Shown in pieces: positions 1 through 64,000 of a stretch of 64,000 bases of DNA (positions within the stretch are counted from its first letter, which is position 1; every line of letters begins with the position of its first letter). Below the pieces are notes generated by a model. The model did no database searches, had not been told where the DNA came from, and saw nothing but the letters and a program-made list of their open reading frames with translations. The translations under genes and the position numbers were made by a program. Source of the DNA: Gammaproteobacteria bacterium 45_16_T64 (GTDB lineage Bacteria > Pseudomonadota > Gammaproteobacteria > Pseudomonadales > Ketobacteraceae); the NCBI GenBank assembly GCA_002162955.1, contig MABD01000024.1:124001-188000 (forward strand). Direction: 5' to 3'.

Positions 1-1
1 G

Positions 2-1090
2 TTTAAGCCGATAGCGCGAGATAAAATGCTCAGTCGTCCATCGACACAGGATCAAGTTTTTTTCCGCGATTGGCGAGTGCTTGGTACTGAGTTTGTTGTC
101 ATAGGCAGAGTGGAGAAAAGTGCGAAAGGCGTGTACCAAGTGGAGTTTGAATTGCTAGATGTACTCCAGGGGAAGGTTGTTAAGCGAGGTAGCGCAGCCG
201 GTAAGAAATTGCGTGCAATGAGCCATTATATCAGTGACGTTGTATACGAATATCTAACGGGGATAAAGGGGGCTTTCTCTACCCACTTGGTTTACGTGAC
301 GATGGAATGGCAAAAAGATAATAAGCAGCTATTTAAATTACATCATACAGATGCCGATGGCTTTAATGATGTAGTTATTTTTACTGATGCTGAGCCAATC
401 CTATCGCCTAGCTGGGCACCCAACGGAAGAGATATCACGTACGTTTCATTTGAAGGTACCCGTCCGGGAATATATATTCAGAATACGTTGACCGGGAAGA
501 GGCAAAAAATCACCGGTTTCCCGGGGTTAAATAGTGCACCATCCTTTTCGCCTGATAGTCGAAAGTTGGCGATGGTGTTGTCCAAAGATGGTAACCCAGA
601 AATCTACACAATGGACTTGTCTAGTGGCAGGCTGACGCGATTGACGCGATATTACGGTATTGATACCGAGCCGAGTTGGTCGCCTGACGGGCAGAGTATT
701 ATTTTCACCTCCAATCGAGGTGGTAGTCCGCAAATTTACCGAGTTCAACTTGCGTCCCTCAAGGTGGAGCGATTAACATTCGAGGGCAACTATAACGCTC
801 GACCGTCAATAACACCTGATGGTCGTTTTTTGGTCATGGTTCATCGTAGAGATGGCGTATTTAATATCGCGGTTCAAGATCTTGTGAGAGGAAGTTTTGA
901 TGTGCTCACAGAAACTACTTTAGATGAATCACCAAGTGTCGCCCCTAACGGAGTGATGGTAATATATGCAACTCAGCGCCAAGGGAAAGGGGTGTTAGAG
1001 GCAGTTTCGATGGATAAACGAGTGAAAGTAAGGCTGCCATCAAGTAAAGGACACGTAAGAGAGCCAGCATGGTCGCCGTTTCTTTACTAA
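2..1090 (+). CDS. tolB: Tol-Pal system protein TolB (5' end outside window)
   Basis: Periplasmic beta-propeller of the Tol-Pal envelope complex, which links the inner-membrane TolQRA motor to the lipoprotein Pal and keeps the outer membrane attached during division. The frame is open from base 2, and the residues before the first ATG (base 26) read FKPIARDKM, matching the family N-terminal domain that precedes the propeller; the true start and the signal peptide therefore lie upstream of the window. Five propeller blades are visible as repeated [32 protein letters not shown] and SPSVAPNG motifs, and the protein ends [10 protein letters not shown] as TolB proteins do. pal and cpoB follow on the same strand, the usual order. 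Confidence 0.95.
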
Positions 1091-1094
1091 AATT

Positions 1095-1124
1095 GTTTAA
1101 ACTTAGGAAGTTACACTATAAACT
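1095..1124 (+). promoter_or_regulatory. Possible promoter for pal
   Basis: TTGTTT (1095-1100) and TATAAA (1119-1124) are separated by 18 bases and lie 30 bases before the pal start. This would allow pal to be expressed independently of tolB. The call rests on sequence similarity to the sigma-70 consensus only. Confidence 0.3.
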
Positions 1125-1153
1125 TCGCTAGAATCTAAAAATAGGAGCAAAAA

Positions 1154-1720
1154 ATGGCTATCTTTAATCGAAATCACTTGTTAGCACTGATCGCAGCTGC
1201 GGCAATCTCTGGGTGTACTACTGTTCCTGATAACACAGGCAATGAGCAGCCCGCTGACAATACCGTTAGTGAATCAACAGGTGCTTCTAGCGGCGTGGCT
1301 TCTGGAATTGATGATGATTCAATGACGGTCTCCTCCGAAACTGTTGGGAATGGATCGTCAGTGGGTGTTGATGTCGCACTCTCAATCACCACTGTTTATT
1401 TTGATTTCGATAAAGCCAATATCCGCCCAGATGCTTATGCAGCCTTAAAAGCACATGCTGCATATTTGTCTACAAATGCGGGTGCGAAACTACGTTTGGA
1501 CGGACATGCTGATGAGCGTGGAACTCGCGAATATAACTTAGCGCTAGGAGAGCGTCGTGCAAAAGCCGCAGCCAGCTATTTGGCAGCGAATGGAGCGACT
1601 CGATCTCAATTAGAAGTGGTGAGTTATGGTGAAGAGCGTCCGGCAGCAATGGGTGCAAGCGAAAACTCTTGGGCAGCAAATCGACGTGTTGAATTGAAAT
1701 ATACCGCGGTTGCCCCCTAG
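1154..1720 (+). CDS. pal: Peptidoglycan-associated lipoprotein Pal
   Basis: Outer-membrane lipoprotein that binds peptidoglycan (meso-diaminopimelate) and, through TolB, the Tol motor. The 188-residue product has a hydrophobic signal and a lipobox AISGC with the lipidated Cys at residue 21, then an acidic Ser/Thr-rich linker of about 50 residues. An OmpA-C domain follows, with TVYFDFDKANIRP near residue 80, GHADERGTREYN near 117 and a LGERRAKAAASYL helix. AGGAGC lies 6 bases before the ATG. The length and the position between tolB and cpoB fit the family. No anomaly was seen. Confidence 0.96.
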   Translation: MAIFNRNHLLALIAAAAISGCTTVPDNTGNEQPADNTVSESTGASSGVASGIDDDSMTVSSETVGNGSSVGVDVALSITTVYFDFDKANIRPDAYAALKAHAAYLSTNAGAKLRLDGHADERGTREYNLALGERRAKAAASYLAANGATRSQLEVVSYGEERPAAMGASENSWAANRRVELKYTAVAP

Positions 1721-1743
1721 TATTTATGCTGAGATTAGTGGTA

Positions 1744-2628
1744 ATGAAAGTAGCAAGTGTTAGGTTTCCGAAGAAAGGCATAGCGCCTCTCAATGCAGTT
1801 TGCTTTGTGAGTGCATTATTACTTGCTACAACTAGCAGTGCAGCCTCTCGGTATGACCCTTTGCCTGTCGAGCAAAGAGAGGCTGTGGATACTCATTACC
1901 CCTCAGCAGTTGAATACAACACGACGACTCCGGATTCGCCTAGTTTATCTCGAGATCGTCAAGTTGCTCCCGTTGTTCAAGTTAATCAGCCGGTCATACC
2001 CAGCAATGAACAGTGGGAGCTATATAATCAGATTCAGCAGATGCAAGAAGAGCTGCAGGTGTTACGAGGGTTGCTGGAGCAGCAAACCCATCAGCTTGAG
2101 CAAATGAAGCGTCAGCAACGAGATCGCTATCTGGACCTTGATCATCGACTTGGCCAGCTGAAAAAGCCGGTCGCTGTTGAAGCATCGGCGTTACCAGGAG
2201 CCGTGGTTTCAACAATAGCTCCTCACCCACTTGATGTTGAGGCGCAGTCAGAAAGGGACACTCAGCAGTACGACGCGGCATACCAGTTACTTAAAGAGCG
2301 AAAATTCCCCGAAGCAGTAAGCGCCTTTCATGCGCTATTGGCTGTATCCCCAGGAGGTAAGAAAGCTCCCTATTGTGAATATTGGCTGGGTGAATTGTAT
2401 TTGGCCAGTGACCCGGCGGAATTGGATAAGGCAAAAACACACTTTGTCACTTTGCTCACCCAGTATCCTAGTCACGGAAAGGTGCCTGACGGCATGTATA
2501 AACTAGGTACAGTGTTTAATCGTGCGGGAGATAAGGCTAAGGCGAGAGTTACTTTGAAGCGTGTGATCAAAGATTATCGCGGTTCCCAGGCAGCTAAATT
2601 GGCTGAGGCCTATTTGAACGATTTGTAG
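1744..2628 (+). CDS. cpoB: Cell division coordinator CpoB (YbgF family)
   Basis: Periplasmic protein that coordinates peptidoglycan synthesis (PBP1B) with Tol-driven outer-membrane constriction. I place the start at the second ATG (1744), because it gives a conventional signal peptide (positive MKVASVRFPKKG, then a hydrophobic core ending SSAAS) and has a weak GAG upstream; the ATG at 1726 has no ribosome binding site. After the signal come a Gln-rich coiled coil (IQQMQEELQVLRGLLEQQ region), a low-complexity linker and a C-terminal TPR domain of about 120 residues (YQLLKERKFPEAVSAF, YWLGELYLA, ARVTLKRVIKDY). It begins about 20 bases after pal and probably shares its transcript. Confidence 0.9.
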   Translation: MKVASVRFPKKGIAPLNAVCFVSALLLATTSSAASRYDPLPVEQREAVDTHYPSAVEYNTTTPDSPSLSRDRQVAPVVQVNQPVIPSNEQWELYNQIQQMQEELQVLRGLLEQQTHQLEQMKRQQRDRYLDLDHRLGQLKKPVAVEASALPGAVVSTIAPHPLDVEAQSERDTQQYDAAYQLLKERKFPEAVSAFHALLAVSPGGKKAPYCEYWLGELYLASDPAELDKAKTHFVTLLTQYPSHGKVPDGMYKLGTVFNRAGDKAKARVTLKRVIKDYRGSQAAKLAEAYLNDL

Positions 2629-2754
2629 CGAAAGCTCATAATCAACCCTTCAATTTGTTATCTAATGGCATAAATTGCCGTGTTCCTGTACTATCCACGC
2701 CCTAATTGTATGCGCTTAATAGGTAGCGCAGAGCTTTATTTGATTGGGCCTATT

Positions 2755-3399
2755 TTGGAACAGCTACGAATTTCAGAAATATTTTATTCACTTCAAGGTG
2801 AGGCGCGGACCGTTGGTTGCCCTACGGTGTTTGTACGCTTGACCGGTTGCCCGTTGCGTTGTGGGTATTGCGATACAGCATATGCGTTCAGCGGCGGGGA
2901 GATGGTGTCTTGTGAGGCTATTCTTGATGAGGTTGCCAGCCATGGCGCGCATTACGTGACGGTGACTGGTGGTGAACCCCTAGCGCAGCCTGGCGTGCAT
3001 GGTTTGCTTAGGGCGTTATGCGATGCAGGCTACGAGGTGTCTCTGGAGACTAGTGGGGCACTGGATGTCTCAGAGGTAGACGCTCGCGTGGTCAAGGTAA
3101 TGGATTTGAAGACCCCGGGGTCTAAAGAGCTAGATAAGAATCTGTATAAAAATATAGATTATCTAACGCCAAATGATCAGGTGAAATTTGTTATTTGTGA
3201 TCGAGCCGATTACGAGTGGTCCAAATTACAGCTAGAGACTTTCGATTTATCCAATAAAGTCAGCGACGTTTTGTTTTCTCCTAGTTTTGGTCAGCTCGAA
3301 TCGCGTGTCCTGGCAGAGTGGGTGCTGCAGGATAAATTGGCTGTGCGTTTTCAATTGCAGCAACACAAAATTCTATGGGCTGATGCGCCGGGGCGCTGA
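2755..3399 (+). CDS. queE: 7-carboxy-7-deazaguanine synthase QueE
   Basis: Radical SAM enzyme that converts 6-carboxytetrahydropterin to 7-carboxy-7-deazaguanine in the queuosine/preQ0 pathway. The cluster motif is CPLRCGYC (CX3CX2C), followed by the SAM-binding [10 protein letters not shown] and the family signature SLETSGA and MDLKTPGS. The start is uncertain. TTG at 2755 gives [16 protein letters not shown], which matches the usual N-terminus and a length of about 214 residues; the frame is also open from GTG 2680 and ATG 2710, but the extra residues look non-homologous. No candidate has a strong ribosome binding site. queC follows after 5 bases. Confidence 0.92.
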
Positions 3400-3404
3400 T
3401 TAGT

Positions 3405-4085
3405 ATGGTCAAAAAAAGGGCGGTTATCTTGTTGTCCGGTGGTTTGGATTCGACTACCTGTCTTGCTGTGGCGAAGAGCGAGGGGTATGAATGTTATGCC
3501 ATGAGTTTTAACTACGGTCAGCGACATAAGGCGGAATTGCTAGCTGCCGAGCGTATTGCCAGCTCTTTTGGGGTCAAGGAATTTAAGGTGATTGGCATCG
3601 ACATGGACGGTATTGGTGGCTCTGCTTTGACCGATGAGAGCATTGCTGTTCCTGAAGAAGGTGTGGAGGAGGGTATACCGGTCACCTATGTGCCTGCTCG
3701 CAATACTGTTTTTTTGTCCTTGGCTTTGGGATGGGCTGAAGTGGTCGATGCTGATGACATTTTTATTGGTGTGAATGCGGTTGATTATTCCGGCTACCCA
3801 GACTGCCGACCTGAATTTGTGAAAGCTTTTGAGGTGCTAGCTAATATCGCCACGAAGAAGGGGGTGGAAACTGGCTCCTTGTGCATTAAGACACCGCTAA
3901 TTGACTTAAGTAAGGCTGACATCATACGGGCGGGTGTGGCGTTGGGGGTTGATTATGCAGAAACGGTTTCTTGTTATCAGGCAAGCGACGAGGGCGAGGC
4001 TTGTGGTAAGTGTGATAGTTGTCGTTTGAGAAAAGAGGGGTTTGAGGCAGCGGGCCAAGCTGACCCCACGCGATACTGCGTATAA
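3405..4085 (+). CDS. queC: 7-cyano-7-deazaguanine synthase QueC
   Basis: ATP-dependent enzyme that amidates and dehydrates 7-carboxy-7-deazaguanine to preQ0, the step after QueE. The 226-residue protein opens with the N-type ATP pyrophosphatase PP-loop [10 protein letters not shown] and the [11 protein letters not shown] segment. It has [11 protein letters not shown] and [18 protein letters not shown] in the middle and a C-terminal zinc site CYQ...[11 protein letters not shown]. It is separated from queE by only 5 bases, so the two consecutive pathway enzymes are almost certainly co-transcribed. Confidence 0.96.
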
Positions 4086-4158
4086 GGTCGTTAATCTGTT
4101 AAGTTAGTGGGGTTGTTTAAAATCTTTTTTAAATCAATCAAATAAACCAAAATAATGC

Positions 4159-4186
4159 TTGCGTGAAGTCAGAATATCCGTATTAT
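4159..4186 (+). promoter_or_regulatory. Promoter of tRNA-Lys
   Basis: TTGCGT (4159-4164) and TATTAT (4181-4186) are spaced by 16 bases and are followed by a GC-rich discriminator (ACGCGTCC), typical of stringently controlled stable-RNA promoters. The -10 box ends 11 bases before the mature tRNA, leaving a short 5' leader. Confidence 0.55.
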
Positions 4187-4197
4187 ACGCGTCCATC

Positions 4198-4273
4198 GGG
4201 TCGTTAGCTCAGTTGGTAGAGCAGTTGGCTTTTAACCAATTGGTCGTGCGTTCGAGTCGCACACGACCCACCA
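4198..4273 (+). tRNA. tRNA-Lys (anticodon TTT)
   Basis: A 76-nt cloverleaf can be drawn by eye. The acceptor stem is GGGTCGT/ACGACCC, the D arm contains AGCTCAGTTGGTAGAGC, and the anticodon stem GTTGG/CCAAT encloses the loop CTTTTAA with TTT at 4231-4233. The T arm is GTGCG TTCGAGT CGCAC, followed by discriminator A and a genome-encoded CCA at 4271-4273. It stands alone between queC and nadA with its own promoter and terminator. Confidence 0.97.
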
Positions 4274-4279
4274 TTTTTA

Positions 4280-4315
4280 CAAAAAAGGCCTCCATTATTG
4301 GAGGCCTTTTTGTTT
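4280..4315 (+). terminator. Rho-independent terminator of tRNA-Lys
   Basis: The hairpin GGCCTCCA / TGGAGGCC with a short ATTAT loop is flanked by an A tract and a T tract. The stem extends through the A/T tracts to about 13 pairs. It lies 7 bases after the tRNA CCA end. Confidence 0.85.
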
Positions 4316-4374
4316 CTGGCTTATTCGCCGTTTGTGTTAGTATGTGGGCCAGAAACCCTCGATGTGGATGATAT

Positions 4375-4402
4375 TTGTTCATTTTTTTTTGGGCGTTATT
4401 AT
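4375..4402 (+). promoter_or_regulatory. Possible nadA promoter
   Basis: TTGTTC (4375-4380) and TATTAT (4397-4402) with a 16-base spacer containing a T9 run lie directly after the tRNA terminator and 20 bases before the nadA ATG. The assignment rests on consensus match only. Confidence 0.4.
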
Positions 4403-4421
4403 TAAGTGAGACCGTCTTGTT

Positions 4422-5480
4422 ATGACTACCACCGCCACTGAAATTGTAAAAAAGCACCTACAAAATGAACATCTAGCGAAGCCTGTATCAGCTGAAAAGC
4501 AGCAGGAGTATATTGATGTCATAAAGGCTCAGCTAAAAGAGCATAATGCAGTGCTGGTTGCTCATTACTATACCGAGCCTGAAGTGCAGGCTTTGGCTGA
4601 GGCAACGGGTGGCTGTGTGTCTGATTCCTTGGAGATGGCGAGGTTTGGGCGTGATCATGATGCGGATACGCTGATTGTTGCTGGCGTGAAATTCATGGGC
4701 GAGACTGCAAAAATCCTGAGCCCTGAAAAGCGCGTACTCATGCCTGAATTGGAAGCCACGTGTTCCTTGGATATAGGTTGCCCCGCAGATGAGTTCTCCG
4801 CCTTTTGTGACGCGCACCCTGATCATGAGGTGGTTGTTTATGCGAACACTTCAGCAGCAGTGAAGGCGCGTGCCGACTGGGTGGTGACTTCTAGCATTGC
4901 TCTGGAAGTTGTTGATCATTTGGCGTCTGAAGGCAAAAAAGTTATCTGGGCGCCGGATAAGCATTTGGGCAGCTATGTGCAAAGAGAGACCGGTGTGGAA
5001 ATGTTGATGTGGGATGGCGCTTGCATTGTACATGAAGAGTTTAAGGCGAAGGGTATTCTTGACCTGAAAGCGCTCCATCCTGGGGCCGCTGTACTGGTTC
5101 ACCCTGAGTCACCAGCTTCGGTTGTAGATGTTGCGGATGCAGTGGGTTCTACTACTCAGCTGATAAATGCGGCGGTCAATATGAGTAATTCGACATTTAT
5201 TGTTGCTACGGATCGAGGGATTTTTTATAAATTACAACAGCTTGCACCAGGAAAGACGTTCTTAGAGGCCCCTACGGCCGGTAGTGGTGCTGCGTGCCGT
5301 TCTTGCGCACACTGCCCTTGGATGGCTATGAATGAGCTTGAAGGTATTGCTAGCGTGTTTGGCAGGGCTGACGCCGAGATCATTGTTGACCCAGAAGTTC
5401 GTGAGCGGGCAATGAAGCCACTGACGCGGATGCTAGATTTTGCACAAGAGCTTAAAATGTCCGTCAAGGGTAATGCTTGA
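4422..5480 (+). CDS. nadA: Quinolinate synthase NadA
   Basis: Makes quinolinate from iminoaspartate and dihydroxyacetone phosphate in de novo NAD synthesis, using a [4Fe-4S] cluster. The 352-residue protein has the expected cluster ligands: Cys114 ([10 protein letters not shown]), Cys201 ([11 protein letters not shown]) and Cys298 in the CRSCAHC motif, numbering almost identical to the E. coli enzyme as I recall it. [12 protein letters not shown] and [13 protein letters not shown] form the substrate region. It has its own upstream promoter candidate after the tRNA terminator and ends 11 bases from the convergent bepA gene. Confidence 0.96.
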
Positions 5481-5491
5481 GTCGATAAAAA

Positions 5492-6949
5492 TTACAAGTT
5501 TAGGTCCTTGCGTGAATCTTTGATTTCCTGCATTCGTTTTTTAAGCTTGCTTTGTTGTACGAAATTCTCTTTTGATGCTGCGATCGCGTAGCGGATTTGC
5601 TCTAGTGCTTTGCTGGTTCGTCCTGCCTGGAAGAGGTACTCCGCGCGACTTTCATGGACGCCCGCTATGTCACCAATTTTCCCATAAGCCTCGGATAGCT
5701 TGTACCACAGGTAGGGGGTGTCAGGTTTGTTAGTGATTTGGCGCTTTAAAATAATGGCAGCTTTTTGTGGTTGTTTATTTCTGACTAGGGCTTCAGCGTA
5801 TGCAAGGCTGAGAGGGAAGTTATCTGGCGTTATTTTTAGGGCCAGCTCCGTTAGCTGTTGGGTTTCAGTATACCGTCCTGCGTCGTTAAGGATTTCGGCC
5901 TTGGTTGTTAAGTAAATTAAATTTTCAGGCCTTTTCTTCAGCAGCATGTCTATATTGGTTAGAGCGTCGTCGAAACGGTTGGTTTCCTGTAATGCATTGG
6001 CTAGAGCGTAGCGAGTTACCTCTGTGTTGCTGGTGCTGTTTCGTGCAAGGTTGTCTGTTAATTCCTTGATAAGTGAGACCTTGTCTCTGGCGTATTCCAC
6101 ATTGGTTCGCATTTTCATAAGAAAGAAATCGAGATTTTGGCTGTGCGGTTTGCTCGGAAGGTGTTGTACTCGGTTTCTAGCGTCAGAGATGCGTTCTTGT
6201 GTTACTGGGTGCGTAAGTAAAAAGCCAGGAGGGTGGTCTCCAGAGTAGCGCGTGGATTTCAGTAGTTGCTCAAAAAAATTCGGCATGGCGTGTGGTGATA
6301 GTCCTGAGCGGGACAGTGTCTGCACGCCAATCCTGTCGGCCTCACGTTCATTGTGACGACTGAATTTTAGTTGCTGGTCGATTGCTGCTGCTTGTGTGGT
6401 GGCGAGTGCTGCGATACCCGCTTCACCTCCGGCGGTTGCCATGATAGCGACACTCGCAAGCAGGGCTGCTAGATTAGTCCAACTAGACCTTTGGCTGAAA
6501 TCGAGGCCTCTAGCAAAATGGCGTTGGCTTAAGTGCGCTAATTCGTGGGCAATTACTGCTGCTAGTTCATCTTCGGAGCGCGCATATAGGAGCAGTCCGG
6601 CGTTAAGGCCAATGATCCCACCAGGTACAGCGAATGCGTTGATCTGTGAGCTGTTGAGGATGACTAGTTCGATTTTCGGTTCGGTAAGTTCACTATTGGA
6701 TGCCAGTAAATAGACGAGATGTTCCATGTAGCTGGTAAGTAAGGGGTCTGCGATGGTCGGGGCTTGAGCCCTAAGTTGACGCAGCCAGGCCTTCCCTAAG
6801 GAGCGTTCTTTTTCTGGGCTTATAATGGCTGATGTGGCGTCTCCAAGCTGAGGGAGGCCTGATGAGCTACCGATAGCATTTGTTGATACCAATGCAAAAA
6901 ACAGCAGGTAGGATAGTATAGTTAGATGACGGGTGTTTGTTTTGTTCAT
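5492..6949 (-). CDS. bepA: M48 metalloprotease with TPR repeats, BepA/YfgC family
   Basis: Periplasmic zinc protease and chaperone that assists or degrades stalled beta-barrel proteins such as LptD. The start at ATG 6949 is preferred to the upstream TTG (6988) because it gives a normal signal peptide (MNKTNTRHLTILSYLLFFALVS) and a 485-residue length close to E. coli BepA. The zinc motif is AHELAHLSQRH (His135, His139), with NEREADRIG supplying the third ligand, so this copy is intact, unlike the M48-like protein at 17.9-20.1 kb. The last ~190 residues are TPR repeats (NRFDDALTNIDMLL, GRYTETQQLTELAL). It is convergent with nadA. Confidence 0.9.
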   Translation of the reverse strand: MNKTNTRHLTILSYLLFFALVSTNAIGSSSGLPQLGDATSAIISPEKERSLGKAWLRQLRAQAPTIADPLLTSYMEHLVYLLASNSELTEPKIELVILNSSQINAFAVPGGIIGLNAGLLLYARSEDELAAVIAHELAHLSQRHFARGLDFSQRSSWTNLAALLASVAIMATAGGEAGIAALATTQAAAIDQQLKFSRHNEREADRIGVQTLSRSGLSPHAMPNFFEQLLKSTRYSGDHPPGFLLTHPVTQERISDARNRVQHLPSKPHSQNLDFFLMKMRTNVEYARDKVSLIKELTDNLARNSTSNTEVTRYALANALQETNRFDDALTNIDMLLKKRPENLIYLTTKAEILNDAGRYTETQQLTELALKITPDNFPLSLAYAEALVRNKQPQKAAIILKRQITNKPDTPYLWYKLSEAYGKIGDIAGVHESRAEYLFQAGRTSKALEQIRYAIAASKENFVQQSKLKKRMQEIKDSRKDLNL

Positions 6950-7193
6950 TTTAAATGCAACTAAAAGGGCGTATATCCAAGACGGCAAAAAAGCCTAAAA
7001 GTTCCGAATGTTCTGGGTGGATAGTTATTGGATCCAGTGTTAATTCAGTATGATACCTAACTTATTGAATGAACAGAGCTAAATTCATTGTTCAATGAGT
7101 GAGGTGTAGAAATAGCTTCGCTTTATTTGAGAATGTATTTGGAGCAAATTAGGAATAGCGTTATTCTGCGTTGATAAGCAGGAGGAGGGTATT

Positions 7194-7436
7194 TTGACGG
7201 TTGAATTTTCAGTAGATGTGGAGCTCGACGCAACGAGGTTGCGATGCCCTATGCCATTGCTAAAGCTAAAGCAGCAATTGAATCGAATGTCTGTGGGGCA
7301 GTGCATCAGGGTGAGGGCAACGGATAAAGGGTCGGTAAGGGATTTTGCGGCATTTCTGGGTCAGGTAGGGCATCGAATGCTGGAACAAGCTGAAATATCA
7401 GATGAATTCGTCTTCATCATACAAAAAGAATCATAA
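7194..7436 (+). CDS. TusA-family sulfur carrier protein
   Basis: Small 80-residue sulfurtransferase of the TusA/SirA fold. Cys18 sits in the family motif RCPMPLLKLK (CPxP), where it would carry a persulfide. The start is TTG, supported by a very strong purine-rich site (AGGAGGAGGG) 4-5 bases upstream. It lies immediately before the PerM-like permease gene and downstream of the divergent bepA gene. Pseudomonas has a TusA-like gene in the same position that has been linked to molybdenum-enzyme function. That link is knowledge of the relative, not something visible here, so I give no symbol. Confidence 0.88.
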   Translation: MTVEFSVDVELDATRLRCPMPLLKLKQQLNRMSVGQCIRVRATDKGSVRDFAAFLGQVGHRMLEQAEISDEFVFIIQKES

Positions 7437-7464
7437 TTAGGTTGAATGCACTTAAGGTAGTTTG

Positions 7465-8559
7465 ATGTTCAAATTGGCTCAGCAGTGGTACACGAGATAT
7501 TTTTCTAATCAAGAAGCAATAATATTGCTCCTCTCCTTGGTGATTGGCTTTACGGTTGTTTTGACGATGGGCGTTCCTTTAGCTCCCGTATTAACCGCAA
7601 TCGTCTTAGCGTACCTGCTTCAGGGGTTGGTTAACCTTTTGATGGGAAAAGGTGTACCCCGAATGCCGGCAATAATCACCTCATACACATTCTTTTTGGG
7701 GATGTTGTCAGCCTTTCTCTTTGTTCTTGTACCTTTGACGTGGGGGCAGCTTATTCGTCTGATAAAAGAACAAATACCCGAAATGATCAACCAGGCCAAT
7801 CAATTATTGATAAAGCTGCCTGAACAATACCCAGGATTTGTTTCCAAGGAGTGGGTAGATGAAATCACAGCCCTAACGACCTCTGCAGTTACGAGTATGG
7901 TAGAGACTATTTTGACTTTCTCCTTCGCTAATATTCCAAATCTGATGGCGATCCTTATTTTCCTTGTTCTGGTTCCTTTGTTGGTGTTTTTCTTCTTGAA
8001 AGACAAGGATGTGATGATTGGCTGGTTAACGGGCTTTTTGCCTGAGGAGAGGCCGTTCATTGCACGAGTGACAGAGGAAATGGATGAGCAAATATCTAAC
8101 TATGTGCGGGGTAAGGCAATTGAAATTATTGTTGTTGGGATAGCGACGTATATTGGGCTGGTGGTTTTTGGCGTGAAATACTCTGCATTGTTAGGTTTGT
8201 TGGTTGGGCTGTCTGTTGTGATTCCCTATATTGGAGCGGCCGTTGTGACGGTGCCCGTAGCGATGGTAGCGTACTTTCAGTTTGGTTGGGGAGGGGATTT
8301 TCTTTGGGTGATGGTTGTGTATAGCATCATCCAGGGTCTAGATGGCAACCTGTTGGTCCCTCTTTTGTTTTCCGAGGCTGTTAATTTACACCCTGTTGCG
8401 ATCATAACCGCAGTATTATTATTTGGTGGGTTGTGGGGTGTGTGGGGGGTGTTTTTCGCAATACCACTAGCGACTCTAGTAAAGGCCGTAATTAGTGCGT
8501 GGCCTCGGCTCGACCCCCCCGCCGATGGTGCTGGTACGGACTGGTTGGAGGAGGGGTAG
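7465..8559 (+). CDS. AI-2E family transporter (PerM-like permease)
   Basis: Integral inner-membrane protein of about 364 residues with the family pattern of paired N-terminal helices (IILLLSLVIGFTVVL, LAPVLTAIVLAYLLQG), a middle soluble stretch (residues ~100-145) and four or more C-terminal helices with the conserved GLLVGLSVVIPYIGAAV and SIIQGLDGNLLVPLLFSEAVNLHP. Proteins of this family export small molecules or Na+; the substrate cannot be read from sequence. ATG 7465 is preferred to TTG 7462 because AAGG lies 9 bases upstream. It is 28 bases after the tusA-like gene and convergent with the peroxiredoxin. Confidence 0.9.
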   Translation: MFKLAQQWYTRYFSNQEAIILLLSLVIGFTVVLTMGVPLAPVLTAIVLAYLLQGLVNLLMGKGVPRMPAIITSYTFFLGMLSAFLFVLVPLTWGQLIRLIKEQIPEMINQANQLLIKLPEQYPGFVSKEWVDEITALTTSAVTSMVETILTFSFANIPNLMAILIFLVLVPLLVFFFLKDKDVMIGWLTGFLPEERPFIARVTEEMDEQISNYVRGKAIEIIVVGIATYIGLVVFGVKYSALLGLLVGLSVVIPYIGAAVVTVPVAMVAYFQFGWGGDFLWVMVVYSIIQGLDGNLLVPLLFSEAVNLHPVAIITAVLLFGGLWGVWGVFFAIPLATLVKAVISAWPRLDPPADGAGTDWLEEG

Positions 8560-8562
8560 AGG

Positions 8563-9027
8563 CTATTGTTTGGCGGCTTCTAGTACTTCCTCAACATGAC
8601 CGTTCACGCGTACCTTTCTCCATTCCTTGATAAGGACGCCGTTTTCATCAATTAGAAAGGTGCTGCGCTCCATGCTGGTTACTTGGTGTCCGTGCATAGA
8701 ATGGGCACGAATAACATCAAATAATTTGCATAGTTTACCGTCGGTATCAGAAATAAGTTCAAACGGTAGTTGCTGGCCTTCTTTGAAGCTTTCGTGGGAT
8801 TTGAGAAGGTCCTTGGATACCCCGAAGACGCAAGTTTTTGACGCTTTGAAATCCTTATAGGCGTCCCTGAAGTCTTGTGCTTCTATTGTGCACCCTGGCG
8901 TATTATCTTTTGGGTAGAAATAGAATACAGCCTTCCAACCCTTGAGTGCGGTTAATAATATGTCTTTCTGACTGGTAGCTTGTGCTACAAAATTAGGAAC
9001 AGGTTGGTTAAGTTCGACTGTCTCCAT
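8563..9027 (-). CDS. bcp: Peroxiredoxin, BCP/PrxQ family, without the usual resolving cysteine
   Basis: Thiol peroxidase that reduces hydroperoxides. The 154-residue protein has the peroxidatic Cys46 in DNTPGCTIEA and the fold motifs FYFYPKDNTPGC and RSTFLIDENG. The classical partner five residues later (PGCTxxAC) is Gln51 here, and the alternative alpha-3 cysteine near FKEGQQ is also absent. Only Cys66 (KTCVFGVS) and Cys100 (GKLCKLF) remain. A strong AGGAGG site precedes the ATG. gcvR lies directly upstream on the same strand (51 bases), the arrangement also seen in Pseudomonas. Confidence 0.92.
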   Translation of the reverse strand: METVELNQPVPNFVAQATSQKDILLTALKGWKAVFYFYPKDNTPGCTIEAQDFRDAYKDFKASKTCVFGVSKDLLKSHESFKEGQQLPFELISDTDGKLCKLFDVIRAHSMHGHQVTSMERSTFLIDENGVLIKEWRKVRVNGHVEEVLEAAKQ

Positions 9028-9077
9028 TGACTCCTCCTAAGCCTTAAGTGCTATGGGTTGTGTTGTTGTTGGTGTTG

Positions 9078-9605
9078 TTATTTGCAAGGCTCAATTGATG
9101 CGTCAAGATTAAGCTCGTCGCAAAATGTTGCAAATTCTTCTTTTAGGTTGCTGATGTTTAGGCCCCCAGGGATTTTTATCTCGACAGACAGGGAGAACAT
9201 TCTTGTTCCTGTATGGGGGGCAGCGTATGTCTCGGTGTGCATTTCTTCAATATTGATGAGCTTATCACTAAAGAAGCCTGTGATGTCGTGAACGATACCC
9301 AGGTTATCGATAGCAATGATTAACGCTTGATAGGGGAGTGCGGGCTCTTGATGAGGCTTTGATTGAGCGTTTTGGAAGGTGACCGTTAGTTCAAGAGAAG
9401 TAGCAGCATGCGATAAATTTTGTCTTAATGTACTTAGAGCTTCTCCGGGCCCAGAGACCATCATCAGCAGTGCAAAAGCATCCCCCAGTACCGTCATGCG
9501 AGTGTCTAGAATGTTGCATTCTTGGTCCAGAGTAAGTCTCGACAGTTCATTGATGATACCGGGCTTATCCGCACCAAGGGCCGAAATTACTAGATGTTCA
9601 TCCAT
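9078..9605 (-). CDS. gcvR: Glycine cleavage system regulator GcvR (two ACT domains)
   Basis: The 175-residue protein is made of two ACT domains: residues 3-80 (HLVISALGADKPGIINELSRL) and 90-170 (YQALIIAIDNLGIVHDITGFFSD). In enterobacteria GcvR binds glycine and GcvA to repress the glycine cleavage operon. No DNA-binding domain is present, which fits a protein acting through a partner. The gene is divergent from dapA across a 250-base intergenic region and is followed by the peroxiredoxin gene. The regulatory target in this organism is inference. Confidence 0.88.
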   Translation of the reverse strand: MDEHLVISALGADKPGIINELSRLTLDQECNILDTRMTVLGDAFALLMMVSGPGEALSTLRQNLSHAATSLELTVTFQNAQSKPHQEPALPYQALIIAIDNLGIVHDITGFFSDKLINIEEMHTETYAAPHTGTRMFSLSVEIKIPGGLNISNLKEEFATFCDELNLDASIEPCK

Positions 9606-9791
9606 TTCTGCTGCCCACTATAGCGTTAATGTTAAACAGTGTAGCACCGGTATCACGTAACAACTAGCTGAAAATGTTAATGTTATTGACTGTAATTAAA
9701 TTAATTAGGCCGTTCTTATGCGAAATTATGAGTTGATTGCATCAAAAGCAAGTGATTTCATTTAAATATACCCCTTGAAAGCGTTTGTACC

Positions 9792-9820
9792 TTGTTAAAT
9801 CTGTTGCTTGAAATTATCAT
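9792..9820 (+). promoter_or_regulatory. Candidate dapA promoter
   Basis: TTGTTA (9792-9797) and TATCAT (9815-9820) with 17-base spacing lie about 36 bases before the dapA ATG, in the divergent gcvR/dapA region. The rest of the 250-base gap (9606-9855) is AT-rich; no riboswitch-like structure was recognised in it. Confidence 0.45.
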
Positions 9821-9855
9821 ACGCGTTTGCATTTTAGGCTGGAGAAAGCACCCAA

Positions 9856-10734
9856 ATGATAACCGGAAGCATTGTTGCGTTAGTTACCCCAATGTTGAGC
9901 GATGGCGCCATTGATTGGGATCGTTTAGCAAATCTATTAGAAATGCACGTGGAGCAGGGGACTGATGCTATTGTGTCCGTTGGCACAACGGGTGAGTCGG
10001 CGACGCTGGATGTTAGTGAGCACTGTGATGTTATTAAGTTCACAGTAGAACAAATAAAGGGGCGAGTCCCTGTTATCGCTGGTACTGGGGCTAATTGTAC
10101 TCGTGAGGCTACAGAATTAACGCAACGTGCGAAATCGGTGGGTGTAGATGCCTGTTTATTGGTTGCGCCTTACTACAATAAGCCAACCCAGGAAGGGCTG
10201 TATCTGCATCACAAGACAATAGCGGATGCGGTGGCAATTCCACAAATGCTATATAATGTACCGGGCCGGACTATTGTAGATTTGTTACCAGAAACAGTTG
10301 CACGTTTGTCTGGGCATCCCAATATTGTTGCGATTAAAGAGGCTACCGGTGATATAGCGCGAGGAAAGAAAATACTTGAATTGTGTGGCGATAATATAGC
10401 GCTCTTTTCCGGCGATGACGCCACTTGCACTGAATTGATGTTAAATGGTGCCAAGGGAAATATTTCGGTCACAGCGAACGTTGCGCCTAAAATAATGTCT
10501 GAAATGTGCGCGGCAGCGATTGCCGGTGATCGCCAGAAGGCGGAAGCATTGAACGCCAAGGTGGTTGATCTGCATGATAATCTGTTTTGTGAGGCGAATC
10601 CTATTCCAGTGAAATGGGCGCTTCAGGAAATGGGCCTAATCGAAGGCGGAATTAGACTTCCGTTAACTCCTTATAGCGAGAAATTTCACGCGTCGTTGCG
10701 GGCTGCGCTTAAGCGTGCTGAAATAATTTCATAG
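9856..10734 (+). CDS. dapA: 4-hydroxy-tetrahydrodipicolinate synthase DapA
   Basis: Condenses pyruvate and aspartate semialdehyde, the first committed step to lysine and diaminopimelate. The 292-residue TIM barrel has the Schiff-base Lys161 (IVAIKEATGD), the proton-relay Tyr133 (MLYNVPGRT) and VGTTGESATL around residue 45, all at standard positions. GGAGAAAG lies upstream of the ATG. bamC starts 9 bases after the stop, the conserved dapA-bamC pair. Confidence 0.97.
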   Translation: MITGSIVALVTPMLSDGAIDWDRLANLLEMHVEQGTDAIVSVGTTGESATLDVSEHCDVIKFTVEQIKGRVPVIAGTGANCTREATELTQRAKSVGVDACLLVAPYYNKPTQEGLYLHHKTIADAVAIPQMLYNVPGRTIVDLLPETVARLSGHPNIVAIKEATGDIARGKKILELCGDNIALFSGDDATCTELMLNGAKGNISVTANVAPKIMSEMCAAAIAGDRQKAEALNAKVVDLHDNLFCEANPIPVKWALQEMGLIEGGIRLPLTPYSEKFHASLRAALKRAEIIS

Positions 10735-10743
10735 AGCCGATAA

Positions 10744-11826
10744 ATGAATAATAAAAAGATTAGTGTGCAATGTGCGGTAATTACGTGCGTGATTGTGTTT
10801 TTATCTGGGTGTTCCTGGTTGTTTGGTGATCAAGGTTCTTTCAGAGAAAGAACAATGGATTATAAAAAAGCGCAGGAGGCAAACCCTTTACGCTTCCCTC
10901 AGGGGGTTCGCCCTGACGGAGTGTCTGAGTTATACCCTATCCCTCGAGTGACCAAGAAAGGGGTGTTTGTACCTGAAACAGCAGAAGATATCCCTCGGCC
11001 TCAGTCTATCCTGTCAGTAGATGAAGACCTGGGGATAGAGTTTCGAACTGATGGTGAAATTACGTGGTTGGTTGTTGATCAAACGAAAGAAAAATTATGG
11101 GAGACGCTTAGGGACTTTTTGATTGCTTCAGGCATGAATATTGAAAGTGAAGATCAAAATATAGGCCTTATGGAGACGGCTTGGCTTAAACCCAGAGCTG
11201 TGGAAGAAGAAGGGTTGTGGTCGAGCTTTATTGATCTATTTACGGGAGATGACAAGGAAAACACCCGAGAGAAATTCCTTCTTACAGTTGAGCAGGTAGG
11301 GGCTTTGGATCGATATCAGATACACATCGGTCATGTTACGCGTATTCGCACAGACAAGGGGTTGCCCTCAGTAAATGCCGAAGAGTGGCGTGAAGAGTCA
11401 GAGAATCCAGAGTTGTTAGAAGTGCTTTATGCGGAAGTTGGTGATTATGTTGCAGATGAAAAAAGCCGTCGTGGTCATGCCTCCATTATGTCCCAAAACC
11501 TGACGGCAATGCCGAGCTACTTAATGACCCGTGATGGTAATGATTTCCCTGTGCTGATGATGCAGATGGATATCAATCGTGCCTGGATTGAGGTTGGAAT
11601 AGCGATAAAGAAGGCTAAGCTTGATCAGCAAGATCTAAATTTGAGCCTAGGTATTTATTATATTTCACTGGGGGTTGATGAAGATGAGAATCCAGTCGTA
11701 TACGAAGTGAAGTTGATCAGTGCGGAGAACGGTGTTCAGGTAGCTGTGCAGATTGATGATGACACCGTAGCGCCAGTGGAGGTGAGTGATACGCTGCTGA
11801 TCGCGATCAGTGAGAAGCTAGGGTAG
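10744..11826 (+). CDS. bamC: Outer membrane protein assembly factor BamC (NlpB)
   Basis: Lipoprotein subunit of the BAM complex that inserts beta-barrels into the outer membrane. The 360-residue product starts with a signal ending in the lipobox FLSGC (Cys23), then an acidic, largely unstructured stretch (FRERTMDYKKAQ...IPRPQSIL, the BamD-binding region in the family) and two helix-grip domains (ITWLVVDQTKEKLWETLRDFL and INRAWIEVGIAIKKAKL). It is translationally coupled to the next gene: its stop TAG shares one base with the GTG start. Confidence 0.9.
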   Translation: MNNKKISVQCAVITCVIVFLSGCSWLFGDQGSFRERTMDYKKAQEANPLRFPQGVRPDGVSELYPIPRVTKKGVFVPETAEDIPRPQSILSVDEDLGIEFRTDGEITWLVVDQTKEKLWETLRDFLIASGMNIESEDQNIGLMETAWLKPRAVEEEGLWSSFIDLFTGDDKENTREKFLLTVEQVGALDRYQIHIGHVTRIRTDKGLPSVNAEEWREESENPELLEVLYAEVGDYVADEKSRRGHASIMSQNLTAMPSYLMTRDGNDFPVLMMQMDINRAWIEVGIAIKKAKLDQQDLNLSLGIYYISLGVDEDENPVVYEVKLISAENGVQVAVQIDDDTVAPVEVSDTLLIAISEKLG

Positions 11827-12623
11827 TGAGATTTGCCTCAATTGGCAGTGGTAGCGAAGGCAATGGCACGTTAATTTGCCATAAAGATACCGTAATATTG
11901 TTGGATTGTGGGTTTAGCGCTAAGGAGACTGTGCGCCGATTGAGATGTAAAGGTATTGAGCCTGAGCAATTATCGGCTATCCTTGTGACCCACGAACATG
12001 GTGACCATATAAAAGGGGTGTCGGTTTTATCTTCACAATACGATATACCGGTATACCTTACATGGGGAACATTTTGCTGCAAACCGCTGCAAAAACGTCC
12101 GCTTGATGAACGCTTGGTAAATATTATTACGCCTCATCAGTCGTTTGCGGTGGGAAGTATTCAGGTGCAGCCGGTACCAGTTCCTCATGATGCGCGAGAG
12201 CCAGCTCAGTTTGTATTTTCAAATGAGCGCTGGCGACTAGGGGTGTTAACGGACGTAGGGAGTATTACCCCCCACATCATCAGTGTTTATGAGGATTGTG
12301 ATGCTTTGTTGCTGGAGTGCAATCATGATTTGTCGTTGCTTGCCAATGGCTCGTACCCCCCGGCGTTAAAGCGGAGGGTTGCTGGCGATTATGGGCATCT
12401 GAATAATCAGCAGGCAGCTTCATTGTTACAATCGGTTTATAGTGAGCGAATGCAGCATTTGGTTGTGACTCATATAAGTCAGAAGAATAACGAACTTGAA
12501 AAGGTTACGGATTCGCTAGTGGCGGCAATACACTGTTGTCCTGACTGGATTCGGATGGCTGATCAAGATAATGGTTTTGAATGGATGACGCTGACAGAGA
12601 AGGTTGCTGTGAGTGAGGTGTAA
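11826..12623 (+). CDS. MBL-fold metallohydrolase (YycJ/VicX-like)
   Basis: A 265-residue beta-lactamase-fold hydrolase with the metal motif THEHGDH (residues 55-61), an N-terminal FASIGSGSEGNGTLI strand and later LLLECNHD and VVTHISQKNNE, which could supply the remaining ligands. Relatives are poorly characterised nucleases or phosphodiesterases; the substrate is unknown. The start is GTG, overlapping the bamC stop by one base, so it is translationally coupled to bamC. The same gene follows bamC in Pseudomonas, suggesting a retained functional association. Confidence 0.85.
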   Translation: MRFASIGSGSEGNGTLICHKDTVILLDCGFSAKETVRRLRCKGIEPEQLSAILVTHEHGDHIKGVSVLSSQYDIPVYLTWGTFCCKPLQKRPLDERLVNIITPHQSFAVGSIQVQPVPVPHDAREPAQFVFSNERWRLGVLTDVGSITPHIISVYEDCDALLLECNHDLSLLANGSYPPALKRRVAGDYGHLNNQQAASLLQSVYSERMQHLVVTHISQKNNELEKVTDSLVAAIHCCPDWIRMADQDNGFEWMTLTEKVAVSEV

Positions 12624-12826
12624 GTGGATATCTGCGGATTTCACTTAGAAGAACTAAAGTATATTTAATGTTAATAAATCGATAGGTTTGGAGATCGAGA
12701 CGGAAAAGCTTATTTTGTTGTATCGCAATGATACTTCTGCCCTTGATGGTAAAAAATTGAGCAATTAGACCGCAAAGGTATGGTGAACAATAAGTTCAAC
12801 GCCTTTATTATGCATCAAAGGTATCG

Positions 12827-13135
12827 TCAAAAAGTGTCAGTGACTCGATAGAAATTTGGCGTGGGTTTGTAGGTCAATAACTCAGAAAGGTCTGGGTGAC
12901 TCTTGGCTTTCTGAGCGAATGCCTTGAAGTCGGCGGCACTTTCCCAGTGGGCGTAATTAACGATCGTAAGTCCGTCTAAGGCTTCGTGTAATGTTGCAGA
13001 TATAAAGCCGGGTTGTTGGCTAAGAAACTCTTTGATGTACCGACGTATCGATATTAATGCTTGTTTTTGGGTTTGTGGAGTGGTCGTGAAATTGACAAGA
13101 ACGACAAAAGGGCTGGCGAGATTGTTAAGCGGCAT
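12827..13135 (-). CDS. Antibiotic biosynthesis monooxygenase (ABM) domain protein
   Basis: A 102-residue single-domain protein with the dimeric alpha/beta-barrel ABM pattern: N-terminal strand FVVLVNFTTTPQ, helix KQALISIRRYIKEFLSQQPGFISATLHE, then VNYAHWESAADFKAF. Such proteins include heme- or quinone-modifying oxygenases, but many are uncharacterised, so no substrate is assigned. It sits alone, pointing toward the MBL gene across a 200-base gap in which nothing is recognised. Confidence 0.8.
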   Translation of the reverse strand: MPLNNLASPFVVLVNFTTTPQTQKQALISIRRYIKEFLSQQPGFISATLHEALDGLTIVNYAHWESAADFKAFAQKAKSHPDLSELLTYKPTPNFYRVTDTF

Positions 13136-13154
13136 TTTGGCGATATCTCCTAGT

Positions 13155-13208
13155 AAATGGCATCAATAATAGAAGGGCTTCTATGGCCCAGCATTATTGA
13201 TGCCATTT
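13155..13208 (-). terminator. Long-stem hairpin after the outer-membrane barrel gene
   Basis: A perfect inverted repeat with 16-base arms (13155-13170 and 13193-13208) and a 22-base interior that itself can form a GGGC/GCCC stem. It lies between the end of the barrel gene and the start of the ABM gene, in terminator position for the minus strand. The T run is longer on the plus strand. Confidence 0.5.
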
Positions 13209-13241
13209 TTAACGGTGCATCACAACTATTAATACCAATTA

Positions 13242-13997
13242 CTAGAAGTGGAATGTTGCTGCGGCATATACGCCAGAGAACGCCAAGTCTGCCTCAAGGT
13301 CGTCTTCGTCAACTTGAATGACGATATTGCGATAACCGGCCTCAACTCCCAGCCCAATGGTTGATTCGTAACCTATTTTTGCGATGGAGTCTAAGAATGC
13401 GTTACCGCCAGATCCAATCCAGTTGCCTGCGGCGGCGACGTATAGGCCGGTCAGTGGCAGGTCAATTTGCGCTTTTCCGTACAGCAGAGGCGCAACGAAA
13501 TCGAGGTCTTCCTGAGCGCTATCCGTAGCACTTTGTAGGCTGATTTCTCCATCAAACTGACGTACTGTTATGCCTAAATCTAAATTGACCCAGTTATCCA
13601 ATAATTCATAATACAGGGTGGCGTCTATATGGGAAATGTCGATAGTGGAGTCCACTGCTTGACCTGCGGTAAAGCTTCCGCCTTCAAATTCAATGTCACG
13701 GGTTATTATGCTCGATGCGTCTTGATCAGCTTGTGTGGAAGCCAGCATTACATTTGGTAGAAAAGGAACCGGGTGCTCAATGGCAATATAAATATATTGA
13801 CCTGACTCATCGTCAAGGCCTAAGTCATCCTCGAGATCAATTGACCCAACGTCGCTAGAAAGGTCACTATCCTCAAAGTCTCCGGTGAACTCAAACTTTT
13901 GTGAACCTCCACCAACATAAACACCAAACACAGTATCAGCATGGGCGGCGTAGGGAAGTGCGAGTCCTAAAAGGACGGGGATGAGGGTTTTTTTCAT
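13242..13997 (-). CDS. Outer-membrane beta-barrel protein (TIGR04219-like)
   Basis: A 251-residue predicted outer-membrane protein with signal peptide MKKTLIPVLLGLALPYAAHA followed by DTVFGVYVGGG, alternating amphipathic strands, Asp-rich turns (DFEDSDLSSDVGSIDLEDD) and a C-terminal aromatic strand ending GVYAAATFHF, the terminal Phe expected by the BAM complex. It resembles the TIGR04219 family of small barrels of unknown function. GGAGA lies before the ATG. It is downstream of, and co-oriented with, the SRPBCC and dehydrogenase-like genes, 75 bases after the former. Confidence 0.75.
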   Translation of the reverse strand: MKKTLIPVLLGLALPYAAHADTVFGVYVGGGSQKFEFTGDFEDSDLSSDVGSIDLEDDLGLDDESGQYIYIAIEHPVPFLPNVMLASTQADQDASSIITRDIEFEGGSFTAGQAVDSTIDISHIDATLYYELLDNWVNLDLGITVRQFDGEISLQSATDSAQEDLDFVAPLLYGKAQIDLPLTGLYVAAAGNWIGSGGNAFLDSIAKIGYESTIGLGVEAGYRNIVIQVDEDDLEADLAFSGVYAAATFHF

Positions 13998-14072
13998 TAT
14001 TAATCTCCTATCTGGTTTCGCTAAGTATTACAGCATGTTGTGGAAAGTCAAAGAACCAGTCTTGGATTGGTA

Positions 14073-14507
14073 TTAATACCGTGAGGCTAACTTATCCAGC
14101 GCAGAGGAAATTGATTTCTCCAATCCTAATTTTATGATGGACCCTAAAAATGGAATCGGTAACTTGGGCTCCAGTTGGATAGTGTAATGAAGCTTTGTCT
14201 TACCGTCGTTGTCGGTGAAAGTCATACGGCCCATATGATTTTTGATTGGGCTACCTTTACTGATGGTATATTCCATCAGTTTGTTTTTTTCGTACGAGAC
14301 AACTGTTTCTTCAAATAGCGGCGCTAGCGGAAGCTTTATTGATCGAATACTGCCTACGCCGTTAACGCTATCACTTTCACTGTCGACAATTCGAGTGATA
14401 GGGGTCGACATTAGTTCACCGAAAGTCGCGTGATCAGTGAGGGCTTCGAAAACGGTATCTATCGGGGCGTTAAATTCTTTGATAAGAGTGATGTTTTGCA
14501 CAGACAT
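14073..14507 (-). CDS. SRPBCC (START-like) family protein
   Basis: A 144-residue helix-grip protein (polyketide cyclase/dehydrase-like). IKEFNAPIDTVFEALTDHATFGELM is the typical N-terminal strand-helix, and the C-terminal helix IIKLGLEKSISSALDKLA closes the ligand cavity. These proteins bind hydrophobic ligands; the ligand here is unknown. AGGAGA lies before the ATG. It is directly downstream of the dehydrogenase-like gene (40 bases), so a shared role in lipid modification is possible but is inference. Confidence 0.8.
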   Translation of the reverse strand: MSVQNITLIKEFNAPIDTVFEALTDHATFGELMSTPITRIVDSESDSVNGVGSIRSIKLPLAPLFEETVVSYEKNKLMEYTISKGSPIKNHMGRMTFTDNDGKTKLHYTIQLEPKLPIPFLGSIIKLGLEKSISSALDKLASRY

Positions 14508-14547
14508 GGTGAGTCTCCTTTGGTCAATAGTTAGGAATGATCAATCA

Positions 14548-15777
14548 TTACGACGTGATTTGAAATTTAATGCCAGCATTTTCAAGTCTGCCAATGAGGG
14601 GCTCCCCCATAGCAACTGCCGGAGTAATGACGCCATAAGTTTTGGGCGATAGCTCCTGATCAAATGCTAGGCACAAAGCAGACTCCGCGAGCATTTTGGC
14701 TGTTTCGCCATAACCAGGATCACCGCCTGATATTTCGGTCCAAACCATTAGGTCACGGGCCTTGCCTAGCATCTTCACGGAAAACCAGCCCTTTTCGCGC
14801 TCAGCGTCTGTAGGTCCGTCACCTGGCGCTTTTATTTTGAGTAGAAGGTTTCTTGTTAAACTTACCTGCGATAGCGCCACCAGACTGCTAATTCCTGCAA
14901 GTCCTGCTAAAACAGTGGGAAGCTCTTTGACAAGTGCAAAGTGTCCATATTTGAAATTGGGGCCGTAGTTGGATCTAGCGCGGGCACTGCGTCTGACTAC
15001 TTGGGGGTCTATTGTCGGTAAAGGGCAGGCCCAGCGGCCGAACTCCTTTTTGTACTGAATACGCATTGGTGTCGTACCAACACGGCGCTGTGGCGTTGAT
15101 TGACTGCGTTTTTTAGCTTGGTCCCAGTGCTTTTTCTTTTCATAGAAACTGCGTATTCGAGAAAATTGAGTGATGGCTGAATGCCACGTACCCCCTGAAA
15201 ATGTTCCGCCAGCCCTCACAAAACCTTCGATACTTATACTTTCCTTCTCGGCATGGTCTTTTCCAATTAGCTGATTTATAGCATTAACAGTAAAGAGTGC
15301 TCCAAGGTCGTGAGGAATGCTGTCGAAGCCGCAGCTGTTAACAATTTTTATTCGTTTTTTTTCAGCGACTTCATCGTAATAGTGCGCTATTGCATCGACG
15401 AATTCGGGTTCGCCCGTCAAATCCACATAGTGTGTTTCGGCTTCGATACATGCTTTTACCAGTGTTTCACCGTAGTGAAGGTAAGGCCCTACCGTTGTAA
15501 TAATTACGTGACATTGCTCTGCCATACTTCTCAGGCTTTTTGCATCATTGATATCCGCGTTAATTATACCGATATTGTTTGTGCCTACTCCTGGGTTAGC
15601 TTCTGTGAGTTTGCGTTTGGCTTCTTCTAACTTGCTGGGGCTTCTGCCAGCGAGAGCCCAGGATAACTTTTTGCGCTCGTTGCATTGAGATAGATATTTT
15701 GCTGTCAAGAACCCGGTGTATCCGGTGGCGCCAAAGATTACGATGTCATAGGGGCGTTTTGAAAGAGGTGTAGACAT
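14548..15777 (-). CDS. Saccharopine dehydrogenase-like / trans-acting enoyl reductase family protein
   Basis: A 409-residue protein with an N-terminal Rossmann fold (YDIVIFGATGYTGFLTAKYL), VDLTGEPEFVDAIAHYYDE and CGFDSIPHDLGAL motifs. These are characteristic of the saccharopine dehydrogenase-like group that includes mycobacterial trans-acting enoyl reductases rather than true lysine-pathway enzymes. The start at ATG 15777 gives MSTPLSKRPYDIVIFG; the open frame extends upstream to 15885, but those residues look non-coding. It probably acts on a lipid substrate, which is inference from relatives. The gene leads a minus-strand cluster with the SRPBCC and barrel genes. Confidence 0.82.
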   Translation of the reverse strand: MSTPLSKRPYDIVIFGATGYTGFLTAKYLSQCNERKKLSWALAGRSPSKLEEAKRKLTEANPGVGTNNIGIINADINDAKSLRSMAEQCHVIITTVGPYLHYGETLVKACIEAETHYVDLTGEPEFVDAIAHYYDEVAEKKRIKIVNSCGFDSIPHDLGALFTVNAINQLIGKDHAEKESISIEGFVRAGGTFSGGTWHSAITQFSRIRSFYEKKKHWDQAKKRSQSTPQRRVGTTPMRIQYKKEFGRWACPLPTIDPQVVRRSARARSNYGPNFKYGHFALVKELPTVLAGLAGISSLVALSQVSLTRNLLLKIKAPGDGPTDAEREKGWFSVKMLGKARDLMVWTEISGGDPGYGETAKMLAESALCLAFDQELSPKTYGVITPAVAMGEPLIGRLENAGIKFQITS

Positions 15778-16037
15778 AACAGATGGGGGCCTTGATTGTG
15801 TCGAGTATTTACAGGTATACGTCATGTTTTGTTTTAAGTAAACGTTAACTGCGTTTAGCGGCCTCATCAACCCATTTGTGTTCAAAAAGCAGGCTGTTTA
15901 AGACTGAATTACCAAAGAGATCGTGAAAAGGTAGACAGCGAATAAAATTCTATATATTAGTGGAAGTTAACGTTACGGTAACAGTAAGTGACATTGAGTA
16001 ACAATAGGTAATCCTAAATAATTGAGTGGGTGCTGTA

Positions 16038-16457
16038 ATGGATAATATCCGTTTGGTTCGCGACTATATGCGAAAGAAAGATTTGAGTTTTGATGTGCGA
16101 GATGACGTGGCGGATATCGCGGCAACATTAGTTGAGCATGAATTAACGGGCGCCCCTGTAATCGGTGCTGATGGGGTGGTTTTAGGGTTTGTCTCGGAAC
16201 AGGATTGCATTAAAGAAATGCTTAATACTGCATTTCACTGTGAGTTGACGGCGACCGCGGCCGATATCATGAGGTCTGATGTGTTAACGGTGGATGGTGG
16301 GATGGAAATCTCCGTATTGGCGGAACAGATGTGCGGTAATAAACCCAAAATGTACCCAGTGACTGAGAATGGGACGTGTGTAGGGTTAATTACACGCCCA
16401 GATGTATTGAGAGCGTTGGTTGATAGTACGGCTGAGTGTCATCAACCGAGTCGTTAA
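16038..16457 (+). CDS. CBS-domain-pair protein
   Basis: A 139-residue protein consisting of two CBS motifs (residues ~6-62: MRKKDLSFDVRDDVADIAATLVEHELTGAPVIGADGVVLGFVSEQD; ~72-128: IMRSDVLTVDGGM...MYPVTENGTCVGLITRPDVLRAL). CBS pairs sense adenine nucleotides or related ligands; the effector domain, if any, is elsewhere. ATG 16038 is preferred to GTG 16026 because GAGTGGG lies upstream. Its last 4 bases overlap the end of the convergent zinc-finger gene. Confidence 0.85.
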   Translation: MDNIRLVRDYMRKKDLSFDVRDDVADIAATLVEHELTGAPVIGADGVVLGFVSEQDCIKEMLNTAFHCELTATAADIMRSDVLTVDGGMEISVLAEQMCGNKPKMYPVTENGTCVGLITRPDVLRALVDSTAECHQPSR

Positions 16458-16825
16458 TGTCGGTCTTGTGGTGTTTCGAGCGTGCTTTGGCACTTAATGC
16501 AGTATTTCGCCTCTGGTTTTATTTCTAATCTGGCAAAGTAAATAAGGTCATCGCAGCGCTCACAATAGCCGTAATCGTTTGTCTCTAGTCGATGTAGGGC
16601 TTGCAGGGTCAGTTTGAGTGATGCTTCCTGTGCGGATTGGTTGGCTGAGGCCATTTTTTGTTGTTGGATGGCGTCAATCCGAGTGACTCTCCCTTGTGCT
16701 TGCTGATCAAGGGGGACTGGCTTGCATGAATCTGCTAATCGATGGAGGGAGTATGTTAAGTGTTTTTTTTGCTGGTTCAGTTTTTGCTGGAGCGTACTGA
16801 GCTGTTCTGTTGATAGTTTTTCCAT
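16454..16825 (-). CDS. DksA/TraR-type C4 zinc-finger protein
   Basis: A 123-residue small relative of DksA with a long N-terminal helical hairpin (LQQKLNQQKKHLTYSLHRLADSC) and a C-terminal C4 zinc finger CERCDDLIYF...YCIKC. The coiled-coil tip contains RVTRIDAIQQQK, with one acidic residue where DksA has the functional acidic pair. It could bind the RNA polymerase secondary channel, but that is inference. ATG 16825 has GGTGAG 9 bases upstream; ATG 16837 is an alternative. The gene overlaps the convergent CBS gene by 4 bases. Confidence 0.85.
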   Translation of the reverse strand: MEKLSTEQLSTLQQKLNQQKKHLTYSLHRLADSCKPVPLDQQAQGRVTRIDAIQQQKMASANQSAQEASLKLTLQALHRLETNDYGYCERCDDLIYFARLEIKPEAKYCIKCQSTLETPQDRH

Positions 16826-16921
16826 CGATCTCACCATTTATTTTACGCACTGCGTTTAGCACTTGTTATTGATCTGGTATATGAGACATTACGCTCATAA
16901 CACATGAATTGAGAGCTATTT

Positions 16922-17611
16922 ATGTCTGATTTTGATGCTCAACTTTTTTCGGATAAGCAGGGGGTGTTGTCGAACACTCGCGTTGAACCACGTTTGCTAC
17001 CCCAGGTCCCTCAGATAACTTTATGGTTGTTGGGGGATGATTTTCCGAGGAGTTCTGTTAGCGAAGAAGAGTATCTTCAGGCTATGGCCTCTCCGCCATA
17101 TTGGGCGTTTTGTTGGGGGGGAGGGCAGGCGCTCGCCAAGTATCTATATGAACACCCAGATTTAGTTGAGAATAAGCGTGTCGTTGATTTTGGTGCTGGT
17201 TCGGGGGTGGTATCTATCGCTGCGATGCTTCAAGGGGGAAGTGCCGCATTGGCTGTGGATTGTGATCCTAAAGCGCTTGTTGCGGTTGAAAATAATGCAA
17301 AGCTAAATAATGTACGTGTTGCGACTACTGGTGAGATGCCATCTTTGGATAAGCTGTCAGCAGGGTGGGATATGATTTTTGCTGCAGATATTTGCTACGA
17401 GGAATTGGGGTTGGATTGGTTGGAGTCATATGTGAACGATTCTGTCGTGTTAGGAGGCCCCGAGTTAGTATTGGCAGATTCACGGTATTCTGACTTGCAG
17501 GAAACAATGCCGGGGTTAAAAAAGGTGGCTCGATATAGAGTAAGGACGTTCCCTGACTTGGATGAGGCGGAGCAATTTGATTGGGTGACAATCTATCGCA
17601 CCGTCAAGTGA
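16922..17611 (+). CDS. Class I SAM-dependent methyltransferase (ETFB-lysine/PrmA-like)
   Basis: A 229-residue methyltransferase with motif I RVVDFGAGSGVVSIAAML (residues ~83-100), the acidic strand end AVDCDPKAL and the motif IV region WDMIFAADICYEE. The segment ASPPYWAFCWGGGQALAKYL before motif I is typical of the METTL20-like group that methylates electron-transfer flavoprotein beta or other proteins. The actual substrate is unknown. It stands alone, divergent from the zinc-finger gene, with GAGAG before the ATG. A 254-base gap with a CRP-like site follows. Confidence 0.82.
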   Translation: MSDFDAQLFSDKQGVLSNTRVEPRLLPQVPQITLWLLGDDFPRSSVSEEEYLQAMASPPYWAFCWGGGQALAKYLYEHPDLVENKRVVDFGAGSGVVSIAAMLQGGSAALAVDCDPKALVAVENNAKLNNVRVATTGEMPSLDKLSAGWDMIFAADICYEELGLDWLESYVNDSVVLGGPELVLADSRYSDLQETMPGLKKVARYRVRTFPDLDEAEQFDWVTIYRTVK

Positions 17612-17666
17612 ACCGCTAAGTTTAGTTGATGATGATCCACTAGGCCTTGATGTATGCTCAATCATT

Positions 17667-17682
17667 TGTGAGTTAAATCACA
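17667..17682. promoter_or_regulatory. CRP/Vfr-like binding site
   Basis: TGTGA (17667-17671), six bases, then TCACA (17678-17682): a perfect match to the symmetric core of the CRP consensus. It lies in the 254-base gap before the large M48-like gene. A weak -10-like TACTAT (17714-17719) is downstream at a plausible distance for activation. The match is by eye only. Confidence 0.5.
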
Positions 17683-17865
17683 CTCTGAGTATCTTTGTGA
17701 AGCGCAAAACCCTTACTATTTCTGAAGGTTACAATCAACAACATTTATTCACATAATCACGTTAAGACATCAACTTAGTATCCTGGTGTTGCCTGCTATA
17801 GTCATGCCTCAATATCGAGATTTTTGCGAGAATCTCATCTTTATTTCCAGTAGATCGAACTGTTT

Positions 17866-20121
17866 TTGGCCGGGGCAATTGCCCCCCCCCCCCAGAGTTC
17901 TGCTGCCGGCCCAATTATACATAAGCGATCAGGAATCACTTTACTTGCGATGGATGGATTAGGCTATACACGTGAAGATATCGAAGAGGGGTTTGGGAGT
18001 GTTCTAGGTCCCAAGGCGTCTTCGGCATTAGTGCAATCTCGTTTTTGGCTTTTGTCTCTCGTGATTGGCGCGGTACCTCTGGTCGCGCTAATTTTGTTGG
18101 GAGCATTTGTGTTTTGGTTAATCCAGGTTAACCGTTATGCCATAGTCCACATAGGTCATGGCGGTGTTTCTTGGGAAGTTGGTTTGTATTTACTGTGTTC
18201 ATTGCTGAGCGTTGGCCTTTGTTCGGCGCTTATTCAGCGAGTGCTTGTTTCATTAAGAGCCGATAGGCGTCATGTCACTTTACAGCGAGATCAACAGCCT
18301 GAGCTGTATGCTTTTGTGGAAAAAATTTCTCTTCTTGTTGGGGTGCCTGCTCCGGCGGTTATTAAGCTCGATGCTCAAGTTGGCTTGCTATTAAAGTCCA
18401 AAGAGTTGGCTTTTTTTCAGAAGAAAGCAGGCAGAACGGAGCTCATAATTGGTTTGCCCTTGCTCTACAGTCTCAGTGTTAGGCAATTAGCCGGAGTAAT
18501 CACTCACGCCTTTAGCGGATATGATGCTAAAGCTTGCCTCAATGGGTACCCATTTATCGCAGGGGTTAATAGTTGGCTATATCGGATCTCAAGCTGCTCA
18601 CCTAGTAATACTGTCGTTAGCCCCCGTGCTAGTGGGTTTCTTCGGGTTGCAAGGGGGATTCAATGGCCGTTTGAACAGGCGGCTCAGCAATTATTCTTGT
18701 TGTTATATCGCCTTTCCAGTGCCATTAGTTTTGACGTAAGCAGGAAAATGGATATGGCGGCTGATCTTAACAGTGCTCAAATTACGGGGTCTACTGAGTT
18801 TAGAACAACTCAGTTCAAGTTGAGGGCTTTGTTCTACGGTCAGAAAGCGGCGATTAAGGAGTTGGTTGATGGGTATGGAGAAAGTGGTTTATCTGGTAAT
18901 TATGCTGAGCGAATCGTTAAATTAGCGGACTCTCTAAAGCTAGAGTTACGCCCGACGTTAATTCGCGAAATGGAAGAGTTAGTGACACCGATGTCTCGAA
19001 GTCGAGTGGTCGATCTCGGCCGTATCGTTAATGTGGAAAGACAACAGTATGATGCAAGTTGTTTTCTTCTTGGCAATGCGACGCGGTTACTCAATGATCT
19101 GGAAGAGGTAAGCCGTGAGGTCACGATTAAGCATTATTCTTGGATAGGTATTAATGAGCCATTAGCATCCTTACGCCAGGTAAGCGTCAAAGAAGAAAGG
19201 CAGCAGAATGCGGCTAAAAGTATGTCGCAAACGTTTTGTGGCTGGGAGTCGAGCGGCCGGTATATTCGAATCGAAGGCTTTGATGCGTACTGTGAATTTA
19301 GCACGGAATCTAGGGTGCAAGATTTGCAGGACCTAATTGTTAAGATCTCCAGAGTCCAGGATCAAATTGGATTACTCTCGTTGCGAAACATGAGGTTGAG
19401 CAACAAGATAGAGCAGCTCCATGTTGATAAAACGTTGACTGCAGTGAGATTGCACTTGAATGAAGATGGTGAAAGAGCCAATTTGTCCCGACTAAAAGAG
19501 CAAGAACTGTCATGGCTTCGATCTTTGAATGAGGAAGGTGCCCTGGTGGGGGACTTATCCTATTACGAGGCCTTACTTTCGCAGCGGCTATCTATTGCAT
19601 TATCTCTTGCAACTGAGAGTGAGGTATTTGCAAAGTCTATCGGTATTTCCGATATATTTGCTCATGCGGAAAGTTTGACCGATGTTTTTGCCTTCACTCA
19701 CAGAGTGCAAGAGTCAGTTAAGCGCTTGAGCGCTTATGCCCAGATACTGGGGAAGTTGCTGGAATGGCAGTGTCGGGTTGGGGAGCCGTTGGACCTGTAT
19801 ATTGAACGCTATAAGCGATATAGCATAGTTGAGCTTGATCTGATTTCCGAGACGCTTGGGGCAGTAAGTTATCCATTTGCGGGGCATTCAGGGCAGGTTC
19901 AAAAAAACAGCGTTGGTGAGATACCTTCCATTACGGACATTATGGCTGAACAGATTGTGGGATTTGAGCACTACCGGGCCTCAGATAGCGTCTCTCAATT
20001 GTTCAGAGTTGCACATTCTAGCCTCGCTTTTATCGAGAATTTACACTTTCAGCTATTAGCTGAGGTGACGAAAGTTGCATTGGACGTTGAATCTGAGTTC
20101 AATATTCACGGTTCCCGGTAG
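17866..20121 (+). CDS. Large membrane protein related to M48 peptidases, metal site lost
   Basis: A 751-residue protein that I cannot name. Residues ~60-90 and ~104-125 form two membrane segments. The next domain follows the HtpX/M48 layout (LIIGLPLLYSLSVRQLAGVITH), but the zinc motif is HAFSG (214-218) instead of HExxH, and the downstream ligand region reads SRKMDMAADLNSAQITGS with Asp for the usual Glu. It is therefore probably a non-catalytic relative. The C-terminal half is largely helical with coiled-coil stretches. The start is uncertain: TTG 17866 has no good ribosome site, ATG 17950 is in frame, and a 12-base C run (17882-17893) lies between them. It is convergent with a TetR gene. 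Confidence 0.65.
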   Translation: MAGAIAPPPQSSAAGPIIHKRSGITLLAMDGLGYTREDIEEGFGSVLGPKASSALVQSRFWLLSLVIGAVPLVALILLGAFVFWLIQVNRYAIVHIGHGGVSWEVGLYLLCSLLSVGLCSALIQRVLVSLRADRRHVTLQRDQQPELYAFVEKISLLVGVPAPAVIKLDAQVGLLLKSKELAFFQKKAGRTELIIGLPLLYSLSVRQLAGVITHAFSGYDAKACLNGYPFIAGVNSWLYRISSCSPSNTVVSPRASGFLRVARGIQWPFEQAAQQLFLLLYRLSSAISFDVSRKMDMAADLNSAQITGSTEFRTTQFKLRALFYGQKAAIKELVDGYGESGLSGNYAERIVKLADSLKLELRPTLIREMEELVTPMSRSRVVDLGRIVNVERQQYDASCFLLGNATRLLNDLEEVSREVTIKHYSWIGINEPLASLRQVSVKEERQQNAAKSMSQTFCGWESSGRYIRIEGFDAYCEFSTESRVQDLQDLIVKISRVQDQIGLLSLRNMRLSNKIEQLHVDKTLTAVRLHLNEDGERANLSRLKEQELSWLRSLNEEGALVGDLSYYEALLSQRLSIALSLATESEVFAKSIGISDIFAHAESLTDVFAFTHRVQESVKRLSAYAQILGKLLEWQCRVGEPLDLYIERYKRYSIVELDLISETLGAVSYPFAGHSGQVQKNSVGEIPSITDIMAEQIVGFEHYRASDSVSQLFRVAHSSLAFIENLHFQLLAEVTKVALDVESEFNIHGSR
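17882..17893. repeat. Homopolymeric C12 tract at the 5' end of the M48-like gene
   Basis: Twelve consecutive C residues, preceded by G (17881) and followed by AGAG. In the listed frame they encode part of APPPQ. Tracts of this length are prone to slipped-strand changes and to sequencing error; see findings. Confidence 0.9.
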
Positions 20122-20127
20122 GTGGGA

Positions 20128-20754
20128 TTAGGACAAATAGTTGGTAGCAACCTCTTCTAGAGCTTCTTTATGTTCGTCCTGAAGGTAGGGAGCAATCAGG
20201 GTCATGACCTGATATACGCCTCGCCCCAAATCCTCTCCAGGGAGCTCCTTGCCTATATGTCGAAGTTGTAGGTAATTTAGCCAGTAAGAGCATGAAATCA
20301 CCATATTTGTTGCAATAGAGTCAATATCATGAGGGCGCAATGTCAGAATGTCTGATTCGTTCATGCTGGTTAGGATGTTTTTACATGCTTGGGATTTCTT
20401 ATCAATTATCCTGTTAAAACGTTTTTGAAGTTTCTCGTTTCTTTCTAATATGCTGACCAAATCCCTGTAAAAAAAACGGTATTCCCATATTTTTTCGAAG
20501 ATGATATGGATGTACATCCAGTAATCCAACATATCGAGGTCGATGGTTTGCTGCGTATCCAGGACGTCGGAGATGCTTGCTTCAAACAACAGAAAAAGTT
20601 CAAATATGATCTCGTCCTTGTTCCTGAAATGGTAGTACAGGTTACCTGGGCTAATATCCATTTCATTGGCAATGTCAATGGTAGTGACATTGGGCTCACC
20701 ACAGAGATTGAAGAGCTCTAGCGTAGTAAATAAGATGCGATCGCGTGTTTTCAT
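20128..20754 (-). CDS. TetR/AcrR family transcriptional regulator
   Basis: A 208-residue regulator. Residues 1-50 form the DNA-binding helix-turn-helix (RDRILFTTLELFNLCGEPNVTTIDIANEMDISPGNLYYHFRNKDEII), and the rest is a helical ligand-binding domain rich in aromatic residues (YWMYIHIIFEKIWEYRFFYRDL). The effector is unknown. A small inverted repeat, GTTAG-CAA-CTAAC, lies 12 bases upstream of its start and could be an autoregulatory operator. The gene ends 6 bases after the convergent M48-like gene. Confidence 0.88.
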   Translation of the reverse strand: MKTRDRILFTTLELFNLCGEPNVTTIDIANEMDISPGNLYYHFRNKDEIIFELFLLFEASISDVLDTQQTIDLDMLDYWMYIHIIFEKIWEYRFFYRDLVSILERNEKLQKRFNRIIDKKSQACKNILTSMNESDILTLRPHDIDSIATNMVISCSYWLNYLQLRHIGKELPGEDLGRGVYQVMTLIAPYLQDEHKEALEEVATNYLS

Positions 20755-21105
20755 GTTCTTTGTTTGGTTAGCAACTAACGTTATTGAGCTTGAATTGGAC
20801 TATTGTTCCGTCGGCGTGCTCGGTAAGGATACGTGAGCCAAATATTAAAGTCATTAGACAAAAAACGCCCATATTCTCTATCTTACTGAAAATATTGAGT
20901 ATTCCACCAGTAAGAGTAGACGTGAAATAGTATCAGCATATAGATATTTGTGGGATGTGAGTGTGAAAAATCACTAAAAGCAGAACAATTTGCACTATTA
21001 TTTGATCTCTTTGCTGTAACTGAAGATAATAACGCCGCAAGAGGTAGGGGGCTCAATGCGTTTTCGCATGGGCATAGGCAAGTTATTTTATATAGGTAAT
21101 TTCTG
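20755..21105. other. 351-base divergent intergenic region (tetR / gap)
   Basis: No gene is supported here. The region holds the possible TetR operator (20767-20779) and a second inverted repeat, CTTACTG (20882-20888) / CAGTAAG (20908-20914), enclosing an AT-rich centre. It ends with the ribosome site of gap (TAGGT, about 10 bases before its GTG start). No clear terminator or RNA gene was recognised. Confidence 0.5.
20767..20779. promoter_or_regulatory. Possible TetR operator
   Basis: A perfect 5-base inverted repeat, GTTAG / CTAAC, around CAA, 12-24 bases upstream of the TetR start. Position is the main argument; short palindromes occur by chance. Confidence 0.3.
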
Positions 21106-22551
21106 GTGTCTGATAAACAGAAAGAACATTTACAAACATGGGCGAATCACGAAGCAATAGCGGAAGCGATGATCCCTCTAGTTGGTGGTTTATACAGAGA
21201 TAACGAAGTCGTTACATCTGTATATGGGCGTGCCGTGATCAATCGTTCCGTTATTGATATTCTTAAGGCGCATCGCTTTGGGCGTCAGTTAGGCGGAGAG
21301 CAGCTTTCTGTTGAAAGGACATATCCTATTATTGAAGCTATTTCAAAAATGGATATACAACCTGCAGGCATTGATATCGGTAAGATGGCAGATAAGTACC
21401 AGCAAGAGGGCGAAGGCCGGGATCTTGAAGGTTTCTTGAGAAGTGAATTGGCCGAAGTGCTAGACCCTTCCAATGCCACTAAAGACAAGCCTCAGGATAT
21501 TGTTCTGTATGGATTTGGTCGTATTGGGCGTTTATTGGCTCGAATCCTTATCGAAAAAATAGGCGGTGGGAATCACCTTCGACTGCGAGCAATCGTGGTG
21601 CGTAAAGGTGGGGCGAGCAATGATTTAGAGAAGCGTGCTAGTTTATTGCGCCGTGATTCTGTGCATGGGCCTTTTGATGGCACGATTGTCGTGGATGAAG
21701 AGAATTGCGCCTTGATCGCAAATGGCACGTTCATTAACGTTATCTACTCTAACTCGCCAGATAGTATTGATTACACTGAATATGGTATCAATGACGCAAT
21801 TATCGTTGATAACACAGGTATTTGGCGTGATGAAGATGGCTTGGGTCAGCATTTGAAATGCCCTGGTGCATCTCGAGTATTGCTAACCGCTCCGGGTAAG
21901 GGTGACATTAAGAACGTAGTGCATGGTGTTAATGACGCATTGATCAGCGATGATGATTTAATTCTGTCGGCTGCCAGCTGTACAACAAATGCTATTGTGC
22001 CTGCGCTGAAAGCAGTCAATGATGAATTTGGTGTTCTGAATGGTCACGTCGAAACTGTGCATTCTTACACTAACGATCAAAATTTGATCGATAATTACCA
22101 TAAAGGAAGTCGTCGTGGGCGAAGTGCGGCGCTGAATATGGTACTAACCGAAACCGGTGCAGCGAAAGCAGTGGGTAAAGCTCTACCAGAGCTTGACGGA
22201 AAATTGACCGGCAATGCGATTCGTGTTCCTACACCTAACGTGTCCATGGCAATCCTTAATCTAAATCTAGGTCGTGAAACTACCGTAGACGAGTTGAATG
22301 AGTTCTTACGTGAGACCTCTTTGAATTCCCCGTTGCGTAAGCAAATTGATTACGTGATGTCACCTGAGGTGGTTTCTACGGATTTTGTTGGTTCTCGTTA
22401 TGCCGGTGTTGTTGATGGTCTGGCGACTATTGCAGAAGGTAGTCGTTGTGTACTTTATGTTTGGTACGATAATGAATACGGCTATAGCTGTCAGGTTATT
22501 CGTATGTTGCAAAAGTTAGGTGGCGTATATCGACCTGGTTTTCCGAAGTAG
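21106..22551 (+). CDS. gap: Glyceraldehyde-3-phosphate dehydrogenase, long class
   Basis: Oxidises glyceraldehyde-3-phosphate with NAD(P), or runs the reaction in reverse for gluconeogenesis. At 481 residues it belongs to the long gammaproteobacterial class with about 125 extra N-terminal residues before the Rossmann fold (DIVLYGFGRIGRLLARIL). The catalytic Cys is in LSAASCTTNAIVPALK, followed by HSYTNDQNLIDNYHKG and WYDNEYGYSCQV. The start is GTG. The long class next to nqr also occurs in Pseudomonas, where it is regarded as a second, possibly anabolic GAPDH; that role is inferred here. A strong terminator follows. Confidence 0.95.
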   Translation: MSDKQKEHLQTWANHEAIAEAMIPLVGGLYRDNEVVTSVYGRAVINRSVIDILKAHRFGRQLGGEQLSVERTYPIIEAISKMDIQPAGIDIGKMADKYQQEGEGRDLEGFLRSELAEVLDPSNATKDKPQDIVLYGFGRIGRLLARILIEKIGGGNHLRLRAIVVRKGGASNDLEKRASLLRRDSVHGPFDGTIVVDEENCALIANGTFINVIYSNSPDSIDYTEYGINDAIIVDNTGIWRDEDGLGQHLKCPGASRVLLTAPGKGDIKNVVHGVNDALISDDDLILSAASCTTNAIVPALKAVNDEFGVLNGHVETVHSYTNDQNLIDNYHKGSRRGRSAALNMVLTETGAAKAVGKALPELDGKLTGNAIRVPTPNVSMAILNLNLGRETTVDELNEFLRETSLNSPLRKQIDYVMSPEVVSTDFVGSRYAGVVDGLATIAEGSRCVLYVWYDNEYGYSCQVIRMLQKLGGVYRPGFPK

Positions 22552-22616
22552 AGAGTAACTTGTCACCTTGCTTTAGTAATTTTGTGAGGTTAGAGCAGGT
22601 TAGAAGCTGCTCTCAA

Positions 22617-22648
22617 AAAAAAGGAGGGCCCTAGGGCCCTCCTTTTTT
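22617..22648 (+). terminator. Terminator after gap (perfect palindrome)
   Basis: A loop-free perfect palindrome with 16-base arms. Its core GGAGGGCCCT pairs with AGGGCCCTCC and is flanked by A6 and T6 (A8 before the left arm), so it can act on both strands. It lies 65 bases after the gap stop codon. Confidence 0.9.
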
Positions 22649-22700
22649 CGTAAAGAGCGAAAATCTTATGATTCTGTCGCGAATTAAGTTGGTTCGTTAC

Positions 22701-22729
22701 TGGCCAAATTGTGTAAACCGCATTATAAT
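22701..22729 (+). promoter_or_regulatory. Candidate promoter of the nqr operon
   Basis: TGGCCA (22701-22706) and a consensus TATAAT (22724-22729) are spaced by 17 bases. A start near 22736 would give a leader of about 300 nt before nqrA. Confidence 0.5.
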
Positions 22730-23037
22730 CCAGCCCAAAATTAGGGGTTGAGGATTGGGTGTTTAAAAGGCCCAGTTGTTCGTAAATTCACCTGCTGCCT
22801 TAGAGAGAGGTTGTCTATTCCGTTGTTGTAAATCTGTTGATCCGAATAAACTGAAGGTGTGGGAAGAGGATTCTCTGTGCGCTTTTTGTCGTTTTGATGT
22901 ATGCAGTTTGTGATTTCTGATAGGACAGTCACATCTATCCGTACACCTTTGATTTTTCCGTCTAGACTGTGAATGGATCATTCCGTTTTGATGATTCATT
23001 TGGGCATCCACCCAGCCTCAGCTAATTGGTAGGGAAA

Positions 23038-24375
23038 ATGATAAAGATCAAAAAAGGTCTTAATCTCCCCATTACAGGTACTCCAAATCAGACCATAGAA
23101 AAAGGTTCTGATGTTAGGCAAGTAGCGGTATTGGGTCGAGATTATGTGGGCATGAAACCCACAATGAAAGTTCAAGTTGGTGACCGCGTTAAACTTGGAC
23201 AAATACTGTTTTCAGATAAGAGAAATGAAGGGGTGAACTTTACTTCCCCTGCTTCAGGCACCGTTTTCGCTATTAATCGTGGCCAGAAACGTGTTCTTCA
23301 GTCAGTCGTCATTGATATTGAGGGTGATGAAGAGGAAGCTTTCTCCGCATATGCTCCTACTGATCTAAGCAATTTGGGCTCTGAAAAGGTCCAAGAAAAT
23401 TTGCTTAATTCTGGTCTGTGGACTGCATTCAAGACTCGCCCTTTTGGTAAGGTGCCTGCTCCAGGTAGTGAGCCTAGAGCGATCTTTGTTAATGCGATGG
23501 ATACCAACCCATTGGCGGCTAACCCCGAAGTGATCATCGCTGATGAAGCTGAAGCTTTTCAGCAAGGGCTGGATGTCCTAGGGAACTTGACCCCTGGCGC
23601 TGTTTATCTTTGCAAGGCTGTCGGGGCCAGCATTGGTGGGAATGGTACAGCCAAAATTGAGGAGTTTTCTGGTCCACATCCAGCAGGTTTGGCGGGAACT
23701 CATATCCACTTCCTTGACCCTGTTAGTGCGACAAAGACAGTCTGGTCTATTAATTATCAAGATGTGATTGCCGTAGGTAAGTTGTTTACTACTGGGAAAC
23801 TGTCGATGGACAGAGTGATTTCCTTGGGTGGTCCGCAAGTTGAAAGCCCTCGCCTAATCAAAACCAGAGTCGGTGCTTCCATCGTTGAGTTGACCAGTGG
23901 CCAGCTTAGAGAAGGTGAGAATCGAATAATTTCTGGATCTGTACTGTCCGGTGACGTTGCAGATGGACCTCTGGCTTTTCTAGGGAGATACCATTTGCAA
24001 GTGAGCGTTATTTCCGAAGGTCGGGAGCGGAAGATTCTAGAATACTTGGTTCCTGGAACCAACAAGCATTCAGTAATGAATATCTTCTTATCAAAGTTAA
24101 ATCCCAGCAAATTGTTTTCATTTACTTCGACAACCAATGGTAGTGAGAGAGCCATGGTTCCGGTAGGAGCATATGAAGAGGTCGTACCGCTGGACGTGTT
24201 GCCAACACACCTTCTTAGATCTTTAATTGTAGGAGATACGGTTGGTGCACAAGAGCTTGGCTGTTTAGAGTTGGATGAAGAAGATGTTGCTCTGTGTAGT
24301 TATGTTTGCCCTGGCAAATATGAATACGGTCCAATTCTTCGTGATAACTTGATGCGAATCGAGAGAGAGGGTTAA
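23038..24375 (+). CDS. nqrA: Na+-translocating NADH:quinone reductase subunit A
   Basis: Peripheral cytoplasmic subunit of the Nqr sodium pump, involved in quinone interaction. ATG 23038, preceded by AGGGAAA, gives [16 protein letters not shown], the standard N-terminus, and 445 residues; the frame is open 4 codons further upstream (TTG 23026), but that adds nothing typical. Family features include [21 protein letters not shown] and the Cys-containing C-terminal [18 protein letters not shown]. It is the first gene of nqrABCDEF-apbE-nqrM, with 3 bases to nqrB. Confidence 0.96.
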
Positions 24376-24378
24376 AGA

Positions 24379-25614
24379 ATGGGATTGCGAGCATTCTTAG
24401 ATAAAATCGAACCGAATTTTGAAAAGGGCGGTAAATATGAAAAGTGGTATGCGCTGTTTGAAGCCGTAGATACTTTCATTTATAGCCCTAGTTCGGTGAC
24501 TCATGCCGGGTCACATGTTCGTGACGGCATTGATTTGAAGCGAATTATGATTTTGGTGTGGATGTGTACATTCCCTGCCATGTTTTTCGGTATGTACAAT
24601 GTTGGTCATCAGGCGCTAATCCATCTTGGGTCTCTTGGTGAGTCGGCTACCGCTGAATTATTGAGTGCTGATTGGCACTACCTATTTATTAGCGTGTTGA
24701 CGAGCTATAGTGCTGACAGTCTTTGGGATTGTTTTGTCTATGGTGCCGTGTACTTTGTCCCAATCTATTTAGTCACTTTTGTGGTTGGTGGGTTTTGGGA
24801 AGTGCTATTTGCGATGAAGCGAGGCCATGAGGTGAATGAAGGCTTCTTTGTGACTTCCGTGCTGTTTGCCCTTATCTGCCCTCCGACAATTCCTTTGTGG
24901 CAGGTTGCTATCGGTATTTCTTTTGGTGTTGTTATCGGGAAAGAAGTGTTTGGTGGAACTGGAAAGAACTTCTTGAACCCTGCACTTGCAGGCCGAGCGT
25001 TCTTATTCTTTGCATATCCAGCGCAGATGTCAGGTGATACGGTTTGGACCGCAGTTGATGGCTTTAGTGGTGCAACAGCACTGAGTGTTGCCGCGTCTGA
25101 TGGGCTGGCTGGTTTAGCAACTTTACCTACAGCGTCTGGAGCAGCGTTTACTTGGTTTGATGCGTTTTTAGGTAACATGCAGGGGTCCATAGGTGAGGTG
25201 TCAACGCTGGCAATTCTGATCGGTGGTGGTTTCTTGATGTTTACGAAGATTGCTTCCTGGCGAATTATCGCAGGCGTGACCATTGGAACCGCTCTTGTTG
25301 GGATATTGTTTAATAGTATAGAAAGTACCAATCCCATGTTTGCAGTTCCATTTTACTGGCACTATGTGCTCGGTGGTTGGGCCTTCGGTGCATTCTTTAT
25401 GGCTACGGATCCTGTGTCGGCTTCAATGACAAATGCTGGGAAATGGGTCTTTGGAATGTTGATTGGTGGAATGGTAATGATGATTCGACTTGTGAATCCT
25501 GCTTTCCCAGAAGGTATGATGTTGGCGATCTTATTCGGCAACCTCTTTGCGCCGTTAATCGATCATTTTGTTATTCAAGCCAACATCAAGCGAAGGAGTG
25601 CACGTAATGTCTAA
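24379..25614 (+). CDS. nqrB: Na+-translocating NADH:quinone reductase subunit B
   Basis: Integral membrane subunit (411 residues) carrying covalently bound FMN and riboflavin. The FMN-attachment motif SGAT is in [14 protein letters not shown]; the threonine is modified by ApbE, encoded downstream. Multiple membrane helices are visible ([40 protein letters not shown]), and [16 protein letters not shown] lies near the end. The gene overlaps nqrC by 8 bases. Confidence 0.96.
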
Positions 25615-26416
25615 TGATAGCACTGGGAAAACGCTAACGGTTGCGTTCGTACTTTGTATAATTTGTTCTATTGTGGTTTCTACTGCAGCGGTTGTACTTA
25701 AACCTCTTCAGCTAGAAAACAAACTATTGGATAAGAAACAAAACATACTCGCAGCCGCAGGTTTGTTGAAGGTTGGGGAGTCTGTTGATGAGTCGTTTAA
25801 GAACATAGACGTGAAAATTGTCGAGCGTTCTTCTGGCAATTACCTAGCTTCTACTCCTGCCCTTGAGGGTTGGGAAAAAGCTATTCTTGCGAACCCTGAA
25901 GCTTATGATCAGCGTAAAGCTGCCAAAACTATAGGTCAGTTCGCACCGGTAGGCGCTGGCAAGGATATTGCCAGTATCCGAAAGCAGGCGAAATATGCCA
26001 CAGTTTATCATGCTCGTAATGACGCCGGAGAAGTGGAAGCTATCATCTTGCCTGTTCATGGTTACGGTCTTTGGTCGACTCTATACGGCTTCATTGCTTT
26101 AGAGACCGATTTAAGCACTGTGGTTGGGATGGGCTTTTATGAGCACGCCGAAACTCCGGGGTTAGGTGGGGAAGTTGATAACCCTAAGTGGAAGGGCCTA
26201 TGGCCAAGTAAGCAAGTTTTTGATGCTGATGGTGTGTTGAAAATAGAAGTGATCAAAGGTTCAGTTACCTCTGCTACTCCTGATTCGCAACACAAAATTG
26301 ATGGTTTGGCAGGTGCAACTCTGACCAGTCGAGGCGTAAGTAATCTTGTGAACTTTTGGTTAGGTAAAGATGGTTTCGGCCCTTATCTAGCAAAATTAAA
26401 AGCAGAAGGGGTGTAG
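25607..26416 (+). CDS. nqrC: Na+-translocating NADH:quinone reductase subunit C
   Basis: Subunit with one N-terminal membrane anchor ([22 protein letters not shown]) and a periplasmic domain with covalent FMN on the Thr of [12 protein letters not shown], again an ApbE target. ATG 25607 with GAAGGAG upstream is chosen; it overlaps the nqrB stop by 8 bases, implying coupled translation. The length of 269 residues is normal. [15 protein letters not shown] and [14 protein letters not shown] are family signatures. Confidence 0.95.
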
Positions 26417-26417
26417 T

Positions 26418-27077
26418 ATGTCGGAAACTAAGAAAGTTCTATTTGGACCCGTCGTAGATACCAATCCGATTGCATTACAAATACTTGGTATTTGTTCAGC
26501 GCTTGCTGTGACGAGCAATCTCAATACAACACTTACTATGTGTATTGCGTTGACCCTTGTAACGGCATTTTCCAGCTTTTTCATTAGTGTTATCCGTAAT
26601 CAGATACCCAGCAGTATTCGTATCATTGTGCAAATGGCGATTATTGCTTCTTTGGTTATTGTGGTTGATCAGTTTCTTAAAGCTTACGCCTACTCAGTGA
26701 GTAAGAGCTTGTCAGTGTTTGTTGGCTTGATCATTACCAATTGTATTGTTATGGGGCGTGCCGAAGCATACGCAATGAAAAACCCACCGATCCCAAGTTT
26801 TATGGATGGTATTGGGAATGGTTTGGGTTATAGCGCAATACTGATTATTCTCGGAGTGATTCGTGAGTTGTTGGGTTCAGGCAAGTTATTTGGCATGGAG
26901 GTGCTACCTGTTGTTAACGATGGCGGTTGGTATATTCCCAACGGCATGCTGTTGTTGCCGCCAAGTGCCTTCTTCTTGATTGGTTTAATCATTTGGGCGC
27001 TGCGTTCTTGGAAACCTGAACAGGTTGAAGCTGCGGAGTTCAAGATCTCACCAAACACCCAAGTGTCTAGTCACTAA
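26418..27077 (+). CDS. nqrD: Na+-translocating NADH:quinone reductase subunit D
   Basis: Integral membrane subunit (219 residues, about six helices) homologous to Rnf[25 protein letters not shown] opens the protein, and the membrane motif [19 protein letters not shown] contains the conserved Cys that, with NqrE, ligates the intramembrane [2Fe-2S] centre. It begins one base after the nqrC stop. Confidence 0.95.
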
Positions 27078-27094
27078 GCGAGGAGAAAAATCTA

Positions 27095-27703
27095 ATGGAA
27101 CATTATATAAGTCTCTTTGTGAAAGCTGTGTTTGTTGAAAACATGGCGTTGGCATTTTTTCTTGGGATGTGTACTTTTATCGCAGTTTCCAAAAAAATCC
27201 AAACAGCTATTGGTTTGGGGATCGCGGTAATTGTTGTTCAGTTATTAACGGTACCGATTAATAACCTGATCTTTCAATATTTATTGAAAGATGGAGCCTT
27301 GGCTTGGGCTGGTTTGCCGGATGTCGATTTATCCTTCCTCGGCCTGCTTTGCTATATCGGTGTAATTGCCGCTGTGGTTCAGGTACTTGAAATGACCTTG
27401 GATAAATACATGCCTGCGCTGTATAACGCGCTTGGAGTGTTCTTGCCTTTGATTACCGTAAACTGTGCAATTATGGGTGCTTCCTTGTTCATGGTTGAAC
27501 GTGACTATGACTTTGGTGAAAGTGTCGTATACGGAGTGGGTGCTGGGTTAGGGTGGGCGCTTGCAATTGCCGTATTGGCTGGGATTCGAGAAAAAATGAA
27601 ATACAGCGATGTGCCAGACGGATTGAAGGGGCTAGGTATTACCTTTATTACGGTTGGACTAATGTCTTTGGGCTTTATGTCATTTTCTGGCGTACAACTT
27701 TAA
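27095..27703 (+). CDS. nqrE: Na+-translocating NADH:quinone reductase subunit E
   Basis: Integral membrane subunit (202 residues) homologous to Rnf[22 protein letters not shown] and [16 protein letters not shown] carry the two conserved cysteines that share the iron centre with NqrD. AGGAG precedes the ATG. It is 17 bases after nqrD and 21 bases before nqrF. Confidence 0.95.
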
Positions 27704-27724
27704 ATAGGCGGAGGAGTTAGCGTA

Positions 27725-28954
27725 ATGGATCAAACAATTCTGCTTGGCGTTGGAATGTTTACAGCGGTGGTGCTTACACTGGTTGTATTAATTCTGATTG
27801 CCCGCTCAAAATTGGTGAGTACAGGTGCTGTCCATATTGATATAAACAACGACCCGGAAAAGGGCGTTGATGTATCTGCTGGCGGCAAATTGTTGAACAC
27901 ACTTGCGGATCAGAAGATATTTGTATCCTCCGCTTGTGGTGGTGGCGGTACTTGTGCGCAATGTAAAGTTATTGTGACGGATGGGGGTGGGGATATTTTG
28001 CCTACCGAAGAGTCACACTTTACCCCGAGAGAAGTTAAAGAAGGTTGGCGTTTGTCGTGCCAGGTCAATGTTAAGCAAGATATGAAAATCGAGCTTGATG
28101 AGGCGTTCTTTGGGGTTAAAAAGTGGGAGTGTACGGTGAAGCACAACCCTAACGTGGCGACCTTTATTAAGGAGCTATGCTTAGAGTTGCCAGAAGGCGA
28201 AGTCGTGAACTTCCGCGCTGGTGGTTATGTGCAATTAGAGCGCCCTGCGTCAAATGTTCAGTATAAAGATTTCGATATTGAAAGTGAGTATCGCGAAGAT
28301 TGGGAAAAGTTTGGATTCTTTAATTATGAATCTATCACTGACGAGCCGATCATTCGGGCATACTCAATGGCAAACTACCCTGATGAAAGAGGGATTCTTA
28401 AGTTCAATATTCGGGTTGCTACACCGCCTCCAGGCTCACAAGGGATTCCTCCTGGCTTGATGTCTTCTTGGGTGTTTAACTTGAAGCCGGGCGATAAAGT
28501 AACTGTGTATGGGCCATTCGGTGAGTTCTTTGCTTCAGAAAATAACTCTGAAATGATTTTTGTTGGCGGTGGTGCAGGTATGGCACCCATGCGCTCTCAT
28601 ATTTTTGACCAATTGAAGCGGTTGAAGTCAAATCGTAAGATGAGTTACTGGTATGGAGCCCGAAGCTTGCGGGAGCTGTTTTATCAGGAAGAGTACGATC
28701 AATTATCTGATGAGAATGATAACTTTGATTGGCATATCGCATTGTCTGACCCCCAGTCAGAAGATAATTGGGAAGGGTTGACGGGGTTTATTCATAATGT
28801 CTTATATGATGAGTATCTGAAGGATCACTCTGCTCCAGAGGATTGTGAGTATTATATGTGTGGACCTCCAATGATGACATCCGCAGTTATCAAGATGCTT
28901 GAAGATCTTGGTGTCGAGCGTGACAATATCTTCCTTGATGATTTCGGCGGTTAG
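27725..28954 (+). CDS. nqrF: Na+-translocating NADH:quinone reductase subunit F
   Basis: NADH-oxidising subunit (409 residues). It has one N-terminal membrane helix ([22 protein letters not shown]), a ferredoxin domain with [10 protein letters not shown] plus LSCQV as the [2Fe-2S] ligands, the FAD motif RAYSMANYP, and NADH-binding [12 protein letters not shown] and YMCGPPMM. This is the electron entry point of the pump. GGAGG lies upstream of the ATG. Confidence 0.96.
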
Positions 28955-28965
28955 TCAAAAAATCA

Positions 28966-30018
28966 ATGGCGGATAGATACTTGCAGCCTGTGATGTTGGC
29001 ACTAATGTTTGTGCTTAATCTCGCAGGCTGCGATGTTTCTGAGCAAGAAAATCAGGCCGTAAGACAGCCTGTCCATATATCGGGACCCACCATGGGGACT
29101 TGGTATAGCGTCACAGTTATTCCCCCTGATGCCAACCTAGATACGACTGTTCTGTCTTCTGAATTATCTTCTGATATTAATCAATTGCTAGCGAGCTTGA
29201 ATAAGCTCATGTCAACTTATGACCCTGCGTCTGAATTGTCTCGCTTTAACCAATCAGCTGCTGGCACAGAGTTCACTTTTTCAAAGGATACTGCTGCGGT
29301 ATTGCGAATGGCGCTTGAGCTGAGTGTTCGTAGTGATGGTGCGTTTGATGTTACGGTTGGGCCGGTGGTTAACCTATGGGGTTTTGGACCAAATGGCAGA
29401 TTTAAGAAGAAACCAGACAGCGAGACATTGGCATTAGCGCTTAAAAGGGTTGGTTATCAATATTTGCAGTGGACAGGCGAGAATACGATCGTCAAGCGAG
29501 GGCCTGTTTATGTGGACTTGTCTGCAATTGCTAAAGGGTATGCTGTTGATAAGGTGGCAGAGTTATTGGTAGAGAAAGGATATCACCGTTACCTTGTTGA
29601 TATTGGCGGGGAGCTAAAGGCTGGCGCTCCAAAGGCAGAACATATCAATTGGAATGTCGCTGTAGAGCAACCCGTTGCAGGGGAGAGGGCTGTTCAAAAA
29701 GTGCTTTCACTTCGCCAGATGGGTATTGCGACGTCCGGAGATTATCGAAATTTTTATGAAATTGAAGGAAAGCGGTATTCTCATACAATTGACCCGAGGG
29801 GCGGTATGCCTGTAGAGCATTCGTTAGCTTCGGTGTCGGTATTGCATGAGAGTGTGGCGTATGCTGATGCGTTGGCTACTACACTAATGGTGTTGGGGGC
29901 TAAAGATGGTGAGGCGTTTGCGGAAAAGTTAGGTGTGGCGGCCTACTTTATCGAAAAGCATAGTTCTGGGTTTACGGTGACGTCTACTACGGGCTTTTTG
30001 AACTATATTAATCGTTAG
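28966..30018 (+). CDS. apbE: FAD:protein FMN transferase ApbE
   Basis: Periplasmic lipoprotein that transfers FMN onto the SGAT threonines of NqrB and NqrC. The 350-residue product has a signal ending in the lipobox NLAGC, then GPTMGTWYSV, the flavin-binding DVTVGPVVNLWGFGP, LSAIAKGYAVDKVAELL and TIDPRGGMPVEHSLASVSV. It follows nqrF by 11 bases, an operon position that matches its function. Confidence 0.95.
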   Translation: MADRYLQPVMLALMFVLNLAGCDVSEQENQAVRQPVHISGPTMGTWYSVTVIPPDANLDTTVLSSELSSDINQLLASLNKLMSTYDPASELSRFNQSAAGTEFTFSKDTAAVLRMALELSVRSDGAFDVTVGPVVNLWGFGPNGRFKKKPDSETLALALKRVGYQYLQWTGENTIVKRGPVYVDLSAIAKGYAVDKVAELLVEKGYHRYLVDIGGELKAGAPKAEHINWNVAVEQPVAGERAVQKVLSLRQMGIATSGDYRNFYEIEGKRYSHTIDPRGGMPVEHSLASVSVLHESVAYADALATTLMVLGAKDGEAFAEKLGVAAYFIEKHSSGFTVTSTTGFLNYINR

Positions 30019-30066
30019 AAACTCTGATAAAATAGAGCTTACTGGATTGGGAATTGAGGGTTTGTC

Positions 30067-30312
30067 ATGGCAACATTTATATTGGCTGCAGTAGTTTTTG
30101 GCTTGGTAATGGCGGGTATGGCTGTTGGAGTGATCTTTCAAGACAAGCCAATTAAAGGGTCGTGCGGTGGGTTAAATAATGTCGGCCTTGGCGGTTCTTG
30201 TGATATATGTGGTGGCGATACCACTAAGTGCGAAGAAGAGAATGCGGAGTCTTCGGCTGATGCTGAGCCTAGTGCGGCTGTTAATCTTGCATATGATGCG
30301 ACAAAAAAGTAG
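30067..30312 (+). CDS. nqrM: Nqr assembly protein NqrM (DUF539)
   Basis: An 81-residue protein with one membrane helix (TFILAAVVFGLVMAGMAVGVIF) and a Cys-rich tail KGSCGG...GSCDICGGD...KCEE. In Vibrio the protein is needed to deliver iron to the NqrD/NqrE cluster. It follows apbE, so both maturation factors are encoded with the pump. Confidence 0.93.
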   Translation: MATFILAAVVFGLVMAGMAVGVIFQDKPIKGSCGGLNNVGLGGSCDICGGDTTKCEEENAESSADAEPSAAVNLAYDATKK

Positions 30313-30354
30313 CTCTACGTTTCTTACTGACCCCATCTGAGGTGTTTTTCTAGA

Positions 30355-30381
30355 GACCCTATCTGCTCCCGATGGGGTTTT
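30355..30381 (+). terminator. Possible terminator of the nqr operon
   Basis: ACCCTAT and ATGGGGT can pair (one G-T) around an eight-base loop, followed by TTTTC. The position between nqrM and sthA fits, but the hairpin is modest. Confidence 0.4.
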
Positions 30382-30494
30382 TCATCTGTGCTATCATCAA
30401 ATAATACGCTAACTACCGATATGCTACCGACGCTTTTTGAGATGACTTGCGTACAGAGCGCTATAGCTTTAGGTAAAACGGGACGTGTTATCTC

Positions 30495-31892
30495 ATGCCT
30501 ACACATTTTGATGTTGTCGTTATTGGTTCTGGACCCTCTGGAGAGGGAGCGGCAATGCGAGCTAGTAAGAGTGGGAAAAGCGTTGCAGTAGTGGAAGAGA
30601 AGCTTGCTGTCGGGGGTAATTGCGCCCACCTGGGAACAATTCCGTCAAAAGCGCTGAGACATGCCGTTAAACAGATCATTCACTTCAATACAGATGCAAT
30701 GTTTCGTGATATTGGCGAGCCACGGTCTTTTTCTTTTCCAAAAGTGCTTAAGCGAGCAGAGAGAATAATAGGTAAGCAGGTCGCCTTGAGAACCACTTTT
30801 TATGGTCGGAACCATGTTAAATTGTACTTTGGTATGGCTCGGTTTACGGATGCTCACACGCTAGAAGTGGTTAATTCCGATGGCTCAATTGAAACGCTGA
30901 TTGCAGAGATGGTTGTTGTGGCGACGGGTTCTAGGCCTTACCGGCCTGCCGATGTCGATTTTGAGTCCCCCCGTATTTTTGATAGCGATACTATTTTAAA
31001 AATGGTGGATACGCCCAGAAAGATTGTTATCTATGGTGCAGGAGTCATTGGGTGTGAGTATGCATCTATATTTTGTGGTCTGGGTGTGCGGGTAGAGCTT
31101 ATTAATACCAGGGAAAAGATGTTGGATTTTCTCGATGCGGAAATTTCCGATGCCCTGAGTTATCATTTGCGTGATATCGGTGTGCTGATTAGAAATAATG
31201 AAGAGTATGAGAAAATCGAATGCCGTGATAGCGATGTGCTTGTGCATTTGCAATCGGGGAAGTTGGTGAGGGGCGATGCTTTCTTGTGGTGTAACGGTAG
31301 GTCAGGCAACACTGAAGAGCTAAACTTACCGGCGACGGGTTTGGAGGCGAATTTCAGAGGGTTGCTGGAGGTTAATGATTCCTATCAAACCGCGCTTTCT
31401 CATGTGTATGCTGCTGGTGATGTAATTGGTTGGCCTAGCCTTGCCAGTGCGGCTTATGATCAAGGAAGATCTATTGGTGGCGCAGTGTCTGAAAAAGAAG
31501 ATCTATATGTTGTTAAGGAAGTTCCAACGGGAATATACACCATTCCAGAGATCAGCTCTTTGGGCAAAACTGAGCAGCAGCTTACTGAAGAGAAGGTCCC
31601 GTATGATGTAGGCCAAGCATTTTTTAAGACTATAGCAAGAGCACAAATTTCAGGTGAAACCGTAGGGATGCTAAAAATACTTTTCCATAGGGAGTCATTA
31701 GAAATCTTGGGTATTCACTGTTTTGGTGATCAGGCAGCTGAAATAGTCCATATAGGTCAGGCTATAATGAACCAACCGGGAAAGGAAAATACACTGGAGT
31801 ATTTTGTTAATACGACGTTTAATTATCCTACAATGGCAGAGGCATATCGGGTAGCGGCAATGAATGGATTGTACAGAGTGGATAGTTTATAG
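30495..31892 (+). CDS. sthA: Soluble pyridine nucleotide transhydrogenase SthA
   Basis: FAD enzyme that exchanges reducing equivalents between NADPH and NAD+. The 465-residue protein has the FAD motif [14 protein letters not shown] and an NAD(P) motif [16 protein letters not shown]. The segment [17 protein letters not shown] is the SthA signature, in which the redox-active disulfide of related flavoenzymes is lost. [25 protein letters not shown] and an [15 protein letters not shown]-terminus complete it. It lies downstream of the nqr operon, probably as a separate unit with the VanZ-like gene. Confidence 0.95.
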
Positions 31893-31895
31893 GAA

Positions 31896-32291
31896 ATGAT
31901 ATCTTTAACATTTAGAACATACTCCGGTGTGTTTGGCGTGGCGCTTCTTGCGAGTATTTTAGTCATTAGTATATTGGCGTTTGGCCCACCTCCGGTCGCA
32001 GTTTCTGCATCGGTGAGCGACAAGGTGTTGCATGCGGGTGCTTTTTTTGTGCTGAGTTTTTTGCTTGAGGGCGCGCTTTCTACTACTTCTTTTTGGCGCG
32101 TGAAAGTGCCGATGTTGTTAAGCTATGGGTTGTTCATCGAGTTGATACAATGGCAGCTCCCCAATAGGGATTTTTCACTGTTGGATTTTCTTGCGGATGG
32201 TGCTGGGGTCGTGTTGTATTGGGTGTGTCACAAGCCCCTGTGGCTAATGAGTGATTTAATCATTACTTATAGAAGTGAAGCGCAGGATTAG
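31896..32291 (+). CDS. VanZ-like family membrane protein
   Basis: A 131-residue protein with about four hydrophobic segments and the VanZ-type motif SDKVLHAGAFFVLSFLLEGAL followed by YGLFIELIQWQLPNRDFSLLDFLADGAG. The family takes its name from a teicoplanin-resistance protein, but most members have no known function. It starts 3 bases after sthA and is probably co-transcribed. Its 3' end overlaps the convergent lipoprotein gene by 4 bases. Confidence 0.8.
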   Translation: MISLTFRTYSGVFGVALLASILVISILAFGPPPVAVSASVSDKVLHAGAFFVLSFLLEGALSTTSFWRVKVPMLLSYGLFIELIQWQLPNRDFSLLDFLADGAGVVLYWVCHKPLWLMSDLIITYRSEAQD

Positions 32292-32962
32292 GGGAGGTAT
32301 TCCAGCGTATTTTTAAAATGTTCAATGGCTTCTTCTGGGGAAACCAGCTCCCCTGAGCTTGTAGAATGCTGAACCAGGTCGATGAGTGCGGGTTGTGCTT
32401 CGAACTCAGCTTGAGGCAAATTGAATGTGATAGAGAAATGGGGGCTGAGGGTTGCTATGGTTGAGCGAGTGCTATTTGAGATAGAAATACCGTTCTCTGG
32501 GTATCCGTCGGCATCAAAAGTTTGAAGAAACCGAAGTACGTTAACCGTTCTATCTGTATGGTTGTGACTGTAGTCAATGCCGTCTTCAGTGAGCGTGCCA
32601 AGCTCAAGAGGCGTGACCGTTATATCTGCAACTGCGGCGCCTAGCACTATGTGCTCAATTGAAAACTCTATGATTTCACCCGGCAAATAGTTGAAATCGC
32701 CGTTATCATTTGTGGTGCCAGTATATGTTGCAGTTCGATAGTGAATGCCACTGACTGCGCTATCAACGAAGCTACCCGTTTTGGTGCTGCTTTCTTCTGC
32801 TGGGTTCTCCAGGCCTCCAAGCGTGCTTGCCTGCTCTTCTGTTATGCCTGTGGTGCCTGAACTGCTACCACTCCCGCATCCGAATATTGAAAGTGCGGCG
32901 ATAACAATGACAAACCCCTTTATTAGTATGGGGTGTGTAGAAGCCTTGGGTGTTTTTGTCAT
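32288..32962 (-). CDS. Hypothetical lipoprotein with adhesin-type repeat domain
   Basis: A 224-residue protein with a signal ending in the lipobox SIFGC followed by GSGSSSGTTG. The mature part carries one copy of a motif that recurs in large bacterial surface proteins: GSFVDSAVSGIHYRTATYTGTTNDNGDFNY, then a PGEIIEF strand, VNVLRFLQTFDADGYPENGI and a terminal helical region. The function is unknown. Surface exposure is inferred from the lipobox only. Confidence 0.7.
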   Translation of the reverse strand: MTKTPKASTHPILIKGFVIVIAALSIFGCGSGSSSGTTGITEEQASTLGGLENPAEESSTKTGSFVDSAVSGIHYRTATYTGTTNDNGDFNYLPGEIIEFSIEHIVLGAAVADITVTPLELGTLTEDGIDYSHNHTDRTVNVLRFLQTFDADGYPENGISISNSTRSTIATLSPHFSITFNLPQAEFEAQPALIDLVQHSTSSGELVSPEEAIEHFKNTLEYLP

Positions 32963-33119
32963 TGAAATCTCTTATTCGTTCGATTTTGGGTTAGGGGCCA
33001 AAAAACATACAAACGATTATATGGAGCGTAAGCTAAAGGTCAATGACAGTGTATCGAAGATTTGCTATTCACTGTTGCTTCTATGTAAGAAGTGTAATTC
33101 GACGTAATAGAATGTAATC

Positions 33120-34046
33120 CTAAAATGATTCAAATAATACGGGTAAATCTACGGATGGGCGACATGGAGGGGTGGTTGCTCCAAGGACTTTGCTTTCAGC
33201 AGCGCTGCAATCCCGAGCTACAGCGCCCATATACGGTGTGTCATTGGCGTCAAATAAGGCCTTGACGAGAGGCACTGGGCTGGTTTTTTGAACCTGCGTA
33301 ACGATGGCGGTCTCTCCAGTGGCCAGTTTAACCCAGGTGCCAGGAGGGTATACTCCGATCGCTTTTGCGAAGTTTAACATCAGTTTTTTGATTCTGGGGT
33401 CATCTTCTTTGAAGAGGTGGGAGAGGGCTTCTTTGGGATGAATAGATTTTCGATAAGCGCGATTATCAATCCTTGCCGTGTAGGTTTCACAGATTCCGAT
33501 GATCAATGCCGGGGTTGATATGTCATCCCCTTTTAGGTGGTTGGGATAGCCGCTACCATCGGGGCGTTCGTGATGTTGGCGCATTGCTTTGGTCATCACT
33601 GGGTTCATGAAGCCAGCAGCCTCTACTAATTGTGCACCTTTGAGCGCATGTTTTTGCATCTTGGTTCGCTGATCATCAGTGAGCTTGCCTTCTATCGTAT
33701 TTAACAGCACCTGTAATTCGTAGAACGTAATGTTACAGGTGAGAATGGCATGCAGGAGAGATTCTTGAATGTCTTGTTTGATTTCATGCTGTTTCCCAAT
33801 CATGTGGGCTAAGGCAGCACAATATATTGGTTGTTTTAGTGGGGATGCTTGGTGGCTCAAGTGTATTGCCGCTAGGGTTGCGTCAGGTCTTGCATTCGCA
33901 ATCAAAATAACGCGATCTAAGATCAGCTGCATAATAGAGCGTGACTTATCGCTTTTTTGTTTGATGGCTGCGAACAGGTCAGATACCAGTGGAATTAGGT
34001 TGTCCAACTGAGTAAATGGGTCTGTTTTTGTGCTGTCAGAAACCAT
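33120..34046 (-). CDS. HD-GYP-like protein with altered HD motif
   Basis: A ~308-residue protein whose middle follows the HD-GYP phosphodiesterase layout: ALAHMIGK in place of LLHDIGK, KHALKGAQLV, then QHHERPDGSGYPNHLKG with an intact GYP loop and ICETYTARIDNRAYRK. The metal-binding Asp of the HD pair is Met (residue 92 of the longer frame), so cyclic-di-GMP hydrolysis is doubtful. There is no receiver domain; the N-terminal 80 residues are helical. The start is uncertain: ATG 34046 is chosen over TTG 34076, and neither has a good ribosome site. Confidence 0.7.
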   Translation of the reverse strand: MVSDSTKTDPFTQLDNLIPLVSDLFAAIKQKSDKSRSIMQLILDRVILIANARPDATLAAIHLSHQASPLKQPIYCAALAHMIGKQHEIKQDIQESLLHAILTCNITFYELQVLLNTIEGKLTDDQRTKMQKHALKGAQLVEAAGFMNPVMTKAMRQHHERPDGSGYPNHLKGDDISTPALIIGICETYTARIDNRAYRKSIHPKEALSHLFKEDDPRIKKLMLNFAKAIGVYPPGTWVKLATGETAIVTQVQKTSPVPLVKALFDANDTPYMGAVARDCSAAESKVLGATTPPCRPSVDLPVLFESF

Positions 34047-34117
34047 GTGAAATCGTATCCAGGGCTTAAAATTCAATCGTTTAGCTGAAAGTATAGACGA
34101 AGATTCTAGATGTGGGT

Positions 34118-35170
34118 TTAGGACTTGTGAGTAACCAATTGCTGAATTTTATGATGACGAGATTTTTTGTCTAGTGCGGCTAACTGTTTACAGGCTTCGT
34201 AAAATGAAGGGAGATCGTGTTGGTGATTGGCTAATAGGACCTGTAAGCCATCAACTAAAGAGTGATAGGTGGCAACAGTGCTGAGTTGTGCGTTATTGAG
34301 GGGGCCGTCGAACCACGCATCGTATCCTGCGTATCCACCCCAGGAGTCCTTTAGTTGAATATAGTCATTCTGCAGGGATACGATTAGCTTGGACTTCTCT
34401 TCCCGCATTTTTGCCTGTTCTATTTTGCTCTTATACAGGTTTATTCGTAGCTTGCGGTGCTCTAGAACGAGCGATACAAACTCCTTTCTACGTGTCTTCT
34501 TGTCGATATGTTTTTGCAGTAGGTCACCCTTAGGTTGGGTCTTTAGCCAGCGTGCTAAGCCCTCTAATTCGATTGTGGTGGCAAAGCTCTCATTGAAAGC
34601 GGAATCGCCTTTCACATATAGTACGTTGTGGCTTATTTCATGAAAGAGGAGGGCAGCTAAGCTAGCGTCACCACGGTATAAAAATGTGTTTAATACGGGG
34701 TCTTCAAACCATCCCAGTGTGCTATAGGCTGATGCTCCTCCTATGTAGGTGTCATAGTTTTCTTTTTGTAATTCGAGTGCATATTGTTGTGCGGTCTCTT
34801 GAGCAAAATATCCTCGGTAACTGACGCACCCGGCTATGGGGAAGCACCATTTGTGCGGGGACATCGAAAATTCTGGTGCAGCGATAACGTTCCATACTAC
34901 ATGAGATCTGTGGAGATCAACGTATTCGCTGTATAGGTTTTCTACGGGTAGTTGAAGCTCTTTATCTGCGAATTCTCGAAGTTCTAATACGCGTCTAAGC
35001 TGCTTACGTTCTTTTTCGGGGCGAGTTTTGTCTTTAACGAGCATTGAGATGGACTCTCTTGCTGACATTATCTTTAGGTGTCCCTCGGCGACCTGGTAGT
35101 AATAGCGGGCACTATCGCAGCCTGTGAGGAAAGGTATAAAAATGAGGCATAGCCACAGTTTACTGAGCAT
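34118..35170 (-). CDS. Putative aminopeptidase, PF10023 family lipoprotein
   Basis: A 350-residue predicted zinc peptidase. ATG 35170, preceded by AGGA, gives a lipoprotein signal (MLSKLWLCLIFIPFLTGCDS) with the lipid Cys at residue 18. Downstream are HKWCFPIAGCVSYRGYF and the metal motif FHEISHNVLYVKGDSAFNESFAT (HExxH plus a downstream Glu). The frame is open into the GDPD gene upstream, but no plausible start exists there. The start lies 4 bases after the GDPD gene ends, so the two are probably co-expressed. The substrate is unknown. Confidence 0.8.
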   Translation of the reverse strand: MLSKLWLCLIFIPFLTGCDSARYYYQVAEGHLKIMSARESISMLVKDKTRPEKERKQLRRVLELREFADKELQLPVENLYSEYVDLHRSHVVWNVIAAPEFSMSPHKWCFPIAGCVSYRGYFAQETAQQYALELQKENYDTYIGGASAYSTLGWFEDPVLNTFLYRGDASLAALLFHEISHNVLYVKGDSAFNESFATTIELEGLARWLKTQPKGDLLQKHIDKKTRRKEFVSLVLEHRKLRINLYKSKIEQAKMREEKSKLIVSLQNDYIQLKDSWGGYAGYDAWFDGPLNNAQLSTVATYHSLVDGLQVLLANHQHDLPSFYEACKQLAALDKKSRHHKIQQLVTHKS

Positions 35171-35174
35171 TAGG

Positions 35175-35894
35175 TTATCCTGTGAATAGGGGCGCGATGA
35201 TGGACGGAGCATCAGTGATGATACTGTCAACTCCGTTTTGAGCAACCTTTCTCGCGGTCCGGGGGGTGTTGACAGTCCAAACAGAAACATGAAGCTTAAG
35301 TGCGTGAGCTGAATTCACTAGCTCTCTATTGCAGCGCCCTTTGTGAAGTATGAGGTAACTGCATTGCAGGCGACGGCATATGTCGACTGGGTTTCGTGTA
35401 AACCTCTCGGCCACAAAGCCACGCTTTATCGTTGGGTGTTGTTGTTGCAGGTAGCGGAGAAAATTGATGTCGCTAGATGTGACAGTGGCTCGAGTTTGGA
35501 GATTGTAGTGCGCAATTATGCTGGCGAGCTCTCTTGCGAGAATATGTAATTGTTCTCGCGCAACGGGTTTTACTTCAAGTTGAATACTTTGTAAGTTCGG
35601 CCACTCTGAAAGTACGTCGTCGAGGGAAGGAATGTTGGAGGCTATATTTCTGTTGCGGTAATTAGTTGCCGCGTTCATTTTATGGAGCTGCCCAGCAGTA
35701 AATTCGTTGACTTTGCCCTTGTGGGTGGTCGTACGGTCGACGAAAGCATCATGGATGACGACGAGCTTGTTATCTTTTGACAGATGAAGGTCGAGCTCTA
35801 CGTGATGTATGTCTAGGCTCCGAAGGAGCCTGAATCCGATCAAGGTATTTTCGGGTGCCTCCAAGCGAGCACCTCGATGACCAATAATTATCAT
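35175..35894 (-). CDS. Glycerophosphodiester phosphodiesterase
   Basis: A 239-residue GDPD-fold enzyme that hydrolyses deacylated phospholipids to glycerol-3-phosphate and an alcohol. Catalytic motifs are GHRGARLEAPENTL (His near residue 5), VELDLHLSKD, LVVIHDAFVDRTT and a C-terminal VSVWTVNTPRTARKVAQNGVDSIITD. No signal peptide is seen, so it is cytoplasmic (UgpQ-like). It starts 4 bases after aguB ends, giving a minus-strand run aguB-GDPD-PF10023 with very short gaps. Confidence 0.9.
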   Translation of the reverse strand: MIIIGHRGARLEAPENTLIGFRLLRSLDIHHVELDLHLSKDNKLVVIHDAFVDRTTTHKGKVNEFTAGQLHKMNAATNYRNRNIASNIPSLDDVLSEWPNLQSIQLEVKPVAREQLHILARELASIIAHYNLQTRATVTSSDINFLRYLQQQHPTIKRGFVAERFTRNPVDICRRLQCSYLILHKGRCNRELVNSAHALKLHVSVWTVNTPRTARKVAQNGVDSIITDAPSIIAPLFTG

Positions 35895-35898
35895 GAAT

Positions 35899-36819
35899 TT
35901 ACTGAGACTTTATTGATCGTTGGGATAGTGCGGAATATGCATCGATTCTTCTGTCTCTAAAATAAGGCCATATCTGTCTGAGTTGTTCGGTTCTTGAAAG
36001 GTCCAGTGTTGCGCTGAGTATTTGTGTTTCTGTATTACTGCCTTCTGCAAGGATCTCCCCTTGAGGGCCGGATATAAAGCTATTTCCCCAGAATGTGATC
36101 CCTTGGGTATTTGAGGAAGGGTCAGGCTCATGACCTACGCGATTAGCGACAAGTGTAGGGAGGTGATTGGCAACAGAATGGGAGCGCTGAATTAATGTCC
36201 AAGCATCGAGTTGTCGCTGCTGCTCTTCCTTTGTGTCTTCTGCATCCCACCCGATGGCTGTTGGGTAAAGCAGGATTTCCGCGCCCGCTAAGGCCATTAA
36301 TCTAGCCGCTTCTGGGTACCATTGATCCCAACACACCAATACACCGAGCTTTCCTATGCTGGTGTTGATTGGCGTAAAACCTATTTGTTGGATTTGATCA
36401 TGCTCACCTGGCGAAAAATAGAATTTTTCGTTAAACCCTGGGTCGTCAGGAATGTGCATTTTTCGATAAATGCCGGCAAGCGAACCATCTGTGTCCAGTA
36501 CGATAGCGGTGTTGTGGTAAACACCTGCCATTCGCTTTTCAAATATAGATCCAACAATTACGCACTCTAGTTCTTTGGCTAATGCGCTCAGCCTAGTTTT
36601 GGTTGGACCTTCAAGGGCTTCAGCTAGGGCGAAATTGTCATAAGTTTGAGTCTGGCAAAAGTATAATGAAGCGTGTAGCTCTTGAAGTAGGATGAGTTTG
36701 CTGCCGCCACTTGCTGCCTGGCGAATCAATGTTTCAGTTTGATTAAGGCTGCTTGCCTGGTCCGGCAACCCCTTATGCTGAATGACTGCTGCTTGAATAT
36801 TGTTCGGTGTCGGGCTCAT
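35899..36819 (-). CDS. aguB: N-carbamoylputrescine amidase
   Basis: Nitrilase-family enzyme that converts N-carbamoylputrescine to putrescine, CO2 and ammonia. The catalytic triad is visible: Glu in LLQELHASLYF, Lys in GIYRKMHIPDDP and Cys in GVLVCWDQWYPEAARL. The long loop YPTAIGWDAEDTKEEQQRQLDAW is typical of this subfamily. The length of 306 residues is normal. Agmatine deiminase, the preceding step, is encoded 37 bases upstream on the same strand. Confidence 0.94.
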   Translation of the reverse strand: MSPTPNNIQAAVIQHKGLPDQASSLNQTETLIRQAASGGSKLILLQELHASLYFCQTQTYDNFALAEALEGPTKTRLSALAKELECVIVGSIFEKRMAGVYHNTAIVLDTDGSLAGIYRKMHIPDDPGFNEKFYFSPGEHDQIQQIGFTPINTSIGKLGVLVCWDQWYPEAARLMALAGAEILLYPTAIGWDAEDTKEEQQRQLDAWTLIQRSHSVANHLPTLVANRVGHEPDPSSNTQGITFWGNSFISGPQGEILAEGSNTETQILSATLDLSRTEQLRQIWPYFRDRRIDAYSALSQRSIKSQ

Positions 36820-36856
36820 TGCGGGTCTCTGTAATAACTTTGGGTGGCATGCTAAA

Positions 36857-37909
36857 TCAACGTTTGTTGGATATTGTGTTTTCCGCTAGCTGCATACTGG
36901 CGCAGTGCGGCCCACCAAATTGTTTAATGAAGTGATTGCCAATAATCGGTACGATATCTCTATCTGGAAACAAGTTGGTAAATATTTCCAGGGCAGATTC
37001 GTCTTGTGGTGTATCAAAGCACGGAATAATGACGGCGCCATTGACCATAACAAAATTGATATAGCTCGCAGGTAGCCTGGCCCCTGTTGCAGTATCGAAT
37101 TGTGCTTCTGGGATGGCTATTGGTATAAGTGTCAGGCCTAAATTGTGGCGCTGATTGAGCGCTTGTAATTCTTGTTCCATTGCCGCTAGAGGGTGGTGGT
37201 TTGCATCTTTTGTGTTGGGTGTTGCCGCGTAGACAACAGTATCAGGCGAGGTGAATCGGGCTAAATTGTCGATGTGGCAATCTGTATCGTCACCGACGAG
37301 GGATCCGTGATCTAGCCAGAGCAGTCTCTTAAAGTGTAAATATTCAGAGAGTGTAGATTCAATTAGCGCTTTGTCGGCTGCGTTGTTTCTAGTTCCTGAT
37401 AATAAGCACGCACTAGTGGTGAGAAGCAATCCTGCGCCATTGCTATCGATGCTGCCGCCTTCTAAGTGAAAATCTATAGTGGATAGCTGGTGAGAAAAAT
37501 GGCTAGCGTAATCTAGTCGACGACAGAGTAAATTGTCATCAGTGGCGTCATATTTATCGCCCCAGCCATTGAATGCGAAATCCAGCAATTCCACTGCGCC
37601 CTCCCTGTAAACCGATAGGGGGCCGTAATCCCTGCACCATGTGTCATTGTACGCTAGGTGAATATATTGGATAGAGAACGAATTTGAGGTGTTAGCGAGT
37701 TGCGCTTGGATGTGTGATTCATGTTCGGGGGTCTTACATATTATGACTAATTTTTGGTAGTGAGTAATGATATCCGCAAATTGTACATAGGTATTAGTAA
37801 TGTCATCTATCCAGGGCGCCCAATCGGTAGTGATGTGCGGCCATACAATCATTGTTGCCTGCTGAGGGCCCCATTCAGGGATCAGCCCGTTGCTGTTGTG
37901 AATGCTCAT
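36857..37909 (-). CDS. aguA: Agmatine deiminase
   Basis: Hydrolyses agmatine to N-carbamoylputrescine and ammonia, first step of the two-enzyme route to putrescine. The 350-residue protein has PEWGPQQATMIVWPH at the start, YNDTWCRDYGPLSV, FHLEGGSIDSNGAGLLLT, HIDNLARFTSPDTVVYA and the catalytic Cys in GGPHCASMQLA near the C-terminus. The pairing with aguB confirms the pathway. Confidence 0.94.
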   Translation of the reverse strand: MSIHNSNGLIPEWGPQQATMIVWPHITTDWAPWIDDITNTYVQFADIITHYQKLVIICKTPEHESHIQAQLANTSNSFSIQYIHLAYNDTWCRDYGPLSVYREGAVELLDFAFNGWGDKYDATDDNLLCRRLDYASHFSHQLSTIDFHLEGGSIDSNGAGLLLTTSACLLSGTRNNAADKALIESTLSEYLHFKRLLWLDHGSLVGDDTDCHIDNLARFTSPDTVVYAATPNTKDANHHPLAAMEQELQALNQRHNLGLTLIPIAIPEAQFDTATGARLPASYINFVMVNGAVIIPCFDTPQDESALEIFTNLFPDRDIVPIIGNHFIKQFGGPHCASMQLAENTISNKR

Positions 37910-38037
37910 TTAAGGTCTTGTTTTATATAGTGAAGTTTGCGTGAGACAGAGGTTAGAGACTAACAGAAAGGGGAAGGGAGTTGTATAGAGCGCAATGGGG
38001 AAGTTAGCGCTCATATCGCTGTCAGCGTGAGGTGTAC

Positions 38038-38319
38038 TTATGGGTGTAAGACACTGTGTATGACGTAATCATCTTCAAAGTAAACAGTGAACTTATTATA
38101 AACCCAGCGGGATATGGCTGGCTGGCCTATTGCCGCGAATTGCTGAGATGGGTCTCCAAAGCGATTGGATACCTGGCTCTTTGTGCTGCCTCTAGTTGGA
38201 CGCTCAATATTTTGACTGGCTGCACCCTGCTGGCCAACGGGTACGGCCACTGATTGGGCAAGAACCGTATTTGAGAGGCTTAGCAGGAGCGCTATCGTTA
38301 AACCTAAGAACTTTTTCAT
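38038..38319 (-). CDS. Small periplasmic protein, BamE-like fold motif
   Basis: A 93-residue secreted protein. ATG 38319 with GGGAA upstream gives a signal peptide MKKFLGLTIALLLSLSNTVLAQ. The mature part reads RPTRGSTKSQVSNRFGDPSQQFAAIGQPAISRWVYNKFTVYFEDDYVIHSVLH. The pattern of a helix ending in a GDP turn, followed by W.Y..FTVYF strands, is like BamE/SmpA domains and a widespread uncharacterised gammaproteobacterial family. No function is assigned. Confidence 0.75.
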   Translation of the reverse strand: MKKFLGLTIALLLSLSNTVLAQSVAVPVGQQGAASQNIERPTRGSTKSQVSNRFGDPSQQFAAIGQPAISRWVYNKFTVYFEDDYVIHSVLHP

Positions 38320-38408
38320 TATTGTGATTCCCAAATAGGTGATTGACGAATGTCGCACAAATAGTTGTCATTGTTCCGTTAGTTATAGCAGAAAATCCAC
38401 AGAATTTA

Positions 38409-39038
38409 CTATCTCTTTTCATCGCTTTTAGGGGTGTGATCACGTATTGCCATTGATTGTTTACGCCGAATGTGACGAGACAGCTGTTTCCTGTCCTGCT
38501 CGAGTAAAGTCGTGAATTCCAATCCGATACGATAGATGGAAGGTTGCTCTTCATCTAATAAGGTGCTGTCCTTGACCTGGCCAATGGCTGATAGGGCGCC
38601 ATGGCTCGGGAACAGAATCATTGTTAGGTGCATGAAGCTGCTTGGTTCTATGTGATTATAATTAAGAAATGAGATGCCGCCTTCACTGAGTGATACATTT
38701 TCTTTTTGCAGAATGTCTCCACCCTTGCCGTCAGCAATGAGGTACTGAGTGATAAAGTCGATTTTCTGATCGAGAGCTTTTAGATAGTTCGCAATCGGGA
38801 TATTTGAATCTTTTATGAGAGGCAGTAAATTTTGTGTGTCCGATTCAATGCTTCGCAATTGGCTGAACAACAATGCTTCTTTTGGGATTCCAAAGCTGCT
38901 GTGATAGGGGTCCTCGTGGATTAGATGCTTTTCAATAGGCCGCTTGATCAGATGAACTCTGTCTTCTAATCGGAAAAAATCTCGCCTATTTATGTCGTCA
39001 TGTAGCATGTATCGCCTCACCCCTAAAGTGTCAGACAT
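38409..39038 (-). CDS. PilZ-domain protein
   Basis: A 209-residue predicted cyclic-di-GMP-binding protein. The N-terminal part has INRRDFFRLEDRVHL; the C-terminal PilZ-like half has VSLSEGGISFLNYNHIEPSSFMHLTMILFP and YRIGLEFTTLLEQDRKQLSRHI. The classic RxxxR and D/NxSxxG motifs are present only in variant form (RRDFFR; SLSEGG), so ligand binding is not certain. It is divergent from lolC, the position also held by a PilZ gene in Pseudomonas as I recall. Confidence 0.78.
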   Translation of the reverse strand: MSDTLGVRRYMLHDDINRRDFFRLEDRVHLIKRPIEKHLIHEDPYHSSFGIPKEALLFSQLRSIESDTQNLLPLIKDSNIPIANYLKALDQKIDFITQYLIADGKGGDILQKENVSLSEGGISFLNYNHIEPSSFMHLTMILFPSHGALSAIGQVKDSTLLDEEQPSIYRIGLEFTTLLEQDRKQLSRHIRRKQSMAIRDHTPKSDEKR

Positions 39039-39186
39039 CGCGGGTAATGTTTTTGTTCCCCTTTATTTCACTTTAGTTGGAGTTGGTAATTAATGACAGA
39101 ATCAATGCTGAATTTAAGCCACTTATGGTCACCAAGTTGTTGATTATGGAGTGCATTTGAATGGCCTGTATGGTTTAATGCGAGCC

Positions 39187-40422
39187 ATGTTTAAACCAGT
39201 ATCTTTATATGTGGGGCTACGCTATACCAAGGCGAAGCGGAGAAACCACTTCATCTCTTTTATCTCATTAACGTCCATCTTGGGTCTTACTCTGGGTGTG
39301 GCAGTCCTTATTGTTGTGTTGTCGGTAATGAATGGGTTCGATCGAGAGTTGCAGCAACGCATACTCGGTATGGTTCCTCAGGCAAGTATTGTCGGTTATC
39401 AGCCTTTTGCAGAGTGGGAGGAGGTTGTTTCCACTGCTGAAAAGCATGATGACGTTGTTGCCGGAGCACCATTTATTCAGCTGCAAGGCATGCTGACCCA
39501 TCACGGAACCGTCAGTGGTGTGTTCTTGACCGGTGTAGAGCCTTCCTTCGAGAAAAAAGTGTCCATAATTGCTTCCCATATGGAAGCTGGAAGTGTGGAT
39601 GATCTTACGCCGGGCTCCTTTAATATGGTTCTTGGGGCCGCGCTGGCAAGCTCGTTAGGACTTGCGGTAGGTGATAAAGTTACGCTCGTTTTGCCTGAGG
39701 CTTCTGTTACTCCTGCAGGTGTATTGCCTAGATTCAAGCGTTTTACGGTGAGTGGTGTGTTTAAGGTTGGAGCGGAGCTTGATGGCTTGATGGCTTATAT
39801 TAACATCGAGGATGCTGCTAAATTAGGGAAGATCAAAGGAAGAGTGCACGGTGTTAGGTTGAGCTTGGATGATCTGTTTAAAGCAGGCAGGGTGTCGTGG
39901 GATATTGTATCAAGCCTTCCTGGGCAATATTATGCGCGTGATTGGACCAGTACTCATGGTAACTTGTTCCAAGCGATCAAGCTCGAAAAAACGATGATGG
40001 CGCTTTTGTTATTGCTTATTGTCGCAGTGGCGGCTTTTAACATTGTCTCTAGCTTAGTAATGGTTGTAACTGACAAAACATCGGATATTGCAATATTGAG
40101 AACACTGGGAGCTAGCCCCAAGACAATTATGAGCATTTTTATGGTTCAGGGAACGTTTATTGGATTAATGGGAACATTTATAGGTACATCTTTGGGGGTG
40201 TTTCTTGCATTGAACATTAGTGACTTTGCAGGTTGGCTAGAGAGAGTATTGGACACCCCATTATTTGCACAATATTTTGTTAATTATTTGCCGTCAGAGT
40301 TGCGTGTAGATAATGTTATTTTCGTGAGTGCATCGGCCTTTATGATGAGTTTTCTGGCCACTATTTACCCTGCAATGCGCGCGTCAAAGGTTCAGCCTGC
40401 GGAGGCGCTACGATATGACTGA
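39187..40422 (+). CDS. lolC: Lipoprotein-releasing ABC transporter permease (LolC/LolF type)
   Basis: Inner-membrane permease that passes mature lipoproteins to LolA. ATG 39187 gives the family N-terminus MFKPVSLYVGLRYTKAKRRNHFISFISLTSILG and 411 residues; the frame is open to GTG 39151, but the extra residues are atypical. It has four membrane helices: one near the N-terminus and three in the C-terminal half. The large periplasmic domain contains VTPAGVLPRFKRFTV, which resembles the LolA-binding Hook of LolC. No second permease gene is nearby. It overlaps lolD by 8 bases. Confidence 0.9.
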   Translation: MFKPVSLYVGLRYTKAKRRNHFISFISLTSILGLTLGVAVLIVVLSVMNGFDRELQQRILGMVPQASIVGYQPFAEWEEVVSTAEKHDDVVAGAPFIQLQGMLTHHGTVSGVFLTGVEPSFEKKVSIIASHMEAGSVDDLTPGSFNMVLGAALASSLGLAVGDKVTLVLPEASVTPAGVLPRFKRFTVSGVFKVGAELDGLMAYINIEDAAKLGKIKGRVHGVRLSLDDLFKAGRVSWDIVSSLPGQYYARDWTSTHGNLFQAIKLEKTMMALLLLLIVAVAAFNIVSSLVMVVTDKTSDIAILRTLGASPKTIMSIFMVQGTFIGLMGTFIGTSLGVFLALNISDFAGWLERVLDTPLFAQYFVNYLPSELRVDNVIFVSASAFMMSFLATIYPAMRASKVQPAEALRYD

Positions 40423-41119
40423 TATGAGTAACCCGATTGCCCTGGAATGTACTGATCTTAAGAAATCGTATACTGAGGGTCCAAGTAAAGTTGATGTACT
40501 GAAAGGTGTTAGCTTTCAACTGCTTAAGGGGGAGCTTGTTGCTATTATCGGTAACTCCGGATCCGGAAAAACAACGTTACTGCACATGATTGGTGGGTTG
40601 GATATACCCACTTCTGGGCATGTGAAGGTGAACTCGCAAGATTTTAGCAAGCTGACAGATACTCAGCGCGGTGACGTGCGTAATGAGCATATTGGCATTG
40701 TGTACCAATTCCATCACTTGCTTGCTGAATTTTCGGCGCTTGAAAACGTAGCAATGCCACTCATGTTAAGAAAAAATGAGTCAGTTAAATCAGCAAGAAA
40801 AAGAGCGCAAGACCTACTTATTCGGGTTGGATTGTCTCATCGATTGGATCATAAACCATCTGAATTGTCGGGCGGGGAGCGCCAGAGAGTTGCGATTGCT
40901 AGGGCGTTGGTCACTGAACCTACAGTGGTGCTGGCTGATGAGCCAACAGGTAATCTTGACATCCATACCGCAAAAGAAATTCAGGGGTTGATAGCAGAAC
41001 TTAATCGGGATTTAGGAATTTCATTCTTGATTGTTACCCATGACCTTGGTTTAGCCGGGCAGGTCGGTCGAGTACTTAAGATGGAAGATGGTTTATTGAC
41101 TGATAATGTTGAAGCCTAA
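40415..41119 (+). CDS. lolD: Lipoprotein-releasing ABC transporter ATP-binding protein LolD
   Basis: ATPase of the Lol exporter, 234 residues. Walker A is GNSGSGKTTLL, the signature LSGGERQRVAIARAL and Walker B VVLADEPTGNLD, followed by the switch His in IVTHDLGLA. YQFHHLLAEFSALENVAMPLM is characteristic of LolD/MacB-type ATPases. Translation is coupled to the permease gene by the 8-base overlap. Confidence 0.96.
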   Translation: MTDMSNPIALECTDLKKSYTEGPSKVDVLKGVSFQLLKGELVAIIGNSGSGKTTLLHMIGGLDIPTSGHVKVNSQDFSKLTDTQRGDVRNEHIGIVYQFHHLLAEFSALENVAMPLMLRKNESVKSARKRAQDLLIRVGLSHRLDHKPSELSGGERQRVAIARALVTEPTVVLADEPTGNLDIHTAKEIQGLIAELNRDLGISFLIVTHDLGLAGQVGRVLKMEDGLLTDNVEA

Positions 41120-41144
41120 CCTATAGAGTTTCTTGGTTGGTTTA

Positions 41145-41672
41145 TCAATCTCTTTTGTGACGGTTAATTCGTCTAGTCTGCCAATTTTTAATAATATGTA
41201 AGCGCCATAGATAGCGCACTGCAATATAGCTTGCAAGACCAAGGATGGTTCCGACAATGACACAGCCTAAAAGTAATGGCTTCCCAGCCGTTAGAATATT
41301 TTCGAGAATCGTAGAAAGCTCAAAAACCATCGGTGCACCGTTTGGATCGAGAGGTTCTCCTAAGAAAAAAGTCCCTACCAGGTAGCAGAAATAATAGAGT
41401 GGAAAATAAGTGAACGGGTTGCTTATCCAGGTGGATGCGGCAGCAACCGCGATATTCCCTCTAGCAATTAGGGAAAGGCCGATTGCCACGAACATTTGAA
41501 TCGGTAAAGGGATAAATGCTGCAAACACCCCAGCAAACATACCAGCCGACACGGAGCGTCGATTGAAGTGCAGTAAATTTGGGTTATCAACCAAAGGCCT
41601 CAAAATATTCAGCCATTTATTCTGCATGACTGTGTGTGGGTCCGGCATATGCTTTTTGAAGAATTTTTTCAA
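41145..41672 (-). CDS. DUF2062 membrane protein
   Basis: A 175-residue membrane protein with hydrophobic segments SAGMFAGVFAAFIPLPIQMFVAIGLSLIA, STWISNPFTYFPLYYFCYLVGTFFLG and ILTAGKPLLLGCVIVGTILGLASYIAV. The SNPFT..P motif is typical of DUF2062, whose function is unknown. The same gene sits between lol and comEC genes in Pseudomonas. It is convergent with lolD and divergent from comEC. Confidence 0.85.
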   Translation of the reverse strand: MKKFFKKHMPDPHTVMQNKWLNILRPLVDNPNLLHFNRRSVSAGMFAGVFAAFIPLPIQMFVAIGLSLIARGNIAVAAASTWISNPFTYFPLYYFCYLVGTFFLGEPLDPNGAPMVFELSTILENILTAGKPLLLGCVIVGTILGLASYIAVRYLWRLHIIKNWQTRRINRHKRD

Positions 41673-41759
41673 CGGGGTATCTAACTGCTTCTTTTATTAT
41701 GATGGAAGTATCGAAGCGGTATTATGCATAAAACGTACGACTAAGACTAGGTACATCCT

Positions 41760-43937
41760 TTGTTAGTTAAGTCTGCAATAGCTTTTAACACGGGACTTTT
41801 GGTTTTTTTGTGCACAAAGGCCTTGTATTTCAGCTCCTGGACGGAGGCGTTTGCTCGTGTAGAGGGAGGGCTAGCTACGCTGGTGTTGTTTGTGTCTATT
41901 CTTGTGTTCTCACTCCTCCTGTATTCCAGAGGCTGTCGACGAACGTTATTCTTGAGGGGTACAAAGCTGTCGATTTTGTTTCTTTTGTGTGGGGTAGGCT
42001 TCGGTTGGGCTGGGTTAGCTGAAAAAAATAGGTCGAGTTCAGTTGTGCTCAAGCAAACTAATGTTGTTTGGGTAGGAGTAGTTGAGGGGATGCCGCTAGA
42101 ATTTGATGATGTAGTGGTATTCAGCTTCAGAGTGTTGGCCGATGATTCAAGGTTCTCGGTGGGAGCCCGAGCCCTGAAAGTGAGATGGGGTGCACCACCT
42201 GTTGCTGTCTTGCCGGGCCAGAAATGGGTGCTGCCATTGCATGTTGTGCCAAACCGTAGTATCGAGCATTCGGGAGCTGGTTTTGTCCGCTCAGGCGTAC
42301 TAGATCCTGTTCTGGTGTCGCAAGATTGGAGTTACCATTCGTTCCGAATGGAACTTCGAGAACGAATTTTGCAGTCAGTGGGTGGGAATCTCGGTAAAGA
42401 TCAAGGGCGGGCCGTACCTGTGTTGCTAGCCCTAGTGTTGGGTGATAGGAGCCTGTTAACGGACAAGCATTGGCAGCTGTTTAGTGATACAGGTACGTCC
42501 CATTTAATCGCTATTTCTGGATTACATATCGGGCTGATTTTTGGTTTGGTATATTTTGCAGTCTTATATGGGCTGATTTTTTGTCAGTTGCAAATTCCAA
42601 CCGTCCAAAATCAAGTGACTGCATCTATTTGTGCGGTATTGGTGGCGTGGCTATACGGTGCATTGGCAGGGTACTCCATACCGACTCAACGAGCCTGCGT
42701 GATGGTAAGTGCCGTTGTGTTATTGAGATATATGTATCCGACAACCAAGAAATGGGCTGCGCTTTTTATTAGCGCTACATTTGTTCTGTTGTTTGAGCCT
42801 TTTGCGATATTGCGTGCAAGCTTTTGGCTTTCATTTTTCGCTGTTATTCTAATTTTATTGGTATTAGATGGGCGTGTGTTCCCCTTTGGGAAGCTCCTTT
42901 CCTGGGGGCGCGTTCAGGCTGGGTTGTTTATTGGTCTATTGCCGCTTTCTGCTCACTATTTTGGCAAGGTAGTGCTTATTGGTGTATTGGCTAATGTTGT
43001 TGCAATCCCGTTGGTCGGTTGGGTGGTCGTGCCTCTGTCTTTGCTGTACAGCTTGCTGGTTTTATGTGGGGAGCTTACGGGAGGTGTTACGCTTCTTTTG
43101 TATGCTGCGCTAGAAGGTGTTATGTATGTCTTTTTTGCCCTATTAACTGAATTGCAGTCATGGGGTGGGGCGTTATTTTTCGCAAGCCCTTCAATTAAGT
43201 ATACGTTTGCTGCGTTGGTGGGGGCTGTAATCTTATGTTTGCCTAGCGCATTCCCTGGACGCTGGCTCGGGGTGTTGTTGATTCTGCCGCTATTGCTAGA
43301 TGAGCCTCACAAGAGTGAAAGTAGTACGATCGATATTGTGGGTTTGGATCAGCGTATTGTTATTGTTGAACTTGAATCGGATCTGCTACTCATCGTCCCA
43401 GCTGATCGTTCGAGCGGCCGAGTTAACTACTTAGTGAGGCAGTACTTTAGAGATCAAGGAATCAGTAATCGTCTTAAGGAGCCAATATTCGGTGTGTATC
43501 GGCAATGGATATCAGATGATTATGCCGTGATGAGAGTTAAGATACGCAATAATGGCTGGCGGCGTAGGGAGGCTGTAAGCATCGAAGGTATTGCGGCTTG
43601 CTCAATGCTGGAATATAGCATCGAGGACGTGGTGATTTCCCCTGGAACGCAGGCGGGAGGGCGATGTTATTTAACACTGAGAGGTGGGTGGGGAAGGGCA
43701 TTGCTGTTGGCGCCTGGGGATATAGATGAGCAATTGGCGTTTATTGCGTCATATGAGGTGCTGCCTGAGATAGGGTATCTGGACACGTTGTTTATAGAGG
43801 GTAGGCAACGATTGTCTGGGGCTTTGCTCAATCACGTTTCTCCGCACTCAATTGAATTCTTAATTGAAAATAACGGATCGGAAAGTCTTTTACACAGTTT
43901 GGAGAGCGTGAAGGTAAGAAATATTGTCCTAAATTGA
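41760..43937 (+). CDS. comEC: ComEC/Rec2-type DNA uptake channel with degenerate MBL domain
   Basis: A 725-residue polytopic membrane protein. The competence channel domain is clear: LALVLGDRSLLTDKHWQLFSDTGTSHLIAISGLHIGLI, GALAGYSIPTQRACVMVSAVVL and LRASFWLSFFAVI. The C-terminal ~220 residues occupy the place of the metallo-beta-lactamase nuclease domain, but DVGQG reads DIVGLDQR, no HxDxDH cluster is present, and the HHGS segment reads IEGRQRLSG; only LLLAPGDIDEQ is recognisable. The N-terminal OB-like region is also weak. The start TTG 41760 has AGG 9 bases upstream. Channel function is likely; nuclease activity is doubtful. Confidence 0.85.
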   Translation: MLVKSAIAFNTGLLVFLCTKALYFSSWTEAFARVEGGLATLVLFVSILVFSLLLYSRGCRRTLFLRGTKLSILFLLCGVGFGWAGLAEKNRSSSVVLKQTNVVWVGVVEGMPLEFDDVVVFSFRVLADDSRFSVGARALKVRWGAPPVAVLPGQKWVLPLHVVPNRSIEHSGAGFVRSGVLDPVLVSQDWSYHSFRMELRERILQSVGGNLGKDQGRAVPVLLALVLGDRSLLTDKHWQLFSDTGTSHLIAISGLHIGLIFGLVYFAVLYGLIFCQLQIPTVQNQVTASICAVLVAWLYGALAGYSIPTQRACVMVSAVVLLRYMYPTTKKWAALFISATFVLLFEPFAILRASFWLSFFAVILILLVLDGRVFPFGKLLSWGRVQAGLFIGLLPLSAHYFGKVVLIGVLANVVAIPLVGWVVVPLSLLYSLLVLCGELTGGVTLLLYAALEGVMYVFFALLTELQSWGGALFFASPSIKYTFAALVGAVILCLPSAFPGRWLGVLLILPLLLDEPHKSESSTIDIVGLDQRIVIVELESDLLLIVPADRSSGRVNYLVRQYFRDQGISNRLKEPIFGVYRQWISDDYAVMRVKIRNNGWRRREAVSIEGIAACSMLEYSIEDVVISPGTQAGGRCYLTLRGGWGRALLLAPGDIDEQLAFIASYEVLPEIGYLDTLFIEGRQRLSGALLNHVSPHSIEFLIENNGSESLLHSLESVKVRNIVLN

Positions 43938-44012
43938 GAAATGCCTAGTTAATGTTACTAAGTGAGTGTGGTAAATTGGGCTGCATTCAGTATAACGGAG
44001 AGCACAAATAAA

Positions 44013-44663
44013 GTGAGTGAATTTAGAGTGATTGAGTTTGTCGAAGCGGGTGGCCTTGTTATGTTCCCGATTATTCTCTGTTCCGTGTTGGCGATTGCAA
44101 TTATTGCAGAGCGTTTATGGAGTCTGAGGGCTTCTCGTATTACCCCGTCTAATCTATTGACGAAAGTCTGGGGTTGGATGAAGAGCAATCAGTTGGATGG
44201 CACTCGTGTTAAGGAGCTTAGGAATTCATCGCCACTAGGAAAAATATTGGCTACCGGCTTGCTCAACTCTAATCATGGGCGGGATATCATGAAGGAGTCA
44301 ATCGTCGATACTGCGACTCATGAGATTCATGAAATGGGGCGTTTTCTAAACTTGCTAGGTTCCATTGCCGCGATTACACCGTTGTTAGGCTTGTTGGGCA
44401 CGGTGATTGGGATGATTAAAGTTTTTAACGCCATTGTCATGCAGGGTGCAGGTAATGCTGCTGTCCTAGCGGGGGGTATTTCAGAGGCTTTGTATACTAC
44501 AGCCGCAGGCTTGAGTGTTGCTATACCAGCATTGTTCTTTCATCGATTCTTTACGCGACGTATTGACGAAATTTCAGTAATGATGGAGCAGGAGGCGATT
44601 AAGCTTGTCGATATTCTGCATGGTGATCGTGAGAGGGATGCTCAGGATGGTGATAGCAAGTGA
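44013..44663 (+). CDS. exbB: ExbB/TolQ-type proton channel protein
   Basis: A 216-residue inner-membrane protein of the MotA/TolQ/ExbB family. It has three membrane segments (GGLVMFPIILCSVLAIAIIAERLW; GSIAAITPLLGLLGTVIGMIKVF; SEALYTTAAGLSVAIPALFFHRFF) and the conserved RLWSLR after the first. GTG 44013 gives MSEFRVIEFVEAGGL, the usual start; GTG 43962 is in frame but atypical. It forms an energy-transducing pair with the next gene, overlapping it by 4 bases. Since TolQR would sit with tolB, this is more likely an ExbB for an unidentified partner. Confidence 0.88.
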   Translation: MSEFRVIEFVEAGGLVMFPIILCSVLAIAIIAERLWSLRASRITPSNLLTKVWGWMKSNQLDGTRVKELRNSSPLGKILATGLLNSNHGRDIMKESIVDTATHEIHEMGRFLNLLGSIAAITPLLGLLGTVIGMIKVFNAIVMQGAGNAAVLAGGISEALYTTAAGLSVAIPALFFHRFFTRRIDEISVMMEQEAIKLVDILHGDRERDAQDGDSK

Positions 44664-45076
44664 AATTTATTCGGCAACCTGTTGAAGAAGCCACAGTAAA
44701 CTTGACGCCGCTGATTGATGTGGTGTTCTTGTTATTGATTTTCTTTATGGTTTCGACAACCTTCACCAAAGAACGCCAACTTGTCATAAATTTGCCGGAA
44801 GCTGTTGGGGAGGCGCCAACGGAAGATCCTTTGCAGATAGAAATCGTGATTAGTGCTGATGGAGAGTATGCCGTTAATGGTAAGCGATTGGTGAATCGTG
44901 AGTTGGCGACACTGAGAAAGGCGATTATTGAGGTGTCTGAGGGCAATATGGATTTGCCGTTAACAATAAGTGCAGATAAAGATACGGCTTATCAATCGGT
45001 AATTTCAGCCATGGATGTCGCAGGCCGATTAGGGTTTACTCAACAAAGCCTACCGATAAGCTCTTTGAGCAAGTAG
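44660..45076 (+). CDS. exbD: ExbD/TolR-type energy transducer
   Basis: A 138-residue protein with one N-terminal membrane helix containing the proton-pathway Asp (VNLTPLIDVVFLLLIFFMVSTTF) and a periplasmic domain (LQIEIVISADGEYAVNGKRLV). The GTG start overlaps the exbB stop. It lies directly before lpxK, the same exbB-exbD-lpxK-kdsB order as in Pseudomonas, hinting at a link to lipid A supply that has no proven mechanism. Confidence 0.92.
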   Translation: MKFIRQPVEEATVNLTPLIDVVFLLLIFFMVSTTFTKERQLVINLPEAVGEAPTEDPLQIEIVISADGEYAVNGKRLVNRELATLRKAIIEVSEGNMDLPLTISADKDTAYQSVISAMDVAGRLGFTQQSLPISSLSK

Positions 45077-45083
45077 TAATGTG

Positions 45084-46115
45084 ATGGCTTGGTTGGAGAG
45101 TTATTTTCAAACGGTATGGTACGGAGGGCGAAGGCCCTTTGTTTTGTTGCGGCCATTGGAAGCTCTCTATCGGCGGGTGGTTAGTAAAAAACGTCAAACA
45201 TTTTTGTCCAACCAAAGTAGTATTTATAAACCCCGTGCACCAGTGCTTGTTGTGGGTAATATTACGGTTGGGGGTACCGGTAAAACCCCGCTGACCATCC
45301 ATCTAATTGAGGCTTTGTTAGAGCGAGGGCTGCGGGTCGGTGTTATTTCTCGAGGTTACGGCGGTAAAGCCAGTAAATATCCTGTACTAATTGATGAGAG
45401 GTCGGCAGCGTCAGAAGTTGGGGATGAGCCGTTAATGATTTCTCAACGCACAGGGGTGCCCGTCGTTGTTGATCCAGATCGGGTTTCGGCGGCAAAGTTT
45501 TTGGAGTCTGCGAATGATCTCGACATTATCATTAGTGACGATGGTTTGCAGCACTATAAATTGTGGCGATCTTTAGAGATCGTAGTAATGGATGTTACGC
45601 GAGGAATAGGTAACGGTCGTTGTTTGCCGTGTGGCCCGCTAAGAGAGCCGCTTTGCCGTCTGGAGTCTGTGGATTTTTTGGTAATCAATGGGGCAAATAC
45701 CTCTACTTTACCGAGTAACATTGAATCTCAATTTCGGGTGCACGGTGCACCTCTAGAACTTCCCACTTTGTATCCAATGAATATTAGGGCGGATGATGTG
45801 GTAGCGCTATCTGGCAGGGAGCAAGAGGTCTTAGAGTGCCAGGAGGTATATGGGGTTGCTGGAATTGGCAATCCGAGCCGTTTTTATACTACGCTCAGTG
45901 AGGTGGGTTACCAGGTGATCGAACGCCCTTTTCCCGATCATCACCATTTTCAGCAGTCAGACTTCTCATTGATGCAAGATAAGCCGGTGGTCATGACAGA
46001 AAAGGATGCGGTTAAGGTTGTGTCGCTGGGATTGGTAAATGGCTGGTACCTTAGGGTATCAGCACAGCTCGAATCTACATTGATTGATGATATAATCTCC
46101 AAAATATCTCTTTGA
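45084..46115 (+). CDS. lpxK: Tetraacyldisaccharide 4'-kinase LpxK
   Basis: Phosphorylates the lipid A disaccharide at the 4' position on the inner face of the inner membrane. The 343-residue protein has the Walker A sequence VGNITVGGTGKTPLTIHL, the DDGLQHY motif in IISDDGLQHYKLWRSLEIVV, and FPDHHHFQQSDF. Adjacent GTG (45081) and ATG (45084) codons could both serve as the start; ATG is taken. It follows exbD by 7 bases. Confidence 0.95.
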   Translation: MAWLESYFQTVWYGGRRPFVLLRPLEALYRRVVSKKRQTFLSNQSSIYKPRAPVLVVGNITVGGTGKTPLTIHLIEALLERGLRVGVISRGYGGKASKYPVLIDERSAASEVGDEPLMISQRTGVPVVVDPDRVSAAKFLESANDLDIIISDDGLQHYKLWRSLEIVVMDVTRGIGNGRCLPCGPLREPLCRLESVDFLVINGANTSTLPSNIESQFRVHGAPLELPTLYPMNIRADDVVALSGREQEVLECQEVYGVAGIGNPSRFYTTLSEVGYQVIERPFPDHHHFQQSDFSLMQDKPVVMTEKDAVKVVSLGLVNGWYLRVSAQLESTLIDDIISKISL

Positions 46116-46184
46116 AGCCGATTCACTAGAAGGGGGCTCTTTTAAGCTTTAGTGCTCCTCTTTCTGCTGTTACTTAGGAATGTC

Positions 46185-46943
46185 ATGAAACCGTTTACCG
46201 TCATAATTCCCGCACGTTATAACTCAACTCGATTACCAGGCAAGCCATTGCTTGATCTTGCAGGTAAGCCCATGATTCAGCGTGTCTATGAGCAGGCTTG
46301 TCAAAGTGATGCTTGTCAAGTTGTGGTGGCGACGGATGATGAGCGGATTGAACGTTGCGTGAAAGAATTTGGGGGGAGAGTATGCATGACGTCTGTCGGG
46401 CATGAATCGGGCACAGATAGGCTGGAAGAAGTGGTTAACCTATTGGGTCTTGGTGAAGATGAATGTGTCGTAAACGTGCAAGGGGATGAGCCACTGATTC
46501 CTCCAGTAGTGATAAACCAAGTCGCTCGAAATTTGCAGGCTTCAGGCGCGGCAATGTCTACGTTGAGTGAAGAAATAAAAGAGGAAGGTGTGGTATTTGA
46601 TGCGAACGCAGTGAAAGTCGTGAGTGATATTAACGGAATTGCATTGTATTTTAGTCGAGCCCCAATCCCTTGGAATCGGAGTACATTCTCAAGTGATGGT
46701 GGCGCACTGCCAAGTCAACCGCAAATGCAGCGCCATATAGGGATTTATGGTTATAGGGTAGGTTTGCTACATCAATTCGTTCAATGGGGGCCTTGCGTGC
46801 TAGAGCAGGCTGAATCATTAGAGCAGCTCAGAGCAATGTGGCATGGAGTGAAAATTCATGTTGAACAAGCGGTAGAGTCGCCCCCACCGGGTATTGATAC
46901 TGAAGCTGATTTGTTAGCCGTGAGGCAGTTGTTGGAAAAGTAA
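46185..46943 (+). CDS. kdsB: 3-deoxy-manno-octulosonate cytidylyltransferase KdsB
   Basis: Activates Kdo as CMP-Kdo for LPS core assembly. ATG 46185, with AGGA 6 bases upstream, gives [22 protein letters not shown] and 252 residues. [24 protein letters not shown] and the C-terminal [16 protein letters not shown] are all standard. The frame is open from TTG 46152, but those residues look untranslated. The Trm112-type gene often found between lpxK and kdsB is absent (69-base gap). Confidence 0.95.
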
Positions 46944-46963
46944 AATTTTCTAGAGGATTGGGT

Positions 46964-47431
46964 ATGAAGGTGCTATTTGTGTGTTTGGGGAATATCTGCA
47001 GATCACCTACGGCCGAAGCTGTTTTTCGTTCGGTGGTGGAAGAGGCTGGGTTGACAAGTGTTATTGAAATTGACTCCTGCGGTACCGCCGGGTATCACGT
47101 GGGCGAGGCGCCTGATTCGCGTTCGATGGCCGCAGCAGCTAGCCGGGGTTACGACATGGCGAGGCTGAGGGGGCGGCAATTGAGTGTGAATGACTACTTA
47201 GCTTTTGACTATATTTTGGCGATGGATGAGGCAAATATGACTGAAGTGACTCAGGGCGATCCCGGTGAAAGTGGTGCTGTATTTAATTTGTTTTTGTCTT
47301 ATTCCAATCAAAAGCAATATATTGGAGTTCCAGACCCGTATTACGGTGGTAAGGATGGGTTCGGGTTGGTATTGGATCTAGTTGAAGATGCGGCCATCGG
47401 CTTGCTCGGTGAAATTAAGAAACGCCTATGA
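46964..47431 (+). CDS. Low-molecular-weight protein-tyrosine phosphatase
   Basis: A 155-residue phosphatase. The CX5R loop is VCLGNICRSPTAEAVF near the N-terminus, and the general-acid Asp is in VPDPYYGGKDGF near residue 125. ATG 46964 with AGAGGA 7 bases upstream is chosen. The target is unknown. It is sandwiched between kdsB and murB, overlapping murB by 4 bases, so it is part of this envelope operon. Confidence 0.92.
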   Translation: MKVLFVCLGNICRSPTAEAVFRSVVEEAGLTSVIEIDSCGTAGYHVGEAPDSRSMAAAASRGYDMARLRGRQLSVNDYLAFDYILAMDEANMTEVTQGDPGESGAVFNLFLSYSNQKQYIGVPDPYYGGKDGFGLVLDLVEDAAIGLLGEIKKRL

Positions 47432-48462
47432 AGTTTACGCAGGGAGTTAGCTTAAAGGGAAATAATACTCTGGCCAGCGATGTTAAGGCGGCCTATTTTG
47501 TTTCTATCAGTCGTGAGGTGGATCTTCTGCGTGCGTTAAAGGAGAGACCGTTAGCGCTGCCGTGCCTTGTTATGGGTGGCGGTAGTAATATTGTGTTGAC
47601 GTCGGATTTTGACGGGGTCGTTTTGCATAATGCGATACAGGGTATTGAATTAATTAGGGAAGATGAGCGCTATGTTTGGGTCAGATCGGCAGGAGGGGTG
47701 GAGTGGCACGCATTGGTTCAGTGGGCGATTCGACGTGGCTTCTCCGGCGTGGAGAATTTGTCACTCATTCCCGGTACTGTAGGTGCTGCCCCTATCCAAA
47801 ATATTGGGGCCTACGGTGTGGAATTGTGTGACGTTTTTGTTTCACTGGAAGCGATAGAAATAGCAACAGGAAGGCGCATATCCAGAGATGTAGATATGTG
47901 CGAATTTGCGTATCGACATAGTGTATTTAAAACGGAAGAATATGCTGGGAAGTGGATTATTGTGTCGGTGACGCTCAAGCTGCAAAAAACGCCACGTTAT
48001 GTTACTGGCTACGGAGAGATTGAAGCTGAGCTTGCTGCGCGAAAAGAGGAGCTGACTCCCCAGCTTATGAGTGATGTTATCGTGTCGATTCGACAACGTA
48101 AGCTCCCTGATCCTAGCGTGCTACCTAATTGTGGGAGCTTCTTTAAGAACCCAATTGTAGATAAATTTGAATTGGCTAAGATTAAAGGCACGCTTCCAGG
48201 GGTAATTAACTATCCGTTAGATGATGGTAGATATAAGCTTGCAGCAGGTTGGATTATTGATCAATTAGGTTGGAAAGGAAGGGAGTTCGAAGGTGCTAAG
48301 GTTCATGATAAGCAAGCGTTAGTGTTAATCAATCAGGGGGGCGGTGGCAAAGCAGTGGTGAATCTGTCTCGTAAAATCAATGAGGATGTTTTTGCGATGC
48401 TTGGAATATACCTAGAGCCAGAACCTCAGTTTGTTGGTCGAAAAACAACCGTTCTGCTGTAG
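47428..48462 (+). CDS. murB: UDP-N-acetylenolpyruvoylglucosamine reductase MurB
   Basis: FAD enzyme that reduces UDP-GlcNAc-enolpyruvate to UDP-MurNAc. The 344-residue type I protein has LVMGGGSNIVLTSDFDGVVLHN, the FAD-site SLIPGTVGAAPIQNIGAYG, the catalytic Ser region LPNCGSFFKNPIV and AAGWIIDQLGWKG. The ATG overlaps the phosphatase stop. It is the last gene before a long bidirectional terminator shared with rne. Confidence 0.96.
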   Translation: MKFTQGVSLKGNNTLASDVKAAYFVSISREVDLLRALKERPLALPCLVMGGGSNIVLTSDFDGVVLHNAIQGIELIREDERYVWVRSAGGVEWHALVQWAIRRGFSGVENLSLIPGTVGAAPIQNIGAYGVELCDVFVSLEAIEIATGRRISRDVDMCEFAYRHSVFKTEEYAGKWIIVSVTLKLQKTPRYVTGYGEIEAELAARKEELTPQLMSDVIVSIRQRKLPDPSVLPNCGSFFKNPIVDKFELAKIKGTLPGVINYPLDDGRYKLAAGWIIDQLGWKGREFEGAKVHDKQALVLINQGGGGKAVVNLSRKINEDVFAMLGIYLEPEPQFVGRKTTVLL

Positions 48463-48571
48463 CCCCCATGCAGTATGCTTGGATGACATTGTTACAGCAA
48501 AATGCACAGAGTTATCCACAGATATTGTGAGCAACTTAATAAGACGGCGCTTCTTTAGAATTAAAACACAT

Positions 48572-48643
48572 ACTAGCTAAACGCTAGGCAATAAAAAAGG
48601 CTCCTGAATAGGAGCCTTTTTTATTGCCTAGCGTTTAGCTAGT
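48572..48643. terminator. Bidirectional terminator with 34-base perfect arms (murB / rne)
   Basis: Arms 48572-48605 and 48610-48643 are perfect reverse complements around GAAT. The core is AGGCTCCT / AGGAGCCT flanked by A6 and T6, so each strand has a hairpin followed by T's. A further 20 bases pair outside the A/T tracts. It lies 110 bases after murB and 27 before the rne stop, serving both convergent genes. Confidence 0.9.
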
Positions 48644-48670
48644 GTACTGCGCGTTAAGGCCGGCGCCTAC

Positions 48671-51469
48671 CTATTCCCCCGTTTTATTGCCGCTGTTTTG
48701 AGGGGCTTCCACGCGAGCAGGTGGTTCTGCTGGTTGCTTTTTCGATTGCTGGTCAGCGAGTTTTTTCTCTAACTCACGGGCTTTTGCTTCAGCTTGCTGG
48801 CGCTTCTTAACTTCCCTAGGGTCATTTGAGGCTCTTTGTGGGCGTTTAGCCTTTGTTTCCTGCTTAGCTTCTTTTTCTTTCGGTGCCGCTGCAGCTTTTG
48901 TTGCAGTTTTAGGCGCAGCCTTTGGAGGGCTAGCCGGTGACGGCTTGGTGTCAGGCTTAGGAGCTTCTTTGGCTTGTGTACTTGCCTTTGGGGTGCTCGC
49001 CTTGGCCTCGCTTGAGGGTGGTTGTTCGGCGCGTTGCTGAGGTTTAGTGTTTTCAGCGCTGCTTTTGACCGCAGGATTTTGTCCTTTGCTGCCTTCTTGT
49101 TGCGACTGTTTAGGTCGCTCTTTGTTGTCTTGTGCAGGTTTGGAAGGCGCAGCTCCTTTTTCTGCAGAAGAATTGCTCGTGCTTGGATTTTGTTGAGAGC
49201 TAGGCTGGCTTTGCTTTTCTCTTCTAGGCTTTTGCTCGCGTGGTGCCGGGCTGTCTTTTTTCGCTGCTACAGGTGTGTCGTTTGCAGTTTGTTTTTCAGC
49301 GCTGGCGGTTTGCTCAGGAGTGTTTCTTGGGTTTGAGTTTTCCTGGCGACGGCGACGGCTGTCGTTGGGGTTGCGGCGCTTACCTCTGCGTGACCCTTCC
49401 TGCTGCTCGTCTCTTTTTTCGCCACTTTGCTGTGGGTCGCGTTTGGGCTCTTGGTTTTTGTTTCTGTCCTTGCGAGCATTGCCTCTGTTGCGATCATTTT
49501 TTTCGATATTGTCGTTACGCTCATTTTGTTCGTTGCGGTTTCGACCTCGATTCTGATTGCGGTTTTGGTTTCGATCCTTTTCTTGATTGCCGCTTTTTTC
49601 GTCGTCCTTTTTGTCTCTGTTTTGGTTCTGGTTGCGGTTGGCCTGCGAATCTTTATTGCGTTGATTTCGTTGGCCCTGGTTGCGACCGCCGCGTTGGTTG
49701 CGGTTTCTTTGGTTGCCTCTGTCGTTTCGCTTGTTACTTTCACGAGTACTTGTAGGCTTTTCTTCTTCAGCCGGGCTTCCCGTGAACATTTGTACAAACC
49801 AGGACAGAAGTCGGGCGAAAAAGCCGGGTTCAGCGGTTTCTACTGGTACAGGTGCCGGTGTTGAAGGCTGAATCATTTTGACGGCAGCTTCTTGGGGCTT
49901 AACAACGGAGCTTTCCGCGTTAGCAACGTGAGCTCGGCTAACGGGTTCTGCTTTCTGCACCATCTCATAGCTAGAGGATTGGTCGGTCTCAATCTGGTCT
50001 TTGCGTAGTCGAGTAACTTCGTAATGGGGGGTTTCTAGATTGGGATTGGGGATTACGAGGACGCGGACATTATTTCGGGTTTCAACCGCAACTACATTGT
50101 CTCGTTTCTCATTGAGTAAATAAGTTGCGACTGATACCGGTACTTGAGCGTGAATCTCAGCGGTATTTTCCTTCATCGCTTCTTCTTCGATAAGGCGCAT
50201 GATGGAAAGGGTAAGGGAGTGAAGGTCACGAATGTACCCCGTACCATTACAGCGAGGGCAGATGTGTCCACTGGTTTCGCCTAAAGAAGGGCGCAACCGT
50301 TGACGTGACAGCTCAAGTAGACCGAAGCGGGAGATGCGTCCGACTTGAATGCGAGCTCGGTCAATTTCGAGGGCATCGCGCATGCGGTTTTCAACTTCTC
50401 GCTGATTTTTGTTGGCAGACATGTCGATGTAATCGATAACTACCAAACCACCCATATCGCGCAAGCGTAATTGTCGAGCGATTTCGTCTGCTGCTTCCAA
50501 ATTGGTATTAAGGGCGGTCTCTTCAATGTCGGAACCCTTTGTCGCCCGGGCCGAGTTGATATCTATAGATACCAATGCCTCAGTTGGGTCTATGACTATT
50601 GAGCCGCCAGAGGGTAGTTTAACTTCCCGTTCGAATGCAGTTTCAATTTGACTTTCGATTTGATATCGAGTGAATAGAGGGACCGGGTCGTTATAGTGTT
50701 TGATCTTTTGTTCGTACTGAGGCATGACTTGGCGAACAAAGTTAAGGGCCTCTTCATACACCTCTTTGCTGTCGATACATACTTCACCAATATCTTGGCG
50801 TAAGTAGTCTCTTATTGTACGAATAATAACATTACTTTCTTGGTATATTAGTAATGGAGCAGCATTGTTATTACCGGCATTAGAGATGGAATTCCATAGG
50901 TCTAATAGGTAGTTGAGGTCCCACTGGAGTTCTTCAAGTTTACGGCCTATGCCAGCGGTTCTGATGATAACGCCCATGTTTTTGGGAGTTTCAAGTTGAG
51001 CCATAATGTCTCGAAGCTCAGATCGTTCATCACCTTCAATTCTTCGTGAAATTCCGCCCGCGCGAGGGTTGTTGGGCATAAGCACGAGGTAGCGTCCTGC
51101 GAGGCTTATAAAAGAAGACAATGCAGCGCCTTTGTTGCCACGCTCTTCTTTTTCGACCTGAACGACGATTTCTTGCCCTTCTTTGATGACGTCCTTGATG
51201 TTAAAACGACCCTGGACATCTTTAGGGTTCTTGTAGAAATAGTCGCGAGAGATTTCTTTAAGCGGAAGAAAGCCGTGGCGCTCGGCACCAAAGTCAACAA
51301 ATGCAGCCTCAAGGCTTGGCTCTACGCGGGTGATTTTACCTTTGTAGATGTTTGCCTTCTTTTGAACTCGGGTGCGGTGCTCAATATCTAAGTCATAAAG
51401 TCTTTGCCCGTCAACAAGGGCTACGCGCAACTCTTCTTCGTGAGTGGCGTTGATTAACATTCTTTTCAT
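48671..51469 (-). CDS. rne: Ribonuclease E
   Basis: Essential endoribonuclease and degradosome scaffold. ATG 51469 ([18 protein letters not shown]) is chosen over TTG 51481 because it restores E. coli numbering exactly: catalytic Asp303 (VSIDINSAR) and Asp346 (LVVIDYIDM), and the zinc-link Cys404/Cys407 (CPRCNGTG). An S1 domain covers residues ~35-120. The short amphipathic segment [15 protein letters not shown] resembles the membrane-targeting helix. The C-terminal ~360 residues are disordered: first an Arg/Asn/Gln-rich block, then Lys/Pro/Ala-rich sequence. It ends near the shared terminator. Confidence 0.96.
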
Positions 51470-52211
51470 TAAAATTTCCAATGGTCAATGTACAAAGCAA
51501 AACCACGGATACAGAAGGCTAACAGAAAAGCACTGGGGAAGGTGCATCACTTTGGATGCAAGCGTGTTATGTCCAATATGCGGCGCGTCTATGGCCAAAA
51601 TCAGCATCCAATTGATGGAATATGCCGAGCCTCAGCTGCCACATCTAAAACGGCTATTTGTACCTTACCGAAGTGAGTGCTACTTCCGCCACTCAGTTAA
51701 TCGAATAGCGGTGAATCTCATGCTTTTTGGGCTTCTTTTTAAGTTAATTCAATTGCAAGACGTGTATTTTGATCTTTACTGTCTTGGAAAACCTAGTAAA
51801 AGAAACCTAACCTTGCTACGTCAAGTTTTTGGTATGGGCGAGGGCTTTGTCCGTTTTTGTTGGTACAAAGCGAGCTTTCACGCTCACTTTAGCTCTCAGC
51901 TAATACAAAGACGTTAGCAGCGGTTGTTGTCAATCTGTATGGCGTTGCTATGTGCTGTTTACGTATTTATTAACAGGCCGATTGTGGCTGCTAACACTGT
52001 GTTGATTGTGTGGCATATGTACTAGAGGTATGTTTGTTGTGAACCGCTCAGTTATTATGCTTTTGTCTAATTGCCTGTTAATCGCCGATAGGCATACTTG
52101 CTTTGTGCGCTATCCAATCAGGGCAGTACCATATCTATATGGTCAAGGCAAAAGAAATATAGCAGGAAAATATAGGTACATCAAATAGATAGAACGAGTT
52201 ATTATCCAATA
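51470..52211. other. 742-base divergent region with rne leader and rluC upstream sequence
   Basis: No convincing gene is seen. The rne side is probably a long 5' leader, as in other gammaproteobacteria where RNase E cleaves its own leader. A minus-strand TTGACA (plus-strand bases 51928-51933) could be a -35 element, but no good -10 was found at proper spacing. On the rluC side there is a 16-base inverted repeat (52128-52143). One plus-strand frame (51444-51917) overlaps rne, is Cys/His-rich and resembles no family. Confidence 0.5.
52128..52143. promoter_or_regulatory. Inverted repeat upstream of rluC
   Basis: ACCATAT and ATATGGT separated by CT form a perfect 7-base-arm palindrome 68 bases before rluC. 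It could be an operator or a chance palindrome in AT-rich sequence. Confidence 0.3.
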
Positions 52212-53156
52212 ATGAGCGAACAAGTATCAACTACAGTCCAGTTTGTCACGATAACTGACGACCAAGACGGTCAACGTCTTGATAATTTCTTAAAGTCACG
52301 CCTGAAAGGTGTGCCTAAATCTATGCTTTATAGGATTATACGCAAGGGTGAAGTGCGTATAAACAAGAAGCGAGCAAAGCCTGATAGCCGAGTGCAAGTT
52401 GATGATGTTATTAGAATTCCTCCGGTTAGGATGGCGGAAAAAGAAGAGCTTCCCTTAGTTGGCGATAGAATTTTGTCACTTATCAATGAAAGAATCTTAT
52501 ATGAAGATGACGGGTTAATTGTCCTTAATAAGCCTAGTGGTATTGCTGTGCATGGTGGTAGCGGGTTGAGTTTTGGTGTGATTGAAGCGTTACGTCAAAT
52601 GCGTCCAGAATCGTCTTTCTTAGAGCTAGTTCACCGGCTTGATAGAGATACGTCAGGCTGCCTGATGATTGCCAAGAAGCGCTCCGTCCTAAAGCGCTTG
52701 CATGCATACTTACGTGATGGCGGGTTAGACAAAACCTATTGTGCTTTGGTTGTTGGGCGTTGGAAGGGGCGCAAGCATCGTGTTGATTCGCCATTGCAAA
52801 AATTTCATTTGGCTTCAGGTGAACGTGTTGTGAAGGTTTCGCGGGATGGTAAGCAGTCGCTGACAGATTTTCGTTTGCTTGAGCATTTGCAAGGGGCAAC
52901 TCTTGTGGAAGCAAAGCCTATAACTGGGAGGACTCATCAAATACGTGTGCATACCCAGTTTTCCGGTCACCCCATTGCAGGAGATGATAAATACACCTCG
53001 CGAGCACAGAATGAACCTTTTAAAGCACTGGGGTTGAAACGGTTGTTTTTGCATGCAATGAAGATTCAAATTCCTGGTGCAGAGGGTGTTGCTAAATTAG
53101 TGGTGGAGGCTCCTCTCGATGAGGATCTTCAGGCGTTGTTAACCCGTTTACGCTAA
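52212..53156 (+). CDS. rluC: 23S rRNA pseudouridine synthase RluC
   Basis: Makes pseudouridines at 955, 2504 and 2580 of 23S rRNA in E. coli. The 314-residue protein has an N-terminal S4 domain (QRLDNFLKSRLKGVPKSMLYRIIRKGEVRIN), the catalytic HRLDRDTSG with Asp144 and a GRTHQIRVH motif. It is divergent from rne, as in E. coli and Pseudomonas. The ribosome site is weak. Confidence 0.94.
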   Translation: MSEQVSTTVQFVTITDDQDGQRLDNFLKSRLKGVPKSMLYRIIRKGEVRINKKRAKPDSRVQVDDVIRIPPVRMAEKEELPLVGDRILSLINERILYEDDGLIVLNKPSGIAVHGGSGLSFGVIEALRQMRPESSFLELVHRLDRDTSGCLMIAKKRSVLKRLHAYLRDGGLDKTYCALVVGRWKGRKHRVDSPLQKFHLASGERVVKVSRDGKQSLTDFRLLEHLQGATLVEAKPITGRTHQIRVHTQFSGHPIAGDDKYTSRAQNEPFKALGLKRLFLHAMKIQIPGAEGVAKLVVEAPLDEDLQALLTRLR

Positions 53157-53176
53157 ATGTCGGGAAAGGTAAGTTG

Positions 53177-53836
53177 ATGATGGCAGTAAAAGAATATGAG
53201 TTGGTGATTTTTGATTGGGATGGAACCCTGATGGATTCCCTGGCTAAAATTGTTAATTGTATGCAGTTGGCCGCAAAAGATGCCAAGTTGAATATATTGG
53301 AACCGGTTGCGATTCACGAAATAATCGGGTTGGAATTGGGGATTGCAATAGAGCAGCTATATCCTGGCGTTACCGCCGAACAAGTAGCGTATGTGAGGCA
53401 GCGATATTCTCATCATTATGTGGAGTCTGAGCAGCAACCTTGTTTGTTTTACCCTGGAGTTGAGGTAATGTTGCAGCAGTTGGCGGATAAAGGTAAAACT
53501 CTGAGCATTGCCACTGGAAAAAGTAGGAAAGGACTGGATCGCGTGCTGGGGGCTGTCAATTTACAGCCCATGTTTAATGGTACGAGATGTGCGGATGAGA
53601 CAGAATCAAAGCCGTCACCGGCAATGATCTATGAATTGTTGGAGTTGCATGGCGTTAAGCCAGAGAAAGCAGTGATGATTGGTGATACTGAATTCGACAT
53701 GGAAATGGCGCAAAACGCCGGGGTGGATAGGCTGGCTGTCTCTTGGGGGGCGCATGATGTGGAACGTTTGCATGTGTATAGCCCGGTTGCTAGTGTTGAT
53801 TCTGCAGCCGAACTGGCTAGTTTTCTATTGAGATAG
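53177..53836 (+). CDS. HAD-family hydrolase (phosphoglycolate phosphatase-like)
   Basis: A 219-residue HAD subfamily IA phosphatase. Motif I is IFDWDGTLMDS with the nucleophile Asp, motif II LSIATGKSRKGLD, then Lys in ESKPSPAMI and motif IV MIGDTEFDMEMAQNAG. The substrate is unknown. Tandem ATGs at 53177 and 53180 follow AAGG at a normal spacing. It is 20 bases after rluC and probably co-transcribed with it. Confidence 0.88.
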   Translation: MMAVKEYELVIFDWDGTLMDSLAKIVNCMQLAAKDAKLNILEPVAIHEIIGLELGIAIEQLYPGVTAEQVAYVRQRYSHHYVESEQQPCLFYPGVEVMLQQLADKGKTLSIATGKSRKGLDRVLGAVNLQPMFNGTRCADETESKPSPAMIYELLELHGVKPEKAVMIGDTEFDMEMAQNAGVDRLAVSWGAHDVERLHVYSPVASVDSAAELASFLLR

Positions 53837-53894
53837 TGTTGGTTTGTGTTAATCGCACCTGTGATATGTGATCTTAAAAATAAAAAGGGTTTGT

Positions 53895-54962
53895 ATGGAA
53901 GATAATTCAAGTAATGATTCTCAATCGGAATCACAGAGCGCACCTCGTCAGGGTGGCAATACTGGTCGAGATGGCCGAGGAAGAGATAATCGTCGAGGTG
54001 GGAATCGTGGGAATCACAGGCGCTCGGGTCCAAGCAAAGAGTGGAAGTTAGTTGAGCAATTGGCGCTCCAATCACTGGAAGAGCAAAAAAAAGCGCGCCG
54101 TTGGGGAGTGTTTTTTAAGTTGGCAATGTTGGCGTATGTCATCGTTATATTTGCAGCATTTCAGCCGTCAGTTGGCGGTAAAGACAGGGTTCTATCCACT
54201 GACTCACATACTGCGATGGTTGATGTGCAAGGTATTATCATGGCAGGGAAGGAGGCGTCTGCGGATTCTATTGTCATGGGCTTAAGGGATGCGTTTGAGG
54301 CTGAAAAATCTGTTGCCGTATTGCTAAGAATAAATAGCCCAGGTGGGAGCCCAGTGCAGTCAAATATGGTGTATAACGAGATCATGCGCCTGAAAAAAGA
54401 ATACCCAGAGAAAAAAGTGTATGCCGCGATAACTGATGTGGGGGCGTCTGGGGCATATTTTATTGCAGCAGCAGCAGATGAAATATATGCGGATCCGGCC
54501 AGTATAGTGGGTTCTATTGGTGTGATCAGTGATGGCTTTGGGTTCACGGAAGTAATGGAGAAAATCGGGGTTGAGAGAAGGGTATATACCTCCGGCGCAA
54601 ATAAGGCGATGTTAGATCCTTTTTCTCCGTTGGATGATAGTCAGAAAGCCCATTTCGGAACGTTGCTTGGGAATGTCCATGAGCAATTTATTGGTGCTGT
54701 AAAGAAGGGTCGAGGTGATAGGATTAAGGAAACCGATACTATCTTTAGCGGATTGATGTGGTCGGGCGAGCAAGCCTTACCGCTGGGTCTTATTGATGGA
54801 TTGGGCAGTCCAGGTTATGTGGCTAGGGAAGTTGTTGGTAATGAAGAGATTGTAGATTATACGAAGCGCCCGAATGCACTCCAGTCATTGGTTGATCGTA
54901 TTGGTGTGAAAATTGGGTCGTCAATAGCAGAAAGCTTTGGGGCGAACCTTGCGCTGAAGTAG
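53895..54962 (+). CDS. sppA: S49 family signal peptide peptidase (SppA/SohB-like)
   Basis: A 355-residue membrane-anchored serine protease that digests cleaved signal peptides. ATG 53895 with AAGGG upstream is chosen. The first ~50 residues are a Gly/Arg/Asn-rich cytoplasmic tail, followed by one membrane helix (FFKLAMLAYVIVIFAAF). The nucleophile Ser is in DVGASGAYFIAAAADEIYADP, and the general-base Lys is expected around SGANKAMLDPFSP. It is the short form with one protease domain. It ends next to a perfect palindrome shared with the convergent tetR gene. Confidence 0.9.
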   Translation: MEDNSSNDSQSESQSAPRQGGNTGRDGRGRDNRRGGNRGNHRRSGPSKEWKLVEQLALQSLEEQKKARRWGVFFKLAMLAYVIVIFAAFQPSVGGKDRVLSTDSHTAMVDVQGIIMAGKEASADSIVMGLRDAFEAEKSVAVLLRINSPGGSPVQSNMVYNEIMRLKKEYPEKKVYAAITDVGASGAYFIAAAADEIYADPASIVGSIGVISDGFGFTEVMEKIGVERRVYTSGANKAMLDPFSPLDDSQKAHFGTLLGNVHEQFIGAVKKGRGDRIKETDTIFSGLMWSGEQALPLGLIDGLGSPGYVAREVVGNEEIVDYTKRPNALQSLVDRIGVKIGSSIAESFGANLALK

Positions 54963-54965
54963 TTG

Positions 54966-55027
54966 TTAATCGACACCCAATAAAAAAGGCTGTGAATTCA
55001 CAGCCTTTTTTATTGGGTGTCGATTAA
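54966..55027. terminator. 62-base perfect palindromic terminator (sppA / tetR)
   Basis: Arms of 31 bases meet without a loop at GAATTC (centre between 54996 and 54997). The core GGCTGTG / CACAGCC is flanked by A6 and T6, so it works on both strands. It begins 3 bases after the sppA stop and includes the tetR stop codon at its right end. Confidence 0.9.
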
Positions 55028-55665
55028 TCGAGCAGCCGATCCAGCAAGTCGTTTAGCCGTGTCTTGCTGCTTTCCAGGTCAATGATTTTTACGTTTTCTT
55101 CGTTCGGCGGTTGGGTGTCTGTCCAGCTGAGCTCGGTCAAAAGCATCCCATGAACCATGACGACAAAATCCTCCCCAGTTAATTGTTTGCGTGGGGAGTC
55201 TGTGTTGGTTCTCGAGAGCAATTGATCGGTTCTTCGGTTTAGGTCCTTTAACTCCTGTGATATAGAGTGGCTATTGTTAGGGCTAAAACGCCGATTTTGA
55301 GGATCGTATCCTATAGGTACCGAAAGGTCTCTAAGGATTAAACGGAAATAAGCTGGCTTGCCTCCGAGAATGTCGAGCAGGTCTTGAGCTCCTCGGCGCA
55401 GAGTGTCTTTGGCTGTTTCCCCGGATCTTCCGTGATACAGTTGGCTGTATGTACGGTTTATCCTAGCTGCCATTGCCGTGAGGATATCTTCTCTGCCGCT
55501 GAAATGAGCGTATACAGAAGGCAGTTTTATCCCTATGCGATCGGCAACATCCTGCAATTTAAGGTGTTCAATCCCATGTATTGCAGCGAGCTTTTCTGCT
55601 TCGTCAATAATACGCTCTTTGGTATTTCTTCGCTTAGGTTGTGGTATCGCGAGTTCGTCAGACAT
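55024..55665 (-). CDS. TetR/AcrR family transcriptional regulator
   Basis: A 213-residue regulator with an N-terminal helix-turn-helix (TKERIIDEAEKLAAIHGIEHLKLQDVADRIGIKLPSVYAHFSGREDIL) and a helical effector domain of about 150 residues. The effector and targets are unknown. An 8-base-arm inverted repeat lies 33-67 bases upstream of its start and may be its operator. The gene sits between sppA and maf, a spot where I do not recall a regulator in Pseudomonas, so it may be a lineage-specific insertion. Confidence 0.87.
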   Translation of the reverse strand: MSDELAIPQPKRRNTKERIIDEAEKLAAIHGIEHLKLQDVADRIGIKLPSVYAHFSGREDILTAMAARINRTYSQLYHGRSGETAKDTLRRGAQDLLDILGGKPAYFRLILRDLSVPIGYDPQNRRFSPNNSHSISQELKDLNRRTDQLLSRTNTDSPRKQLTGEDFVVMVHGMLLTELSWTDTQPPNEENVKIIDLESSKTRLNDLLDRLLD

Positions 55666-55697
55666 AAATGCTGCCCCGAAAACAAATTGTAAGTGAT

Positions 55698-55732
55698 GTT
55701 TGGCAATTAGGATTTTGGAATAAATGCCAAAC
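55698..55732. promoter_or_regulatory. Possible TetR operator (spaced inverted repeat)
   Basis: GTTTGGCA (55698-55705) and TGCCAAAC (55725-55732) are perfect 8-base reverse complements with 19 bases between them, located just upstream of the tetR start and close to the 3' end of maf. The wide spacing is unusual for a single TetR dimer. Confidence 0.35.
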
Positions 55733-55787
55733 CTAACAAACTAAGTGTAGACGGGGTGGGCGATTTAGTGAGCTGTCTGTTAGTTTT

Positions 55788-56366
55788 TTACGGTATATCT
55801 ATGTTCTTTTTATTCAACATTTCCACTAACCGGATTAAAGGCAGTCCAATCAATGTGTTGGGGTCATCGCCCTGTAGGCGATTAAATAAAGATATCCCGA
55901 GGCCTTCAGATTTGAAGCTGCCCGCACAATTTAAGGGGGATTCTGCGTCTATATAGTTTTCAATAGCTTGAAGGGACAATTTGCGAAAGTGCACAAGGTA
56001 AGGCTCTACAACAAGCTGATAATTGTTTTCTAGCGCGTCATATAAACACAGGCTTGTGTAAAAGCTTACAGTGTTATTGCTACTCTCACTTAATTGTGCG
56101 ATTGCCCTTTCTCGTGTGCCGGGTTTACCGTTGATATTGCCATTTAGCACAGAAACTTGATCGCTGCTTATGATTAACGACGTTGGATGTGACTTTGCTA
56201 CAGCTTCGGCTTTTCGTAAGGCTAGGCGTTTGACTAGCTCTTGGGGTGTTTCGTTGGGCAGAGGCGATTCGTCAATATCAGGGGAGTGTGTGTCAAAAGC
56301 TATATTGAGCTTTTTTAGGATTGCGCTTCTAAAGGGGGAGCTGGACCCTAAAACAACGTGGCGCAT
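55788..56366 (-). CDS. Maf family nucleoside triphosphate pyrophosphatase (YceF-like)
   Basis: A 192-residue Maf protein that hydrolyses non-canonical or modified nucleotides; the YceF subgroup prefers 7-methyl-GTP. Motifs are VLGSSSPFRSAIL at the N-terminus, RLALRKAEAVA, ISSDQVSVLNGNINGKPG and the C-terminal NCAGSFKSEGLGISLF. The Q in SSDQV is the residue I associate with the YceF subgroup. It is divergent from yceD, as in many gammaproteobacteria. Confidence 0.9.
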   Translation of the reverse strand: MRHVVLGSSSPFRSAILKKLNIAFDTHSPDIDESPLPNETPQELVKRLALRKAEAVAKSHPTSLIISSDQVSVLNGNINGKPGTRERAIAQLSESSNNTVSFYTSLCLYDALENNYQLVVEPYLVHFRKLSLQAIENYIDAESPLNCAGSFKSEGLGISLFNRLQGDDPNTLIGLPLIRLVEMLNKKNIDIP

Positions 56367-56557
56367 AGTTAATCTCCTTGGTGTAAGGTGTGTGCTGGGG
56401 GCTAAACATGTGTCATGTATGAGGCTAGAGAAGTGCGAATTTTACCCAACACTGAATTGGGCAGTCAATTGTATGGGGTATTTACTTAGATAAATGTCCC
56501 TATTGACCATTTTTGCTGTCGAAGTTGGCGTAAATCTAACGAATGTTCGGGTTTAAA

Positions 56558-56579
56558 AACAGATACTTAAATATCTGTT
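56558..56579. promoter_or_regulatory. Palindromic operator candidate before the yceD-fab cluster
   Basis: AACAGATA (56558-56565) and TATCTGTT (56572-56579) are perfect 8-base arms around CTTAAA, ending 8 bases before the -35 box. Size and symmetry fit a dimeric regulator. It does not match the FadR or FabR consensus that I remember. Confidence 0.45.
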
Positions 56580-56587
56580 AAAAAATT

Positions 56588-56616
56588 TTGACAGATGCCT
56601 CGTATCTCCCTATTAT
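56588..56616 (+). promoter_or_regulatory. Strong sigma-70 promoter of yceD-rpmF-plsX
   Basis: TTGACA (56588-56593), a 17-base spacer and TATTAT (56611-56616): nearly full consensus. The -10 box ends 9 bases before the yceD ATG, so transcription should begin within about 0-4 bases of the start codon. Confidence 0.75.
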
Positions 56617-56625
56617 TGCGCGCTT

Positions 56626-57153
56626 ATGCTGACTAGCACTCTACCAGAACTTATAAAGCCGATAAAGCTCGCCAGACAGGGGCTGATATTGAAAGGTGTA
56701 TTCCCTTTGTCGGGAATGAAGCGCCTGACGGCTGACGCCTTCTCTAAAGAAGGTAGCGTCGAGGTAGATATTGTGTTTACAAAGGATGGCGAAGGTTATC
56801 CTTTAATGCAGGGTACGGTCACGACCTGTGTTCAGCTTCAATGTCAGCGATGCCTTGAAGGGGTCGGTGTTGACTTGGAATTGACACTATCATTGGCTTT
56901 TGTTCAAAAAGAGTCTCGGGTAGAACAGGTTCCTAGCATATACGAAGCTGTGCTGTTAGACAGCGAAGAAATCTCATTAATTGAGTTGCTTGAGGATGAG
57001 TTGATTCTCGCGCTTCCAATCATGGCCTATCATAGTGATTGTGAAGCCTATCGATATCGTACTGATAAAGAGTTGGAAAGTGAGAAAATGGCGGAACAAA
57101 AGCCGGAAAATCCTTTCGATGTACTTAAGCAGCTTAAAGGCAAAATAAAGTAA
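56626..57153 (+). CDS. yceD: YceD family protein (DUF177, 23S rRNA accumulation protein)
   Basis: A 175-residue protein whose E. coli homologue affects 23S rRNA levels; the molecular role is unclear. The start aligns with E. coli YceD (LPELIKPIKLARQGLILKGVFPL). The Cys-containing LQCQRCLEGV, the acidic EEISLIELLEDELILALP and the terminal NPFDVLKQLKGK are family hallmarks. No ribosome binding site precedes the ATG, consistent with a leaderless or near-leaderless message. rpmF follows after 34 bases, the universal yceD-rpmF pair. Confidence 0.93.
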   Translation: MLTSTLPELIKPIKLARQGLILKGVFPLSGMKRLTADAFSKEGSVEVDIVFTKDGEGYPLMQGTVTTCVQLQCQRCLEGVGVDLELTLSLAFVQKESRVEQVPSIYEAVLLDSEEISLIELLEDELILALPIMAYHSDCEAYRYRTDKELESEKMAEQKPENPFDVLKQLKGKIK

Positions 57154-57187
57154 GCCTTCAGATTGATTTTAATTGGAGTAACTAGCA

Positions 57188-57370
57188 ATGGCAGTTCAAA
57201 AAAGTAAAAAGACTCGATCTCGTCGTGGTATGCGTCGATCTCATGATGCACTTGGTGCAGCGACGCTTTCTGAAGATTCTACAACCGGTGAAATTCATCG
57301 TCGTCACCATGTGACTGCCGATGGTTTTTATCGTGGTCGTCAAGTAATTGTGACCAGTCAGGAAGACTAA
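57188..57370 (+). CDS. rpmF: 50S ribosomal protein L32
   Basis: A 60-residue basic protein of the large subunit with the typical N-terminus [20 protein letters not shown] and [17 protein letters not shown]. This is the Cys-free form, so no zinc ribbon is present. GGAG precedes the ATG. It lies between yceD and plsX, tying ribosome and membrane lipid synthesis in one transcription unit. Confidence 0.97.
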
Positions 57371-57376
57371 AACGTC

Positions 57377-58387
57377 TTGAATGACAGTGTAACCATTGCA
57401 GTAGATGCAATGGGAGGAGACCTTGGTCTCCTCACGACAGTACCCGCAGTGGTGACTTTGTTAAACAAGTTACCTTCGCTGCGGGTTTTTCTCGTGGGCG
57501 AAGAAAATAAAATAGAACAGCAGCTTGCTCAATATCCAGCGCTTTCGAAAGATGCGCTTGAGCGTCTTCAGGTTCGCCATGCCAGCGAAGTGGTGGGTAT
57601 GGATGAATCACCATCAATTGCGTTGCGTACCAAGAAAGACTCCTCCCTTCGGGTTGCATTGCAACTCGTTAAAGATAAGCGTGCAGATGCATGCGTGAGC
57701 GCAGGGAATACAGGCGCTCTCATGGCGGTCTCTCGTTATATCTTAAAAACATGTGAGACTATAGATCGCCCGGCAATTGTTTCAGCTTTGCCCACAGCGC
57801 AGGGGCAATCATATATGCTCGATTTGGGGGCGAATGTTGATTGTGACTCTGAACAGTTGTATCAGTTTGCACTCATGGGGGATGTACTTGTGAGAGAGCT
57901 GAGAGGCGTTGATCGGCCAAAGATTGCTTTACTGAATGTTGGCGAGGAGGAAATCAAGGGTAATGATCAAGTTAAGCAGGCAAATGAATTGTTGCAGTCG
58001 GATTCCTCACTTAATTATCAGGGTTATATTGAGGGCTCGGATATCCTAAGTGGAAAAGCTGATGTCATTGTTTGTGATGGATTTGTAGGTAATGTTGCGC
58101 TTAAATCTATCGAAGGTTCAGCAAAGTTAATTGCAAGTACTCTGGCGGCTGTATTCCAGCGCAATTGGTACACTAGAGCCATTGGGGTCATAGTGTCACC
58201 ATTGCTTAGCAGGCTAATGTCGCATTTGGACCCTTCTGTCCATAATGGTGCAAGCTTAATTGGCTTGCGCGGGGTGGTTATTAAAAGTCATGGCAATGCT
58301 AATGCTCACGAGTTTGGAAACGCAATCGAGTTGGCTATATCTGAAGCCCAAAAGAACATTCCTTCTTTGATCGAAAAAAACCTGTAA
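57377..58387 (+). CDS. plsX: Phosphate acyltransferase PlsX
   Basis: Converts acyl-ACP to acyl-phosphate, the first step toward phosphatidic acid by the PlsX/PlsY route. The 336-residue protein begins TIAVDAMGGDLGLLTTVPAV and has SAGNTGALMA, DLGANVDC and VCDGFVGNVALKSIEG. The start is TTG; no ATG or GTG gives the conserved N-terminus. It begins 6 bases after rpmF. In many bacteria fabH follows, but here the next gene is fabD after 167 bases. Confidence 0.95.
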   Translation: MNDSVTIAVDAMGGDLGLLTTVPAVVTLLNKLPSLRVFLVGEENKIEQQLAQYPALSKDALERLQVRHASEVVGMDESPSIALRTKKDSSLRVALQLVKDKRADACVSAGNTGALMAVSRYILKTCETIDRPAIVSALPTAQGQSYMLDLGANVDCDSEQLYQFALMGDVLVRELRGVDRPKIALLNVGEEEIKGNDQVKQANELLQSDSSLNYQGYIEGSDILSGKADVIVCDGFVGNVALKSIEGSAKLIASTLAAVFQRNWYTRAIGVIVSPLLSRLMSHLDPSVHNGASLIGLRGVVIKSHGNANAHEFGNAIELAISEAQKNIPSLIEKNL

Positions 58388-58554
58388 ATTCAAGTGCCTT
58401 TGTCTCGAATTCCTGGGTGCGTAGATGTACTCCTGCCCGATCGTTATTTAGGGTATATAAATTGTTACTTTTGTGAAATAGACACCCTTGGATAGCAGGG
58501 TATGATCCTTCTTCGTCCAAGACCAATACTATTCCTGAGCAAATAGGTAAATAA

Positions 58555-59499
58555 ATGAAAGAAAATCTGGCTTTTGTGTTTCCGGGACAAGGTTCCCAGT
58601 CTGTAGGAATGCTCGGGGAGCTGGCGCAGAAATACTCGGTAGTGAAAGATACCTTTGATGAGGCATCGGATGTTTTTGGGCGAGATATGTGGCGCTTGGC
58701 GTGTGAAGGGCCAGAAGTCGATTTGAGTAAAACAGAGATTACACAGCCTATTATGCTGATAGCTGGTGTTGCTGCTTGGAGAGCTTGGTGTGAGGTATCA
58801 GACCTTCGCCCGTCCGTCATGGCAGGACATAGCCTGGGAGAATATACAGCGTATGTTTGCTCTGGAGCGATTAGTCTCGCATCTGGCGTGTCTCTTGTTA
58901 AGGCTCGTGGTGAATTGATGAGGGATGCCTGCCCAGGTGGGGCAGGCAAGATGGCTGCAATAATTGGGTTGGACGACGAGGCGACTATCGCTGTCTGCCG
59001 GCAGGCGGAACAAGGGGACGTTGTGCAGGCTGTTAACTTCAATGCTCCAGGGCAGGTTGTGATTGCAGGGCTATCAGAAGCTGTTGATAGAGCTATAGAG
59101 TTGGCTAAAGGGGCCGGGGCTAAGAAGGCTATGCCATTGGCTGTGAGCGTACCTTGTCACAGCGCCCTGATGAAGCCTGCTAGCGAGTCTCTTGCTGAAG
59201 CATTAAGGAATGCAGAGTTTCATGTGCCGAATGTGCCAGTCGTTAATAATGTTGATGCGAAAATTGAAATGAATCCAGATGAGATTCGAGAAAAGCTGAT
59301 ATCCCAGTTGTATAGCCCTGTGTTATGGGTTGATAGCGTAAATGCTATGATGCAGCGTGGCGTCAGTCTTATGGTTGAGTGTGGCCCTGGTAAGGTTTTA
59401 TCGGGTATGAATAAGCGAATTCATCGCAAAATGGGTGTGGTGAGTTTGCAGGATCCGACGTTGTTCGAGAAGGCTCTGTTACTAACAAACGAATTGTAA
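58555..59499 (+). CDS. fabD: Malonyl-CoA:ACP transacylase FabD
   Basis: Loads malonate onto acyl carrier protein. The 314-residue protein has FPGQGSQSVGMLGEL, the nucleophile Ser in MAGHSLGEYTAYV, the catalytic His in VSVPCHSALMKP, and VECGPGKVLSGMNKR. It starts the fabD-fabG-acpP-fabF block, and fabG follows after 24 bases. Confidence 0.96.
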   Translation: MKENLAFVFPGQGSQSVGMLGELAQKYSVVKDTFDEASDVFGRDMWRLACEGPEVDLSKTEITQPIMLIAGVAAWRAWCEVSDLRPSVMAGHSLGEYTAYVCSGAISLASGVSLVKARGELMRDACPGGAGKMAAIIGLDDEATIAVCRQAEQGDVVQAVNFNAPGQVVIAGLSEAVDRAIELAKGAGAKKAMPLAVSVPCHSALMKPASESLAEALRNAEFHVPNVPVVNNVDAKIEMNPDEIREKLISQLYSPVLWVDSVNAMMQRGVSLMVECGPGKVLSGMNKRIHRKMGVVSLQDPTLFEKALLLTNEL

Positions 59500-59523
59500 T
59501 AAAAACTAATTAGGAGTGGGTCA

Positions 59524-60264
59524 ATGTCTTTGGAAGGTAAGGTTGCTCTGGTTACGGGAGCCAGTAGAGGAATTGGTAAAGCCATCGCACTGAAGTTAGC
59601 GGCTAGCGGTGCTGTTGTGCTAGGAACGGCAACTACCGAAATTGGTGCTGAGGCTATTAGTGCTTATTTAAAAGAAGCGGGTGCGGAAGGGAAGGGTTTT
59701 GCCTTGAATGTGTGTGAATCTGACGCTGTTGTTGATGTCGTCAAGAAGATCACTGCTGAATTTGGGGCTCCACTTATATTGGTGAATAATGCGGGGATTA
59801 CTCGTGATAACTTGATGCTCAGGATGAAAGAAAATGAGTGGGACAGTGTTATCGATACGAACTTAACCTCTATTTACCGTACGACTAAGGCCTGTGTTCG
59901 AGGAATGACTAAGGCTCGATGGGGTAGAATTATTAATGTTGGCTCAGTCGTTGGTGCGATGGGGAATATGGGGCAAGCCAATTATTGTGCCGCAAAGGCA
60001 GGAATGGAAGGTTTCGGCCGTTCTTTGGCCAAAGAATTTGGCTCGCGCAACATTACTGTGAATACGATTGCACCTGGGTTCATTGATACAGATATGACAA
60101 AGGAATTGCCGGAGGAGCAAAAAGAGGCTATGTTGGGCCAAATTCCGCTAGGGCGGTTAGGTCAGCCGGATGAAATAGCGTCCGTTGTTGGATTTTTGTC
60201 CAGTGATAGTGCGGCTTACGTGACTGGGGCAACAATCCCAGTGAACGGCGGAATGTATATGTGA
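59524..60264 (+). CDS. fabG: 3-oxoacyl-ACP reductase FabG
   Basis: NADPH-dependent short-chain dehydrogenase of fatty-acid elongation. The 246-residue protein has the cofactor motif VTGASRGIGKAIALKL, the NNAG motif in LVNNAGITRDNLMLRM, catalytic Ser in NVGSVVGAMG and YCAAKAG (YxxxK). The C-terminus VTGATIPVNGGMYM is standard. AGGAG precedes the ATG. Confidence 0.97.
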   Translation: MSLEGKVALVTGASRGIGKAIALKLAASGAVVLGTATTEIGAEAISAYLKEAGAEGKGFALNVCESDAVVDVVKKITAEFGAPLILVNNAGITRDNLMLRMKENEWDSVIDTNLTSIYRTTKACVRGMTKARWGRIINVGSVVGAMGNMGQANYCAAKAGMEGFGRSLAKEFGSRNITVNTIAPGFIDTDMTKELPEEQKEAMLGQIPLGRLGQPDEIASVVGFLSSDSAAYVTGATIPVNGGMYM

Positions 60265-60284
60265 TATGCTTCGGCCACAATAAT

Positions 60285-60314
60285 TTGACATGTTTGTGTT
60301 GGTAGATCTATAAG
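60285..60314 (+). promoter_or_regulatory. Promoter candidate for acpP
   Basis: TTGACA (60285-60290) and TATAAG (60309-60314) with an 18-base spacer, directly after fabG. It would give acpP its own transcript with a leader of about 230 nt, consistent with the very high ACP demand of the cell. The rest of the fabG-acpP gap shows no gene. Confidence 0.5.
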
Positions 60315-60552
60315 GTGTGTTGTAAGTCTGAATGTGGTGTTGAAAACCTTGGTTTTTGCGCTGTTCGAAAAAGTTACTTACAGTTCTTCTTATAGATGTC
60401 TTGAAACGAATATGTTGCTTTAGATAAACTACGGGCATCGCTAGAGGTTAAGAATTCCTCATATTGCAATTTGGATATGAGGGAAGGCAATTTTTAGAGT
60501 TCCCTATAAGCCCTCAACAAAGAGGGTGACTTAAACAGGAGATAAGGGTCGT

Positions 60553-60786
60553 ATGAGTAACGTACAAGAGCGCGTTCAAAAGATTGTTGCAGAGCAGCTA
60601 GGTGTAAAGCTAGAAGAAATCACAAACGATTCTTCATTCGTAGAAGATTTAGGTGCGGATTCATTGGATACCGTTGAGCTTGTAATGGCTCTAGAAGAGG
60701 AATTCGAGACTGAAATTCCTGATGAAGATGCGGAAAAAATTACTAAGGTACAAGAAGCAATCGATTACGTTGTTTCTCACCAGTAA
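60553..60786 (+). CDS. acpP: Acyl carrier protein
   Basis: A 77-residue acidic carrier that holds growing acyl chains on 4'-phosphopantetheine. The attachment Ser37 lies in the GADSLD motif, and the surrounding helix [25 protein letters not shown] is nearly invariant. AAGGG and AGGAG sites precede the ATG. A strong terminator follows, and fabF is downstream. Confidence 0.98.
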
Positions 60787-60803
60787 ACACTAGCTATTTT
60801 AGT

Positions 60804-60858
60804 GTTACAAAACAAAAAGGCCGTATGCGTTTTCGCTGCGGCCTTTTTGTTTTGTAAC
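60804..60858. terminator. Terminator after acpP with 20-base perfect arms
   Basis: Arms 60804-60823 and 60839-60858 are perfect reverse complements: a GGCCG/CGGCC core, A5/T5 tracts, then further pairing (GTTACAAAAC). The 15-base interior contains a nested GCG-TTTT-CGC hairpin. It separates acpP from fabF. Confidence 0.88.
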
Positions 60859-60970
60859 AACTTTGGCTCAAATTAGAGAATAAATAGCAGTACAATATTA
60901 AATTCAGATATAGCCGTGCCTTTATGCAGGGTTAGTCTTAATACCTATGTCGAAAGCTAGGAGAAAATAC

Positions 60971-62215
60971 GTGTCAAAAAGACGAGTGGTCGTAACAGGT
61001 ATGGGGATGGTGACTCCCCTTGGAAATACGCTGGAAACAACGTGGGAAGGTTTGGTTGCAGGACGCAGTGGTATCGGCCTGATCGAACATTATGACGTAT
61101 CTTCTTACAGCACAAAATTTGCTGGCCTTATTAAAGGTTTGGATCTGGAACCCTATATTAATAAAAAAACTGCACGCAAGATGGATGCTTTCATACAATA
61201 TGGGATTGTTGCTGGTTTGCAGGCAATAGAAAACGCAGGGTTAGAGGCGAATGAGTCTAACGCCCACCGAATTGGCGTTGCTATGGGCGCTGGAATGGGA
61301 GGTATTCAAACGATTGAAGCTAACCATGGTGTGTTAGAAGCCTCAGGACCACGTAAAGTGAGCCCTTTTTTGATACCGGGCTCCATTATAAATATGATAT
61401 CTGGCCATCTTTCGTTAATGAAAGGGTTTCGTGGACCTAACTTCTCAATCGCGACTGCCTGTACGAGTGCGACCCATTCAATAGGGTATTCTGCGCGCAC
61501 GATTGCCTATGGTGATGCGGATGTCATGGTCACGGGTGGAGGGGAAAGTGGCTCCTCACCGCTTGGGATGGCCGGGTTTTGCGCGGCAAGGGCACTTTCA
61601 AAGCGCAATGACTCACCGGAAGAAGCAAGTCGCCCTTGGGATCGTGACCGTGATGGCTTTGTGTTGTCTGACGGAGCAGGTTCTTTGGTGTTGGAGGAAT
61701 ATGAGCATGCCAAAGCCCGGGGGGCAACAATTTATGGCGAGCTTGTGGGGTTTGGAACCAGTAGTGATGCCCATCATATTACGTCACCTCCTGCGGATGG
61801 AGCGGGCGCTGCTCTGTCAATGAAAAACGCACTCAATGACGCGAAGATTGCCCCGTCTGATGTCGACTATGTTAATGCACACGGTACATCCACTCCGGCA
61901 GGAGATATAGCGGAAACAGCTGCGATAAAGACTATATTTGGATCTACTGCGAGTGACTTGATGGTCAGCTCTACGAAATCGATGACCGGCCATTTGTTGG
62001 GCGCGGCAGGTGCAATTGAGTCGATTATTAGTTTGTTGGCAATTAACAATAATATTGCTCCGCCTACGATTAATCTAGAGAATCCAGATGATGGCTGCGA
62101 TCTGGATTATGTGGCTGGGGTGGCGAGAGAGCGTACAATTAACGTAGCAGTCTCGAACTCATTTGGATTTGGCGGGACGAACGGAACTTTAGTCTTTAAG
62201 CAGTTCTCTGGCTAA
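60971..62215 (+). CDS. fabF: Beta-ketoacyl-ACP synthase II FabF
   Basis: Condensing enzyme for chain elongation, 414 residues. GTG 60971 is chosen because TAGGAGA lies 7 bases upstream and the protein then begins [21 protein letters not shown] 60947 is in frame but has no ribosome site. The catalytic triad is Cys in [10 protein letters not shown], His in [11 protein letters not shown] and His in [13 protein letters not shown]. With the acpP terminator upstream it may depend on read-through or its own promoter. Confidence 0.96.
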
Positions 62216-62305
62216 TAAGGGTTCTTCAATGCGACTCAAATAGGGTATCCTGGAGGCAGGGGCTGCGAAGCCAAATCTAGGATTCAGAGTGTTTGTAGAG
62301 TTATA

Positions 62306-63178
62306 TTGAAAACTGTAAGTGATGTTCCTCAAGGTATTATCGAAAGTAACACCGGTCCTACGGCAAGCTGGGTGAATGGACAGCCTGCGGATCGTATTTC
62401 TATTTTTGATCGTGGTTTGACCTATGGGGACGGAGTCTTCGAGACAATCCGTGTAAACACTGCTCCAGTGTTATTGTCTTTGCATCTCGCGCGATTGGCG
62501 CGAGGTACAAAGGTGCTTTCTATACCAGTCGACTTTCAGTTTTTGAAGCAAGAAATCAATCGCTTTTTAGCAGGGCGAAGTCAGGGTATATTAAAAATCG
62601 TAATTACTCGAGGAGAAGGCGGGAGGGGGTATGCCCCACCGCAAGAGCCTTCTTCAAGCCGAATCTTAAGTTGGCATTCCCTGACGACTTATCCTGAGTC
62701 GCATAGCCTGCTGGGTGTTAACTTATTTGATTGTGAAACGACGCTGGCGCAAGGAGGGCGGTTAGCAGGGATCAAGCACTTAAATCGATTGGAGCAGGTC
62801 CTTGCGAGAAGCGAATGGGGGCTGAAAAATTTTCAAGAGGGCTTGGTGTGTGATGATGAAGAGCGCATCGTAGAGGCAGTGTTTAGCAATATATTGATGG
62901 TTAAAAATGGTGAGTTGCATACCCCTGGATTAGCGAAAGCGGGTGTTTCTGGAGTCATGCGGGAGTGGTTGTTAAATCGGCTGTCGGGTGAGGGAGTTAC
63001 AGTGATGGAGCGGGAGATACCCAAAAAAGAAATATACACAATGGATGAGGTTTTTCTTTCTAATAGCGTTTTTGGGGTTTGGCCTGTGAGATCTTTTGGC
63101 TCGATAACGTGGGCTCCTGGTCCTGTGACAAAGTTGAGCCAACGCCTAATCTCTAATGAGTTAATGAATGATGCGTAA
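62306..63178 (+). CDS. pabC: Aminodeoxychorismate lyase PabC
   Basis: PLP enzyme of fold type IV that releases p-aminobenzoate for folate. The 290-residue protein has SWVNGQPADRISIFDRGLTYGDGVFETIR, the PLP Lys in GIKHLNRLEQVLARSEW, and VFLSNSVFGVWPV near the end. The start TTG 62306 adds about 20 residues before the conserved region; the ribosome site (AGAG) is weak, so the true start is not settled. It overlaps mltG by 8 bases. Confidence 0.9.
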   Translation: MKTVSDVPQGIIESNTGPTASWVNGQPADRISIFDRGLTYGDGVFETIRVNTAPVLLSLHLARLARGTKVLSIPVDFQFLKQEINRFLAGRSQGILKIVITRGEGGRGYAPPQEPSSSRILSWHSLTTYPESHSLLGVNLFDCETTLAQGGRLAGIKHLNRLEQVLARSEWGLKNFQEGLVCDDEERIVEAVFSNILMVKNGELHTPGLAKAGVSGVMREWLLNRLSGEGVTVMEREIPKKEIYTMDEVFLSNSVFGVWPVRSFGSITWAPGPVTKLSQRLISNELMNDA

Positions 63179-64000
63179 CAAAATACCAAAGATGAGAGGC
63201 GCAATTAGAACCCGCATGCTGTTGTTGCTGTGTTTGCTTGCAGGTATAGCCGTTTGGTTGGGTAATGCGCACATTCAATCATTACTTAACCGACCGATCA
63301 TGTTTGAAGGGGAGGGTTATTCGTTCGAAATTGCTCCTGGATCAGGCTTTAGTAAATTATGTTATCAATTTGAACGCGATGGTGTTTTCCCATACCCAAG
63401 ACTACTATCGCTATACGGTCGTTTTAGTGGTGATGCAAAGCGCGTCAAGGCTGGCGAGTACAGGATAGATAATGGGCTATCATTATACGACGTCCTTGAT
63501 ATAGTTAAGTCTGGCAAAGTCGTTTATCGAGAAGTCATATTACTGGAAGGTCAGACTTTTACCGCGTTGCGAAAGCAGCTGCTGGATGTTCCTTACCTAA
63601 TACATCAAACGTCCGAACTTACGAATGTAGAGATTATGGCGCTAGTTGGCGATTCTCAGCTCCATCCGGAAGGTCAGTTTTACCCTGATACCTACTTTTT
63701 TCAGAAAAATGATACTGACTTGGATATCTTGCGTAGGGCACATAATAAATTAGTGAAGGTACTGGAGGATGAGTGGGGAAAACGTAACCCCAACCTCCCC
63801 TATAAAACGGCTTATGAGGCGTTGATTATGGCCTCGATTATTGAAAAAGAGACTGGGCAACCTCGCGAGAGGCCCGACATTGCGGCGGTGTTTGTTCAGC
63901 GATTAAACAAGAAAATGCGCCTTCAGACGGATCCTACGGTAATATATGGCTTGGGAGATCGTTATCAAGGTAACATCACCCGTAAGCACTTGCGGGAAAA
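63171..64000 (+). CDS. mltG: Endolytic murein transglycosylase MltG (3' end outside window)
   Basis: Inner-membrane lytic transglycosylase that cuts nascent peptidoglycan and limits glycan length. The frame is open from ATG 63171, overlapping the pabC stop, to the window edge (276 codons). It starts MRNKIPKMRGAIRTRMLLLL with one membrane helix, then a LysM-like region (AGEYRIDNGLSLYDVLDIVKSG), HPEGQFYPDTYFF and the catalytic Glu in MASIIEKETG, followed by RLQTDPTVIYGLG. pabC-mltG is the conserved order. It is 3'-truncated by the window only. Confidence 0.95.
   Translation, partial: MRNKIPKMRGAIRTRMLLLLCLLAGIAVWLGNAHIQSLLNRPIMFEGEGYSFEIAPGSGFSKLCYQFERDGVFPYPRLLSLYGRFSGDAKRVKAGEYRIDNGLSLYDVLDIVKSGKVVYREVILLEGQTFTALRKQLLDVPYLIHQTSELTNVEIMALVGDSQLHPEGQFYPDTYFFQKNDTDLDILRRAHNKLVKVLEDEWGKRNPNLPYKTAYEALIMASIIEKETGQPRERPDIAAVFVQRLNKKMRLQTDPTVIYGLGDRYQGNITRKHLRE

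What the first reader, a model, noticed from the sequence alone, without database searches (positions are those of the whole stretch)
43270..43937. ComEC with an unrecognisable nuclease domain
Seen: the channel domain is well conserved, but the C-terminal ~220 residues lack DVGQG, HxDxDH and HHGS motifs; only a GDID remnant is visible. Known: the ComEC C-terminal MBL domain is thought to degrade the non-transported strand. Inference: either DNA uptake here uses a different nuclease, or this ComEC moves something else, or the domain is decaying.
Basis: partly seen in the sequence, partly recalled or inferred. Interest (0 to 1): 0.5.

Follow-up and report, generated by a model that had tools for sequence, protein, structure and literature searches.

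The report
DNA-uptake channel with a dead nuclease
The DNA-uptake channel ComEC of this bacterial family still carries its usual nuclease-shaped tail, but the residues that would hold the metal for cutting DNA are gone, which offers a natural test of whether that nuclease is needed for DNA uptake.

Summary
ComEC (41760-43937, +) has a conserved channel, but its last ~210 residues lack the metallo-beta-lactamase (MBL) motifs and match no Pfam family. The same is true of all 14 ComEC proteins found in the 15 held genomes of its family (Ketobacteraceae, inferred from contigs shared with named records). All 34 ComEC-positive genomes of other families of the order sampled still score as MBL. The tail is neither foreign nor shredded. 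Its profile aligns end to end with intact ComEC MBL domains (92.7% probability; shuffled controls at most 0.8%), two cysteines are shared by both sets, and a model built from family sequences alone (pLDDT 83) matches the ComEC MBL crystal structure first (9ic4, Z 11.0, tied with another MBL protein). No ligand column keeps His or Asp across the family. In the few unsaturated pairs dN/dS of the tail is ~0.3. I conclude it is a pseudo-nuclease domain, most likely kept for structure or DNA guidance. ComEA, DprA, PilQ and ComM are present. An EndA-type nuclease is absent from the window genome. A thermonuclease-family protein, found in all 15 family genomes, is an unproven candidate substitute.

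The parts
41760..43937 (+). comEC gene, 725 codons, TTG start, intact
   Evidence: single ComEC in the genome
42057..42329 (+). OB-fold region, residues 100-190
   Evidence: full-length model: Z 7.3 over 85 residues to the OB domain of Moorella glycerini ComEC, 9iew, tied with other OB-fold proteins; Pfam DUF4131 at residues 41-162, E 6.5e-6 but below cut-off
42432..43244 (+). Competence (channel) domain, residues 225-495
   Evidence: PF03772, E 2.6e-49
43299..43934 (+). Dead MBL-fold domain (pseudo-nuclease), residues 514-725
   Evidence: profile alignment with intact ComEC MBL, AF2 model and match to 9ic4, no Pfam match
43476..43487 (+). Stretch aligned with the end of the lost motif II (HxDxDH); the first His and middle Asp of the motif fall in a gap
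43506..43508 (+). Trp583, invariant in 14 of 14 family tails, at the end of the helix that follows the lost motif II
43599..43601 (+). Cys614, first of two cysteines conserved in both intact and dead domains
43665..43667 (+). Cys636, second conserved cysteine
43716..43727 (+).
41145..41672 (-). DUF2062 protein, upstream neighbour (synteny anchor)
43962..44663 (+). ExbB-type protein, downstream neighbour (synteny anchor)
44660..45076 (+). ExbD-type protein (synteny anchor)

Best explanation
The tail of this ComEC is a pseudo-nuclease. It descends from the normal ComEC MBL domain, keeps the MBL fold and probably a disulphide between Cys614 and Cys636, and has lost the metal ligands, so it should not cut DNA by the known two-metal mechanism. 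The loss most likely happened once, before the family diversified, and the domain has been kept since. Most likely it still does a structural job: with the OB-fold it holds or guides the incoming DNA at the outer mouth of the channel. The non-transported strand would be removed by another periplasmic nuclease or simply displaced while the other strand is pulled in. Shown by computation: descent, fold, loss of ligands, family-wide spread, retention of the other competence genes, and purifying selection on the tail in three related pairs. Inferred: that it is inactive in vitro, that a disulphide forms, the guide role, and the replacement step.
For: No Lactamase match in 14 of 14 family tails against 15 of 15 intact controls. 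Profile-profile alignment over 230 columns, 92.7% probability; one reversed and 39 column-shuffled controls at most 0.8%. In the 14-row family alignment the only columns with His, Asp, Glu or Cys in 7 or more rows are the two Cys columns (14 each) and one Glu column (7); the intact set keeps 14 such columns in at least 14 of 15 rows. None of the mapped ligand columns keeps its residue. AF2 model from family sequences only: pLDDT 83.1, pTM 0.82; best match in the second look 9ic4, the ComEC MBL domain, Z 11.0 over 174 residues, with the MBL esterase Pce tied at 10.2; again first, Z 11.1, for the full-length model. dN/dS 0.27-0.34 in the tail against 0.10-0.12 in the channel in pairs of L004, L005 and L006. 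Ordinary comEC neighbourhood. Above cut-off in the family: ComEA 14 of 15, DprA 14 of 15, PilQ 14 of 15, ComM 15 of 15 genomes. Precedent: pneumococcal ComEC keeps 2 of 7 ligand positions, and Silale et al. suggest that, if inactive, it may be kept as a guide for the DNA.
Against: The tail evolves faster than the channel: the nonsynonymous difference ratio tail/channel is 1.30-2.24 over the 23 family pairs listed, against 0.66-3.04 over the 40 intact pairs listed, so constraint is relaxed. No pair with the window protein itself was close enough to measure. Ligand mutants lost transformation in Legionella pneumophila (passages of PMC12455585), so a dead domain might be expected to cost uptake in a gammaproteobacterium. 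Net charge is not consistently positive (-7 in the window tail; -7 to +10 in the family), so a DNA-guiding role gets no support from charge. Foldseek's own top-50 table does not show 9ic4 and its best E-value is only 4e-4. I saw no report on natural transformation in this family (15 rows shown of 1,763 papers).
Confidence: 0.6

Rival explanations
1. Slow decay: the nuclease became dispensable and the tail is drifting, held only by the need to fold next to the channel.
For: Tail pN is about twice that of the channel in close pairs, and only 5 residues are invariant over 14 rows, 7 over 12 rows.
Against: All 14 tails are uninterrupted frames; dN/dS ~0.3 in the measurable pairs, both cysteines 14 of 14, confident fold.
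Confidence: 0.21
2. ComEC in this family no longer works in transformation and has another role, or uptake is lost.
For: Ligand mutants lose transformation in L. pneumophila (passages).
Against: Channel dN/dS ~0.1 in the measurable pairs and retention of ComEA, DprA, PilQ and ComM. The ComM family matches all 14 control genomes, DprA 10 of 14, and PilQ also serves pili, so this is not decisive.
Confidence: 0.14
3. The former active site has gained a new, non-metal catalytic or binding activity.
For: Gly567 and Trp583 are invariant in 14 of 14; Gln658 in 13 of 14 stands where the intact set has an invariant Glu.
Against: No conserved polar set that would form a new catalytic site: apart from the cysteines, no His, Asp or Glu column exceeds 7 of 14.
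Confidence: 0.04

Closest known systems
ComEC C-terminal MBL nuclease domain (Moorella glycerini 9ic4; Moorella thermoacetica and Bacillus subtilis CTD)
   Same: Same position after the channel, same fold (Z 11.0), colinear profile alignment
   Different: Metal ligands, DVGQG and HHGS are lost; not recognised by Pfam
Streptococcus pneumoniae ComEC with a probably inactive MBL domain, plus EndA
   Same: MBL-fold tail retained without a proper metal site (Baker 2016 passages)
   Different: Pneumococcus keeps 2 of 7 ligand positions and uses EndA; here no ligand column is kept across the family, and the window genome and 13 of the other 14 family genomes have no PF01223 match. Most genomes of other families lack PF01223 too (3 of 42 have it), so its absence is normal for the order
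Helicobacter pylori and other ComEC proteins without an MBL domain
   Same: No nuclease motif by family search
   Different: H. pylori ComEC ends before the domain (passage); here a full-length domain with a predicted fold remains

Membership tests
ComEC / Competence family | Competence channel domain PF03772 above cut-off | tested here: met
   168 bits, cut-off 23
ComEC / Competence family | N-terminal OB-fold (DUF4131) | tested here: inconclusive
   Two weak lines that agree: DUF4131 E 6.5e-6 but below cut-off (26.4 against 31.6), and residues 100-190 match the ComEC OB domain 9iew at Z 7.3, tied with other OB-fold proteins and under the tool's Z 8 guide
ComEC / Competence family | Single-stranded DNA import | not testable with these tools
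   needs an experiment
ComEC MBL nuclease domain | MBL fold | tested here: met
   Model pLDDT 83.1; first match 9ic4, Z 11.0 over 174 residues, tied with MBL protein 2bib at 10.2
ComEC MBL nuclease domain | Metal ligands of motif II (HxDxDH) and motif IV (Asp), and the HHGS motif | tested here: not met
   among 98 aligned ComEC from other families clear loss was seen only in L069 and L121
ComEC MBL nuclease domain | Mn-dependent nuclease activity | not testable with these tools
   needs an assay
Pneumococcal arrangement (dead MBL plus EndA) | MBL domain without intact ligand set | tested here: met
Pneumococcal arrangement (dead MBL plus EndA) | EndA-family nuclease (PF01223) in the genome | tested here: not met
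   no match in the window genome (97% complete); 1 of 15 family genomes, G001, has one (29 bits, cut-off 23)

The most novel reading that the evidence does not exclude
Ketobacteraceae import transforming DNA without any nuclease inside ComEC. The dead, disulphide-held MBL domain acts as a strand-separating guide, and the second strand is displaced or removed by a separate nuclease such as the thermonuclease-family protein that lies within 10 kb of pilQ in 7 of the 15 genomes. Similar cryptic dead domains could hide among the almost half of ComEC proteins said to lack this domain.
Probability: 0.18. Interest if true: 0.65.

Novelty: new variant of a known kind. Interest (0 to 1): 0.42.

Why it matters
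Silale et al. 2021 call it an open question how ComEC proteins without this domain deal with the second DNA strand (discussion section read). A family with a folded but dead domain, which includes the genus Ketobacter (cultured species, recalled) and the complete genome of strain HdN1, is a natural experiment on that question. It also shows that a Pfam-negative tail does not mean the domain is missing, so counts of domain loss made with Pfam (Pimentel and Zhang 2018, passages) may partly count dead domains as lost ones.

Tried and rejected
Wrong frame or truncated gene: rejected; the frame is open and the tail is colinear with 13 relatives. Replacement by a foreign domain: rejected by profile alignment and model. 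A standalone ComEC-type MBL protein in trans: a profile of 15 intact ComEC MBL domains found six matches in 5 of 15 family genomes. I read three of the six and scanned them. One in the window genome is a 339-residue MBL protein of no named family (Lactamase_B, best NCBIfam matches far under cut-off); its N-terminus looks hydrophobic by eye and matches of similar size and model range occur in G001 and G002, so an exported MBL enzyme in this genus is not excluded. The other in the window genome is a general MBL hydrolase. The one in G012 resembles the anti-phage protein Avs1a (221 bits, cut-off 420). None is shared across the family. Endonuclease I (PF04231): 3 of 15 family genomes, not the window's. 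Thermonuclease family (PF00565): 15 of 15 family genomes, but also 21 of 42 others, and none in G039, which has its own ligand loss, so no clean link.

A first genome-contig scan with the whole protein found nothing. The first motif table read some loci on the wrong strand and was replaced. The channel tree used 92 rows; 26 others were dropped because a start motif was not found or the piece was short. Five of the 92 rows (L015, L101, L114, L136, L140) lack a full tail and were wrongly labelled intact; with them left uncounted the result is the same, four changes in all and one for the family. The family is one side of a branch with SH-aLRT only 79, and the tree warns of long branches, so a single origin is likely, not proven. 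One search lists 23 family pairs above 55% channel identity and the 40 most similar of 301 prefiltered intact pairs; most family pairs are saturated or nearly so at synonymous sites. L015, a second ComEC fragment from G016, runs off its contig and has no tail to score.

Full report
What is there. The window holds one comEC gene at 41760-43937 (+), 725 codons, the only ComEC found in a 6.49 Mb, 97% complete genome. Its neighbours are an FtsX-type permease and an ABC ATPase, a DUF2062 protein, then ExbB, ExbD, LpxK and a cytidylyltransferase. By eye, a similar order surrounds comEC in the four family loci I listed and in part in two relatives with an intact domain, so this looks like the ordinary comEC locus.

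The missing motifs. Pfam sees the channel (PF03772, E 2.6e-49) and a weak DUF4131 but nothing in the tail. Of 57 genomes of the order searched, 48 have a ComEC match at E 1e-10, 14 of them in the window's family. Those 14 lack DVGQG, HxDxDH and HHGS in the tail; two or three carry an unrelated DVGKG- or DLGKG-like string elsewhere in it. The 34 matching genomes of other families each have a ComEC scoring 97 to 353 bits with a profile of intact ComEC MBL domains, 15 of them being rows of that profile; the family members score at most 2.3 bits. One of the 34, L069, has lost ligands although it still scores, and one, L066, is split by a frame break. A family-wide search found ComEC in 14 of 15 held genomes, the miss being 54% complete.

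Whose genome. A named scan returned 80 loci. Another same-genus record, NORP69, is titled Moraxellaceae. Ketobacteraceae is a family of Pseudomonadales in the NCBI taxonomy, which leaves HdN1 unclassified. The family name for this group is therefore my inference. Of the 80 named loci, 11 belong to the family; their tails are the same sequences as 11 of the 14 above, not new evidence. Of the 69 others, 55 show all three motifs by pattern. The remaining 14 are eight that run off a contig, two with HHGA, one split into two frames (L154), one with a variant motif II (L130), and L121 and L097.

Descent and fold. The family tail profile aligns with the intact profile over 230 columns with 92.7% probability; one reversed and 39 column-shuffled versions reach at most 0.8%. 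Two cysteines are invariant in 14 of 14 dead tails and 15 of 15 intact ones. An AlphaFold2 model of the window tail from 12 family sequences has pLDDT 83.1 and pTM 0.82. Foldseek's own table is modest: best E 4e-4, mostly MBL proteins near the top, 9ic4 not among the 50 rows shown. A full-length model (pLDDT 73.0, pTM 0.64) gives the same first match for 519-725 (Z 11.1) and, lower down, the ComEC OB domain 9iew for 100-190 (Z 7.3).

Loss of the site. Mapping the ligands of the intact domain onto the family leaves no column that keeps His or Asp: the first His and the middle Asp of motif II fall in a gap, and the motif IV Asp and HHGS columns are mixed. Across the 14 tails no column has His or Asp in 7 or more rows, while the intact set has 14 columns of His, Asp, Glu or Cys in at least 14 of 15 rows. 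Among the 98 other ComEC, clear ligand loss appears only in L069 and L121; 14 rows have Phe at a later His, and one has Asn at a motif II Asp. Five further tails did not align: four run off a contig end, and one from a clostridial MAG (L097) looks like another dead tail by eye.

Selection. In the three unsaturated family pairs (L004, L005, L006, one genus) the tail has dN 0.23-0.26 and dS 0.76-0.86, against dN 0.106-0.112 and dS 0.88-1.10 in the channel. The tail is constrained there, but less than the channel. The window protein is too far from its relatives for such a measure. The fewest changes on the channel tree is four for the four dead groups, in line with repeated independent loss, with the tree's warnings in mind.

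The rest of the machinery. Above their cut-offs: ComEA 14 of 15, DprA 14 of 15, PilQ 14 of 15, ComM 15 of 15 family genomes; the misses are in genomes 54% or 84% complete. In the window genome ComEA is a 103-residue protein with HHH_3. The EndA family is missing in the window genome and 13 of 14 relatives, but also in 39 of 42 genomes of other families. A thermonuclease-family protein of 331 residues lies about 8 kb from pilQ in the window genome, beside maeB-like, ponA-like and pilMNOP-like genes (names recalled from sequence). By coordinates it is within 10 kb of the best pilQ in 7 of 15 family genomes and elsewhere in the others, some of which are contig breaks. The family occurs in 21 of 42 other genomes, so it need not be tied to the loss and is only a candidate. 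Its export was not tested.

Literature. Passages of Baker 2016 (PMC5031224) report pneumococcal ComEC with 2 of 7 ligand positions and H. pylori without the domain. The discussion of Silale 2021 (PMC8579336) reports a 10- to 100-fold drop in a B. subtilis ligand mutant, suggests a guide role for an inactive domain, and calls the fate of the second strand in domain-less ComEC open. Passages of PMC12455585 report loss of transformability in L. pneumophila for mutants other than S662A. Passages of PMC6299819 count domains with Pfam. Passages of PMC11784314 on Deinococcus EndA did not bear on the case. A search naming Ketobacter, HdN1, ComEC and competence showed no paper on this family among the 15 rows listed; a second, Ketobacter with genome and alkane, listed 8 papers, none with competence in its title.

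Verdict. The tail is a dead MBL domain with its fold predicted intact, fixed in this family. That part I hold at about 0.95. That it is kept to guide DNA in a working ComEC, with the strand step done by something else, I hold at about 0.6.

Noticed in passing
L069 (G039, another family of the order), ComEC tail: A second, separate loss: HxDxDH reads GGGAEH and HHGS reads SHGG while the rest of the MBL domain is still recognisable (222 bits).
   Followed up: partly
L121 (Competibacteraceae MAG), ComEC tail: Partial loss: motif II Asp to Gln, HHGS reads HHGH and a later His is Tyr, in an otherwise normal MBL domain.
   Followed up: partly
L097 (Clostridia MAG), ComEC tail: Full-length tail without MBL motifs, 12.5 bits with the proteobacterial MBL profile; looks like another cryptic dead domain.
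   Followed up: no
L066 (G038): The ComEC frame breaks within the MBL domain: a 649-residue frame ends early and a 149-residue frame carries the rest.
   Followed up: no
L175:1947-2942: Thermonuclease-family protein near the pil genes in the window's genome; the family is present in all 15 family genomes searched.
   Followed up: partly
L086, L090, L092, L094, L103, L119 and eight other loci: A His of the ComEC MBL domain that is otherwise conserved (H216 in alignment A1 numbering) is Phe in 14 of 98 rows.
   Followed up: no
L046:1357-2436 (G012): MBL protein resembling the anti-phage protein Avs1a (221 bits, cut-off 420) beside a second gene.
   Followed up: no
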